Shown here piece by piece: positions 1 to 46,986 of a stretch of DNA of 46,986 nt (its first letter is position 1; each line of letters opens with the position of its first letter). Source of the DNA: Thermodesulfobacteriota bacterium (lineage in GTDB: Bacteria; Desulfobacterota_D; UBA1144; Nemesobacterales; CSP1-2). The stretch lies in NCBI GenBank assembly GCA_036397855.1, contig DASWID010000079.1, positions 1-46,986 of the forward strand. Reading direction: 5' to 3'. The notes beneath the pieces were generated by a model that saw nothing but the letters and a program-made list of their open reading frames with translations, made no database searches and had not been told where the DNA came from. The translations under genes were made by a program, and so were the position numbers.

Positions 1-142
1 AGGAATTGATTTTGGATTATCAAAGAAATGTTTTACGGTTGGATGATCTTCGAGTTTTATCATTTTTTAATTATCCAACAAAACGAGTTACATATGACTT
101 TTAAAGATTGGAATCCTAAAAGATTCCGCTACAGTTATATCC

Positions 143-616
143 TTACATCGAATCGACGTCATAAACCTTTGCTATCACAATTCCCTCAGAAAGGGAAACT
201 GGTATCCAAAAAAGTAATTCAAGCATTACAAGTGAAACCGGCTCTCCAAACATGTTCCATGGAGTGAAGAACTCAAAAAATAGATAGCTAAAAAGCCAGA
301 TTATGAGCCCAAAGCTAAGACCCTTCTTCCATCCCTCACCAGGTATCCCCTTCTTTATCACCGAAAAGACGAATGCGTGAATGACGGCGAGAGCAATAAA
401 ACCTAATGTTATAATTCCAGGGTGATTTACGGCTAGAGGAATAGGCTCAAGCTCTGTCCATACCTTAATTAGCTTAGGGCTTTGGTATTGGGGATCAACG
501 AGTATTCCCCAGTACTCAAATCCAATGAGACGGAAGACCACAAGGATTGCCAAACTAGCTGCCAAGCCGCCAAGGATTCCGGCTGCGACTGCTCTCGTGG
601 GGTCGATTCGATTCAT
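143..616 (-). CDS. hypothetical four-helix membrane protein
   Basis: A 157-residue protein of unknown function. It has about four hydrophobic segments, around residues 8-30, 67-87, 99-118 and 127-149, with short loops, so it is most likely an inner-membrane protein. No catalytic motif or signal peptide is visible. The ATG is preceded by AGGA about ten bases upstream. It lies alone on the minus strand; the next gene upstream is separated by a repeat-containing gap. I do not recognise the family. The start and the strand are supported by the continuous hydrophobic pattern, which the overlapping plus-strand frame does not show. Confidence 0.6.
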   Translation of the reverse strand: MNRIDPTRAVAAGILGGLAASLAILVVFRLIGFEYWGILVDPQYQSPKLIKVWTELEPIPLAVNHPGIITLGFIALAVIHAFVFSVIKKGIPGEGWKKGLSFGLIIWLFSYLFFEFFTPWNMFGEPVSLVMLELLFWIPVSLSEGIVIAKVYDVDSM

Positions 617-640
617 GCTATTTCGTCCTGAAACTATTTA

Positions 641-668
641 CCACTAAGACACTAAGGCACAGAGAAAC
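641..668. repeat. interspersed repeat fragment (CCACTAAGACACTAAGGCAC type)
   Basis: The stretch beginning CCACTAAGACACTAAGGCAC and ending in AGAGAAAC has an internal short period (CACTAAGACACTAAGGCACA). It resembles a short repeat family scattered between genes in many environmental bacterial genomes. It lies between two minus-strand genes and has no coding potential. Copy number in this genome cannot be seen from one window. Confidence 0.4.
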
Positions 669-709
669 AATACACAAAAAATCCATTAACATGATTCTCT
701 ACTGGTATT

Positions 710-1066
710 TCATGAACTGCCACTACCCTCTTTTCTCTTATTCAGGGCATGGGAGTAGGAAAGTTCTATCCAGGGAACAAGTAGTTCTACAGCCCTTGGT
801 GAAGTAGCTCTGCATTCAACCCAGCTCTTTGTGTTACGGAACGGGGAAAAGAAAGATTTCTTGATAGCTTCTGGGTAAACCTTGGTGGAAAGCTTTAGCA
901 CTACCGAAGTTGACTTCCCTAAATTTCTCACTCCAGCAAAGCATTTACACTGAGTAAAAAAGCTCTCATATCCAAACATCCGTTTTTTTTCAATTTCCGA
1001 AAATTCAGAAACCCTTCCCACAAGCTCCTCAAATATCTTTTTTTGATTTTTATACACTTTTTTCAT
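710..1066 (-). CDS. TfoX N-terminal domain protein
   Basis: A 118-residue protein resembling the TfoX/Sxy N-terminal domain family. The visible signature is an N-terminal helical segment, then MFGYESFF, then a short strand with CFAGV, a VLKLS strand, and a WVEC strand near residue 83 before a C-terminal helix. Small stand-alone TfoX_N proteins are common. The domain is named for the competence activator TfoX, but single-domain members have no established DNA-uptake role, so I infer no function beyond the fold. No competence genes are nearby. Translation starts at an ATG; no strong ribosome-binding site is evident. Confidence 0.65.
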   Translation of the reverse strand: MKKVYKNQKKIFEELVGRVSEFSEIEKKRMFGYESFFTQCKCFAGVRNLGKSTSVVLKLSTKVYPEAIKKSFFSPFRNTKSWVECRATSPRAVELLVPWIELSYSHALNKRKEGSGSS

Positions 1067-1095
1067 GATCTTCCCTACTCCTTTTCCAATGATTC

Positions 1096-1154
1096 ATGAA
1101 GCTTTGTTCCCAGAATTCTGTATCATGCATCATGAATCCTGCATCCTGCTCCTT
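1096..1154. repeat. degenerate ATCCTGC/ATCATG-rich intergenic repeat
   Basis: The gap between the SDR and TfoX_N genes contains imperfect reiterations: ATTCATGAAG, ATCATGCATCATGAATCCTG and ATCCTGCATCCTGC. The pattern looks like a decayed short-period tandem array of a kind often seen in intergenic DNA. No gene or terminator is discernible here. Low confidence as a defined element. Confidence 0.3.
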
Positions 1155-1999
1155 TACTTGCGTTCGTACACCCTTCCCCTGTAAATCCCAATCAACGAAG
1201 AAAACGCTCTATTCGGCATTAACCTTACTATCAGGTCTCCAAGGCGTGGAGATATAGCATCGGCAAGTAGTAGTCTTTTAGGTTGACTAGGTACTATGAC
1301 TCTAAGGTGTTTTTTATCCACCGCCCCTAGCACAGCCTCAGCAACAGATTCCGGTGTTATTGGCGTCATTCTCCTGAATGGAGGAGGCATATAGGCTGGA
1401 TTAACATGATAGAGCATAGGGGTCTGGGTTAACGCCGGGTGTATAATCGAAACATCGATTCCACTCCCATGCAACTCTTGCCTTAATGAGTCGGTAAAGC
1501 CGGTAATCGCATGCATTGCCGACGAGTATCCACCAAAATGAGGAAATGCTTTTCTACCAACTACCGAAGACATGATTATGATGTGCCCTGATCCCTGTTT
1601 TTGCATTATCGGTAAAACCTCTTTAGTGCAATAAACTGTTCCAAAGAAGTCAACTTCCATCATCTTTTTCGCATTTTCAACAAAATCGTCCTCCTCGATA
1701 CGACCTACAAAGGAACTGCCTGCATTGTTAAACAAAATATCAACTCTTCCGTATTCACCAATTACCTTCTCTATCATATTGCTGACCTCATCCTGCTTTG
1801 AGACATCCGCAGGAATAGCCAAAAGGTTTGAATTAAAGTCACGAATTTCATCCGCAACTCTTTTGAGTTTCTTCCCTGAGCGCGAAACCAGAACGGTTTT
1901 AGCTCCCTCCTTCGCAAATTCAATTGCAGTTGCCCTACCTATCCCGCTTGAAGCCCCAGTTATGATTGCGACTTTGTCTTTGAATCTTGATTTTTTCAT
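1154..1999 (-). CDS. SDR-family oxidoreductase with catalytic Lys replaced by Met
   Basis: A 281-residue short-chain dehydrogenase/reductase. The nucleotide-binding TGASSGIG lies at residues 14-21, NNAG at 91-94, and the catalytic serine at about 144-145 (MSSV). The tyrosine motif reads YSSAM at 158-162, so the usual YxxxK lysine is Met162. The basic residues near R40 suggest NADP(H) preference. The ATG has an excellent GGAGGTG ribosome-binding site (reverse strand). It follows a MarR gene by 57 bases, and a perfect 12-base palindrome identical in core to the MarR operator lies 23 bases upstream of its start, so it is probably MarR-controlled. The substrate is unknown. The missing lysine may mean altered catalysis or a non-catalytic role. 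Confidence 0.85.
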   Translation of the reverse strand: MKKSRFKDKVAIITGASSGIGRATAIEFAKEGAKTVLVSRSGKKLKRVADEIRDFNSNLLAIPADVSKQDEVSNMIEKVIGEYGRVDILFNNAGSSFVGRIEEDDFVENAKKMMEVDFFGTVYCTKEVLPIMQKQGSGHIIIMSSVVGRKAFPHFGGYSSAMHAITGFTDSLRQELHGSGIDVSIIHPALTQTPMLYHVNPAYMPPPFRRMTPITPESVAEAVLGAVDKKHLRVIVPSQPKRLLLADAISPRLGDLIVRLMPNRAFSSLIGIYRGRVYERK

Positions 2000-2022
2000 T
2001 TCTCTACACCTCCAATATTTAA

Positions 2023-2034
2023 GTGTATATACAC
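2023..2034. promoter_or_regulatory. second MarR-type operator, GTGTATATACAC
   Basis: A perfect 12-base palindrome GTGTATATACAC sits between the marR-like stop and the SDR start. Its core, GTATATAC, is the same as the centre of the longer palindrome over the marR promoter. It is placed where a repressor would block an SDR-specific promoter or the ribosome-binding region. Assignment to the adjacent MarR protein is inference from the shared core and position. Confidence 0.6.
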
Positions 2035-2056
2035 GGTTATCGTTAAAAATTTTTTC

Positions 2057-2539
2057 TTAATTATTTTGCGTTAGCAACACCACTTCTGATAAATCCTTTA
2101 AAATCGAGTCCAAGCGCTTTCGTCCCAACCCTTTGACAACATGCGCTTGAGCCTTTCTCCAAAGGGGAAGCGCATTCACTAAAGCTTCTTGACCCTTCCT
2201 CGTAATAGATATAATCCGTTTGCGTTGGTCACTTCCGGGGGAAACTTTGACTAACCCAAGTTTTTCAAGGGGTTTGAGATTACGAGTAAGAGTAGTGCGA
2301 TCCATAACACCCTGTTCAGCTAGATTCGTCACAGTCATAGGTCCGAGCAGACTAGTGGCTATTAGTAAGGAAAACTGAGTAGCACGAATTCCTGTTGGCC
2401 TGAGTATTTCATCATAAAGATGAGTTACTGCACGTGCAGCCTTTCGGAGGTTAAAACAAGCACAATTAGGACATTCTGCCAACGCTAAAATATCCAGTCT
2501 ATTATTAACCTTATTTACTTGGAATTTATTTGTCTTCAT
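2057..2539 (-). CDS. MarR-family transcriptional regulator with N-terminal CxxCxC
   Basis: A 160-residue winged-helix regulator. After an N-terminal helix, residues 50-120 form the MarR core, with recognition-helix sequence DRTTLTRNLKPLEKLGLV and a wing ending in DQRKR. It belongs to the subgroup with conserved cysteines before NLRKAAR; here C23, C26 and C28 form CPNCAC, a candidate redox or metal-sensing site. The gene has a consensus promoter overlapped by a palindrome, so autorepression is likely. The downstream SDR gene carries the same palindrome core, so both probably form one regulon. The inducer is not evident. Confidence 0.88.
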   Translation of the reverse strand: MKTNKFQVNKVNNRLDILALAECPNCACFNLRKAARAVTHLYDEILRPTGIRATQFSLLIATSLLGPMTVTNLAEQGVMDRTTLTRNLKPLEKLGLVKVSPGSDQRKRIISITRKGQEALVNALPLWRKAQAHVVKGLGRKRLDSILKDLSEVVLLTQNN

Positions 2540-2559
2540 CTTTTCACCATCTAATTGGC

Positions 2560-2587
2560 AATAATAGGAGTATATACACCTATTATT
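2560..2587. promoter_or_regulatory. MarR operator (28-base near-perfect palindrome)
   Basis: The arms are AATAATAGG and CCTATTATT around a central GTATATAC flanked by A on both sides. Only that one symmetric position breaks the dyad. It covers the -10 hexamer of the marR promoter, the classic arrangement for a self-repressing MarR gene. The centre matches the palindrome at 2023-2034. Confidence 0.75.
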
Positions 2588-2597
2588 TATTTGTCAA
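2569..2597 (-). promoter_or_regulatory. sigma70 promoter of the marR-SDR unit
   Basis: On the minus strand TTGACA (2592-2597) and TATACT (2569-2574) are separated by exactly 17 bases. This is a near-perfect housekeeping promoter, about 30 bases upstream of the marR start codon. The -10 box lies inside the palindromic operator, so repressor binding would exclude RNA polymerase. Confidence 0.75.
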
Positions 2598-2791
2598 GCA
2601 GTTTTTTGTTTTTGTAAAAATATTATTTCCGAGACTCGAAAGTCTCTGCTATCGTTTCTTTTAAATGCTCAGAGTTTATTCCTAAAATTTCGCCCCCAAT
2701 ATTCATCGTTGCGAAGTTGCCTTCGAATAAGGTTTGTGATAATTTTTTCTAAACGCAATTTTCCTAAAACAATTGCTTAAAAGGAGAAACC

Positions 2792-3028
2792 ATGAAGAGA
2801 ATATTACTAGCCGTGATTTTCCTAATTTTGGGCTGTGCTGTAGGAAGCTATTCATCTAAAGAAGGAGAAGGTTTTGATATGAGCACCTGTAACAATATTC
2901 CCCTTGGCATTGAAGAATATGAGGCTATGGATCCTGAGTTGAAAGCACAGAAAATAAGCTGTGCCGATTTAGAAAGATGCTCGGCAATTGCTGGACAAGC
3001 CGCTCCCCCAGACGTTCCCTGTGAATAG
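2792..3028 (+). CDS. small predicted lipoprotein
   Basis: A 78-residue protein with an N-terminal hydrophobic signal sequence and a lipobox ILGC, with the cysteine at residue 15. After processing, the mature part is about 64 residues, acidic, with four further cysteines (around residues 33, 57, 63 and 77), so disulphide bonds are plausible. An AAAGGAG ribosome-binding site lies seven bases before the ATG, which supports it as a real gene. The function is unknown and no family was recognised. It is probably anchored in the inner or outer membrane on the periplasmic side. Confidence 0.6.
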   Translation: MKRILLAVIFLILGCAVGSYSSKEGEGFDMSTCNNIPLGIEEYEAMDPELKAQKISCADLERCSAIAGQAAPPDVPCE

Positions 3029-3075
3029 CAAAAATCATCCATGGAGGGTTGAATCTTTCTCCAGTCATAGTTCAA

Positions 3076-3894
3076 ATGGAAACAATCAGTATTCTAGGAT
3101 GTGGTTGGTTGGGGCTGCCTCTCGGTGTTTATCTTGTTAAGAAAGGACACAAGGTTAAGGGCTCAACTACTGAACCTGACAAACTGAAGATTATTGAAGA
3201 AAATGATATTGAGCCATACCTGATAGTTCTAACTCCTGAAATTCACGGAGAACATTATAACAAATTCCTTAATTGTGACGTGCTAATAATTGATTTTCCT
3301 CCCGAAAGAAGAGATGACATAGTCGAGTACCACCAACAACAAATAAAATCTCTAATCTCAGCGATAAGAAACGGAACCGTTAAACATGTAATTTTCACAA
3401 GCTCTACTTCTGTCTATCCGGATGTCAATCGTGAAGTTTTTGAAGACCCTGAACCAAAGCCAACTAAATCATCTGGGAAAGCATTATTGAAAGTTGAAAA
3501 TCTATTAAGAGGATGCCACAAGTTTGAAGCAACAATAATAAGGCTTGGAGGATTGATAGGTTATGATCGCATGCCGGGAAAATTCCTCGCTGGCAAAAAA
3601 GACCTCGCAAATGGTGATGCACATGTTAATTTGATTCATCGCGACGATTGTGTTGAGATTATATTTAAGATAATAAAAAACAACACTTGGGGAGAGACAT
3701 TCAATGCCTGTGCCGATTGTCACCCGACGAGGAAGCAGTATTATATTGATCAGGCAAAGTTAATCGGATTAACACCACCAGCATTTAATGAAAACGAGTC
3801 ATGCAATTATAAAATTGTTAGCAATAAGAAACTGAAAGAATTCTTGAACTACAAATTTAAATATCCTGACCCCTCGAAGATTGTTGAAAATTAA
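3076..3894 (+). CDS. YeeZ-like NAD(P)-binding epimerase/dehydratase-family protein
   Basis: A 272-residue Rossmann-fold protein of the extended SDR superfamily, similar in layout to the YeeZ group. It begins with the dinucleotide-binding motif GCGWLGLPLG near the N-terminus, followed by KGST at the end of the second strand, FTSSTSVYPD with the SDR serine and tyrosine region, and RLGGLIG. No typical YxxxK is visible, as is common in this subgroup. The substrate is unknown. A TTG nine codons upstream (3049) is an alternative start, but GGAGGG abuts it too closely, and homologous proteins normally begin just before the Rossmann strand, so the ATG is preferred. Confidence 0.75.
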   Translation: METISILGCGWLGLPLGVYLVKKGHKVKGSTTEPDKLKIIEENDIEPYLIVLTPEIHGEHYNKFLNCDVLIIDFPPERRDDIVEYHQQQIKSLISAIRNGTVKHVIFTSSTSVYPDVNREVFEDPEPKPTKSSGKALLKVENLLRGCHKFEATIIRLGGLIGYDRMPGKFLAGKKDLANGDAHVNLIHRDDCVEIIFKIIKNNTWGETFNACADCHPTRKQYYIDQAKLIGLTPPAFNENESCNYKIVSNKKLKEFLNYKFKYPDPSKIVEN

Positions 3895-3910
3895 TATTCA
3901 AAATGTAGCA

Positions 3911-4004
3911 GCGACCTTCCTTCGATCCTTCGACAGTTCGGCAAGCCTGTGCTGAGCTATGTCGAAGCGCTCACTGCTCAGGACTTCAGGACAGGTTAGG
4001 TCGC
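3911..4004. repeat. nested inverted-repeat element
   Basis: The ends are GCGACCT (3911-3917) and AGGTCGC (3998-4004). Inside, CTTCGACA near 3928 pairs with TGTCGAAG near 3960, and TGCTCAGGACTTCAGGACAG follows. This palindrome-rich, non-coding structure resembles the CTTCGACA/CTCAGGAC repeat family common in environmental genomes. A related CTCAGGAC segment recurs around 45970, so it is probably dispersed. Confidence 0.5.
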
Positions 4005-4014
4005 CAGTAAAAAT

Positions 4015-4032
4015 GGAGGACTGAAGTCCTCC
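4015..4032. repeat. REP-like hairpin GGAGGACT-GA-AGTCCTCC
   Basis: Eight-base perfect arms around a GA loop, followed by GCTACA. It has the same architecture (perfect arms, GA loop) as the neighbouring hairpin at 4051-4070. Together with the nested repeat before it, it forms a compact REP-like cluster between convergent genes, where it could also act as a weak bidirectional terminator. Confidence 0.5.
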
Positions 4033-4050
4033 GCTACAACCCATTTATCA

Positions 4051-4070
4051 GCGGGACATGAATGTCCCGC
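4051..4070. repeat. REP-like hairpin GCGGGACAT-GA-ATGTCCCGC
   Basis: Nine-base perfect arms with a GA loop. It is the second of a pair of hairpins of the same design, 18 bases apart. It is non-coding and located downstream of two convergent genes. Confidence 0.5.
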
Positions 4071-4158
4071 GTATCCCGGTTAAATTTGCAATTTAGGACA
4101 GGCAAGGTTTTCGAACGTCGCTCATGATCTGTTGTTCAAGACACTAAATCTAACCTGG

Positions 4159-5187
4159 CTATTCTACCACGGATTTAAGTTCAAGCTTTTCACCGTCCCT
4201 CAAAACCTTAATTTTTAAGTTTGACCCGACATCTATTCTGGTCAGGTACCTGTGTATGTCATCCACGTTCTGTACTGAATTTTCATTAATTGAGACTATG
4301 ATATCACCAGTGCGTATTCCTGCTCGGTATGCCGGTCCGCCACTGGCAACTTCATGTACCTCTACTCCAAATTCATTACCAATGTCATGTCTTCTTGCCT
4401 CAATTCTGTTTAATCTCCTGTTTAACCCCTTAACTCCTAGATATACCTTTTTAATTCTTCCCTCTTTTATTAGCAGGCCAGCGACCCAGCGAGCAGTATT
4501 AATTGGTATTGCAAAGCATATACCCTGTGCGGATTGAATTACAGCAGTGTTGATACCCACGACGTTCCCGTGACTATCGACCAGCGGTCCACCTGAGTTA
4601 CCAGGATTCAAAGCAGCATCAGTCTGGATTACATTTTCAATCAGCCGACCAGACTGACTCCTCATAGACCTTCCAGTAGCGCTTACAACACCCGCCGTTA
4701 CAGATGCCTGGAATCCATAGGGGTTGCCGATAGCAATCACCAGCTGTCCCACCTTTAATTTATCCGAGTCTCCAAGCTCGGCCGCCTTGATATTAAACGC
4801 AAGTATTCTCAAAACTGCTAAATCCGTATCACTATCTTCGCCGACCACATCAGCAGCATATGTTTTACCATCTGAGAGGGATACCTCCAACCCCTTAGAA
4901 TTATGAACGACATGACTATTTGTAAGTATGTAGCCGTCTGGGGTTATGATCACGCCCGAACCACTACCGGTCATTTCAAACGGAACTACACCCCTTGGTG
5001 TACTAGCCCGTGCTTGATGGGTCACTTTAATGCTTACTACAGAAGGACTTAACTTCTCCACGACACTTACAACCGCCTGTGAGTAAGCATCTAATAGATG
5101 ATCCGTTTCGTCAAATAGACCTTCAGCGGCCGAATTGCCATAATCTATTTCTCCGTATCCTTTTATATACTTCAAATTACCATTCAT
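4159..5187 (-). CDS. HtrA-type trypsin-like serine protease with PDZ domain, no signal peptide
   Basis: A 342-residue S1C protease. The catalytic triad is H92 (TNSHVV), D122 (DTDLAVL) and S198 (GNSGGP). A single PDZ domain follows at about residues 250-340 with a YLGVKGLN carboxylate-binding loop. HtrA family members degrade misfolded proteins. Unlike the DegP homologue at 33162, it has no hydrophobic N-terminus: the first 45 residues are polar, so it is predicted to be cytoplasmic or peripherally attached. An AGGGA precedes the ATG. It is monocistronic between a repeat cluster and thioredoxin. The start could be further downstream, but this would not add a signal peptide. Confidence 0.88.
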   Translation of the reverse strand: MNGNLKYIKGYGEIDYGNSAAEGLFDETDHLLDAYSQAVVSVVEKLSPSVVSIKVTHQARASTPRGVVPFEMTGSGSGVIITPDGYILTNSHVVHNSKGLEVSLSDGKTYAADVVGEDSDTDLAVLRILAFNIKAAELGDSDKLKVGQLVIAIGNPYGFQASVTAGVVSATGRSMRSQSGRLIENVIQTDAALNPGNSGGPLVDSHGNVVGINTAVIQSAQGICFAIPINTARWVAGLLIKEGRIKKVYLGVKGLNRRLNRIEARRHDIGNEFGVEVHEVASGGPAYRAGIRTGDIIVSINENSVQNVDDIHRYLTRIDVGSNLKIKVLRDGEKLELKSVVE

Positions 5188-5391
5188 TTTTTTTCCCTAA
5201 ATACTAAATTAAGCCTTTTTTCCGAAAATCCAACAGAATAGACTTACGAACGCTGGAGAATCAGTTGACGAAACTCTCGTTACATCAACTCTGATTGACC
5301 ATCTACTGCTAATAATTTTATTTGAGAGCGCAGATAGGGAATCCGTGATTCGCTAAACTACGCTCCATAAAGAATGGCTCACATAGAGTAT

Positions 5392-5733
5392 TTATGCACT
5401 CAGCCTCACTTTCAATGCACGACTGATGACTCCAACAAGTTGCTCCTTTGGAACAGCCCCTATCACCTCTTCTACTGGTTTACCAGCTTTGAACAACAGC
5501 AATGTTGGAATACTCCTTATGCCATGATAAGAAGCAGCCCCGGGGTTCTCGTCTACATTAAGCTTTCCAACCTTTAATTGCCCCTCAAATTCCTCCGCTA
5601 TCTCCTCTATAACGGGACCCATCATCCTGCATGGCCCGCACCAATCAGCCCAAAAGTCTACAAGTACAGGAAGCTTAGCCTCGAATACCTCCTCCTCAAA
5701 ATTACTATCAGTTAACTGTATTGTCCTGCTCAT
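5392..5733 (-). CDS. trxA: thioredoxin
   Basis: A 113-residue thioredoxin with the redox-active WCGPC at residues 31-35, the buried aspartate of the VDFWADW strand, and the cis-proline in SIPTL (P76). The size is normal for a cytosolic thioredoxin. It reduces disulphides in enzymes such as ribonucleotide reductase, whose gene lies a few kilobases away. The start is chosen at the ATG with a perfect AAGGAGGT ribosome-binding site eight bases upstream; a longer reading frame exists, but its ATG would precede that site. It is a single gene. Confidence 0.93.
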
Positions 5734-5975
5734 GACTGCAACCTCCTTGTACAAACTTTCCTATTATCACATATTATGATAAGGAGCCTGACAAAAGGAT
5801 TCAAGGTCCAACTAATTTCACTGTTTAACATTAAGCTTTAATAAATTGCAACAATTTTAAATATTCAATCTTATTAAAGGAGACAACTCAAATACATCCA
5901 TCTTAATATCACTCATAACAAAAAAATAGTACTGATCTCTTTAAGTTTCAATTAAAGGATTGTATATTATTCTAT

Positions 5976-6677
5976 ATGGAATCCCCAACGTTCGACACGG
6001 AAAGCCTCCTAAATCTAGACAACTTTTCTGGAATTATTCCCCTATTTCCACTCCCTAATATAGTCTTTTTCCCAAACTCTCTGCTTCCGCTACACGTATT
6101 CGAACCTAGATACAGACAACTGGTTGAAGACATTATAGATTCTGAGCGAATAATCGGCATGGTTCTGCTAAAACCCGGGTGGGAAAAAAACTACCATGAT
6201 AAACCAGAGATATTCAGCGTAGGCTGTATGGGAAGAATTATAAATATAGAAGTTGGGAAAGACGGGAGATCCAACATTGTTCTATACGGATTAAAAAGGG
6301 TAAGGATAGCGGAAATATTACACGACGCACCATATAGACTTGCACGTGTCAACTTAATGGAAGACATTCACGGGACTAACCAAGAGGGGCATCACAGACG
6401 GATTGTCGAATTAATAACAAGATGGAATAGTATGTTAGGAAAAGAATACAAATCACATCGGATCAATCTCGATTCTAATCTCGCCCTCGGTACCCTCACA
6501 GATTGCATTACTCCTCAAATAGTCTCAAATGTCTTTCATATGCAAGAGTTTCTTGAAGAAGCAACTATCTTAAAAAGAGCGGATATGATTCTCGAGCAAC
6601 TGGAAACAAAATTAGAGATAATCTCGATCACCTCAAAAAAGAGAAATTCCATATTGGAAAAACGACACCTGAACTAG
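5976..6677 (+). CDS. LON substrate-binding-domain protein
   Basis: A 233-residue protein containing the Lon protease N-terminal (substrate-recognition) domain alone, without the AAA+ or protease domains. The hallmark is IPLFPLPNIVFFPNSLLPLHVFE at about residues 20-42 (given here in part), followed by YRQLVEDI, GCMGRI and YGLKRVRI strands, with a helical C-terminal half. Such proteins are widespread in bacteria and their role is unclear; they may bind unfolded proteins. No good ribosome-binding site lies in front of the ATG; a TATATT hexamer ends only seven bases upstream, so the mRNA might be leaderless. It is convergent with the alpha/beta hydrolase. Confidence 0.82.
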   Translation: MESPTFDTESLLNLDNFSGIIPLFPLPNIVFFPNSLLPLHVFEPRYRQLVEDIIDSERIIGMVLLKPGWEKNYHDKPEIFSVGCMGRIINIEVGKDGRSNIVLYGLKRVRIAEILHDAPYRLARVNLMEDIHGTNQEGHHRRIVELITRWNSMLGKEYKSHRINLDSNLALGTLTDCITPQIVSNVFHMQEFLEEATILKRADMILEQLETKLEIISITSKKRNSILEKRHLN

Positions 6678-6721
6678 TCAATTCGCTGTGTGATTCTAGT
6701 CGGCTTGCCGCAAGAAACAAA

Positions 6722-7513
6722 TTAACGTTCTAATAAGAAGTCCAAAACCACTTTATCCACCTCTTCCTGCCTCTCTCGCCAAAGGCCATGTCCAACTCCT
6801 TTAAATTCCCTTAATCTCGCACCCGGTATCAGTTCTGCAAGTTCCCTCGATCTCCTAGGTGAAGCTATTTGATCTCTTTCTCCAAGCACTACAAGGGTAG
6901 GAGCATTAATTTTATAAAGTAAATCCCTTGTATTGTGGCCTTCACAAGCAAAACTCTGTCCAAGATAACCATTAAGGGCCTTATCGTTCTGTGTTACAAG
7001 GGCAAGAGATTCTTTTATTGAACCCAGATTCTTTTCAATATATTCTCTTGTATATCCTAGGTAGAGCGCCATAAGCCAAACCGTTTTCAAACCCACCTTT
7101 GTCGCGATTTCCCTTCCTAGGCTAAGAATAGCGTTACCCACGTCATCTCGTGAAGCAGATGTGCATCCCAAAACCAATTTATCGACCCTTTTCGGGTACT
7201 TAATGCCCAACCACTGAGCTATCATCCCCCCCATCGACTTTCCAACGATTGAAGCAGACTGAATTCCAAGGAAATCAAGAAGCCCTGCGGTGTCATCGGC
7301 CATATCTTCAATTGTGTAAGGATAATCAGGCTTATCTGACAAACCGGCTCCACGATTGTCGAAGGCTATCACTTTAAAGTACTTCGAATATAATAAAACC
7401 TGAGTCGCCCAGCTACTGATCTGGCTACCGAGACCCCCTATTAAGACCACAGGTGGCCCTTCTCCACGAACTTCATAATGTATCTTTATCCCGTTTACAT
7501 TAGCGTAGGGCAT
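6722..7513 (-). CDS. alpha/beta-fold hydrolase
   Basis: A 263-residue alpha/beta hydrolase with a typical core: oxyanion region GGLG near residue 27, strand FDNRGAGLSD at 51-60, nucleophile elbow GKSMGG with S93, catalytic acid D214 in GERDQIASP and H242 in GVGHG. The length and layout fit the single-domain esterase, haloperoxidase or 3-oxoadipate enol-lactonase group; the substrate cannot be deduced. It has no signal peptide, so it is cytosolic. It lies on the same strand as ruvX but downstream of a roughly 100-base repeat-containing gap. Confidence 0.85.
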   Translation of the reverse strand: MPYANVNGIKIHYEVRGEGPPVVLIGGLGSQISSWATQVLLYSKYFKVIAFDNRGAGLSDKPDYPYTIEDMADDTAGLLDFLGIQSASIVGKSMGGMIAQWLGIKYPKRVDKLVLGCTSASRDDVGNAILSLGREIATKVGLKTVWLMALYLGYTREYIEKNLGSIKESLALVTQNDKALNGYLGQSFACEGHNTRDLLYKINAPTLVVLGERDQIASPRRSRELAELIPGARLREFKGVGHGLWRERQEEVDKVVLDFLLER

Positions 7514-7530
7514 TACTATCCGTAGCAGCA

Positions 7531-7603
7531 GAGTACACAGAGATCAAAGAGTTATTAATTATTTTTAAATATTCTCTTCTCCGTATACTCTGTGTCCTTT
7601 GGG
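7531..7603. repeat. imperfect inverted repeat (GTACACAGAGA type)
   Basis: GAGTACACAGAGATCAAAGAG on the left (first 20 bases) is mirrored imperfectly by CTCTTCTCCGTATACTCTGTGT on the right, around an AT-rich loop. The CACAGAG units belong to the same loose repeat style as 641-668. It lies between ruvX and the hydrolase gene, both on the minus strand, and may reduce readthrough. Confidence 0.35.
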
Positions 7604-7615
7604 ACATAATCAACT

Positions 7616-8032
7616 TCATTTATTTCTTTTTTGCTCCAAATAATCCTGAAGGATAAAAACTGCGGCCATCTTATCGATAACCCTCTTCCTCTTCTTCCTA
7701 CTTAAATTGGCTTCTAAGAGTACTTTCTCCGCATCTGCTGTTGAATAGCTCTCGTCCCAGAGTTCAATATGTAACGAAAAGGTTCTCTTCAAAATATCGG
7801 CAAAATCCAATATCTCTTTACCCCTCTTGCTTACTGCTCCATCAATGTTATAAGGAATACCAATTAAGATCTCAGAGGGTTTGTGCGCATCTATAAGTCT
7901 AGACAAGGCATCGAGATCGTTTTTCATCTCCCTCCTCTTTATGGTTGTTACTCCACGGGCAGTAATCCCATGCTCGTCGCTGACAGCCACGCCAATTGTC
8001 TTCGTTCCAACATCGAGTGCCAATGTACGCAT
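7616..8032 (-). CDS. ruvX: Holliday junction resolvase RuvX (YqgF)
   Basis: A 138-residue RNase H-fold nuclease of the YqgF/RuvX family. The first strand has LALDVGTKTIGVAVSD with catalytic Asp7, followed by EILIGIPYNIDG in the centre, LWDESYST with the second acidic site, and DKMAAVFILQDYL at the C-terminus with the last one. Family members process 16S rRNA 5' ends (pre-16S nuclease) and have been proposed to resolve Holliday junctions. The length is typical. The usual YqgE partner is not adjacent here. Confidence 0.93.
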   Translation of the reverse strand: MRTLALDVGTKTIGVAVSDEHGITARGVTTIKRREMKNDLDALSRLIDAHKPSEILIGIPYNIDGAVSKRGKEILDFADILKRTFSLHIELWDESYSTADAEKVLLEANLSRKKRKRVIDKMAAVFILQDYLEQKRNK

Positions 8033-8223
8033 TCTTAAATCAAAATTCTATAAGATTATTCATTATAGTCCACAGTTCCTCTGGTGGTTTACCCCCCCGT
8101 GCAGTGACTCTTGATCTGTCCAAATATTAAAAAAAGCTATAACAGAAAAATAAGTATTTAAGTCGACAAGCCGATTTTTCACTAAATAAATAGGCTGGTC
8201 AGATTCTCAAATACATGCGTCTT

Positions 8224-8847
8224 TTAAAATGAATATCCCGACTCTTTTAAGAACTTTAATTCTTCGGGTGTGGAGCTACGACCGATTATTCTATTCCTAT
8301 GAGGAAATCTTCCGAATCTTTCTATTATAAGATAATGCTTCTCCGCATACATTTTTGACCTAGAAATAATAGCAGCAATTGAGGGTGGTGAAGTAAAGAG
8401 CTTCTCCAGCATGGTAAAACACTCAAGCGAAGTCATCTGTATTTCCAAGTCCTCGGAATGCATTAGAGGCATGTAATAAAACAACCGTTCTGTAGGGTGT
8501 TGATCAATATCGAACCCCTTCTCAATTCCATTCAAGCAGGCCTTAAGGGCTATGGGATCTCCTTCGAATGCCTTTGGTGTATCACGATATATATTACGCG
8601 AAAATTGATCTATCAAGATTATGAGCGCCAAGGAACCCCGAGATATATCCAACCAAGTATTGAGCTTTTCCTCCAAGGCACGTTTTAAGTCTAATTCAAA
8701 CCTGAACCTAATATCTTCATCTATCTCTTTACTATTGGAGAACCACATTTTAAGATGACGATCTGATGGTGCGTTATCGTTTTCAAGCCTACCAAACCAG
8801 TAATATAGAATCTCCTCCTGACGTTCAATTTGAAAGTCTCTATTCAT
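8224..8847 (-). CDS. DUF924 family protein
   Basis: A 207-residue all-helical protein of the DUF924 family, which has a TPR-like fold. Diagnostic segments are ILYYWFGRL at the start, the WF pair near residue 50, LALIILIDQFSRNIYRDTPKAF (shown in part) around 95-115, the YMPLMHSEDLEIQ block around 145, and a conserved FGRFPHRN near the C-terminus. The biochemical role is unknown. It stands alone, with no obvious operon partner. Confidence 0.88.
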   Translation of the reverse strand: MNRDFQIERQEEILYYWFGRLENDNAPSDRHLKMWFSNSKEIDEDIRFRFELDLKRALEEKLNTWLDISRGSLALIILIDQFSRNIYRDTPKAFEGDPIALKACLNGIEKGFDIDQHPTERLFYYMPLMHSEDLEIQMTSLECFTMLEKLFTSPPSIAAIISRSKMYAEKHYLIIERFGRFPHRNRIIGRSSTPEELKFLKESGYSF

Positions 8848-9223
8848 AAATGTTTAACTATTAAATTGTCTGAAATAATTCATAGGTTGAAGTAATTTAC
8901 ATAAATTTTCCACGTTGTCCATAAAATACGAGCTCTGAGGTAATAATTTTCAATCCTACGAAACTACACTCCCACAAACACCGTTACATTCTTTACCGAA
9001 CCAACTAATGATTTGAGTGATAATTTCCATCAAAAGTCAATACTTAGAAACAAAGCAAAGCCCTGGACAAAAAAATTAATTCACATAAGATATAATAAAT
9101 TAAAGTTTTAGTTTAAAAGTTGGATTTAACATCTATTAGTTTATAAATTTTTCAAATTGCTAAATTTTTCTTCTCTAATCGACTGTAGTTATTGAATTTT
9201 CTTTAAACGTTAAAAAAAACTAC
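8848..9223. other. AT-rich intergenic region upstream of nrdJ
   Basis: This stretch between the divergent DUF924 gene and nrdJ holds no credible coding sequence or tRNA. I looked for a cobalamin riboswitch, which would suit a B12-dependent reductase, and saw no recognisable B12-box. A weak TTTAAACGTTAAA dyad lies at 9202-9214, about 31 bases from the centre of the NrdR-like box, which is the usual two-box spacing, but its sequence fits poorly. Confidence 0.5.
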
Positions 9224-9252
9224 TTGACAACCACAACATATTGTGTTTGAAT
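9224..9252 (+). promoter_or_regulatory. nrdJ promoter
   Basis: TTGACA (9224-9229) is followed after 17 bases by TTGAAT (9247-9252). The gap is filled by the NrdR-box-like palindrome. The start codon follows about 50 bases later with a GGAGG ribosome-binding site. Confidence 0.6.
9232..9245. promoter_or_regulatory. NrdR-box-like operator CACAACATATTGTG
   Basis: A 14-base dyad with one symmetric mismatch pair, close to the NrdR consensus (ACACWATATATWGTGT). It sits between the -35 and -10 of the nrdJ promoter, where NrdR normally represses ribonucleotide reductase genes when dATP is plentiful. Only one good box is visible; NrdR usually uses two. nrdR itself is not in the window. Confidence 0.55.
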
Positions 9253-9304
9253 CGAATTGTCAATACAAGATGTATTAACAGGACGCAAAAGGAGGATCAG
9301 GTTA

Positions 9305-11752
9305 ATGTCTTCGGATAATTTTGAAGCTACCCAAGGAAGCAACAAGGAATTTACAGATGAAGGCTTAAATCTAGGGGAAGAACAACCTTCAGGAGCATCC
9401 GAAGAGGTTTTTTCTTTGAACGAGGGAATAATGGATATACCCAGTGAGACTATTGCTGCATTCTCTGGAGATGAGCTACGCGCAAGGGTGTTTTACGAGA
9501 AGTATGCACTTCGTGATTCAACCGGAAGAATAGTTGAGAAAACACCAGAACAAATGTGGAAAAGGGTTGCGCATGAGATCTCATCTCCAGAGAAAACACA
9601 AAAGCTCAAGAATGAGTGGGAAGACAATTTCTACTGGCTTCTGTCAGACTTCAGGTTTATTCCAGGTGGCCGGGTTCTTTTTGGTGCAGGTCAGAATAGA
9701 AGGTCCACCCTCCTAAACTGCTATTTTATGCCCATAAAAAATGACTCCATTGAAGGTATATTCGAATGGTGCAAAGAGGCAGCAAGAACATACTCATTTG
9801 GTGGCGGTGTCGGTACCGACATATCCGTGCTAAGGCCCAAGGGCTCACCCGTAAACAACTCCGCAATATATTCTACTGGAGCGGTTTCATTCATGGATCT
9901 CCTTTCTACAACGACTGGCACAATCGGCCAAGCTGGCAGAAGAGGTGCCCTGATGATAACAATAGATGTGAGCCATCCCGATGTCCTTGATTTCGTTGAT
10001 ATAAAGAATGACCCATCTAGGGCAAAGGTAAAATATGCAAACATTTCCGTTAAGGTTTCGGATGAGTTTATGAAAGCCGTAGAGGAGGATACGGACTTTG
10101 AACTTAAATTTGAAAACGAAAAGGTTAGAGTAAGAAAAAAAATTCGAGCAAGAACCTTATGGGAAAAGCTGATTAAATCGGCCTGGTCTTCTGCAGAACC
10201 CGGGATAATTTTCTGGGATGCTGTAAAGAAATATTCTCCAACAGAATACAACAACATGGAAATACACGGGGTAAATCCTTGCAGTGAACAGGCGCTTGAA
10301 GATTACGGAAACTGCTGCCTCGGAAATACCAACCTTTCATCCTTCGTAAACGATGAATTTACGGAGAGTGCGTCAATCGATTGGGAAAACTTAGAGAAGG
10401 CATTTAGATATTCCGTTCGTTTTCTTGATAATATACTCGACTATAATATGGATAAACACCCACTACGGGTCCAGACAAAAGCATCAACCCATTCAAGGAG
10501 GATCGGGGTTGGTTTCACGGGATATGGGGATATGCTTGCAAAATTAAATATTAAATACGACACACCAGAGGCAGTAGAATTCGCGGACAAGATGTTTGAA
10601 CACATAAAGAATATCGTCTATGAGGCCAGCTCTGATCTTGCGGCAGAGAAGGGATGTTTTCCAGCATTTGACATGGATACGCATTTATCCAGACCCTTCA
10701 TCAAGACAATCAATGAGAGAGTTATCGAAAAGATAAAGAAACAGGGTCTTAGAAACGCATGTATCCTCACGGTACCACCAGTCGGAAGCGGCTCAGTACT
10801 CGCCGGTAGCACTAGCGGAATTGAACCGATTTTTGCTCTCTCGTATTACAGACGATCTAAATCCCTTTCTAAAGAGGAATTTAAGGTATACCATCCGCTT
10901 GTTGGGGATTATCTTAGGAAGTTTAATCTCAAGGATGAAAGAGAGCTTTCAGAATCGTTCGTGACATCTCATGAGATAGAACCTGAAATGAGGGTGCGCA
11001 CGCAGGCTGCGATACAGAAGCACATTGATTCTTGCATCTCCAGCACAGTCAACCTCCCTATTGATATATCTCTCGATGAAGTCGAAAAGATCTACTTTCT
11101 CTCATGGAAGCTTGGATGCAAAGGAATTACGGTTTACAGGGAAGGCTCAAGAGAGGGAATTCTTTTAACAGAACAAGGAGCAAAGGCGCAGGAGGCGGTC
11201 GAATTTAAAGGACTGGAGTCCCGGGAAGAAGGGGTGCATACCCCATCATACCCCATCTCATCCCTTCATCCCACCTCCACGACCAAGGAAATCACTCCGA
11301 TAGAACGACCCCTCCTGCTTAAAGGATTTACCGAGGTTATAAAAACAGGATACGGCAATTTATATGTAACTGTCAACACCCATGAAGGCAGACCCTTCGA
11401 GGTCTTTGTTCAGATAGGGAAATCTGGTTACACAACAATGGCCGATGCAGAGGCAATAGGACGCCTCGTATCGCTCTCGCTTCGATCAGGGGTAAGCGTA
11501 AAAGCTGTAGTAGAACAATTGGATGGAATAGGCGGTGCTTCCCCAGTATATTCGGAAGGAAAGTTAATAATGTCTATACCAGATGCAATCGGTACAATTC
11601 TGAGAAAACACTTTATCCAAGACAAAGAGTCAGAAACCAGATCGGCCAGCGATATAGATCTAGAGCGGTGTCCCGACTGTGGCAGCCGTGCCCTGGCATT
11701 CGAAACAGGCTGTGTCACATGCAGGAGTTGTGGATTTTCAAAGTGTGATTAA
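9305..11752 (+). CDS. nrdJ: adenosylcobalamin-dependent ribonucleotide reductase (class II)
   Basis: An 815-residue class II ribonucleotide reductase that makes dNTP precursors with a B12-generated thiyl radical. Visible features: NCYFMP with the first redox cysteine; GGGVGTD and GRRGALM substrate-domain motifs; NPCSEQ with the radical cysteine and glutamate, then GNCCLGNTNLS; PTG-like VPPVGSGS; a TSCPD domain (from FTEVIKTG to LDGIGG); and a C-terminal zinc-ribbon with two CxxC pairs. There is no N-terminal ATP cone. The ATG is chosen because GGAGG lies nine bases upstream; a TTG 16 codons earlier lacks a site. The promoter carries an NrdR-like box. No B-subunit gene is needed or present. 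Confidence 0.95.
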   Translation: MSSDNFEATQGSNKEFTDEGLNLGEEQPSGASEEVFSLNEGIMDIPSETIAAFSGDELRARVFYEKYALRDSTGRIVEKTPEQMWKRVAHEISSPEKTQKLKNEWEDNFYWLLSDFRFIPGGRVLFGAGQNRRSTLLNCYFMPIKNDSIEGIFEWCKEAARTYSFGGGVGTDISVLRPKGSPVNNSAIYSTGAVSFMDLLSTTTGTIGQAGRRGALMITIDVSHPDVLDFVDIKNDPSRAKVKYANISVKVSDEFMKAVEEDTDFELKFENEKVRVRKKIRARTLWEKLIKSAWSSAEPGIIFWDAVKKYSPTEYNNMEIHGVNPCSEQALEDYGNCCLGNTNLSSFVNDEFTESASIDWENLEKAFRYSVRFLDNILDYNMDKHPLRVQTKASTHSRRIGVGFTGYGDMLAKLNIKYDTPEAVEFADKMFEHIKNIVYEASSDLAAEKGCFPAFDMDTHLSRPFIKTINERVIEKIKKQGLRNACILTVPPVGSGSVLAGSTSGIEPIFALSYYRRSKSLSKEEFKVYHPLVGDYLRKFNLKDERELSESFVTSHEIEPEMRVRTQAAIQKHIDSCISSTVNLPIDISLDEVEKIYFLSWKLGCKGITVYREGSREGILLTEQGAKAQEAVEFKGLESREEGVHTPSYPISSLHPTSTTKEITPIERPLLLKGFTEVIKTGYGNLYVTVNTHEGRPFEVFVQIGKSGYTTMADAEAIGRLVSLSLRSGVSVKAVVEQLDGIGGASPVYSEGKLIMSIPDAIGTILRKHFIQDKESETRSASDIDLERCPDCGSRALAFETGCVTCRSCGFSKCD

Positions 11753-11787
11753 GGGAAGATAATTCATCCAATTAAGTCAGTACTTCC

Positions 11788-12978
11788 TCAAGAAAGAAAG
11801 CTTCTTAAGATCTCGCCTTCGTCGGCAAGACAGAGCTTTTCAAGTGCCCTCTTTTCAATCTGCCTTATTCGCTCCCGCGTAAGATCAAACATATTTCCTA
11901 TCTCGTCTAACGTATATGTAGCCTCTTGATCTATTCCGAACCTCAACCTGATAATCTCCCCTTCTCTATCTGTGAGAAGTGTTAGAGCTTCTCTTATTCT
12001 CTTTGTAAGAGCCGCTTTTGCTATTGCCGAATCAGGAGCTGGTGACCCCTCATCAGCAACAAAATCCATAAGGGTGGTTTTCTCTCCATCCATTATTGGT
12101 GTGTCGAGCCTGGCTGCGTCATTTGTAGATTCCAAAATTCGTTTCACGCCTTCGACTGAAATACCAGCTAATTGAGCTATTTCCTGTGGCAATGGCTTCC
12201 TTCCCATTTGTTTATGAAGCATTGAACTTATCCTGTATACCTTGCTCGCCTGCTCGAGAACATAGACCGGAACTCTGATTGTTCTCGTCTGATCCAATAG
12301 TGCCCTCGAAATAGCTTGATGTATCCACCAGGAAGCATAGGTGGAAAACTTAAAACCCTTGGTGTGATCAAACCTCTCGACAGCCCTCATAAGACCCACG
12401 TTGCCCTCCTGGATTAAATCTGGCAGGGGCAGCCCCCTGACCATATATCTCTTGGCTATACTTACAACGAGCCTTAAATTAGCTTTGACAAACCTGTCCT
12501 TCATTGTCCTAGCCTTATCAGCATATACCCTCATAAAGGCATAGAGGCTATCCAACCTCCTAGAAATCACTTGATCTCTGCCATTCTTATGTCCATTTCT
12601 TTTACTTCTTGATTTTTTACTTTTCAGCAATCTTTCAATGTTATTTCTTAGTTCCTTGACTTTCGCTTCACATTTTTTTATCTTCGCTGAAACTTCTATC
12701 TCTTCCTTTGATGAAAGAAGGGGTTCTATTGCCATATCCTTAAAATAAACATATAGTAGTCGAAATTGTTCATCGGGAATCCACTCTTCCTGTTCACTCT
12801 TTTTTATTTCTGTTGATTCTGGTTCTTCAATGTCAAATTCAAACTCTTTTTCATCGACATCCAACATAAAATTATCGAATTCAAGAGGAGAAAATGAATC
12901 ATCCTCATCTTCGATAAAGACATCCAAATCATCGACAACTGTTGCAGCGTGTTCATATTCGGAAAACTTTGTATTCAT
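11788..12978 (-). CDS. sigma-70 family RNA polymerase sigma factor (RpoD/RpoS type)
   Basis: A 396-residue group 1/2 sigma factor. Region 1.2 reads [16 protein letters not shown], region 2 contains [27 protein letters not shown] and [18 protein letters not shown] (both in part), region 3 follows, and region 4 has [20 protein letters not shown]. The first 75 residues are very acidic and take the place of region 1.1; a short basic linker precedes region 2. It lacks the large non-conserved region of proteobacterial RpoD, so it could be the primary sigma or an RpoS-like factor. The ATG after AAGGGTG is chosen over one nine codons earlier without a site. It is convergent with nrdJ. Confidence 0.88.
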
Positions 12979-13005
12979 CTCTTCACCCTTTTTTAGCAAT
13001 ATCAT

Positions 13006-13369
13006 AAAACAATAACTCTAAGGTCATAAATAATGTTCTTCAGTTATTACTAAAATTCGTAACCGACCTTTAAGAAGCTGGAGGCATAACTCTTATAACG
13101 TTGCAATCGTTTCCCTATGTCTCCACCCAATCACATTCTCAAAAGCAATAAATAGCGATTTTTTATATTATAGGGATATGGTAATAATTTGTCAAGAACT
13201 TTTCTTCGCACATGCAAAAAATGGATTATGTCATTTTATGCTTCTGGACTGTAGAAATATTGGCATGAACTGCTCAATTCTACGCATTCGCTAACTGATG
13301 GTTCTGGAGCAATTCGTTAGTTACTCAGGTAAACAAAAGTGAATAAGACATTAAAAACATTAAAAAAAG
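13006..13369. other. intergenic region with sigma-gene leader
   Basis: Apart from the promoter at 13167-13195 there is no coding potential here. The predicted transcript leader of the sigma gene is about 180 bases long. I see no riboswitch or attenuator that I can name, and the segment between 13196 and 13369 holds nothing recognisable. Confidence 0.5.
13167..13195 (-). promoter_or_regulatory. perfect consensus sigma70 promoter of the sigma-factor gene
   Basis: On the minus strand TTGACA (13190-13195) and TATAAT (13167-13172) are separated by 17 bases, an exact match to the vegetative consensus. It implies a strong promoter and a long leader for the sigma gene. Confidence 0.8.
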
Positions 13370-14026
13370 TCACTCTATCCTTTCCACTATCGCTTCCATT
13401 CCTTCTGTTCTTTGAAAGGAAATTGCGTATTCTCTTGCCTCTCCCTGTGTGTTGAATTTACCAATCCTCACTAAGTACCAATTTTCACCAAGCGAATTGA
13501 CATATGGTACAATATACGGTTTGTAACCCGCTAAATTTAATTCGTTTAGTGCTTTGTTAGCCCTCTCTATCTTTTTGAATGCGCCGACCTGAACTGTAAA
13601 GCCTCCTGTCTTCTCAATATCAATCTCTTGCTCGCCATCGTCAAATTCTTGAGAGTTGTTTTCATTGACTTCGCCTTCGTCTGCGTCGCCTGGCCCTACC
13701 TGCTGCGAATACGTATCGGCAACTGATTGTCCCACATGGGAGGATAACCGCTCTTGAATAGAGACTTTTTCCTCTTCTATCAAATTCCGCTCCCCTCCTC
13801 CTGGACCACCAATCCTATCCCCCAACACGGTGGACTGCTCCCGTTGAGCTTCTTTTTTAACACCAACACTTAAATCCATATCCCTGACCTTAATTCCGAC
13901 ATACACACCGACGCAAAAAGTAAGTAGAATTATCACTAATTGCCGGGCCGATCGAGTCCATGACCGCCGTTTACGATCCGTAAATATCAATCTTGGTTTT
14001 ATTTCTTTCATACCCCTCTCACGCAT
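13370..14026 (-). CDS. SPOR-domain membrane protein
   Basis: A 218-residue bitopic inner-membrane protein: a short basic cytoplasmic tail, one membrane helix at about residues 26-46, a long polar acidic linker (about 50-140) and a C-terminal SPOR domain beginning GGFTVQVGAFKKIERA and ending at the terminus. SPOR domains bind denuded septal peptidoglycan, so a role in cell division or envelope remodelling is likely. This matches the FtsN/DedD-like layout, but orthology is not certain. An alternative ATG five codons downstream is preceded by GAGAGGGG at close spacing; either start keeps the topology. Confidence 0.82.
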   Translation of the reverse strand: MRERGMKEIKPRLIFTDRKRRSWTRSARQLVIILLTFCVGVYVGIKVRDMDLSVGVKKEAQREQSTVLGDRIGGPGGGERNLIEEEKVSIQERLSSHVGQSVADTYSQQVGPGDADEGEVNENNSQEFDDGEQEIDIEKTGGFTVQVGAFKKIERANKALNELNLAGYKPYIVPYVNSLGENWYLVRIGKFNTQGEAREYAISFQRTEGMEAIVERIE

Positions 14027-14035
14027 CCACTTTCA

Positions 14036-14120
14036 TGCCGAAGGGGGGATTTGAACCCCCACGGGCTCACACCCACTGGATCCTGAATCCAGCGCGTCTA
14101 CCAAATTCCGCCACTTCGGC
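14036..14120 (-). tRNA. tRNA-Leu (anticodon CAG)
   Basis: The reverse strand folds into a class II tRNA. The acceptor stem is GCCGAAG with CTTCGGC, and the anticodon stem is CTGGA/TCCAG around TTCAGGA, giving anticodon CAG. The long variable arm (TGGGTGTGAGCCCG region) and T-arm GGGGGTTCAAATCCCCC are present. The discriminator is A and the CCA end is not encoded. It reads CUG leucine codons. It lies between hflC and the SPOR gene on the same strand. Confidence 0.95.
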
Positions 14121-14160
14121 TTAGGATAAATAATACAATAACTAGTTGTCAATGCTAAAG

Positions 14161-15036
14161 CTATTTCAGGTTATCGGGGGAAAATCCGGTGTTAAAGTAT
14201 TTAAAAAAGTCTGAATTGGAGGGGATAACAAAAAGTGTATCTGGTGTTACGGCATTTTCATATGCCTCCAAGGTTCTTTGAAAACTATAAAATTCCGGAT
14301 CCTTATCGAACGCCTCTGAATAGATCGCCGCAGCCTTGGCATCGCCTTCTCCGCTCAACTTCTGTGACTTGGCATATGCCTCTGCGAGTATGATTTCTCG
14401 TTCCTTATCGGCCTGAGCCCGTATCTTGGCAGCTTCCTCCTCTCCCTCAGAACGATATCTCTTAGAAATTCTATCCCTCTCTGCCACCATTCTCGCAAAA
14501 ACACTCTCCTGTACTTCCTTTGGGAGATCGGCTCTCTTGATCCTGACATCAATCAGTTCTATTCCAAAATCCTTTAATCTCTCTCGAGCCTTATCAGCAA
14601 CTGCATCCATAATAGCTTCTCGATTTTCCGCTATAATATCCTCATAGTCGAACGATGCCAATTCTACCCTCATTTCTGAAAATACTATATCTTCAATTCT
14701 CGACTTAGCTCCGAATTCAGTTATTAGACTTTTGAAAAACGCTAATGGATCCTCAATCTTCCAATGGCTTATGTAATCAACGATCAATCTCTTTTTATCA
14801 AGCGTAAGGTATTCTCCCGGTGGTGCATCAGTGTAAAGTACCCTCTTATTAAACCTATGAATTTGCTGAACAAAGGGGGTTCTGGCATGCAAACCCGCAT
14901 CCTTCACAGTTGCTACGTATCGACCAAACTGTGTAATTATGACCTGGTCTGTTTCGTATACTATGTACAGCCACTGAGGCAATACAATTAATAATAAAAT
15001 TAGGATTATAATTATTGCAATTGGCCGAGATTTCAT
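14161..15036 (-). CDS. hflC: HflC, membrane protease modulator
   Basis: A 291-residue SPFH/Band 7 protein with a single N-terminal membrane helix (about residues 5-25), followed by QVIITQFGRYVATVKDAGLH, DYISHWKIEDPLAFF, and a C-terminal alanine-rich coiled coil (EEEAAKIRAQADKEREIILA region). With HflK it forms a large periplasmic cage that surrounds and modulates the FtsH protease. It lies 61 bases downstream of hflK on the same strand, the standard hflK-hflC order. hflX and ftsH are not in the window. Confidence 0.94.
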   Translation of the reverse strand: MKSRPIAIIIILILLLIVLPQWLYIVYETDQVIITQFGRYVATVKDAGLHARTPFVQQIHRFNKRVLYTDAPPGEYLTLDKKRLIVDYISHWKIEDPLAFFKSLITEFGAKSRIEDIVFSEMRVELASFDYEDIIAENREAIMDAVADKARERLKDFGIELIDVRIKRADLPKEVQESVFARMVAERDRISKRYRSEGEEEAAKIRAQADKEREIILAEAYAKSQKLSGEGDAKAAAIYSEAFDKDPEFYSFQRTLEAYENAVTPDTLFVIPSNSDFFKYFNTGFSPDNLK

Positions 15037-15097
15037 ATTTACCTCAGATGGTCTCCTTTTTAATCGAAATTAATTGAAATTCCAACATATATCTTCC

Positions 15098-16108
15098 TTA
15101 TTTTTCATTCTGTTTTTTACCCATTTCTCCTAACGGAAGGAATTTGAGAATATTGTCACTCGCCTCAGGACCTATCACAACCTTATTTGCGTTCGGCAAA
15201 ACTTGCTCCATTGTCTCAATATAAAGCCTTGTAGCTGTAACTCCCTTTGCTTTTTGATATTCCTCTAGGATCTCCAGGAACCTCTCTGTATCACCCTGTG
15301 CTTTTATTACCCTTTGCTCCCTGTAAGCTTCTGCAGCCCTTATCCTCTTCTCAGCCTCTCCTCGCGCCTTTGGTATTATGTCCTCTGCATATCCCCTTGC
15401 TTCGTTCGTAAGCCTCTCCTGATCTTCCCTGGCCCTTACAACTTCATTAAATGAATCCTTGACCTGTGCAGGTGGATCTACTACCTGTAATTTAAAATCA
15501 GTGATTAAGAGGCCAGCTTGATATGTATCTAGCAGTTGTTGTAGAAATTTCCTCGAATCCTCCTGGATCTTAACCTTGCCAACTGTGAGGGCATCATCAA
15601 TTGTTGTTCTACCTATAACACTCCTTAATGCCACTTCGGCAGAATCCAATAATACCTTGTCTGGATCCTTTACCTTGAAGAGATAATTCGAAGGGTTTTT
15701 GACCTTGTATTGAACAATAGCTTGTGCGTCGACAATATTTTCATCCCCTGTGAGCATTAAAGATTCCTCAGGAATGGGTCTATATCTGGGATTTGTCCTA
15801 AAACCGATCTCAACCCTTCTTACGACAGCCATATTTACCAACTTCACAGTTTCAATTGGTGCGGGTAAATGATATCTCAGACCAGGCTCTGACCGACCTA
15901 CTTCTTTCCCAAAACGTAAAACTACACCAATTTCCCCGGGTTCTACTGTATAAATACCTGCAGCAATCCATATGGCTAATATTATTATTATAATAATTGG
16001 CCATAGCCTAAATCCCCTACTTCCCCCATTCCCGGTCTTTCTCAACCAGTACTCACGGATCTCATTCCAGATGGTTTTATCTTCACCAAAACCGTTTCCT
16101 CTAACCAC
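15098..16108 (-). CDS. hflK: HflK, membrane protease modulator
   Basis: A 336-residue SPFH protein, partner of HflC. One membrane helix at about residues 36-54 is followed by YTVEPGEIGVVLRFGK, the Band 7 core with DAQAIVQYKVKNPSNYLF, and a C-terminal coiled coil with ARGEAEKRIRAAEAYREQRV. The N-terminal cytoplasmic tail is shorter and less glycine-rich than in E. coli. Translation starts at GTG with a GGAGG seven bases upstream. It heads a hflK-hflC unit, about 200 bases after the RavA-like gene. Confidence 0.94.
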   Translation of the reverse strand: MVRGNGFGEDKTIWNEIREYWLRKTGNGGSRGFRLWPIIIIIILAIWIAAGIYTVEPGEIGVVLRFGKEVGRSEPGLRYHLPAPIETVKLVNMAVVRRVEIGFRTNPRYRPIPEESLMLTGDENIVDAQAIVQYKVKNPSNYLFKVKDPDKVLLDSAEVALRSVIGRTTIDDALTVGKVKIQEDSRKFLQQLLDTYQAGLLITDFKLQVVDPPAQVKDSFNEVVRAREDQERLTNEARGYAEDIIPKARGEAEKRIRAAEAYREQRVIKAQGDTERFLEILEEYQKAKGVTATRLYIETMEQVLPNANKVVIGPEASDNILKFLPLGEMGKKQNEK

Positions 16109-16314
16109 AAATTCCCTCCAACAAAGGTTTACGTTAGTCTAACCTATGTACGAATATCGTCAAATGTCCCTAAGTCATTAGATTTTTTGTTTAATCACAG
16201 ATTCATGCGCAAAATGGCTTTGCCCAGAATAAGCTGAAATGCATTATAAATGCTAAACAGTTTGATAATAATTATAGAAAGGAAACTTTTAAAATAGAAT
16301 AGAATTCCTTCAAA

Positions 16315-17466
16315 TTAAACCATTTCCTCGTTGAACGATATCAACTTATCCAATGTTTCTCTTTGAATTTGTTCGATTTCGGTCCTCACCCGAGTAATTT
16401 CATCAGTCGATTTTCCACGCTCTCTACATTCATCAAGCATTAGGTCAAGCTTTGCTAATATGTGCCTTAACTTGGTTTGTGCTTCTATGTTAGCATTTAT
16501 TTCCAACTCTTCATTTTCCCACTCTCTTTTTGAATATGAAAGCAGCTCCTTAGCTTGTATAAGTAATTCCCTTAATGCATCTCTATAACCCTGAAGTAGC
16601 TGATAGATAACAGCTTTAATCTCTCCCACTTCGCCCGGATCGCGCCATAGTACATTTTCTAAAATATTTAAGTCACTCTCTATGACTTCGTCCCGCCCTG
16701 AGAGGTACGCCTTCGATCTAAGCAATGAGATAGACTGTTTGTATCGCCTATCAGATAGAACAATACCCTTTTTCCTGAGCTCACTCCTCAGACGCGAAAC
16801 CAATTTTATGACATGCGGTGGAACCGGAATGTCATTAACATGTGATTGACACTTTTGAATCTCATCCAAAGTTATTGATGTAACACCATCATCAATCTCT
16901 TCTGTATGCAACATTTTTAAGAACCTAAAATCCTCCTTAACATAATCTACTACATACCTGAGCAAAAACCTATCATACAATGCTTCGAGCTCATCTTCTT
17001 CAGAGGGAAGCTCATTACTCGCTCCGAAGAGTGAAATCAGTGGCACTTGAACCACATCAGTACTATTATAAAAGATTCTCTCATTCATTATGGTGAGAAG
17101 TGTATTTAATATTGATGAGCTGGCTTTGAACACCTCATCAAGAAAAGCTATGTGAGCCTCTGGTATTTTCCCATTAATAACCCTGCGATATTCATCGTTC
17201 TCAAGTCCCTTAAGGCTAACTGCTCCGAAAATTTCCTCGGGAGTAGTAAACTTTGTGAGGAGCCATTGAAAATAACGGGCTCCGTCTATTCTCTTACATA
17301 CCTCATGAACAAGCTGAGACTTTGCAGTGCCTGGCGGACCAATAATTAGCATATGATTGCCGGTGAGAAGTGCACATAAAGCGCCTTCTATAACCTCGTC
17401 TCTTTCAAATAACCTACTTCTCAACTCCTCGATTATCTTTCTTAATATTACTACCTTTCTTTCCAT
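16315..17466 (-). CDS. RavA-like MoxR-family AAA+ ATPase
   Basis: A 383-residue MoxR AAA+ ATPase that most resembles RavA: LFERDEVIEGAL, Walker A GPPGTAKS at 43-50, the TKFTTPEEIFGAVS segment near 71-84, Walker B HIAFLDE at 105-111, sensor-1 ASNELP, and the arginine-containing ALYDRFLLR. A helical C-terminal region follows. RavA and relatives work with a von Willebrand A protein (ViaA) as chaperones for metalloenzymes or membrane complexes, but no VWA gene is adjacent. Its start overlaps the gspK stop by 16 bases, so it is translationally coupled to the type II secretion operon, an unusual partner. Confidence 0.85.
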   Translation of the reverse strand: MERKVVILRKIIEELRSRLFERDEVIEGALCALLTGNHMLIIGPPGTAKSQLVHEVCKRIDGARYFQWLLTKFTTPEEIFGAVSLKGLENDEYRRVINGKIPEAHIAFLDEVFKASSSILNTLLTIMNERIFYNSTDVVQVPLISLFGASNELPSEEDELEALYDRFLLRYVVDYVKEDFRFLKMLHTEEIDDGVTSITLDEIQKCQSHVNDIPVPPHVIKLVSRLRSELRKKGIVLSDRRYKQSISLLRSKAYLSGRDEVIESDLNILENVLWRDPGEVGEIKAVIYQLLQGYRDALRELLIQAKELLSYSKREWENEELEINANIEAQTKLRHILAKLDLMLDECRERGKSTDEITRVRTEIEQIQRETLDKLISFNEEMV

Positions 17467-18563
17467 GAGATTATACGTACTCCTCTCGACTGCCCAGAAG
17501 AACCTTTTCTTATAACGGCCTCTACCGTCCTTAAAGTTGGATTCTCTTCACCAAGGATACCAGAAGAGATCACAGAAAACACATCGCTCTCCCCGGAACT
17601 TAAAACAACACCACCAATTCCTGAGCTAATCTTGAGTGTTGGGTCAACGTCCTTAATGATTTCGTTCACCTTCTTTCGATCAATGATGGAGTTATCTTTT
17701 CTAGCCTCCATAACCCCTTCGGCGATTCTATCCGCAATATCATCCTTCAAATCTTCAGGTGAGGAGCTCTCTTGTCCTTCTATTGCCGAAACTGCCGCAC
17801 CCTTAAGAGATGAAATCATGACGGGTTTTGAGGCCGTACTGAAGTTTACCTTTTTATCGGCGGGATACACGGTAACATAATTCTTAATCTTTTCGAAGAA
17901 CTCTTCATCCATACCACGTATCATGCGTATTTCGTCAACACTATCAAGTGGGCCATTTTTTATATTATATGGATTTTCAAGGCCGAGATAATAGTCAGCC
18001 CCGGCACCCGATGAATCTTGGTCATTCTGTCCCCCCTTTATGGGGTGATCAAGCCAATTTATTAAGCTCGCTATAAATAAGTCAGATTTTCTAGGGTCTA
18101 CATCTAGAATTCTAAAGAGCTGCGCCGCCTCAGTTTTTACCTGCTGGTCAACCCTATTTGACGATTGATTGACAAGTGCATTCAAATTGATCTTTGAACG
18201 CTCGTCAATAACCGTGAGTGAAACATTTCCATCACCAACCGGAAGGACCGGTACTCTGATAGACCATATTTCATCGGATTCTTCACCCTGATTGTTCAAT
18301 AGACTAGTAGCTTTCTTTAAGTCTTCGAGCGGAGTTTCCTTCATCGCCCCCGCAACAACATTTACGCCCGACTTTGCAATGTATCTAGCCTTGATATCAT
18401 CTCTGGTGTTTGCGGAGATCTCGGAATCTATCTGTGTAAAATAGATAAGATCAACGACAAGGGTCGTAAGAATTGCCGTGACGATGAGTACGATAATAAG
18501 AACCACCCCGCTATCAGACTTGTTTCCCTTAAGATTTTGTCTCATACGAAAATTACTTTTCAT
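17451..18563 (-). CDS. gspK: type II secretion minor pseudopilin GspK
   Basis: A 370-residue minor pseudopilin. The N-terminus has the prepilin leader and DSGVVLIIVLIVTAILTTLV, which lacks Glu at +5, as is typical for GspK. The large globular domain includes SKINLNALVN and the INWLD motif around residue 165. GspK caps the pseudopilus tip with GspI and GspJ. The gene follows gspJ by 36 bases and overlaps the RavA-like start. GspL and GspM, which normally come next, are absent. Confidence 0.93.
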   Translation of the reverse strand: MKSNFRMRQNLKGNKSDSGVVLIIVLIVTAILTTLVVDLIYFTQIDSEISANTRDDIKARYIAKSGVNVVAGAMKETPLEDLKKATSLLNNQGEESDEIWSIRVPVLPVGDGNVSLTVIDERSKINLNALVNQSSNRVDQQVKTEAAQLFRILDVDPRKSDLFIASLINWLDHPIKGGQNDQDSSGAGADYYLGLENPYNIKNGPLDSVDEIRMIRGMDEEFFEKIKNYVTVYPADKKVNFSTASKPVMISSLKGAAVSAIEGQESSSPEDLKDDIADRIAEGVMEARKDNSIIDRKKVNEIIKDVDPTLKISSGIGGVVLSSGESDVFSVISSGILGEENPTLRTVEAVIRKGSSGQSRGVRIISWKER

Positions 18564-18599
18564 CCATAATCACCGAAATATAGGAGAGCACACCGAATG

Positions 18600-19274
18600 C
18601 TACTCACCTAAAGGTATCAAAATCAGTGTGCTAAATTGAACATCTTCCCCTCTAGGACTCCTCATAGTCAATGTAATTTCGACAACCTTGGGAAGTGAGC
18701 CCGTTTGATCCGAGTTAAACTCATCAACAAAACTCTCCTCGCTATCATTCTCGGTCATGTATGTTAAATTAAATCTGACCAAGTTTTCAGAAATCGGATA
18801 TCTTATGCCCCCCGAGTCGGTACCTATCCGAGGGTTTTCTTCTCTCATAAGGTAGAAAAGATCGGACTGTGGAACAGGTTCCAAGTAATAACTGATCTCA
18901 GCTTGATCCGAATCCACGGAATTTAATGCAGGTTGGCGAGAAAGTGAGGTAAGGGTGACCCTGCTGTTATCTCCATCCTTTGTACCACTAAAAAATGAAG
19001 CGGTTGGGATTGATGAATTATCGAATACCTCACCCCTTGGGTATGCCGATTGAAAGTCTTCTGTCATTTTGGAAAAAACAACCCTAGCTTCGTGATAGAG
19101 ATCGAGTTCACTTTCCGCAACGTCCTTGGCCTTTATTATCTGGAAAAAAGATGAATACAGAACTGTTAAGACAATTGAACCAATAAAAATAGCCAGGAGC
19201 ACCTCAATCAGGGTAAACCCCTTTTCAGTAATCAGATAATGCCATTGAAACTTCAAAATCTTTTTTACCATCAT
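18600..19274 (-). CDS. gspJ: type II secretion minor pseudopilin GspJ
   Basis: A 224-residue minor pseudopilin with a prepilin peptidase site [12 protein letters not shown] (Glu at +5) after a leader of about 19 residues. The C-terminal part matches the GspJ beta domain, including the ISYYLEP strand. It sits in the pseudopilus tip complex. Its start overlaps gspI by 50 bases, implying translational coupling; a start closer to the cleavage site cannot be ruled out but lacks an ATG. Confidence 0.9.
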
Positions 19275-19689
19275 CCCATGTAATCCGTAATATTACAATT
19301 CTTATCTCTGTATCCAGGTTTGGAATCTCATAAGGCGTTACAGAGAGAAACCAGTTAAATTCTGGCGCCTCTTCAAATTGTCCCTGCTCCTGCCTTATCT
19401 CAGGATAGCCTTCGAGCTCAACCTCAGCCAACTTCCGTTGGGCAAGCAAACCTGCTATGGAGAGGTTTTTTGACTGTGAAGCCATAATTAAATTTCTGTT
19501 GACAGCACCCAGTAATACTGTAAGTCCGGCTCCTAGAATCGCTACAGCAACAAGTACCTCCAATAGAGTAAATCCATTATTAGATTTTGCATGCTTAATT
19601 CTTGCTGAATCATCGTCCCTAGGGACTCTACATTTCAGCAAATAATTTAAAAATGACCTATTTATTGAGTACATCCACATATTCATCAA
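19225..19689 (-). CDS. gspI: type II secretion minor pseudopilin GspI
   Basis: A 154-residue minor pseudopilin with [20 protein letters not shown] (cleavage after Gly, Glu at +5) and the GspI-specific [12 protein letters not shown] segment. From the first ATG the leader would be about 38 residues, long for a prepilin, so a downstream start such as the TTG at 19641 is possible. It overlaps gspH by 32 bases and gspJ by 50 bases. Confidence 0.9.
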
Positions 19690-20167
19690 ATACTATAGTG
19701 CCACCGGTATAGGGCTTTGTTGCCAACGTGTAGTATTTCCCGTCATCAGACTCGAGATGAATCACAGCGGGTTCTACAAATCCAGTTGGCAAGAATAGTA
19801 TGAATTGTTCATTCTGCCCAAGTGAATTAACTCGGCTTCGATCAGTCATCACATCTTTGAAGGATAAACCCTCCGGTAGTTTTCTCTTCTTCAATGTGGG
19901 GTCATCAGGAATTACAAATTCATTTCCCTCCTGAACCTCGACCCAGTACTCCTCATTGTCTAAATCGAACGATAGCTTATAGATCTTTTTTTTAAAAGCA
20001 GCCTCGTTGTAAAGATACTTGATAATACTGGCCATTCTTCGCGAGGTGCTTTTAATATTGACATCATTTAGATCCTTAAACTTTGGAATTGCTACCAGTA
20101 GAAAGAAGCCCAATAGAATCATGACTGCGGTAAGTTCTATGAGGGTAAAACCTTGCTTATCCTTCAT
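19658..20167 (-). CDS. gspH: type II secretion pseudopilin GspH
   Basis: A 169-residue minor pseudopilin with a short leader MKDKQG and the peptide [18 protein letters not shown]. The C-terminal half is beta-rich and fits GspH, the protein that joins the GspI-J-K tip to the GspG filament. Its ATG overlaps the gspG stop by four bases, a typical coupled start. Confidence 0.88.
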
Positions 20168-20592
20168 TGTATGTTACGGTTAGATATATCTTCATCGCTT
20201 GGATATACACCATCCGGGCCTGGTGATATTATCTCAAATGAACTATCGTGCGTTTGATCTGGTCCTACGTAGATAAAGTCGTTTCCCCACTGATCTAGGG
20301 GAACCTTACCACCCTCAAGATAACCATCAGAGGAATAACGTTGAGGAATTCTTCCTGTAGTCGGTGGGACTACCAAGGCTTCTAGACCCTGCTGAGTTTC
20401 GGGATAGAATCCATTATCAATCTTAAACAATTTCAATGCCGATTCCACTTGCTTGATCTGTATCTTAGTTTGCTCCTTCCTAGCTTCGTCCAATCGCCCC
20501 ATAACGTTCGTACCGACTATATAAGCTAGCCCTGCAATTATGATCAAAACGACCATAATCTCAATGAGCGTAAATCCACCCTGTAATCTCAT
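20164..20592 (-). CDS. gspG: type II secretion major pseudopilin GspG
   Basis: A 142-residue major pseudopilin. The leader MRLQGG is cut before FTLIEIMVVLIIIAGLAYIV, and the C-terminal half has the GspG signature FKIDNGFYPETQQGLEALV and the calcium-site-like region near DGVYPSDEDI. It forms the pseudopilus piston. The gene lies 10 bases after gspF. The calcium-binding loop is inferred from the family. Confidence 0.95.
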   Translation of the reverse strand: MRLQGGFTLIEIMVVLIIIAGLAYIVGTNVMGRLDEARKEQTKIQIKQVESALKLFKIDNGFYPETQQGLEALVVPPTTGRIPQRYSSDGYLEGGKVPLDQWGNDFIYVGPDQTHDSSFEIISPGPDGVYPSDEDISNRNIQ

Positions 20593-20602
20593 GTATTACC
20601 TC

Positions 20603-21811
20603 CTATTTTCCAATCGTAGATGTTAAATCGAATATCGGCAGAAGTATAGCAAAAACTATAAATCCTATTATAACACCTATTATCAATATCATAACAGGTT
20701 CAAGTAATGATGTAAGCGTTGAAACGTAGGTCTCAACCTGCATATCATACATATCTGCAATCTTAACCAGCATTTCTTCCATCTCTCCTGTTTGTTCCCC
20801 TACCGCAATCATCCTAGTCACGAGTGGAGGGAAGACTCCACTCTCTCTGAGCGGAGTCGCAAGGCTCGTACCCTCCCTAACATTCTCCCGGACGTTTCTC
20901 AAGGCTTGAACATAGACTGAGTTTCCGACCACCGCTTCTCCGATCTCTAGTGCTTCGAGGAGTGGAATACCACTCCCTATGAGTGTTCCAAGAGTACGAG
21001 TGAACCTGGAAATTGCAACCAACTTTGCTATTTTGCCAAAGATAGGAACCTTAAATATTAAACGGTCATAAAATTGCTTACCCCTATCCGTTTTTTTAAA
21101 GCGAAAAATAAAGAAAACTATAGCCCCCAAGACAACTAAAAGAGCAATCAGATTATTCGAAATGAAGTTGCTAAAACTTATTAAGGCAAGTGTGATTAGT
21201 GGTAGTGATTTACTGCTCTCTTCAAAAATTTTTGCAATCCTGGGAATCACGTACGACATCATAAAGAAAAGCACGCCACTGCCAATTAAGAACATGAAAA
21301 TAGGGTATACCATGGCACTTCTCACGCGGGCACGGAGTGCTGATTGCTTCTCAAGAAAATCCGCAAGCCTCAGGAGAACAATGTCCAACGTCCCACTAGA
21401 TTCCCCCGCTTTTACAATATTTATGTAAAGGTCCGAAAAAACCCTCGTGTGCTCATTCAGAGCATTCGCCAATGAGCTACCCTCGCTAATCCTATCTTTG
21501 ACTTCGGTAAGTACCTGACTGAGCTTTGGATCTTCAGTTTGCTCACCAAGCGCTTGCAGAGAGGCTTCAAGTGGAAGCCCGGCCGAAATTAGTGTAGAAA
21601 ACTGTCTCGTTGTAACCGCTAGCTCCGAGGAGCTTATCCCCCTTAACCGAAAAATTCCCCTACCCTTATCCTTCTTCACTTCCTTAAGCGATGAAAGAAA
21701 AACCCCTTCCCGTTTTAACTTATCTGTCGCTGATTTTGGGGAATCTGCATCAACTATTCCCTGCAGAGACTTTCCCCTCTCATTAATTGCTTTGTATTTA
21801 TATACAGGCAT
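20603..21811 (-). CDS. gspF: type II secretion inner-membrane protein GspF
   Basis: A 402-residue polytopic platform protein. It starts MPVYKYKAINERGKSLQGIV, has two GspF/PilC domains (about residues 70-190 and 270-390) and three membrane segments near residues 170-190, 220-240 and 375-395. It sits under the pseudopilus in contact with the GspE ATPase. It lies 71 bases after gspE and 10 bases before gspG. Confidence 0.95.
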   Translation of the reverse strand: MPVYKYKAINERGKSLQGIVDADSPKSATDKLKREGVFLSSLKEVKKDKGRGIFRLRGISSSELAVTTRQFSTLISAGLPLEASLQALGEQTEDPKLSQVLTEVKDRISEGSSLANALNEHTRVFSDLYINIVKAGESSGTLDIVLLRLADFLEKQSALRARVRSAMVYPIFMFLIGSGVLFFMMSYVIPRIAKIFEESSKSLPLITLALISFSNFISNNLIALLVVLGAIVFFIFRFKKTDRGKQFYDRLIFKVPIFGKIAKLVAISRFTRTLGTLIGSGIPLLEALEIGEAVVGNSVYVQALRNVRENVREGTSLATPLRESGVFPPLVTRMIAVGEQTGEMEEMLVKIADMYDMQVETYVSTLTSLLEPVMILIIGVIIGFIVFAILLPIFDLTSTIGK

Positions 21812-21882
21812 ATTATTATAATTGAGATATCTTTACAGATAAGATCAGAAATTACTTCAACTATATATACTATGATTTCGTA

Positions 21883-23565
21883 TCAATGATTATCGCTTTC
21901 TTCTGCAACACGCATAACTTCATCTATCGAAGTTTGTCCTTTAAGAACCTTTTCCGCGCCATCCATCCTCAGTGTTGTCATACCATGCTCAACGGCTTTC
22001 CTCTTAATGGTGGTAGAATCCACCGTGCTTAGGGTAAGATTCCTGAGGTCGTCATCAATAACAAGAATTTCAAATATTCCACTCCTGCCAGCATATCCAG
22101 TACCCAGACACTCGCTGCATCCCCTCGCCCTATATAGACCTGATTCAGGTACCTCACTCCTATCGATTCCAATCCTGATGAGTTCGTCACCTATCGGTGT
22201 ATAGGGCTCCCTGCATTTACGACATAGTATTCGTACAAGCCTTTGGGCTACCACTGCAATGAGAGATGATGCTACTAGGAATGGCTCAATACCCATATCG
22301 ATCAACCTGGTAATTGCACTGGCAGAGTCATTAGTGTGTAGAGTAGAAAAAACCAGGTGCCCCGTTAGCGAAGCGTGTATGGCTATGTCCGCAGTATCTC
22401 TATCCCGTATCTCTCCCACCAATACTATGTCCGGGTCCTGACGGAGAATGGACCTCAGTCCATTGGCAAAGGTCAAATTTACTTTAGGATTGACCTGTAT
22501 CTGGTTTATTCCCAATATTTGATACTCAACTGGATCCTCAATAGTGATTATTTTTTTATCAGGAGAATTTATTCTCTCAAGAGCAGCATAGAGGGTAGTC
22601 GTTTTCCCTCCACCAGTTGGGCCTGTCACAAGAATTATTCCATGGGGGCGATGAATAAGTGAATTAATAGTCTCAAGCTTTTTACCAAATAGACCAAGAT
22701 CCTCTAAACTGAGAAGAACCGATGATCGATCGAGTAGCCTCATCACAATGCTCTCACCGTGAGAAGTAGGTACGGTAGAGATCCTGACATCCACATCTCG
22801 TCCAGCAACTTTAACGCGAATCCTGCCATCCTGAGGCTTCCTCTTCTCAGCAATATCGAGCTCTGCCATAATCTTTACCCTGGATATAACGGAAGATTGA
22901 AGCTTTTTGGCAACCCTTGTAACCTTATGGAGCATCCCATCCTTTCTGAACCGTACGACCACCTCTTTTTCAAAGCACTCTATATGAATATCGCTCGCCT
23001 TCTCCTTTACTGCCTGAAATAGTAGTGAGTTTACAAATCTAATTATTGGCGCTTCATCATCTGCTTCGAGTAGATCCTTCGGTTCTTGTAGTTCGGATTC
23101 CGGAATCCCCATCGACTCGTGGTGTACCATGTCACCTGTCATTTCCTTATCGCGTTCATAGACCTTGTTTATGTTATCCATAACTACATGGCTCAATGCA
23201 AGATGAGGTTCGATTTCACAACCGAATAGAGACTTCACCTCATCTAGAACGTATAAATCCAAAGGTGGTGCAACAACCACAACAACCCTTTCACCTTCTT
23301 TTCTTAGTGGAATAAGCTTATATCTTTTCGCGAAGCTTATAGGCAAGAGCTTTACAAGCTCAGGGTCGATATCTCGTTCGGACATTTTCATGATATGTGG
23401 TATTTCATAGAACTCGGAGAAGACCTCCAGCATGTCTTCATCTTTTAGAAGATTCGATTTTAGCACCGCGTCCTCAAACCGTTCTCCATTATTCGATGTC
23501 AGCTCTTCTATCCTAACGCTTGCCTCTGGGTTTTTCTCTACGATAATCTCTTCAAGACTCCTCAC
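21883..23565 (-). CDS. gspE: type II secretion ATPase GspE
   Basis: A hexameric secretion ATPase, 560 residues from the chosen GTG. An N1E/N2E region is followed by Walker A GPTGGGKTTT (the usual Ser is Gly), the Asp box, Walker B DIVLVGEIRD, a His box and a tetracysteine zinc site (CRKC and CSEC). It powers pseudopilus assembly. The reading frame extends back to an ATG inside gspD, but those 32 residues have no relation to the family. An AGGAGG at the end of gspD is 12 bases before this GTG and 3 bases before an ATT, so initiation is unusual either way. Confidence 0.9.
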   Translation of the reverse strand: MRSLEEIIVEKNPEASVRIEELTSNNGERFEDAVLKSNLLKDEDMLEVFSEFYEIPHIMKMSERDIDPELVKLLPISFAKRYKLIPLRKEGERVVVVVAPPLDLYVLDEVKSLFGCEIEPHLALSHVVMDNINKVYERDKEMTGDMVHHESMGIPESELQEPKDLLEADDEAPIIRFVNSLLFQAVKEKASDIHIECFEKEVVVRFRKDGMLHKVTRVAKKLQSSVISRVKIMAELDIAEKRKPQDGRIRVKVAGRDVDVRISTVPTSHGESIVMRLLDRSSVLLSLEDLGLFGKKLETINSLIHRPHGIILVTGPTGGGKTTTLYAALERINSPDKKIITIEDPVEYQILGINQIQVNPKVNLTFANGLRSILRQDPDIVLVGEIRDRDTADIAIHASLTGHLVFSTLHTNDSASAITRLIDMGIEPFLVASSLIAVVAQRLVRILCRKCREPYTPIGDELIRIGIDRSEVPESGLYRARGCSECLGTGYAGRSGIFEILVIDDDLRNLTLSTVDSTTIKRKAVEHGMTTLRMDGAEKVLKGQTSIDEVMRVAEESDNH

Positions 23566-23569
23566 TTCT

Positions 23570-26272
23570 TCAATAGACCTCCTGTTTCTCAAATCCCCTT
23601 TGCTGAATAAGCATATTCCTCCTCTGTCTCTGTTCCAGGATCTGCTGCATGTCTTCTTCATTCTCTACGATTCTAGGGGTAAGAAGTATCATAAGATTTA
23701 TCTTGTTTCTCTCATATCTCTTAAACTTAAATAAATTACCAAGTATGGGTATATTACCCAGAAGAGGAACCTTATTTTGAATTGAACTTTCCCTGTCCTG
23801 TACTAATCCTCCGATTACGATTGTCTGACCATTTTTCACAACTACTGATGAATCAGCCGTCCTCGTATTTGTAGCGATACCGAATTCAGCCGTATTAAGG
23901 TCTGCTGGTGTTGGAGCTATAGCCGATACCTCTGTATAAATGTTCAAATTTAGATAATCGCCTTCACTGATTTGAGGAGTAATGGCCAGCCTTATGCCTA
24001 CAGGCTGCCTGTCAATTGTCTGAACAGTGACACCAGCGTCGCCAACTACACTGCCGGTAGGAAATGGAATCACATCGGCAACGACTATTTCTGCCTCTTC
24101 ATTATCTGTTGTAATAATGCTAGGAGTGGATAGAACATTAACGTCAGTCAAAGATGTGAGTGCCTGGAACAGAGCACTAAAGGATGGTATAGGGGGTATA
24201 GGTCCTGAACCATCGGGATCAACCTCTTCGCCTAAAACACCCAAAAAAAGCCCGGACAAGCTGTTGGTTAGATTAAGAGAAGCCGCTGGGTCCGCAGCCA
24301 AACCAAGAAGGCTTGGAACCCCAGGCAGTATTGTCCCGCCAAACCCTAGATCGTTACCGTTATTGAATGTAAAGCCTATACTCAAATTTGTACCTAAGGC
24401 TGTGATATTACTTAGACTCACCTCAAGAATGGCAGCTTCTACATAAACCTGCCTTCGTCTGACATCCAACTCTTCTATAACGCGTCTTAACGCCTCAAAT
24501 TCCTTACGAGTACTTACAATAATTACAGAATTTGTAGCGGTGTCAGCGGTTACTCTCAAACCCTCCTCCCCCACCACACTAACAGTGGAAGTAGCTGCTC
24601 CTGTAGTTTCCCCTCCTCTGATTCGTTGTCCTCCAGCTTGCCCGGCATAAGTTTGTCCGACAGCTCCCCTTCCGGTTACTGTTTGCCCAAAAGCGCCACC
24701 CCCAAATGTACCACCCCCAAATGTACCGGCTCCAGTCCTACGAGCCCCAATGACAGCCTGACCTCCCGTACTCACGCCGCCGCCGCCTATTAGACCAGAT
24801 ATGACTGCAACCACCTGCTCAGCATCCGCGTTTAGAAGGTGAATAACGTAAATTCCCTCTTCAGGTTCCTCCGTTTCAACATCTAGTTTTCTAATTATCG
24901 AATTTATCTTCGGCAGGTCCTCAGGATAGGCGATAACAATTAGGGTGTTTGTCCTATCATCCACGATAACCCTGAACCCCGCCGTATTGGATTGACCTGA
25001 AGGCGGAGTTGCACCAACCCGGCTTTGCACCCTCTCCCGAGCCCTTGATGCGGCGGTCCCTCTTTCCGCTGGAGAGGTCGTCTGAGCAGGGGCCCGAGTG
25101 GTTGAGACGGAGCCAGTACCACCTAGAATCTCCACGAGCTTTGCGGCTACATCGGCCGCATCACTATTAACTATTTTTACAAACTCAATCTCCTTCTTAA
25201 GATCAAGATTTTCAATAATATCGAGTAACCTATTAATATTGGCTCTAGTCTCAACTATAATCAGGGTGTTCAAGTCAGGATATACAGCAATATCGCCATC
25301 TGGAGAAATAAGTGGCTTGAGAATGTTTGCAATATCGCTGGCCTGAATATTTTTCAAAGGCACAAGCCTCGTTATAAAACTCTCAGAAGATTCGCCGGCA
25401 GAAACTCCAACTTCGGTAGGAATGCTTTCAGTTTTAATATCTCTCTTCTGAACTACCTTGTTTATGCCATCCTTCTTAACGATTGAAAACCCGTTTAGAT
25501 CTAAAATTGTTTCAAATAGTTTTAGTGAGTTCTGTTTCTTGAAACCCCCCTGCGGTGTTATGATCGTTACTTGCTTCCCTTTTACCGAATCATCCAGGAT
25601 AAATGTCTCCCCCGTAATCTCGCTCATCGTCTGAATCAAATCTCTTATATCCATTTCCGTTTGCAGGTTTACAATTTCTTCCTCGGGACTAACTGGTGAT
25701 TCTGCAGGTTCTGCTCCTGATACACCTCGCCCCTCTTTCCTCTCAGTAATAGTCTCCCCTCCTCTTCCTTGAGTTTTAGGCTCACCTTCATCGGTCTCAG
25801 ATACTAGGTCTTCGCTAACCGCTTCTTTACGTTGGGACCCGTCCACACCTTCTTCACCCTCGCGCACGACCTCTACCTTCGGGCTTTTGACCCTTAGTGG
25901 GATGATCAAGAACTGGCCGGGAATTACGTTAGCATTCTCTACCAAACCGTTTATATCTAAAATTTCCTGGACCGATAACTGAAATCTTTTAGCTATCCCC
26001 TCTAAGGTGTCCCCTTCTCTAACCAGGTACCTTATCTTCCTTGCAGTTGATTCAGCTTTATGAACCTCTTTTCCCTCCGGGCCTTGTTCCCGTGATTCGG
26101 GAGAGGGGTCAGTCTGAGCTAGCGATGCCTTTTCTCGCTTCTCATTCCCTCTTAGACCTGAAGAAATTACGTTGCCCATATCACTATTTACCACCAACTC
26201 CTCCAAATGAGCCACGTAGACGCCAGAGATGGTGGTAATGAAAAATAAGACCAATTGGAGAAATTTAATCAT
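23570..26272 (-). CDS. gspD: type II secretion secretin GspD with N-terminal LysM domain
   Basis: A 900-residue outer-membrane secretin, well above the usual 650-700. After a signal peptide (about residues 1-21, no lipobox) there is a LysM peptidoglycan-binding domain at about 80-127 (IRYLVREGDTLEGIAKRF, then NVIPGQFLIIP). A low-complexity acidic linker follows, then N0 (198-275), N1 (300-358), N2 (362-465, with a Thr/Ala insertion) and N3 (473-605, carrying a Gly/Thr-rich insertion near 495-555), and the secretin core at 610-870 (VYVEAAILEVS and VGIRLAITPQ). The LysM fusion may replace a separate anchoring or pilotin function. Its stop overlaps the gspE ribosome-binding region. Confidence 0.94.
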   Translation of the reverse strand: MIKFLQLVLFFITTISGVYVAHLEELVVNSDMGNVISSGLRGNEKREKASLAQTDPSPESREQGPEGKEVHKAESTARKIRYLVREGDTLEGIAKRFQLSVQEILDINGLVENANVIPGQFLIIPLRVKSPKVEVVREGEEGVDGSQRKEAVSEDLVSETDEGEPKTQGRGGETITERKEGRGVSGAEPAESPVSPEEEIVNLQTEMDIRDLIQTMSEITGETFILDDSVKGKQVTIITPQGGFKKQNSLKLFETILDLNGFSIVKKDGINKVVQKRDIKTESIPTEVGVSAGESSESFITRLVPLKNIQASDIANILKPLISPDGDIAVYPDLNTLIIVETRANINRLLDIIENLDLKKEIEFVKIVNSDAADVAAKLVEILGGTGSVSTTRAPAQTTSPAERGTAASRARERVQSRVGATPPSGQSNTAGFRVIVDDRTNTLIVIAYPEDLPKINSIIRKLDVETEEPEEGIYVIHLLNADAEQVVAVISGLIGGGGVSTGGQAVIGARRTGAGTFGGGTFGGGAFGQTVTGRGAVGQTYAGQAGGQRIRGGETTGAATSTVSVVGEEGLRVTADTATNSVIIVSTRKEFEALRRVIEELDVRRRQVYVEAAILEVSLSNITALGTNLSIGFTFNNGNDLGFGGTILPGVPSLLGLAADPAASLNLTNSLSGLFLGVLGEEVDPDGSGPIPPIPSFSALFQALTSLTDVNVLSTPSIITTDNEEAEIVVADVIPFPTGSVVGDAGVTVQTIDRQPVGIRLAITPQISEGDYLNLNIYTEVSAIAPTPADLNTAEFGIATNTRTADSSVVVKNGQTIVIGGLVQDRESSIQNKVPLLGNIPILGNLFKFKRYERNKINLMILLTPRIVENEEDMQQILEQRQRRNMLIQQRGFEKQEVY

Positions 26273-26403
26273 GGAATGCCCTCTCTAATTATTCAAAACT
26301 GTTCTGACCGCCGACTTCTAAATCCTGAATCATTCGTTCACCTTAGCAAAAAACACATCTGTTGGATATAGATTTCATCTACTGATTAAATGATCAAAAT
26401 TTC

Positions 26404-27351
26404 TCATTTTACTGTATATTCATATGTAAGTCTTTTCCCACGCCTTGTTAAATCAATACTAAATTTGCTCTGCCCCTTTAGGTCCTCAAACAAGCTGAAT
26501 GCATTTTCAACGTTGTCCAGCCCCACGTCATTTATGCTATGAACTGTATCGCCGTTCCTGATCCCTATCTTGGAAAAAATACTATTCGGTCTTATGGCAA
26601 AAAACCGCAGCCCATCGTCATGTGGAACGACCCGAGCCTTAGTCAAGATATCATTTGGATTGCTTAAAAGCTCGTCCATCATCTTTCTGTCAATCTCATA
26701 AACTCCCTCGTCGATCTGGTTTATCCCATCAGCGTTTTCACCGAGACCTTTACCATAGCCTTTGGTTGTTCGAGCTTCCTTGGATCCGCTATTAAGCGTG
26801 GTCCTCGAAGCTACTTGACTAGAAGACGAGCCGTCACTTATATCCTTTTTACATTTTATAGTTTCAGGCCCTTCGCCGATGCGCTCCAATACTGCAACGC
26901 AATTTTCAATCCGAATTACCTTCACCTTTTCCGATTGTATTATATCGATCAATTCATCCAACTTATAACCATTTACCCTGCCCGAATCAACATTTTTAAT
27001 CACAGCAACCGAACTTTTACTCGGGTTGATAACTGTGCCTAGAAGCTCAAGGTTTAGCGTGGTTTGTGGAACGTTCTCAATGCCTGATGAATTAGCCGAT
27101 GATGTATTCTTAAGACCAAATATGTTACGCTTGAGTATTATGTCGTAAGATTTTCGTGAAGCCAGGTCTTTATTTGGACTCACATAATTTTCTACCCTCA
27201 CGCTCTTAGATGAAGCCACAGCCTCATGAGGGAGGGCAGGCATTTTCCCCTTTATATTGTCGATTACAATCTGTGCAAGAATATAAGCAAGCACTGCAAC
27301 AAGGAACAGATTTATAGCCCAGGTATGTTTCTTAAATAGTGATATAATCAT
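26404..27351 (-). CDS. gspC: type II secretion protein GspC
   Basis: A 315-residue inner-membrane protein linking the platform to the secretin. It has a short cytoplasmic start, one membrane helix at about residues 13-31, a homology region (LELLGTVINPSKSSVAVI near 98-115, contacting the N0 domain of GspD), and a C-terminal PDZ domain at about 220-315 (FAIRPNSIFSKIGIRNGDTV). First gene of the gsp operon; 131 bases before gspD and 53 bases after the galT-like gene. Confidence 0.93.
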   Translation of the reverse strand: MIISLFKKHTWAINLFLVAVLAYILAQIVIDNIKGKMPALPHEAVASSKSVRVENYVSPNKDLASRKSYDIILKRNIFGLKNTSSANSSGIENVPQTTLNLELLGTVINPSKSSVAVIKNVDSGRVNGYKLDELIDIIQSEKVKVIRIENCVAVLERIGEGPETIKCKKDISDGSSSSQVASRTTLNSGSKEARTTKGYGKGLGENADGINQIDEGVYEIDRKMMDELLSNPNDILTKARVVPHDDGLRFFAIRPNSIFSKIGIRNGDTVHSINDVGLDNVENAFSLFEDLKGQSKFSIDLTRRGKRLTYEYTVK

Positions 27352-27404
27352 TTAAGTAGCGCTATTAAATTTCATATCAAAAATAAAGCTAATTACTTTA
27401 TATG

Positions 27405-28499
27405 TCAAGAGATCTTCTTTTTATCCAAATCTTTATATGCGCGAACTTCTATTTCCTCTCGCAAATAATCTGCAGCTGCCTCCGGTGAAGTCGGATTGAT
27501 GAATAATCCAGCACCCCACTCAAATCCAGCAATGGTTGTGAGACGTGGGATAATCTCTAAATGCCAATGAAAATCGTACTCGATCGAATCCCAGTGCTCT
27601 GGATGACCTGGACGCATGAATCTGCTCGGCGAGGTATGTATCACAAAGTTATAGGGGGGATCATTCAAAAGATTTTTAACAGATAGTAGGTTCAGCTTCA
27701 GAACGTACGCCAGGTTCATCAGCTCATGATCATCCATAATAGAATAATTATGGAGATGCTTTTTTGGTACTATCCAAGTCTCAAATGGGAAACTTGAAGC
27801 AAACGGAGCCCAAATAATATAGTTAGCTGATTCAAAAACTATTCTTCTATTATAATCAAGCTCTTGTTTTATTAAATCGCAAACCAGACATCGTTCCTTT
27901 TCCCTATAATGCTCCCTGCTTGCCGTCAGCTCTTGTTTCACTATAGGGGGAACCATAGGAGTGGCAATTAATTGTGAGTGTGTATGCATGATAGAGCCTC
28001 CTGCTTGTGCCTTGTGATTTTTAAATATCAACACATAGCGGAGTCTTGGATCCCTAAATAAGTCTTTTATTCTCTCCCTAAATGCTAAGAGTACATCCTT
28101 TACCCTTTCAACATCAAGATCCGCCAATCCGATATCGTGATTCGGAGACTCAATGATAACCTCATGTGCACCAGCCCCACTAACAACGTCAAATATTCCA
28201 GTCGCATATCTATGCGCATTATCCTCAACATGGAGCGCAGGGTACTTATTTGGAACAACCCTAACCTGCCAGCCAGGCGAGTTTGGTTCTGATCCCGGCT
28301 CTCGTATCGCAAAAACCTCAGGGGGTGTTTTACCTTCTGATCCTTCACAAAACGGACAGGAAACTACCGCGTTTTCAGCCCTATTAAGATGGTCCTCATT
28401 CATCAGATAGTCACTTGGCCTTCTAGCCCTTTCAGTCGAAATTATTACCCATCTATTTCTAATTGGATCGAACCTGAGTTCGCGCATCAATATGGTCAT
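27405..28499 (-). CDS. galT: galactose-1-phosphate uridylyltransferase-like protein
   Basis: A 364-residue GalT-family enzyme of the HIT superfamily. It starts ELRFDPIRNRWVIIS, has a zinc pair C48/C51 (CPFC) and a second pair C204/C207 (CLVC), and carries the active-site block HTHSQ at 172-176, with a second block HWHLEIIP near 311. Classic GalT has HPHGQ; the HxHSQ form occurs in GalT-like nucleotidyltransferases with other substrates (such as plant ADP-glucose phosphorylase-type proteins), so the substrate may not be UDP-glucose. No galK or galE is in the window. It is cotranscribed or just upstream of gspC, 53 bases away. Confidence 0.8.
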   Translation of the reverse strand: MTILMRELRFDPIRNRWVIISTERARRPSDYLMNEDHLNRAENAVVSCPFCEGSEGKTPPEVFAIREPGSEPNSPGWQVRVVPNKYPALHVEDNAHRYATGIFDVVSGAGAHEVIIESPNHDIGLADLDVERVKDVLLAFRERIKDLFRDPRLRYVLIFKNHKAQAGGSIMHTHSQLIATPMVPPIVKQELTASREHYREKERCLVCDLIKQELDYNRRIVFESANYIIWAPFASSFPFETWIVPKKHLHNYSIMDDHELMNLAYVLKLNLLSVKNLLNDPPYNFVIHTSPSRFMRPGHPEHWDSIEYDFHWHLEIIPRLTTIAGFEWGAGLFINPTSPEAAADYLREEIEVRAYKDLDKKKIS

Positions 28500-28979
28500 T
28501 CCAGGTTTGACTCGTTAAATTTTAAACTATTATACACGACAAAACCACTCACTCTGATAATCCATTCATTAAGAATTAAAATATGTTCAAGATGCTAATC
28601 TAAATCAAATTTCTCGCTATCATAAAATATCACCATTAAAACTGATGATATTGTTTCTAAAAGTTTAGTCAATTACTTTAAGTTTCATTCTCAAGCTTTA
28701 CACATTATTATTTAAAAATCAATGATTATTTTTTTATTGCTTGAAATAAGGTTACGATCAATTTTGTAAACATACAAGCATCGAGGTTTGCGAAAACCAA
28801 TCAAGGTATATCTAAGATAGTAAGAAAATAGAAAATACCCCTCCTTTAAAGATTCGAGCTGTCACTTAACCAATAGAAAAATAGTAACTGGAAAGAATAT
28901 CCCATTTCACAATGTTCATCCTCAAACGAAGAAGAATCCGGGTGCATGTTTAGAGCGTCCGCTAAGGTCCCACTCACAC
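28500..28979. other. AT-rich intergenic region between galT-like and groES
   Basis: About 480 bases between two divergent genes, apart from the groES promoter and CIRCE downstream. No tRNA, conserved small reading frame or repeat could be recognised. It is unusually long for this compact region and might hold a small RNA or the promoter of the gsp operon, but nothing in the sequence shows this. Confidence 0.4.
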
Positions 28980-29007
28980 TTGACAAAGATTCTTAGATGA
29001 TTATCTT
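28980..29007 (+). promoter_or_regulatory. groESL promoter
   Basis: TTGACA (28980-28985) and TATCTT (29002-29007) are separated by 16 bases. The CIRCE operator follows directly downstream, so repressor binding would block initiation or early elongation. Confidence 0.6.
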
Positions 29008-29018
29008 TATGTTTATTT

Positions 29019-29045
29019 TTAGCACTAATCGGTCTAAAGTGCTAA
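29019..29045. promoter_or_regulatory. CIRCE operator (HrcA binding site)
   Basis: TTAGCACTA and AAGTGCTAA are separated by nine bases, matching the CIRCE consensus TTAGCACTC-N9-GAGTGCTAA at all but one position in each arm. This is the standard heat-shock repressor HrcA site ahead of groESL. hrcA itself is not in the window. Confidence 0.9.
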
Positions 29046-29084
29046 ATTCCTGTTTCAAGATCCATAAACTAAGGAGGAGGTTAT

Positions 29085-29375
29085 ATGAAAGTAAAACCGC
29101 TCTACGACAGAATTCTTGTTAAGAGACTGGAGACCGTAGAAAAGACCAAGGGTGGCATTATAATTCCAGATTCCGCAAAAGAAAAACCCCAAGAAGGAGA
29201 AATAAAGGCACTGGGAAAGGGAAAGCTACTCGAAGACGGTTCAATACGACCCCTTGACGTCAAAGTTGGGGATAAGGTGCTTTTCAGTAAATATGGCGGT
29301 ACCGACATAAATATTGAGGGTGAGGATTACTTAATTCTTCGGGAAGAAGACATCTTAGCAATCGTCGAATCTTAA
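29085..29375 (+). CDS. groES: co-chaperonin GroES
   Basis: A 96-residue GroES (Hsp10). It begins [13 protein letters not shown], has the mobile loop [18 protein letters not shown] at about residues 22-39 and the conserved [12 protein letters not shown]. It forms the heptameric lid of GroEL. AAGGAGGAGG lies seven bases before the ATG. It is the first gene of groESL under CIRCE control, 36 bases before groEL. Confidence 0.98.
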
Positions 29376-29405
29376 AAATTTCAAAACAAGAATCTAAGGA
29401 GGTAA

Positions 29406-31067
<1,662 letters not shown>

Positions 31068-31083
31068 AAATTGTGGTAAAGTG

Positions 31084-31109
31084 AGCGGGTCGATCGCTAT
31101 CGGCCCGCT
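31084..31109 (+). terminator. intrinsic terminator after groEL
   Basis: AGCGGGTCGAT and ATCGGCCCGCT form an 11-pair stem with one U-G wobble around a CGCT loop. It is followed by TTTGATTATAAT, a weak T-run. Located 17 bases after the groEL stop. Confidence 0.75.
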
Positions 31110-31146
31110 TTGATTATAATCCAGCTAGATTGATGTTAATAATATT

Positions 31147-31830
31147 CTAACCGACAAAAACCTCTAGGGCAGTTTCAACGTCACCTAAATCTTCAAAAAG
31201 ATAATCCGGATTATATATCTCTAAATCCTTCAATGGATAAGAACCTGTGGCAACTCCAAATACGGTTGCCCCTGCCGCCTTTCCATGAATAATATCAAAT
31301 GGTGTATCACCCATCACGAATACCTGATCAAATCCCCTACAATTATTGAGAACCCTCTCCCCCCTTTCCATAGCTATGCGTATCATCTCACCTCTATCTT
31401 CTGAATCAGAGCCGAAGGCTCCGAATTTAAAGTATGAGTCTAAGCCTGAATATCTCAGTTTTAACCATGCCCCTTCTTCAATATTGCCCGTCGCAATACC
31501 CAATTTTAAATCATCTCTCAATGAAACAGCTTCCAGGATTTGTAATATTCCATCCGGGACCGCTATCGGGTTTCGTTTCTTCATTTCCTCTTCTAGGTAA
31601 ATTAAATACCTTCTATAAATCCTAGCCGCTTCTCCGTCTAAGTATTCCCTATTTAGTGTATTTCTGAACATCTCCCTTAAAATAAGCGGATCGGTTTTTC
31701 CATCAGCCTTTAGACCTTGCATTGCGTCTTGAACGTGATAGATAACACAAAAAGCTCTATTAACTGCACTTATTCCTGCGCCACCCGCATGAATTAGTGT
31801 TCCATCTATGTCAAAAAGAAGCAGTTTCAT
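31147..31830 (-). CDS. HAD-superfamily phosphatase (phosphoglycolate phosphatase-like)
   Basis: A 227-residue HAD hydrolase. Motif I is LLFDIDGTLIH at the N-terminus, motif II LGIATGN in the middle, and motif IV FVMGDTPFDI near the C-terminus, with a helical cap between motifs I and II. The DxDGT nucleophile is intact, so it is an active phosphatase; phosphoglycolate phosphatase-like is the closest match, but the substrate is unproven. The ATG at 31830 starts just before the first strand; a longer frame adds 16 residues without a ribosome-binding site. It lies 55 bases after the BtrH-like gene. Confidence 0.82.
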   Translation of the reverse strand: MKLLLFDIDGTLIHAGGAGISAVNRAFCVIYHVQDAMQGLKADGKTDPLILREMFRNTLNREYLDGEAARIYRRYLIYLEEEMKKRNPIAVPDGILQILEAVSLRDDLKLGIATGNIEEGAWLKLRYSGLDSYFKFGAFGSDSEDRGEMIRIAMERGERVLNNCRGFDQVFVMGDTPFDIIHGKAAGATVFGVATGSYPLKDLEIYNPDYLFEDLGDVETALEVFVG

Positions 31831-31885
31831 TTCAAAATAATTCGTCGAGGAAACGTATTTCAAGCGAATAAAAAACAAAAATTCA

Positions 31886-32890
31886 TTAACCTAGCTTTTC
31901 TAAAATTTCCGTGTAGAATACCTCCTCCAGACGCGCTATTTCATGGGCTTTATTTGAAGCTAATCTGAATAGCTCACGGTCTCTTTCACATTCACTTATC
32001 TGTTTCAATACCCCTGAAATATCACTCCATTTTCGTCCCAACAAATCCATCTTATCTGACAACCTGAGAGCCTTAAGATTCGGAATGATTTCTTCGGCCT
32101 CTAATAGGAAGTCCCTGTAAATCCACCTGAACCCGCCACCACCGGTCCCCCTCTTCTCAATCACCTGATACGCAAACCTAGATGACCATTGCCAGTCTTG
32201 AGCGTCACCCCAATACTCAAGCTCTTCTGCCCAAGATCTAATCGTCTCAATTCCAGAAATACCCCTTGGCGATCTCTTGCCTTCTAACATCGATTTGGCA
32301 TTGTTATAAATTGCTATTGGAACAATCTCAGATAACTCTGGTAAAGGGTTTTCTAGATATACCTCAATCCAGTTGTTATTTAATGGGTATGGCTTTGCTT
32401 TTGAACACCTTGCGTTTTTTAACCCTTCACAAGAAACAGATTGCAAACCCTCAAACCCGGTATCAGATAAGAAAACATTCTTTGATTCATCGTCATAACC
32501 CCACACGCAGACGACATGCCCGGGAAAGTGGGTAGATGATTTATAATAGGCTAGATGAAATATATCGGTTTGAATTAACAAAGGGATACCCTCGTTTATA
32601 TAATCCCTTAAGATTTCAGATGCTCTGTCTCCATCAGATTCGAGTTTCCATTTAGTTGGCTTACCAATTAGACTGAAAAAATTGGGCTCCATTCCAGGAC
32701 CTCTGAGATGAATTGCCCTCGTGGGACTCATATCTTCGTATTGTGTATAAAAAAATCCAAGTCCTGAACCAAGACCAAAACACATAGCCTCTGAAAGTTG
32801 ATACCCGTAGTAGGAAATAACGTCTCTTAAAGCGACAGAACCGCAGTGTAATCCAGGAATGTGAATCCAATTGTTTATGATCCTTCTCAT
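31886..32890 (-). CDS. BtrH-like (BtrH_N + DUF4872) protein
   Basis: A 334-residue protein whose N-terminal half resembles the BtrH_N domain and whose C-terminal half resembles DUF4872. The BtrH_N papain-like core has C16 in GLHCGSVAL, a SEAMCFGLGSGLGF block near 33-46, and H125 in HFPGHVVCVWGYDD, followed by FLSDTGF with D143. BtrH is the acyltransferase that moves a side chain from a carrier protein onto an aminoglycoside in butirosin biosynthesis; proteins with this domain pair elsewhere are of unknown function. No carrier protein or antibiotic gene is near. It shares a strand with a HAD phosphatase. Confidence 0.75.
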   Translation of the reverse strand: MRRIINNWIHIPGLHCGSVALRDVISYYGYQLSEAMCFGLGSGLGFFYTQYEDMSPTRAIHLRGPGMEPNFFSLIGKPTKWKLESDGDRASEILRDYINEGIPLLIQTDIFHLAYYKSSTHFPGHVVCVWGYDDESKNVFLSDTGFEGLQSVSCEGLKNARCSKAKPYPLNNNWIEVYLENPLPELSEIVPIAIYNNAKSMLEGKRSPRGISGIETIRSWAEELEYWGDAQDWQWSSRFAYQVIEKRGTGGGGFRWIYRDFLLEAEEIIPNLKALRLSDKMDLLGRKWSDISGVLKQISECERDRELFRLASNKAHEIARLEEVFYTEILEKLG

Positions 32891-33080
32891 TAGATAGTTA
32901 ATTTTACCATAACCCTCGTTGCTAAGATGTTTATTTTCGTATATATATCAGCTACGATAAATCAATAAAATTGAAAACAAAAACAGAATATATCAGTTAT
33001 AATTAATATCACTACTCATACAATTTAAGTAATAAAGAAATCAAAGAGTTAGACTCAAGTATAATCGATTAATACCTTTT

Positions 33081-33110
33081 ATCACCAATCTTGACATCAC
33101 CAATCTTGAC
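33081..33110. repeat. 15-base tandem duplication containing TTGACA
   Basis: ATCACCAATCTTGAC occurs twice in succession (33081-33095 and 33096-33110). Each copy carries TTGACA or the junction that creates it. It is directly upstream of degP and duplicates a potential -35 element. No good -10 at 17-base spacing was found, so the promoter itself is uncertain. Confidence 0.6.
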
Positions 33111-33161
33111 ACGTGCTAATAGTATAAATAATCTATATTTTATCTCCGGAGGTAAAAAAAC

Positions 33162-34589
33162 ATGAGAAAGTCTGCTACGCTTCTAATATTCTTAACCATT
33201 ATTTCAACCTGTTTTGTATTAGCTACTACTAGGCTAACCGCACAGACAAATGAACTAAGGTCTTTATCGGGACTCGTTAAAAGACTAAGCCCATCGGTTG
33301 TCAACATTAGCACGACCAATACCACAAAATTCGGCATGACACCGCACCAATCTCCATTCGGCGAAAGAGGAAATGATCCATTTGAGGAGTTTTTCAATAG
33401 ATTTTTTGGCGACTTACCTCAAAGAGAATTCAAAAGAAAGGGCCTTGGTTCGGGATTTATCATAAGTGAAGACGGCTATATCATTACCAACAATCACGTA
33501 GTAGAGAAGGCAGATGATATTAAAGTAATCCTTGAGGATGGAGAAAGCTATAAGGCAAATATAATTGGGAAGGACCCAAAGACTGATCTGGCACTCGTTA
33601 AAATCGAGCCGAAGCACAAATTGAACGCAGTTACCTTGGGTAGATCAAACACACTTGAAATTGGAGATTGGGTTGTTGCTATAGGGAATCCATTTGGACT
33701 AGGAAATACGGTAACCGCCGGAATCATAAGTGCCAAAGGTAGATCGCTTGGACTCGGAGCATATGATGATTTCATCCAAACCGATGCTGCAATAAATCCC
33801 GGAAACAGTGGAGGTCCGCTCTTTAATCTCAATGGCGAGGTTGTGGGCGTAAACACAGCAATAATTGCCGGGGGTCAGGGCATAGGTTTTGCAATTCCCG
33901 TCGACATGGCAAGAAATGTAGTCGAACAACTCCAAAACAAAGGGAAAGTAGTAAGGGGATGGTTGGGGGTGTTGGTTCAGCAGATAACCCCTGAAATCGC
34001 GGAAAGCTTAAACCTTAACCAGCCTGAAGGTGCTTTAGTATCGGACGTAACTCCTGACGGGCCTGCGGATAAAGCAGGAATAAAGAGAGGAGATATTATC
34101 GTAGCAGTCGATGGAAACAGGATAGAGGATATGCCAGATCTACCAAAGACGGTGGCGACTAATAAGCCTGGAACCGTATCAAAATTAACATATATTAGAA
34201 ATGGTAAGGAAAAAACCGTCGACTTAACACTTGGTGAACTCCCTGAAGAAGTGGCTGTGTCCACAAGCCTAAGAAATAATGATGCTGAAAGGAATCTCGG
34301 CCTCATTGTTCAAGAAATTAATCCTCAAATACAGAGGAGATTTGGAATAGAAGAATCCAAAGGGGTCATCATTACCAATGTAAATCCTGGTTCAATCGGA
34401 TACGAAGCCGGGCTGATGGGAGGTGACATAATTCTTGAGATAAATAAAGCATATATCGGAAATTTGGATGATTACAGAAAGTCTGTGGATTCTCTTAAAG
34501 AAGGTCAGACTGCGCTTCTTCTGGTGCGAAGGGCAACGAACACAATATATGTTGCTCTTAAGATTGAGGACCAACATGATAAAGGTTGA
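33162..34589 (+). CDS. degP: periplasmic serine endoprotease DegP/HtrA (Do family)
   Basis: A 475-residue periplasmic protease-chaperone. A signal peptide (about residues 1-28) is followed by the S1C protease domain with H112 (TNNHVV), D142 (KTDLALV) and S216 (GNSGGP), then two PDZ domains at about 255-350 and 370-470 with WLGVLVQ and NLGLIVQE loops. It removes misfolded envelope proteins. The ribosome-binding site is CGGAGG. Its 3' end overlaps ridA by 14 bases, so the two are coupled. A 15-base duplication with TTGACA lies upstream. Confidence 0.95.
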   Translation: MRKSATLLIFLTIISTCFVLATTRLTAQTNELRSLSGLVKRLSPSVVNISTTNTTKFGMTPHQSPFGERGNDPFEEFFNRFFGDLPQREFKRKGLGSGFIISEDGYIITNNHVVEKADDIKVILEDGESYKANIIGKDPKTDLALVKIEPKHKLNAVTLGRSNTLEIGDWVVAIGNPFGLGNTVTAGIISAKGRSLGLGAYDDFIQTDAAINPGNSGGPLFNLNGEVVGVNTAIIAGGQGIGFAIPVDMARNVVEQLQNKGKVVRGWLGVLVQQITPEIAESLNLNQPEGALVSDVTPDGPADKAGIKRGDIIVAVDGNRIEDMPDLPKTVATNKPGTVSKLTYIRNGKEKTVDLTLGELPEEVAVSTSLRNNDAERNLGLIVQEINPQIQRRFGIEESKGVIITNVNPGSIGYEAGLMGGDIILEINKAYIGNLDDYRKSVDSLKEGQTALLLVRRATNTIYVALKIEDQHDKG

Positions 34590-35040
34590 GGAGAAATTAA
34601 AAGAGCTCGGAATAGAGATTCTTGATGTGCCTAGACCCTTAGGTGCTTACAAATCGGCTGTTATTTCGGGAAATCTTATTTTCGTATCCGGCCAGTTACC
34701 CATAGAAAATGGCGAACTCAGATACAAGGGCAGAGTCGGAGAAGAAGTATCGATTGAAGACGGCATCCAGGCCTCAAGAATTGCATCACTGAACGCATTG
34801 TCAGTTATGAAAAAAGAACTGGGAGATCTGGATCGGATAAAACGAATCTTAAAGATCACAGGGTATGTTTCCAGTGCATCAAACTTTGATATGCAGGCAA
34901 AGATAGTCAATGGCGCATCTGAGCTCTTTTACCTCGTCTTTGGAGAAGATGGAACTCACGCCCGTGCTGCTGTTGGCGTTTGCGGACTCCCTCTTGGTGC
35001 CCCAGTCGAAATAGAAGTTATAGCCGAGATAAGTACTTAA
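34576..35040 (+). CDS. RidA-family protein
   Basis: A 154-residue RidA/YjgF-family protein. It has LGAYKSAVISGNLIFVSGQLP near residue 20-40 (shown in part), the central ASNFDMQAKIVNGAS segment, and HARAAVGVCGLPLGAPVEIEV, with the substrate arginine and glutamate of the active RidA clade. RidA deaminates reactive imine/enamine intermediates. The length and extra N-terminal helix fit the longer YjgH/YoaB-like group. The start is the ATG that overlaps the degP stop; a longer frame lies inside degP. Confidence 0.85.
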   Translation: MIKVEEKLKELGIEILDVPRPLGAYKSAVISGNLIFVSGQLPIENGELRYKGRVGEEVSIEDGIQASRIASLNALSVMKKELGDLDRIKRILKITGYVSSASNFDMQAKIVNGASELFYLVFGEDGTHARAAVGVCGLPLGAPVEIEVIAEIST

Positions 35041-35089
35041 TATTTAATCCCTTTCCAAAAATCCCATTTATCCGGTGATATCTTACGCA

Positions 35090-35899
35090 ATGAAAATCTT
35101 CATATACATTGACCACCCATCCCTTTCACTGTCTATCGATGACCTGAGGCATTGCCTAGAGAAATTTGATCTTGATGTAATCTTCAAAGGAAATCTCATT
35201 GAATCATTGCAGTTGAGTGAGGAAGAAGTGATGAAGTTGGCTACAACGATATCGGGGGCTATTATTCGAGACATAAATGTTCCAAATGATGATATCGTAT
35301 TTCCAAATCATCGATACGTCAATTTAGAACGAAAAAGGCTAACGGGAGAAGCGGACTATATGGGCGTGTTCTATGACGGATACTGGCTTCAGCGGATTTT
35401 TTTCAACTTATTTCGCGATAAGTTGACTGGAAAAATTACAAACAAAATTATTCACATAATTTTTACAAGCAGGCTCTTCGGGACATTTGAAAAACGAAGG
35501 TATCACGCAAGGGTGATACTTATGGGCACACCAACCTTAATTTCTACCTCGGGAGTGGTTGAGGCGCCAGCGAGACCAAGCGAATACTACTGGCTAAAAG
35601 CTGGATTTATGCAGAGTGGCAGAGATATTGGCGAACTCGACAGTGTCTTTAAGGGAAGATTTATCGAGTACAATGATCCCAAGATGACACCGATTTTAGG
35701 CTCCTATGCACTACAAGCCGTTGCCTATGAGGTGAGTGGTAAGGAGTTCTGCGAAGATAAAACATGTTGCCTATACAACTCTCACTGGCAGGAAGAGGTC
35801 CTAAGGGCTCAACTAGGTGGTCAATTATGCCAAAAGCATCATGACATAATATCAACCATGTCTGTCAAAAACCGGACAGTGAGTAGTAAAAAAGATTGA
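35090..35899 (+). CDS. archaemetzincin-like protein (DUF6775-type), HExxH missing
   Basis: A 269-residue protein of uncertain function. Its C-terminal segment FCEDKTCCLYNSHWQEEVLRAQLG followed by LCQKHHD (given in parts) resembles the cysteine and post-zinc region of archaemetzincin-type peptidases and the DUF6775 family of putative metallopeptidases. The position of HExxHxxGxxH is occupied by ALQAVAYEV, so zinc-peptidase activity seems lost or relies on other ligands. No signal peptide; probably cytosolic. It lies 50 bases after ridA on the same strand and ends close to the convergent Thi4 gene. A GTG five codons upstream is an alternative start. Confidence 0.6.
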   Translation: MKIFIYIDHPSLSLSIDDLRHCLEKFDLDVIFKGNLIESLQLSEEEVMKLATTISGAIIRDINVPNDDIVFPNHRYVNLERKRLTGEADYMGVFYDGYWLQRIFFNLFRDKLTGKITNKIIHIIFTSRLFGTFEKRRYHARVILMGTPTLISTSGVVEAPARPSEYYWLKAGFMQSGRDIGELDSVFKGRFIEYNDPKMTPILGSYALQAVAYEVSGKEFCEDKTCCLYNSHWQEEVLRAQLGGQLCQKHHDIISTMSVKNRTVSSKKD

Positions 35900-35913
35900 C
35901 CCTATATTATATA

Positions 35914-36723
35914 TCATGCCCTCACCTGTTCTTGAAGTAAGTTGATAGCAACATCAGCGGCCTTTTTCCCTGAGAGAAGCATACCGCCGAATGTTGGCCC
36001 CATTCTAGGCAGTCCGAAAACACTATTTACAGCCATTCCACATGCAATCAACCCGGGATAAACCTCACCCGTGTACTCGACCAGTGCGTCTTCCGATTTT
36101 TCAACCCACATTGATCCGTGACCGGGGAGCTTCTTGTAAAGACCTTGCTGTGAGAGTCTAGATACAAGGTAAGCATCGTGACCCGTCGCATCTATCACAA
36201 GTTTTGACTCAAGGGCAATTGGATCTAGACAAGTTATTTCCTTCGGCATATTTGCAACAGGAGTCCAGTTTATAACAACACCTGCCACCCTACCATTTTC
36301 TCTAAAAACAAGATCATCGAACATCGTCATATTCCTTACCCTTGCCCCAGCTTCACAAGCAGTAGCTATGAGTTTCGAGCAAGCATATGGACCGTCAGCA
36401 ACATAGAGCCCATCTGAAACCTCTTTATATGGAACCTCTATTTCATCCAGAACCGTTTGACCCGGATCCCGTACCGTTACTTTATTCATTAGATACCCAC
36501 CTATCCAGAATCCACCACCAAGATAATTCATCCTTTCAACGATAAGCACCTTGAATTTCTTCTTTGCAATATCCTTCGCAGCAACAAGCCCACTGGGTCC
36601 AGCACCAACAATTATTACATCGCTGGTTATGTATTCTTTGAATTCCTCAGCGAAACCCTCAACTATAGCCCTTGTGACCTCCTTTTCCCCAACAGGTGCA
36701 AAGATGCTCTTATTCTTTGACAT
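35914..36723 (-). CDS. thi4: Thi4-type thiazole synthase with cysteine at the sulfur-donor position
   Basis: A 269-residue FAD/NAD-binding thiazole synthase of the Thi4/THI1 family, which makes the thiamin thiazole from NAD, glycine and sulfur. It has the dinucleotide motif GAGPSG at 40-45, an [11 protein letters not shown] block, a GHD motif at 181-183 and RMGPTFGGM at 240-248. The loop reads EITCLDP, placing C165 at the position of yeast Cys205 and plant Cys172, which surrender sulfur in the suicide reaction; methanogen enzymes that use free sulfide have His there. GGAGG lies ten bases before the ATG. No thiamin riboswitch was seen. It ends 14 bases from the convergent DUF6775-like gene. 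Confidence 0.93.
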
Positions 36724-36935
36724 TAGACTTCTACCTCCCTAGTGTGAATATCCTATCTGAATTCTAATCTATCACAAATACAGTGGTCGTCAATAGTTTG
36801 TTATGTTAACTCGATCTGTCGACGCCCCTAAAGAAGACACAATACTAGCAATTCATCTATTTATTAGTTATTTTAAAGTCAGTTTAAGAGTCTTTTTTAT
36901 CTCAAATACATGCAATATGTTAGGAGGGAGGGCAA

Positions 36936-37778
36936 ATGAAAATTTATTTTAAATTGATCCTTCTGCTGACCCTTGGGTTAGCAATTAATGGTATTACCTT
37001 AGCGGAAAACGCACTTTCGGGCGAAGGAATAATAATGGAGCAGGTGAGGTATAAGAAGGGAAGCTCAAAAATGGAGAAAGGAAAGATCTGGGTTTTGGAC
37101 AATAAAATTAAGTTTGAAGAAGAAACGGGACAAGCCGCTGCAATATTCGATTTAAACACCGGGGAAATGATTCAGATCGACAGACAAGGTAAAAGATATG
37201 TTGCTGCTGAACCAGACGAATATTTTAAATTCATTCAAGATATTACCTCAAAAATGAAGTCTGAAATGGAGAAACAGCTATCTCAGCTTCCACCCGATAA
37301 GAGGGCGCAGATGGAAGAGATGATGAGATCTCAGGGAATGTCCTTGCCAGGTAGCTCAACAAAACCAAAAAACCTTGAACTACAAAAACCGGGTAAAGAT
37401 GAAAGTATAGCCGGATACAAATCTGTAAAGTATGAAGTTTATGAAGATGGAAAGCTCATCGAGGAAATATGGACCAGTAATGAAGTTCTAAATAATGAAA
37501 TTGACATTAAGAAAATGTCGAATTACCTTCAGAAAATCAAAGACATAAGTGAAAATGCAGGTGGTATGGCATTTAATCCAGAGGGTCAGACGGTTTACAA
37601 AGAAGTGTTCGAATCTGGATTCCCGATGAAAACTGTCGACCATGAATCAGAAGACGGTATATATATAGAAGAAATAACAAAGGTATCAAAAGCAAATTTA
37701 AATGATTCGGAATTTGTTCCACCAAATGATTATAAGAAAATTACCCTTCAAGAAATGATGCAGCAGCTTGGGAAATAG
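36936..37778 (+). CDS. secreted DUF4412-like protein
   Basis: A 280-residue secreted protein with a signal peptide (about residues 1-24, cleavage near LAEN). The mature chain begins with repeated KG-rich beta strands (MEQVRYKKG, KGKIWVLDNKIKFEE) and has a Met/Gln-rich helical middle (about 105-140). The pattern of beta strands with YKSVKYEV and EEIWTS fits the DUF4412 family, which has no assigned function; I am not certain of the family. The ribosome-binding site is AGGAGGG. It is probably periplasmic. Confidence 0.65.
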   Translation: MKIYFKLILLLTLGLAINGITLAENALSGEGIIMEQVRYKKGSSKMEKGKIWVLDNKIKFEEETGQAAAIFDLNTGEMIQIDRQGKRYVAAEPDEYFKFIQDITSKMKSEMEKQLSQLPPDKRAQMEEMMRSQGMSLPGSSTKPKNLELQKPGKDESIAGYKSVKYEVYEDGKLIEEIWTSNEVLNNEIDIKKMSNYLQKIKDISENAGGMAFNPEGQTVYKEVFESGFPMKTVDHESEDGIYIEEITKVSKANLNDSEFVPPNDYKKITLQEMMQQLGK

Positions 37779-37795
37779 ATAATTGGGGGAAATTC

Positions 37796-37822
37796 CCGCA
37801 GGGCTTGCAATAAGACCTGCGG
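37796..37822. terminator. hairpin terminator between convergent genes
   Basis: CCGCAGG (37796-37802) and CCTGCGG (37816-37822) form a seven-pair stem around a 13-base loop. It is located between the convergent DUF4412-like and rplI genes and is likely bidirectional. No strong T-run follows, so efficiency is uncertain. Confidence 0.5.
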
Positions 37823-37840
37823 TGCGTTAAGACACATTAG

Positions 37841-38299
37841 TCATTCTTGCTCTTCATTAGCATTAGTAACTTCGACCTTTATAATTACAGATACATCGGA
37901 GTGAAGTTTCAGTCTGACATCATGCGTACCCAATGTTTTAATCGGTGAAGCAAGGTCAATGTCCTTTTTTGAAATATCGAAACCCTGACTTGAGAGCGAA
38001 TCAGAAATGGTCTGAGTGGTTACCGAACCAAAGATTCGCTCTTCATCACCAACTTTCATTGGAATCGTGCAAATAACTCCCGTGAGTCTTGAAGCAAGTG
38101 TTTTCACCTCCTGCACTAACTTTGCCTCTCTTTTCTTCAAGGAACCTATCTGCTGCTCCCACGTTTTCAAATTACCAGGTGTAGCTTCTATGGCGATTTT
38201 CCGGGGAATCAAAAAATTCCTTGCAAAACCGCTTTTCACCTCCCTTATTTCTCCTTTCTTCCCGAAATCTCCTTCATCGGATATCAATATCACCTTCAT
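37841..38299 (-). CDS. rplI: 50S ribosomal protein L9
   Basis: A 152-residue L9. The N-terminal domain has KVILISDEGDFGKKGEIREVKSGFARNFLIPR (shown in parts), followed by a long central helix and a C-terminal domain ending VEVTNANEEQE. It binds 23S rRNA near the L1 stalk. Third gene of rpsF-rpsR-rplI. Single-strand DNA-binding protein, often between rpsF and rpsR, is absent. Confidence 0.97.
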   Translation of the reverse strand: MKVILISDEGDFGKKGEIREVKSGFARNFLIPRKIAIEATPGNLKTWEQQIGSLKKREAKLVQEVKTLASRLTGVICTIPMKVGDEERIFGSVTTQTISDSLSSQGFDISKKDIDLASPIKTLGTHDVRLKLHSDVSVIIKVEVTNANEEQE

Positions 38300-38359
38300 G
38301 AAAGCCCCCTCCTAAATTGGGTTTCAAAGTTTTGAATTCCATAAGAAAAAGCCGGTATT

Positions 38360-38596
38360 CTAGTGAAGGACAGTAAACGGAAGTAATGCCATTATCCGCG
38401 CTCTTTTTATAGCTGAGGCAAGTACCCTTTGATGCCCAGCGCAAAGACCGGAACTCCTTCTTGGTACAATCTTTCTTCTTTCAGTTATGAAACTCGAGAG
38501 AAGATCATGGTCCTTGTAGTCAATCTTTATCGGCTCTGAACAGAATTTACACACCTTCTTCTTTGTAAAAAACCTCTTGTCCTTTTTTTCTTCCAT
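38360..38596 (-). CDS. rpsR: 30S ribosomal protein S18
   Basis: A 78-residue S18. It has the S18 core [33 protein letters not shown] (in parts). The N-terminal CKFC together with CAGH makes a four-residue zinc site, the C+ type of S18. It partners with S6 on the ribosomal platform. It begins 3 bases after rpsF and ends 60 bases before rplI. Confidence 0.96.
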
Positions 38597-38599
38597 CTC

Positions 38600-38956
38600 T
38601 TATATACCCCCGTTATCACTATTTGTCTTTGAAGAATCGCCCCCCCTAAGGGCTTCATCCGCATCTATATTTAAGGTAATAAACCTTAACACATCTATAT
38701 TGAAAAACCTTAGATTTTTTTCCATTTCATTTACTGCATTAGGTAATGACCTATATATTAACAAATAGTAAATCCCTTTTTTATAGTCCCCGATTCTATA
38801 GGCAAGATCCCTCTCTTTCCACTTCTCAGATCTTATTATTTCTCCATCATGCTTTGAAATGGTCTCACTTAGCCTGCTCTGCACTTTAGTCAATTCTTCG
38901 TCTGTGAGATCAGGCCTTGTTAGATAAAGCGTCTCATAATACCTTGATTTTTGCAT
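38600..38956 (-). CDS. rpsF: 30S ribosomal protein S6
   Basis: A 118-residue S6 with the family layout: YYETLYLTRPDLTDEE at the start and WKERDLAYRIGDYKKGIYYLL in the middle (in parts). The C-terminal tail is acidic-polar, as is common. It pairs with S18. It is the first of rpsF-rpsR-rplI, 70 bases after ychF. Confidence 0.96.
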   Translation of the reverse strand: MQKSRYYETLYLTRPDLTDEELTKVQSRLSETISKHDGEIIRSEKWKERDLAYRIGDYKKGIYYLLIYRSLPNAVNEMEKNLRFFNIDVLRFITLNIDADEALRGGDSSKTNSDNGGI

Positions 38957-39026
38957 TCTAAATACCTCCGTTTTGGTCTAACCGACCCTAAATACGTCTA
39001 AGAATTCCGTACTGAGGGTAACGGGT

Positions 39027-40115
39027 TTAATTCTTAAATCTAAAATATACCATATCCCCGTCTTCAATTTGATAATCCTTCCCCTCGATCCTTAAAAGTC
39101 CCAACTCCCTTGCATTGGAATCCGAGCCGCATTTTATAAAATCCCCATATGAAATAACCTCAGCTTTTATAAAACCCTTTTCAAAATCGCTATGGATTTT
39201 GCCCGCCGCTTTTGGTGCCTTACTTCCACTCTTCACGCTCCAAGCCCTAAGCTCAACGCCATTAGTGGTATAGAAAGTAACAAGATTCAACAGCCCATAA
39301 GATGCTTTCACAAGCCTCAACAAACCAGATTCGGAGAAACCGACCGCCCGTAAATATTGCATCATTTCTTCTTCAGTCAACTCTTGTAGTTCGAGTTCCA
39401 ATTTCCCCAAAACCTTAATCATTCCTGCATCTTCTCCCTTTGAAATAATCTTTAAGACCTCGGTGAAGTATTCATCATCGCTCTTTTCTTCAAGATTTGC
39501 TACATAGAGGACAGGTTTATTTGTAAGAAGGTTTAGATCAAAGAGCAACTTCTCCTCAGTTTCTCCAGTAGCCACAAATTGACTGGCCGTGCCCCCCCGG
39601 GAAAGATGCTCGTCTATTCGTCGAAGAAAACTAAGCTCGACCTGAGCCTCCCTATCTCCGGATTTAACAATCTTAGCTAGTTTTTCCTTTCTCCTCCCTA
39701 CAGTTTCCAAATCTGCAAGGGTGAGCTCCAACTTTACCACTTCTATGTCTCTTCTCGGATCAACTGTCTCAAAGACATGCGAAACATGTGATTCAAAACA
39801 TCTCACAACATGTAGCAATGCATCTACTTCCCTTATATGGCCGAGAAATTTATTTCCCAAACCCTCACCTTTACTGGCGCCTTTCACAAGACCAGCTATG
39901 TCAATAAACTTTAAGGTAGCTGGGATTACCTTATGAGGTTTAATAACTTCTGCTAGCCTTTGCAATCTCTCATCAGGTACGTTGACAATTCCAACATTTG
40001 GCTCAATCGTAGTAAACGGATAGTCGGCGACCAGCGCCCTGGAATTTGTTAACGCATTAAATATAGTAGATTTCCCAGAATTTGGAAGACCCACAATACC
40101 ACAGCTTACACTCAT
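39027..40115 (-). CDS. ychF: redox-regulated ATPase YchF
   Basis: A 362-residue Obg-like P-loop ATPase. The Walker A is GLPNSGKST near the N-terminus, the switch region DIAGLVKGASKGEGLGNKFL (in parts) follows, and NLEEKS replaces the GTPase NKxD motif, consistent with ATP preference. A TGS domain sits at the C-terminus. YchF (OLA1) binds ribosomes and affects translation and stress responses. Operon position between hppA and rpsF fits the usual pth-ychF link. Confidence 0.96.
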   Translation of the reverse strand: MSVSCGIVGLPNSGKSTIFNALTNSRALVADYPFTTIEPNVGIVNVPDERLQRLAEVIKPHKVIPATLKFIDIAGLVKGASKGEGLGNKFLGHIREVDALLHVVRCFESHVSHVFETVDPRRDIEVVKLELTLADLETVGRRKEKLAKIVKSGDREAQVELSFLRRIDEHLSRGGTASQFVATGETEEKLLFDLNLLTNKPVLYVANLEEKSDDEYFTEVLKIISKGEDAGMIKVLGKLELELQELTEEEMMQYLRAVGFSESGLLRLVKASYGLLNLVTFYTTNGVELRAWSVKSGSKAPKAAGKIHSDFEKGFIKAEVISYGDFIKCGSDSNARELGLLRIEGKDYQIEDGDMVYFRFKN

Positions 40116-40199
40116 TTCTTAACGTAGTTCTGAAAAATTATATTTGTCAAAGGTTTTATCCCCAGTTGCTTAGAACACATTATCCCCGACACAAAATTT

Positions 40200-42245
40200 C
40201 TAAATTAATAAAGGTGCAACAACCAACGAAACAATTGACATTAGCTTAATCAATATGTTCATGGCCGGGCCAGACGTGTCCTTGAACGGATCACCTACGG
40301 TGTCACCAACTACAGCCGCCTTGTGGGCATCAGAGCCCTTACCACCAAGGTTTCCTTCTTCAATAAATTTCTTTGCATTATCCCATGCACCGCCTGAATT
40401 CGCCATCATCAAAGCGAGCATGACACCCGTTACCACAGCTCCCGCCAAGAAGCCCCCGAGTGCCTGTGGGCCAAGGACGAAACCTATTATGAGTGGGGCG
40501 ACCACTGCCGTTATCCCTGGAATTACCATTTCCCTCAGTGCCGCGTCGGTACTGATTCCAACGCACCTTTCGTAATCTGGCTTTGCAGTCCCCTCCAGCA
40601 GTCCGGTTATTTCCCTGAACTGTCTTCTTACTTCTTCCACCATTTTCTGTGCGGTCCTTCCCACAGCCCGCATAGTAAGAGCTGCGAGGAGAAATGGAAT
40701 AGTTCCACCTATCAGCAACCCAGATACTACCTTACTGTTTGTAAGGTCTATAGTGCTGAGTCCAACTGCATTTGTATACGCAGCGAATAGGGCTAGAGCC
40801 GCGAGAGCCGCGGAGCCTATGGCAAAACCTTTACCTATCGCCGCAGTCGTGTTACCTAGTGAATCAAGCCTGTCCGTAATCTTTCTCACATCTGTGCCGA
40901 GATGCGACATTTCGGTTATGCCACCAGCATTGTCAGCGACGGGACCATACGCATCAACAGACATAGTGATCCCTATCGTTGCAAGCATACTCACCGCTGC
41001 GATTCCAATACCGTATAGGCCCGCGAAAACAAAGGAAAGCCCTATGGCAATTGCTATTGTAATAACGGGAAGGGTTGTACTGATCATCCCCACAGATAAT
41101 CCTTCTATGATATTCGTTGCAACTCCAGTTTGAGATGCCTCCGCGATCCTCCTTATGGGTGAACCAGATGTGTAATATTCGGAAAGAAGCCCTATCACCA
41201 CACCCGAAACGAGCCCGAGAACGGCAGCACCAAAGATTCCCATAATAAGCTTAAAAGCAATTGCATCCACAAGACCAACAATTATAAGAATAATAAGCGA
41301 TATACCCAGATAAATCCCACCTGTATAAAAAGTTGCACGCCTTAATACTAGTTGAGGATCGAGATCCTTAAACCATTCGACAGTTTTCGCACCAATTACC
41401 GAGGATATACTCCCCAGTGTAATCAGCACCAATGGAATTGACATAAGAGAGATCTGGTTTTCCGTCATGCCAGCAGCAATGACTATAGTAGCTACTACAG
41501 CGCCCACGTATGATTCAAAAAGGTCAGCGCCCATACCTGCGACATCTCCAACATTGTCTCCGACATTGTCGGCTATCGTCGCTGGGTTTCTGGGATCATC
41601 CTCAGGTATTCCCGCCTCAACCTTACCTACCAGATCTGCTCCCACATCCGCTCCTTTAGTAAAAATCCCTCCTCCTATTCTTGCAAAAAGTGCAACAGAG
41701 CTTGCCCCCATCGCAAATCCGCCAATGATTCCAGCGAACTCCTGAACAAAACTAGTAAGAGCCAATGAATCACTAGGGTTGTCAGGGATCCCTATACCAA
41801 GGGCAAAGGCAATAGAAAGCCCAAGAAGACCGAGCCCCGCAACAGAAAGTCCCATTACACTCCCGCCCTTAAACGCAACAATTAGTGCCTTCCCCTGTCC
41901 TTCGGTCGCTGCGGCCTGAGCTGTCCGCACATTCGCTTTAGTCGCAGATTTCATTCCACAAAACCCAGTCACTAGCGAACATATGGCTCCCCCTAAATAA
42001 GCAATCCCTGCTCTGTAATCTATAAATAAGGAAACAAGAATAAATACAACTATAACAAAAATCGCAATAATCCTGTATTCTCTCTTTAAAAAAGCCATCG
42101 CTCCTCGATGGATAGCCGAAGAGATTTCCCTCATCTTTTCAGTGCCATCCGGAAGCAATTTTATTTCTCTGTAAACTGTGAGGGCATATCCTAAGACCAA
42201 TAAGCCAAAAACTGAACCAAAAAGGGCTGCTATAACCTCACCCAT
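40200..42245 (-). CDS. hppA: membrane-bound pyrophosphatase (K+-dependent type)
   Basis: A 681-residue ion-translocating pyrophosphatase with about 16 membrane helices. The substrate motifs include the [35 protein letters not shown] block (in parts) and a second acidic block [20 protein letters not shown]. The signature [14 protein letters not shown] has Ala where K+-independent enzymes have Lys, so it should be K+-stimulated; H+ versus Na+ transport cannot be decided here. It splits the common pth-ychF pair of this operon. GGAGG lies before the ATG. Confidence 0.96.
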
Positions 42246-42278
42246 TTGTTATATCCTCCTCTTAAAAAATTATTGATG

Positions 42279-42872
42279 TTAAGTACCCCCTCCTAAACTC
42301 AAATCCGCTGTTTTTCTATTAAACTTATTCATAGCCTTTTCCAAGCCGTAAAGAATCGTTTCCGATACGGCATCAGCAGCTCTTTCTATCATAAACTTTA
42401 TTGCCTCTCTTTCATCAGATCCAAATTCCGATAGGACGTGATTGATGACCTGGGGTTTCTGCGATGGTTTACCAATTCCCACTCGTATCCTTATAAAGTC
42501 AGATTCGCCCAGGCATCTTATGATTGATCTAATCCCTTTGTGACCTGCGCTTCCACCACCTGCCCTAATTTGCATAATTCCTGTAGGAAGATCAATCTCA
42601 TCTTGCACCACTATGACCTGATTCGTAGAAATTTTATAAAAATTCACAGCCCCATTTACTGCCCTACCGCTTTCGTTCATAAATGTCTGGGGCTTAAGAA
42701 GGATGATCTTTTTATGGTCAATTATTGCTTCACAATAAAGACTATTAAATCCCTTTTTCTTTAAAACAATCTCACGCCTCTTTGCAATCTCATCAATCAC
42801 CATAAATCCGATGTTATGTCTTGACAAAGAGTATTTTTTACCAGGATTACCCAGACCAACAACCAAAAGCAT
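42279..42872 (-). CDS. pth: peptidyl-tRNA hydrolase
   Basis: A 197-residue Pth. It begins LLVVGLGNPGKKYSLSRHNIGFMV with the catalytic His at residue 20, then FMNESGRAV, the DEIDLPTGIMQIR strand, and the GSAGHKGIRSI loop. It recycles peptidyl-tRNA. It is placed 8 bases after rplY and 33 bases before hppA. Confidence 0.97.
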   Translation of the reverse strand: MLLVVGLGNPGKKYSLSRHNIGFMVIDEIAKRREIVLKKKGFNSLYCEAIIDHKKIILLKPQTFMNESGRAVNGAVNFYKISTNQVIVVQDEIDLPTGIMQIRAGGGSAGHKGIRSIIRCLGESDFIRIRVGIGKPSQKPQVINHVLSEFGSDEREAIKFMIERAADAVSETILYGLEKAMNKFNRKTADLSLGGGT

Positions 42873-42880
42873 CTTTAAAG

Positions 42881-43555
42881 CTATTCCTTCTCTTCACGCT
42901 CTTCCACACCCTTCTCCTCAGCCTCAGCCTTCTCAGCTCCCTCGGCGACTTCGACCCCAACCACCTCCACGACCGGCTCTTCCTCAACCTTTGGCGCCAG
43001 AACCGTTACCACCGTATCATCATGCTCATGAAGTACAGTAAGGCCTTCTGATATCCTTAAGTCTCCAATATGTATTGAGTCCCCTAATCCCAACTCTGAG
43101 ACATCGACCTCAAAAAAATTTGGTATATCCGTAGGAAAACATTCAATCTCAATTTCCCTTAGTATCTCTTCAAGAATCCCATGCTCATTTCTTACACCGC
43201 TGGCTATTCCAATGAACTTAACCGGAACCTTAACGTGTAATTTCTCTTTCATGAGGACTTCTTGAAAATCGAGGTGAATTGGTCTATTTGTTAGGTAATC
43301 AAATTGTATATCCCTGAGCAGTGCCAACTTTGATAGTTCCTCGCCGTCACCTTGGATTTTAATCTCAAGCAATGTGTTTTCACCGGCCTCAGTCGACAGC
43401 GCTTCCTTCAGATCATTGGGATTTACAACTAGCGGAATTGGTTCAGTCTCTCTTCCATAAAGAATAGACGGTATGTTCCCCTCCCTCCTCACCTGCCTCG
43501 CTCCACCTTTTCCAAGCCTGTATCTCTGCTTCACTATCAATGTGTTTTGAGCCAT
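42881..43555 (-). CDS. rplY: 50S ribosomal protein L25/general stress protein Ctc
   Basis: A 224-residue L25 of the long CTC form. The L25 5S-rRNA-binding domain is N-terminal (LGKGGARQVRREGNIPSILYG), the TL5/CTC C-terminal domain follows, and the tail is rich in Glu and Lys. It lies 21 bases after prs and 8 before pth, the usual prs-ctc-pth order. Confidence 0.95.
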   Translation of the reverse strand: MAQNTLIVKQRYRLGKGGARQVRREGNIPSILYGRETEPIPLVVNPNDLKEALSTEAGENTLLEIKIQGDGEELSKLALLRDIQFDYLTNRPIHLDFQEVLMKEKLHVKVPVKFIGIASGVRNEHGILEEILREIEIECFPTDIPNFFEVDVSELGLGDSIHIGDLRISEGLTVLHEHDDTVVTVLAPKVEEEPVVEVVGVEVAEGAEKAEAEEKGVEEREEKE

Positions 43556-43576
43556 CTTATTCTCCTTATTACAAAA

Positions 43577-44518
43577 TTAAGTAAACAAACTACTTATCGA
43601 TTCTCCAGTCGTTATTCTTTTTATAGCCTCTCCTAAGAGGCTAGAAATGCTCAACACGTTTATTTTTTGTGAACCTTTGACCCCTTCACTGGGCTCAATA
43701 GTATCCGTTATTACCGCCTCCACTAAATCTGATTCTTCGATCTTCTCCACCGCTTTCCCAGAAAGTACTCCATGGGTGCAACACAGAGCAACTTGCTTAG
43801 CACCTTCCCTAACAAGCACTTGTGCGGCTTGCACGGCGGTTCCGGCCGTGTCTACAAGGTCATCTACTATTATTGCACATTTTCCCGTAACATCTCCAAT
43901 TAAATATGTGATTTTAGCCACGTTTGGGCCGGTACGCCTCTTGTCAGTCATCGCTAGCCCGGCATCTAGTCTGTTTGCATATGCCCTTGCCCTCTCCATC
44001 CCACCCGCATCAGGAGAAACAATCACTATGCCATCATTATTAAATTTCTTCCGTAAATAGTTAATGAAGACCGGAGCAGCATATAGATGATCTACAGGGA
44101 CATCAAAAAATCCTTGAATTTGGCCTGCATGCAGATCAACAGTAACGACCCTGTTCACCCCTGCCTTGACAATTAGATCAGCAATGAGTTTTGCTGAGAT
44201 CGGAGCCCTGGGCTGAACCTTTCTATCCTGTCTTGCATATCCATAGTATGGAATAACGGCTGTAATTGCCCGTGCCGAAGCCCTCTTCAAGGCATCGGTG
44301 ATAATCAGGAGCTCCATAATATGCTCATTTACCGGGGGACATGTAGACTGAATTACAAAGACATGCGCGCCACGAACACTTTCAGAGATCTCGACAAATA
44401 CCTCCCCGTCGCTAAACCTTCTTATCTCAGCTTTCCCCAGGGGGACGTCCATATATCTACACACCGCTTCTGCGAGAGGGACATTTGATGTACCACTAAA
44501 TATTTTTGTAGGCCCCAT
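43577..44518 (-). CDS. prs: ribose-phosphate pyrophosphokinase
   Basis: A 313-residue class I PRPP synthetase. It contains IFSGTSNVPLAE, the RFSDGEVFVEI loop, VIPYYGYARQDRKVQPRAPISAK (in parts), VTVDLHAGQIQGFF and the PRPP motif IIVDDLVDTAGT. It makes PRPP for nucleotides, His and Trp. It is the first gene of the block prs-rplY-pth-hppA-ychF-rpsF-rpsR-rplI, divergent from the PPOX gene. Confidence 0.97.
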   Translation of the reverse strand: MGPTKIFSGTSNVPLAEAVCRYMDVPLGKAEIRRFSDGEVFVEISESVRGAHVFVIQSTCPPVNEHIMELLIITDALKRASARAITAVIPYYGYARQDRKVQPRAPISAKLIADLIVKAGVNRVVTVDLHAGQIQGFFDVPVDHLYAAPVFINYLRKKFNNDGIVIVSPDAGGMERARAYANRLDAGLAMTDKRRTGPNVAKITYLIGDVTGKCAIIVDDLVDTAGTAVQAAQVLVREGAKQVALCCTHGVLSGKAVEKIEESDLVEAVITDTIEPSEGVKGSQKINVLSISSLLGEAIKRITTGESISSLFT

Positions 44519-44626
44519 TTTATATCTCTGAAAGTAATGAACACCTTCACCCTTTATGTTTAGAGCGAAAAATTATAAAATAAATCATGAATAATTCAAG
44601 TTTTTAAAGCCTATTTATGGTCTGAG

Positions 44627-45070
44627 ATGACGAATTCGCGTGTTTTACCGACAGAAAGAGAATATATTTTCATTCAATCACAAAGAATTGCAAGAATGGC
44701 TACTGTCGACAGGTCTGGCAAGCCGCTTGTACTGCCGATATGTTACGCTTACGACGGCACTAACTTATACACCCCGATAGATAAAAAGCCTAAAAGCGTT
44801 TCCCCAGGTGAACTAAAAAGGATTAGAAATATCACAGGAAACCCGAATGTTTCTGTTCTTGTCGACGTATATAATGAGGACTGGAATGAGATAGGTTTTA
44901 TTATTATTCATGGTACTGCCGAGGTAATCGATAGCGGAAAGGAATATCGAGAATCTTTAAGAATCCTTAGCGAAAAGTACATTCAATATAGACAAATGAA
45001 TCTTTCAGAATTAGGCCTGCCAGTAATCAAGATCAGCCCAAATCGTATCATATCTTGGGGTAAAATATAG
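44627..45070 (+). CDS. PPOX-class F420-type flavin/deazaflavin oxidoreductase (TIGR03668-like)
   Basis: A 147-residue protein of the pyridoxamine-phosphate oxidase fold. The pattern RIARMATVDRSGKPLVLPICYAYDG, then KPKSVSPGELKRIRNITGNPNVSVLVDVYNEDW (in parts), fits the TIGR03668 subgroup, members of which bind F420 or flavin. The family placement is by residue pattern; F420 use is not shown, and no F420 biosynthesis genes are in the window. It lies 53 bases before the FIST_C gene on the same strand. Confidence 0.75.
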   Translation: MTNSRVLPTEREYIFIQSQRIARMATVDRSGKPLVLPICYAYDGTNLYTPIDKKPKSVSPGELKRIRNITGNPNVSVLVDVYNEDWNEIGFIIIHGTAEVIDSGKEYRESLRILSEKYIQYRQMNLSELGLPVIKISPNRIISWGKI

Positions 45071-45123
45071 AAACATCAGATGATAAGATCCCCGTTTGAG
45101 TTTAAAACAGATGATTACGGCCG

Positions 45124-45753
45124 GTGTCGGGAACCATGATAAGGGGAGATTTCAACTATATTATCGGCATTACCCAGGGTTGTCAGCCCGTAGGTGATCC
45201 TTTGGTTATTACAAAGTGTGAAAACAATATTATAATCGAGCTCGACAATAAACCCGCATACGAGGTTTTGAAAGGGCATGTCCCACAAACAATACTTGAA
45301 AACCCCAATGATCTTATACGCACCTTATTTATCGGATTCAGCCCCGATCCGGAAGGCAGAGAAATAGTTGGAAGAGATTATCTAATCAGAAATATCCTGG
45401 GAATTGACCCCGAAACAGGGATCATATGTGTCGCCCAGAATGTAAGAGATGGACAGACAATTACATTTGCCATCAGGAATCCTCAAATGGCGCGTGAGGA
45501 CCTTAAACAAATGCTAGAACGTATTAAATCTTCTACCAACCCCGAGAAACCCTTTAAGTTCGGCTTATATTTCAACTGTTGTGCAAGGGGCTCATCACTT
45601 TACGCGCAGAAAGGTATCGACATGGCATACATAAGTCACTACCTCGAGGATGTACCAATAATCGGCTTTTTCGGAAACTCGGAATTCGCAAACCTGCATG
45701 GTAAGAATCATCTATTCACATATACTGGCGTATTAGCGTTGATTTCAGAGTAA
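45124..45753 (+). CDS. FIST_C-only protein (possible N-terminal truncation)
   Basis: A 209-residue protein matching only the C-terminal FIST domain: GITQGCQPVGDPLVITKCENN, ELDNKPAYEVL, then GFFGNSEFA near the end (in parts). Full FIST sensory proteins are about 380 residues, with an N-terminal FIST_N domain before this region. Here the frame begins at a GTG without a clear ribosome-binding site, and an in-frame stop lies a few codons upstream. It may be a remnant after deletion or fusion near the PPOX gene, or a stand-alone form. The ligand is unknown; an ATG four codons later is an alternative start. Confidence 0.7.
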   Translation: MSGTMIRGDFNYIIGITQGCQPVGDPLVITKCENNIIIELDNKPAYEVLKGHVPQTILENPNDLIRTLFIGFSPDPEGREIVGRDYLIRNILGIDPETGIICVAQNVRDGQTITFAIRNPQMAREDLKQMLERIKSSTNPEKPFKFGLYFNCCARGSSLYAQKGIDMAYISHYLEDVPIIGFFGNSEFANLHGKNHLFTYTGVLALISE

Positions 45754-45908
45754 CATAATAAAAGTGTCAAACTCTAACTCAGTAATTGGGGAATCTTCAA
45801 AATTGTCATTTCTGTAAAAGCCAGCTATTTCGGGGACGGAATTTTTAAAAGGATTTTCTTCACCTATATCATTTTTTTTCTAACTTCTTTGTCTTGATAC
45901 TGAATAGA

Positions 45909-45927
45909 TCCTGACCTATCGTCAGGA
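45909..45927. repeat. hairpin TCCTGAC-CTATC-GTCAGGA
   Basis: Seven-base perfect arms around CTATC. It is close to other repeat segments and shares the CAGGAC motif with the nested repeat near 3980-3993, which suggests the same dispersed family. Confidence 0.45.
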
Positions 45928-45990
45928 CATGGTTCAGCACAGGTACAAAGAAGCAATCCTTCGGCCTTGCTCAGGACTAGGCTGTCCCCT

Positions 45991-46078
45991 TGTTGTCATT
46001 CCCTAATTCCTTAATAGGGAATCCATGCTTTTACCTCTGGATCCCCGACTACTGATTTCGGGGATGACATAACAACAA
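45991..46078. repeat. MITE-like inverted-repeat element (TGTCATTCCC...GGGGATGACA)
   Basis: The left end GTTGTCATTCCC and the right end GGGGATGACATAACAAC are imperfect inverted copies. Inside are two hairpins: ATTCCCTA with TAGGGAAT, and ATCCCCGA with TTTCGGGGAT. The TGTCATTCCC/GGGGATGACA style resembles a dispersed non-coding repeat common in environmental genomes. No transposase is nearby. Confidence 0.55.
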
Positions 46079-46473
46079 AAAATTTAATTCAGCCGCAACC
46101 CGCAAATTTTTTCTACGTCTTCGCTCCTGATTTTCTTAACGCAATTTTTGGAATGCCGTTCAAGTCCTTTTCATTCTGAAAAGGATTAATGAAGACAAAT
46201 CTATTCATGAAATTGTAGGAATTCTCTCCACGAAATATCTAACATCTACAATTGCGAGCCAATGGAGAAATTTTTCTCATCAAAAACATTTTCCCCCATT
46301 GGGTTAATCGCCCAATTCATGATTTCATAGTATCCATACTTTAAATTGCCCATAGTCCCGAATTGACAGTTTTTATTCGTCGGTTTCCTTAGCCATCAAT
46401 GATATGTCTTTCACAATTATTCTCTTAACAGTTGAGTCAAAAAAATTGGGGACTAATGTCGCAACTTCCAATC

Positions 46474-46986
46474 TCACTGGTCTTTAACCCTCTTGAAAGT
46501 ACCATAGGCATCGGAAATGAATTCCTCAATTTCTCCCGAGGGTCCTGTCACAAAGGTTATTTCATCAACCATGTTTATAGAAGGCCATCTGAGTATGTAA
46601 GAGTTGTGGTTCCAGTGCTCCAGTTTGCCCGGATATTTCCCCGGTCCCGCTTCAATTCTCAGATCTTTTTTCTCCTGCACCACCTTGAACGCTCCATAAA
46701 GCTGGTTCTCATAATTCCCCAAGTATGCACTGAGTTCTTGGCTTGGAGGTTTGGGACTATCCGGAGGGGACCCAACCGCTGTTAGCTTGTCTAGCATAAC
46801 CATCCTTTTCTTTATTTCAGCCTGCATGTCGTAGTCTGCCTTACCAAGATATTGCTCAAGTATGTATGCGCGTATTGCCTCGGGTAGCACGGTAAAGTTC
46901 AGGTTAGCGAGAACGGTGATACCCAGATTTAGCTCCGGCACCAGGACAACCACAGTGCGTATACCCTCATATCCACCCCCCTTTTC
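46474..46986 (-). CDS. serine beta-lactamase-like hydrolase, C-terminal part (5' end off window)
   Basis: A partial gene that continues beyond the right edge. The reading frame stays open to the last base and reads EKGGGYEGIRTVVVLVPELN at the edge, the penicillin-binding-protein/beta-lactamase KxG-type third motif region, followed by LGITVLANLN. A GTG at 46953 is internal, not the true start. The C-terminal domain from about position 46780 down to 46474 resembles DUF3471 (YLGNYENQLYG, then strands ending FKRVKDQ). Such proteins are usually exported esterase or peptidase-like hydrolases; the catalytic SxxK lies outside the window. Confidence 0.8.
   Translation of the reverse strand, partial: EKGGGYEGIRTVVVLVPELNLGITVLANLNFTVLPEAIRAYILEQYLGKADYDMQAEIKKRMVMLDKLTAVGSPPDSPKPPSQELSAYLGNYENQLYGAFKVVQEKKDLRIEAGPGKYPGKLEHWNHNSYILRWPSINMVDEITFVTGPSGEIEEFISDAYGTFKRVKDQ

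Follow-up and report, generated by a model that had tools for sequence, protein, structure and literature searches.

A LysM domain fused ahead of N0 in the type II secretion secretin of Dadabacteria, a putative cell wall anchor

In this study, we analyzed a window of 46,986 nucleotides (contig DASWID010000079.1, the whole stretch of DNA referred to below as the window) and found that its type II secretion system (T2SS) secretin, GspD, carries a LysM domain at the N-terminus. The domain has a predicted LysM fold, forms a conserved island between fast-changing linkers, is shared by three of the order's families, and belongs to a secretin encoded within a gspC-to-gspK cluster. The protein is probably the outer-membrane secretin of a Dadabacteria T2SS that is ordinary in other respects, in which a peptidoglycan-binding LysM was fused ahead of N0 as a wall anchor. 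That the secretin bears a LysM of its own is well established, and from this we naturally infer that it would bind peptidoglycan.

The secretin and its LysM domain

The gspD gene starts with an ATG at position 26272 of the minus strand (ORF listing). Its 900-residue product matched the NCBIfam GspD equivalog TIGR02517 with 508.9 bits against a cut-off of 351.35. Pfam found the domains in the order N0, Secretin_N and Secretin, with three Secretin_N stretches. The gene and the parts of its product are as follows.

23570 to 26272, minus strand: gspD, T2SS secretin with N-terminal LysM, 900 residues (ORF listing, Pfam, NCBIfam)
26189 to 26272, minus strand: N-terminal hydrophobic helix, residues 1-28, Cys-free, presumed export signal (AlphaFold helix 2-28; sequence)
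25898 to 26029, minus strand: LysM domain, residues 82-125 (PF01476, E 3.2e-12; AlphaFold beta-alpha-alpha-beta; Foldseek LysM matches)
25676 to 25891, minus strand: acidic linker, residues 128-199, low-confidence, probably disordered (composition; AlphaFold)
25454 to 25657, minus strand: N0 domain, residues 206-273 (PF21305)
25199 to 25372, minus strand: best Secretin_N stretch (N1), residues 301-358 (PF03958)
24989 to 25120, minus strand: Ser/Thr/Arg-rich insertion, about residues 385-428 (alignment; composition; sequence)
24575 to 24790, minus strand: Gly/Thr-rich insertion, residues 495-566 (alignment; composition; sequence)
23663 to 24163, minus strand: C-terminal secretin domain, residues 704-870 (PF00263, E 3.7e-45)
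23573 to 23662, minus strand: conserved charged C-terminal tail, residues 871-900 (alignment of 24 GspDs)

The first-pass annotation had proposed a LysM domain at residues 80-127 of the 900-residue protein. The profile search bore this out, with PF01476 matching over its full length (1-43 of 43) at residues 82-125 and scoring 46.6 bits against a cut-off of 20.9. The acidic linker and the N0 domain, said to follow the LysM, were also found: the 72 residues of the linker hold 20 D/E against 10 K/R, and N0 lies at residues 206-273. Structure prediction agreed with the domain assignment. Using shallow alignments of 16 rows, AlphaFold folded a 64-residue LysM segment, aligned with 15 relatives, into the beta-alpha-alpha-beta arrangement of a LysM with a mean pLDDT of 79 (strands at 7-12 and 50-55, helices at 19-25 and 30-37). 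The first-ranked PDB entry in Foldseek was 4uz2, which shows an NlpC/P60 endopeptidase of T. thermophilus in its LysM domains (E 5e-4), and several LysM entries, among them the E. faecalis autolysin AtlA, were found among the other high matches. An AlphaFold model of 370 residues showed an N-terminal helix, an ordered LysM, an ordered N0 and then N1, and the linkers flanking the LysM (residues 24-76 and 129-197) had a pLDDT below 50; the mean pLDDT of this model was only 56, so the relative placement of its domains carries no meaning. The full profile, the predicted fold and the presence of the domain in 16 proteins ruled out a chance match or a frame artefact.

The claim that the protein has no lipobox held, since no Cys was found in the whole 900-residue GspD. 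The lipobox cysteine of lipidated self-piloting secretins of the HxcQ/XpsD type is accordingly absent from its N-terminus. Neither a SPOR match, as in LspD, nor an AMIN match, as in PilQ, was found in GspD (Pfam, E <= 1). Residues 1-26 form a strongly conserved hydrophobic stretch in the GspDs of family f7 (L031, L032, L034-L041), where a signal-peptidase site was not obvious by eye, unlike in the f6 and f3 GspDs. Judging by this sequence, the hydrophobic N-terminus of the f7 GspDs might remain as a membrane anchor.

The Gly/Thr-rich insertion in N3 described by the first-pass annotation is present, and Q, S, T, N, P or G make up 40 of the 67 residues from 494 to 560. It was rejected as part of the LysM story, because a Gly-rich stretch of variable length lies at the same place in all 24 alignment rows, with or without LysM, indicating a lineage-wide loop. 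The solved GspD 5wln, which we take to be P. aeruginosa XcpQ, has a short Gly-rich stretch at the matching place. The C-terminal tail at residues 871-900 presumably lies where other GspDs have the S-domain.

The T2SS gene cluster and its partner proteins

Pfam and NCBIfam showed that GspD is encoded alongside gspC, gspE, gspF, gspG and gspK. The remaining genes of the cluster are listed here.

26404 to 27351, minus strand: gspC (NCBIfam NF041515, GspC_delta)
21883 to 23661, minus strand: gspE (ORF listing, NCBIfam)
20603 to 21811, minus strand: gspF (NCBIfam)
20164 to 20592, minus strand: gspG, major pseudopilin (Pfam, NCBIfam)
19658 to 20167, minus strand: minor pseudopilin at the gspH position (Pfam, NCBIfam; under the GspH cut-off)
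19225 to 19689, minus strand: minor pseudopilin at the gspI position (N_methyl match only)
18600 to 19274, minus strand: minor pseudopilin at the gspJ position (T2SSJ, under cut-off)
17451 to 18563, minus strand: gspK (T2SSK_1st, E 2.6e-19, over cut-off; NF037980, 128.7 bits against a cut-off of 130)

The gspE ORF as listed overlaps gspD by 92 nt, and its real start probably lies further in than the listed one. The C-to-K arrangement was found in T2SS clusters of the order (window positions 17451-27351; L166, L067, L070), and neither gspL nor gspM was seen within these clusters.

The surroundings of the cluster were also read. Genes for a MoxR ATPase, a pair of Band_7 proteins and a protein with a SPOR domain lie 3' of gspK on the same strand (13370-17466), and a sigma-70 factor gene comes after them. 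In family f7, a Peptidase_S13 (D-Ala-D-Ala carboxypeptidase) gene lies upstream of gspC-gspD in all 8 loci with enough upstream DNA, its identity resting on Pfam for two of the eight. The gene was located about 300 bases upstream of gspC at L168:8373-9815, L169:9088-10530 and L062:3071-4504. In family f1, this upstream place is taken by galT, not dacB (4/4 loci examined).

We searched 43 genomes of the order for partner proteins. The pilotin profile PF16549 gave no match over cut-off in any of them, LysM-bearing or LysM-less, with the E. coli control positive; one match below cut-off was found in G032 (E 0.0026). The T2SSB profile matched 0/43 genomes, and its controls likewise 0. The T2SSL profile PF05134 matched 26 genomes (20 over cut-off) and none of the 13 of genus g12. 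Almost all of the matching ORFs are about 350 residues long, the exceptions having 498 in G012 and 303 in G009. In the genome that holds the window (G000), the matching ORF is PilM, beside PilN, PilO, PilP and PilQ, and the T2SSL matches elsewhere in the order look like PilM. This pilMNOPQ set is located at L162:5414-10198 on contig C195. Its PilQ has 634 residues and an AMIN domain over cut-off (E 2.5e-5). Since PilQ has AMIN and GspD has LysM, the two secretins found in one genome carry two different presumed peptidoglycan-binding modules.

Short ORFs of 144-180 residues whose only domain is a GspD-like N0, preceded by a hydrophobic N-terminus, were found in 13 of the 16 f7 genomes and in G006 of family f1, which gave no GspD match at 1e-30. 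ORFs of this kind lie at L086:4541-4969, L087:4935-5387, L088:4200-4619, L089:4670-5107, L090:5114-5551 and L091:1451-1882. A 4HBT-type thioesterase gene adjoins this ORF in all five f7 regions fetched (by Pfam for one), and no match to the ORF was found in the genome of the window. The ORF is perhaps a detached secretin N0, which might bind GspC.

The missing PF16549 bears on the possibility that the LysM stands in for an absent pilotin or GspA/B, helping the secretin reach the wall and cross it. This explanation is consistent with the pilotin result over the whole set of 43 genomes, and the available text on Legionella (PMC6617341) reports a matching combination, there with SPOR as the predicted module. 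However, the pilotin half of the proposal, made by the first-pass annotation, was not supported, because LysM-less relatives are without PF16549 as well, and the C-terminal tail is kept in LysM-bearing and LysM-less GspDs alike, except in G007 (alignment, 24 rows). Replacement of GspA/B is plausible by analogy with Legionella LspD. We consider the stand-in explanation as a whole unlikely, and prefer that of a wall anchor.

Distribution and conservation of the LysM

In our data set, the class and the phylum comprise the same 57 genomes. A GspD match at E <= 1e-40 was found in 36 of them, and in none of the 14 small-genome f8 members nor in seven others. Scanning further genomes with the GspD alignment yielded 30 loci, 20 of them from Candidatus Dadabacteria; the rest include Deltaproteobacteria, Thermodesulfobacteriota and one distant match in Parvularculaceae. 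Our assignment of the window to Dadabacteria is based on this relatedness. We aligned and Pfam-scanned 24 of 34 GspD loci. Of the other ten, four (L009-L012) were fragments; the remaining six (L047, L049-L053) were relatives from genus g12, within family f6, in which no LysM was seen by eye.

The LysM was found in 16 of the 24 scanned GspDs, or 16 of 21 when only proteins with a complete N-terminus are counted. By the alignment, five belong to family f1, ten to f7 and one to f3. The further GspDs of the order with LysM ruled out an oddity of a single genome. Of the remaining eight, three are truncated by the edge of their contig, whereas five have a complete N-terminus that lacks LysM (G013, G007, G018, G024, G015). 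The T2SS of this lineage can therefore dispense with the domain. By sequence, the f3 protein (L045, from G008) has a tandem pair of LysMs. A 17th genome, G005 (f1), has a LysM-like stretch in a separate neighboring frame upstream. Its gspD is split at L011:1-1924, with the signal and the LysM-like stretch in one frame and the linker and N0 onward in another, by an assembly error or a genuine break.

Outside the lineage, PF21305 matched in 201 of 398 Pseudomonadota genomes. From the matches listed there, we took the 30 best N0 matches and 42 further ORFs of at least 740 residues, a sample that is not random but biased towards high-scoring N0 matches and long ORFs. N0 was present in 72/72 of these GspDs, and LysM, SPOR or AMIN in the N-terminus of 0/72 (Pfam, E <= 0.1). 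The phyla sampled for LysM-GspDs were thus Dadabacteria and Pseudomonadota. The first-pass annotation had said that its observation would be refuted if the LysM were common among the T2SS secretins of its lineage; within Dadabacteria this is the case, while none of the sampled Pseudomonadota GspDs carries it. From the sequences compared, we regard the LysM-secretin fusion as a lineage trait of Dadabacteria.

To describe conservation, we used 14 of the 16 LysM-GspDs, excluding L008 and L032. Mean pairwise identity reached 0.82 in the secretin core and 0.79 in N0; it was 0.49 for the LysM and dropped to 0.16 for the linker behind it. Five LysM residues are invariant in 16/16 proteins, and the linker between LysM and N0 is 42-160 residues long in these 16. 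When pN/pS was pooled within each of two sets of four closely related proteins, it was 0.28 and 0.18 for the LysM, 0.35 and 0.50 for the linker, and 0.02 and 0.06 for N0; in three single pairs, the LysM ratio was equal to or above that of the linker. The substitution test is weak because a LysM-less control pair (L048/L054) gives a similar ratio, 0.20, in the columns opposite the LysM. The identity island speaks for constraint on the LysM sequence, and the substitution ratios add little.

A GspD tree was built from N0 onwards, with the root fork open and one outgroup very long. The LysM label needs three changes on it, two of them forced by well-supported branches, and the two-LysM GspD clusters with the LysM-less f6 proteins with support of 100/100. 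This sequence-based history is compatible with a single gain followed by two losses. Such a history also speaks for a rival reading, in which the LysM is a nearly neutral relic being lost, retained by descent rather than for its function. The f2 and f6 GspDs without LysM are otherwise intact, the LysM changes faster than N0, and its pN/pS is not clearly apart from that of the LysM-less stretch. But the contrast in identity between the LysM and the following linker, the invariant residues, and the doubled LysM of one relative argue against a relic, which we consider very unlikely.

Proposed anchoring role and comparison with known systems

Glycan binding, a periplasmic position and multivalency would follow by analogy with known LysM and AMIN biology. 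In the anchor reading, a flexible tether would hold the LysM in the periplasm, where it would grip glycan chains. The AMIN of PilQ in the same genome and the carboxypeptidase gene beside the f7 clusters speak for this reading; the five complete GspDs lacking LysM and the f1 loci with galT in place of that gene speak against it, and LysM domains bind chitin as well. Solved T2SS secretins have 15 chains. A secretin ring would thus display about 15 LysM modules, whose weak single contacts may sum to a strong anchor. Such an anchor would fix the secretin to the wall and, with the secretin, the inner-membrane platform held at N0 via GspC. The LysM may also help monomers find a wall site ahead of multimerization. 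Its job would be comparable to that of AMIN in PilQ, of GspA/B elsewhere and, supposedly, of the predicted SPOR of Legionella LspD.

Alternatively, the LysM could chiefly target or time secretin assembly, at septal, denuded or new wall, and bear no load in the finished machine. Linkers of the observed lengths would pass on little force, and the available text of PMC5285504 describes the P. aeruginosa PilQ AMIN and the FimV LysM as needed for localization. However, no localization system was noticed in the window or in the flanks read. We regard targeting as an appreciable possibility, held with some doubt, and keep the wall anchor as the preferred reading.

A broader proposal, which we put forward only tentatively, is that Dadabacteria have a pared-down T2SS with no recognizable GspL or PF16549 pilotin, whose secretin would anchor itself through a ring of LysMs. 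If true, the pore would have taken over wall anchoring from its partner proteins, in an event separate from those that gave LspD its SPOR and PilQ its AMIN. How secretins, as pores of about 15 subunits, cross the wall and stay attached to it is still debated, and related GspDs with zero, one and two LysMs form a natural set for testing what a wall anchor contributes to a T2SS.

Peptidoglycan-binding modules at the N-terminus of secretins are known. In the available portions of the literature on LysM or peptidoglycan-binding domains and GspD or secretins (including PMC8115339 and PMC4004799), we found no description of a T2SS secretin with LysM. The closest system is Legionella LspD. As far as the available text of PMC6617341 and PMC9239104 goes, it is also a T2SS GspD with a peptidoglycan-binding module just before N0, with no lipobox and no pilotin found. 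Its N-terminal SPOR is a prediction, and according to that text it has no GspA/B equivalents (PMC6617341). In 2022, LspD with its SPOR was named in the available text as the only T2SS secretin known to have a specialized peptidoglycan-binding domain (PMC9239104). Unlike in LspD, the module here is a LysM, from another domain family, in place of SPOR; it occurs in another phylum, and it is single, double or absent within the order.

PilQ of the type IVa pilus likewise has N-terminal peptidoglycan-binding modules, AMIN domains, before N0. The available text reports a peptidoglycan pull-down for the P. aeruginosa PilQ AMIN (PMC5285504), and none to three AMINs in a tally of 197 sequences (PMC7545093). 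In contrast, the GspD found here belongs to a T2SS and not a pilus, and carries LysM and not AMIN; its own genome encodes an AMIN-PilQ besides. With TsaP and FimV, according to the available text of PMC9239104 and PMC5285504, a secretin machine also meets the wall via LysM, but there the LysM belongs to a separate partner protein of the type IV pilus secretin. GspA/GspB of Aeromonas, Vibrio and Dickeya are described in the available part of PMC9239104 as tying a T2SS secretin to the wall, as proposed here; they differ in being separate inner-membrane proteins, GspA with a PF01471 domain.
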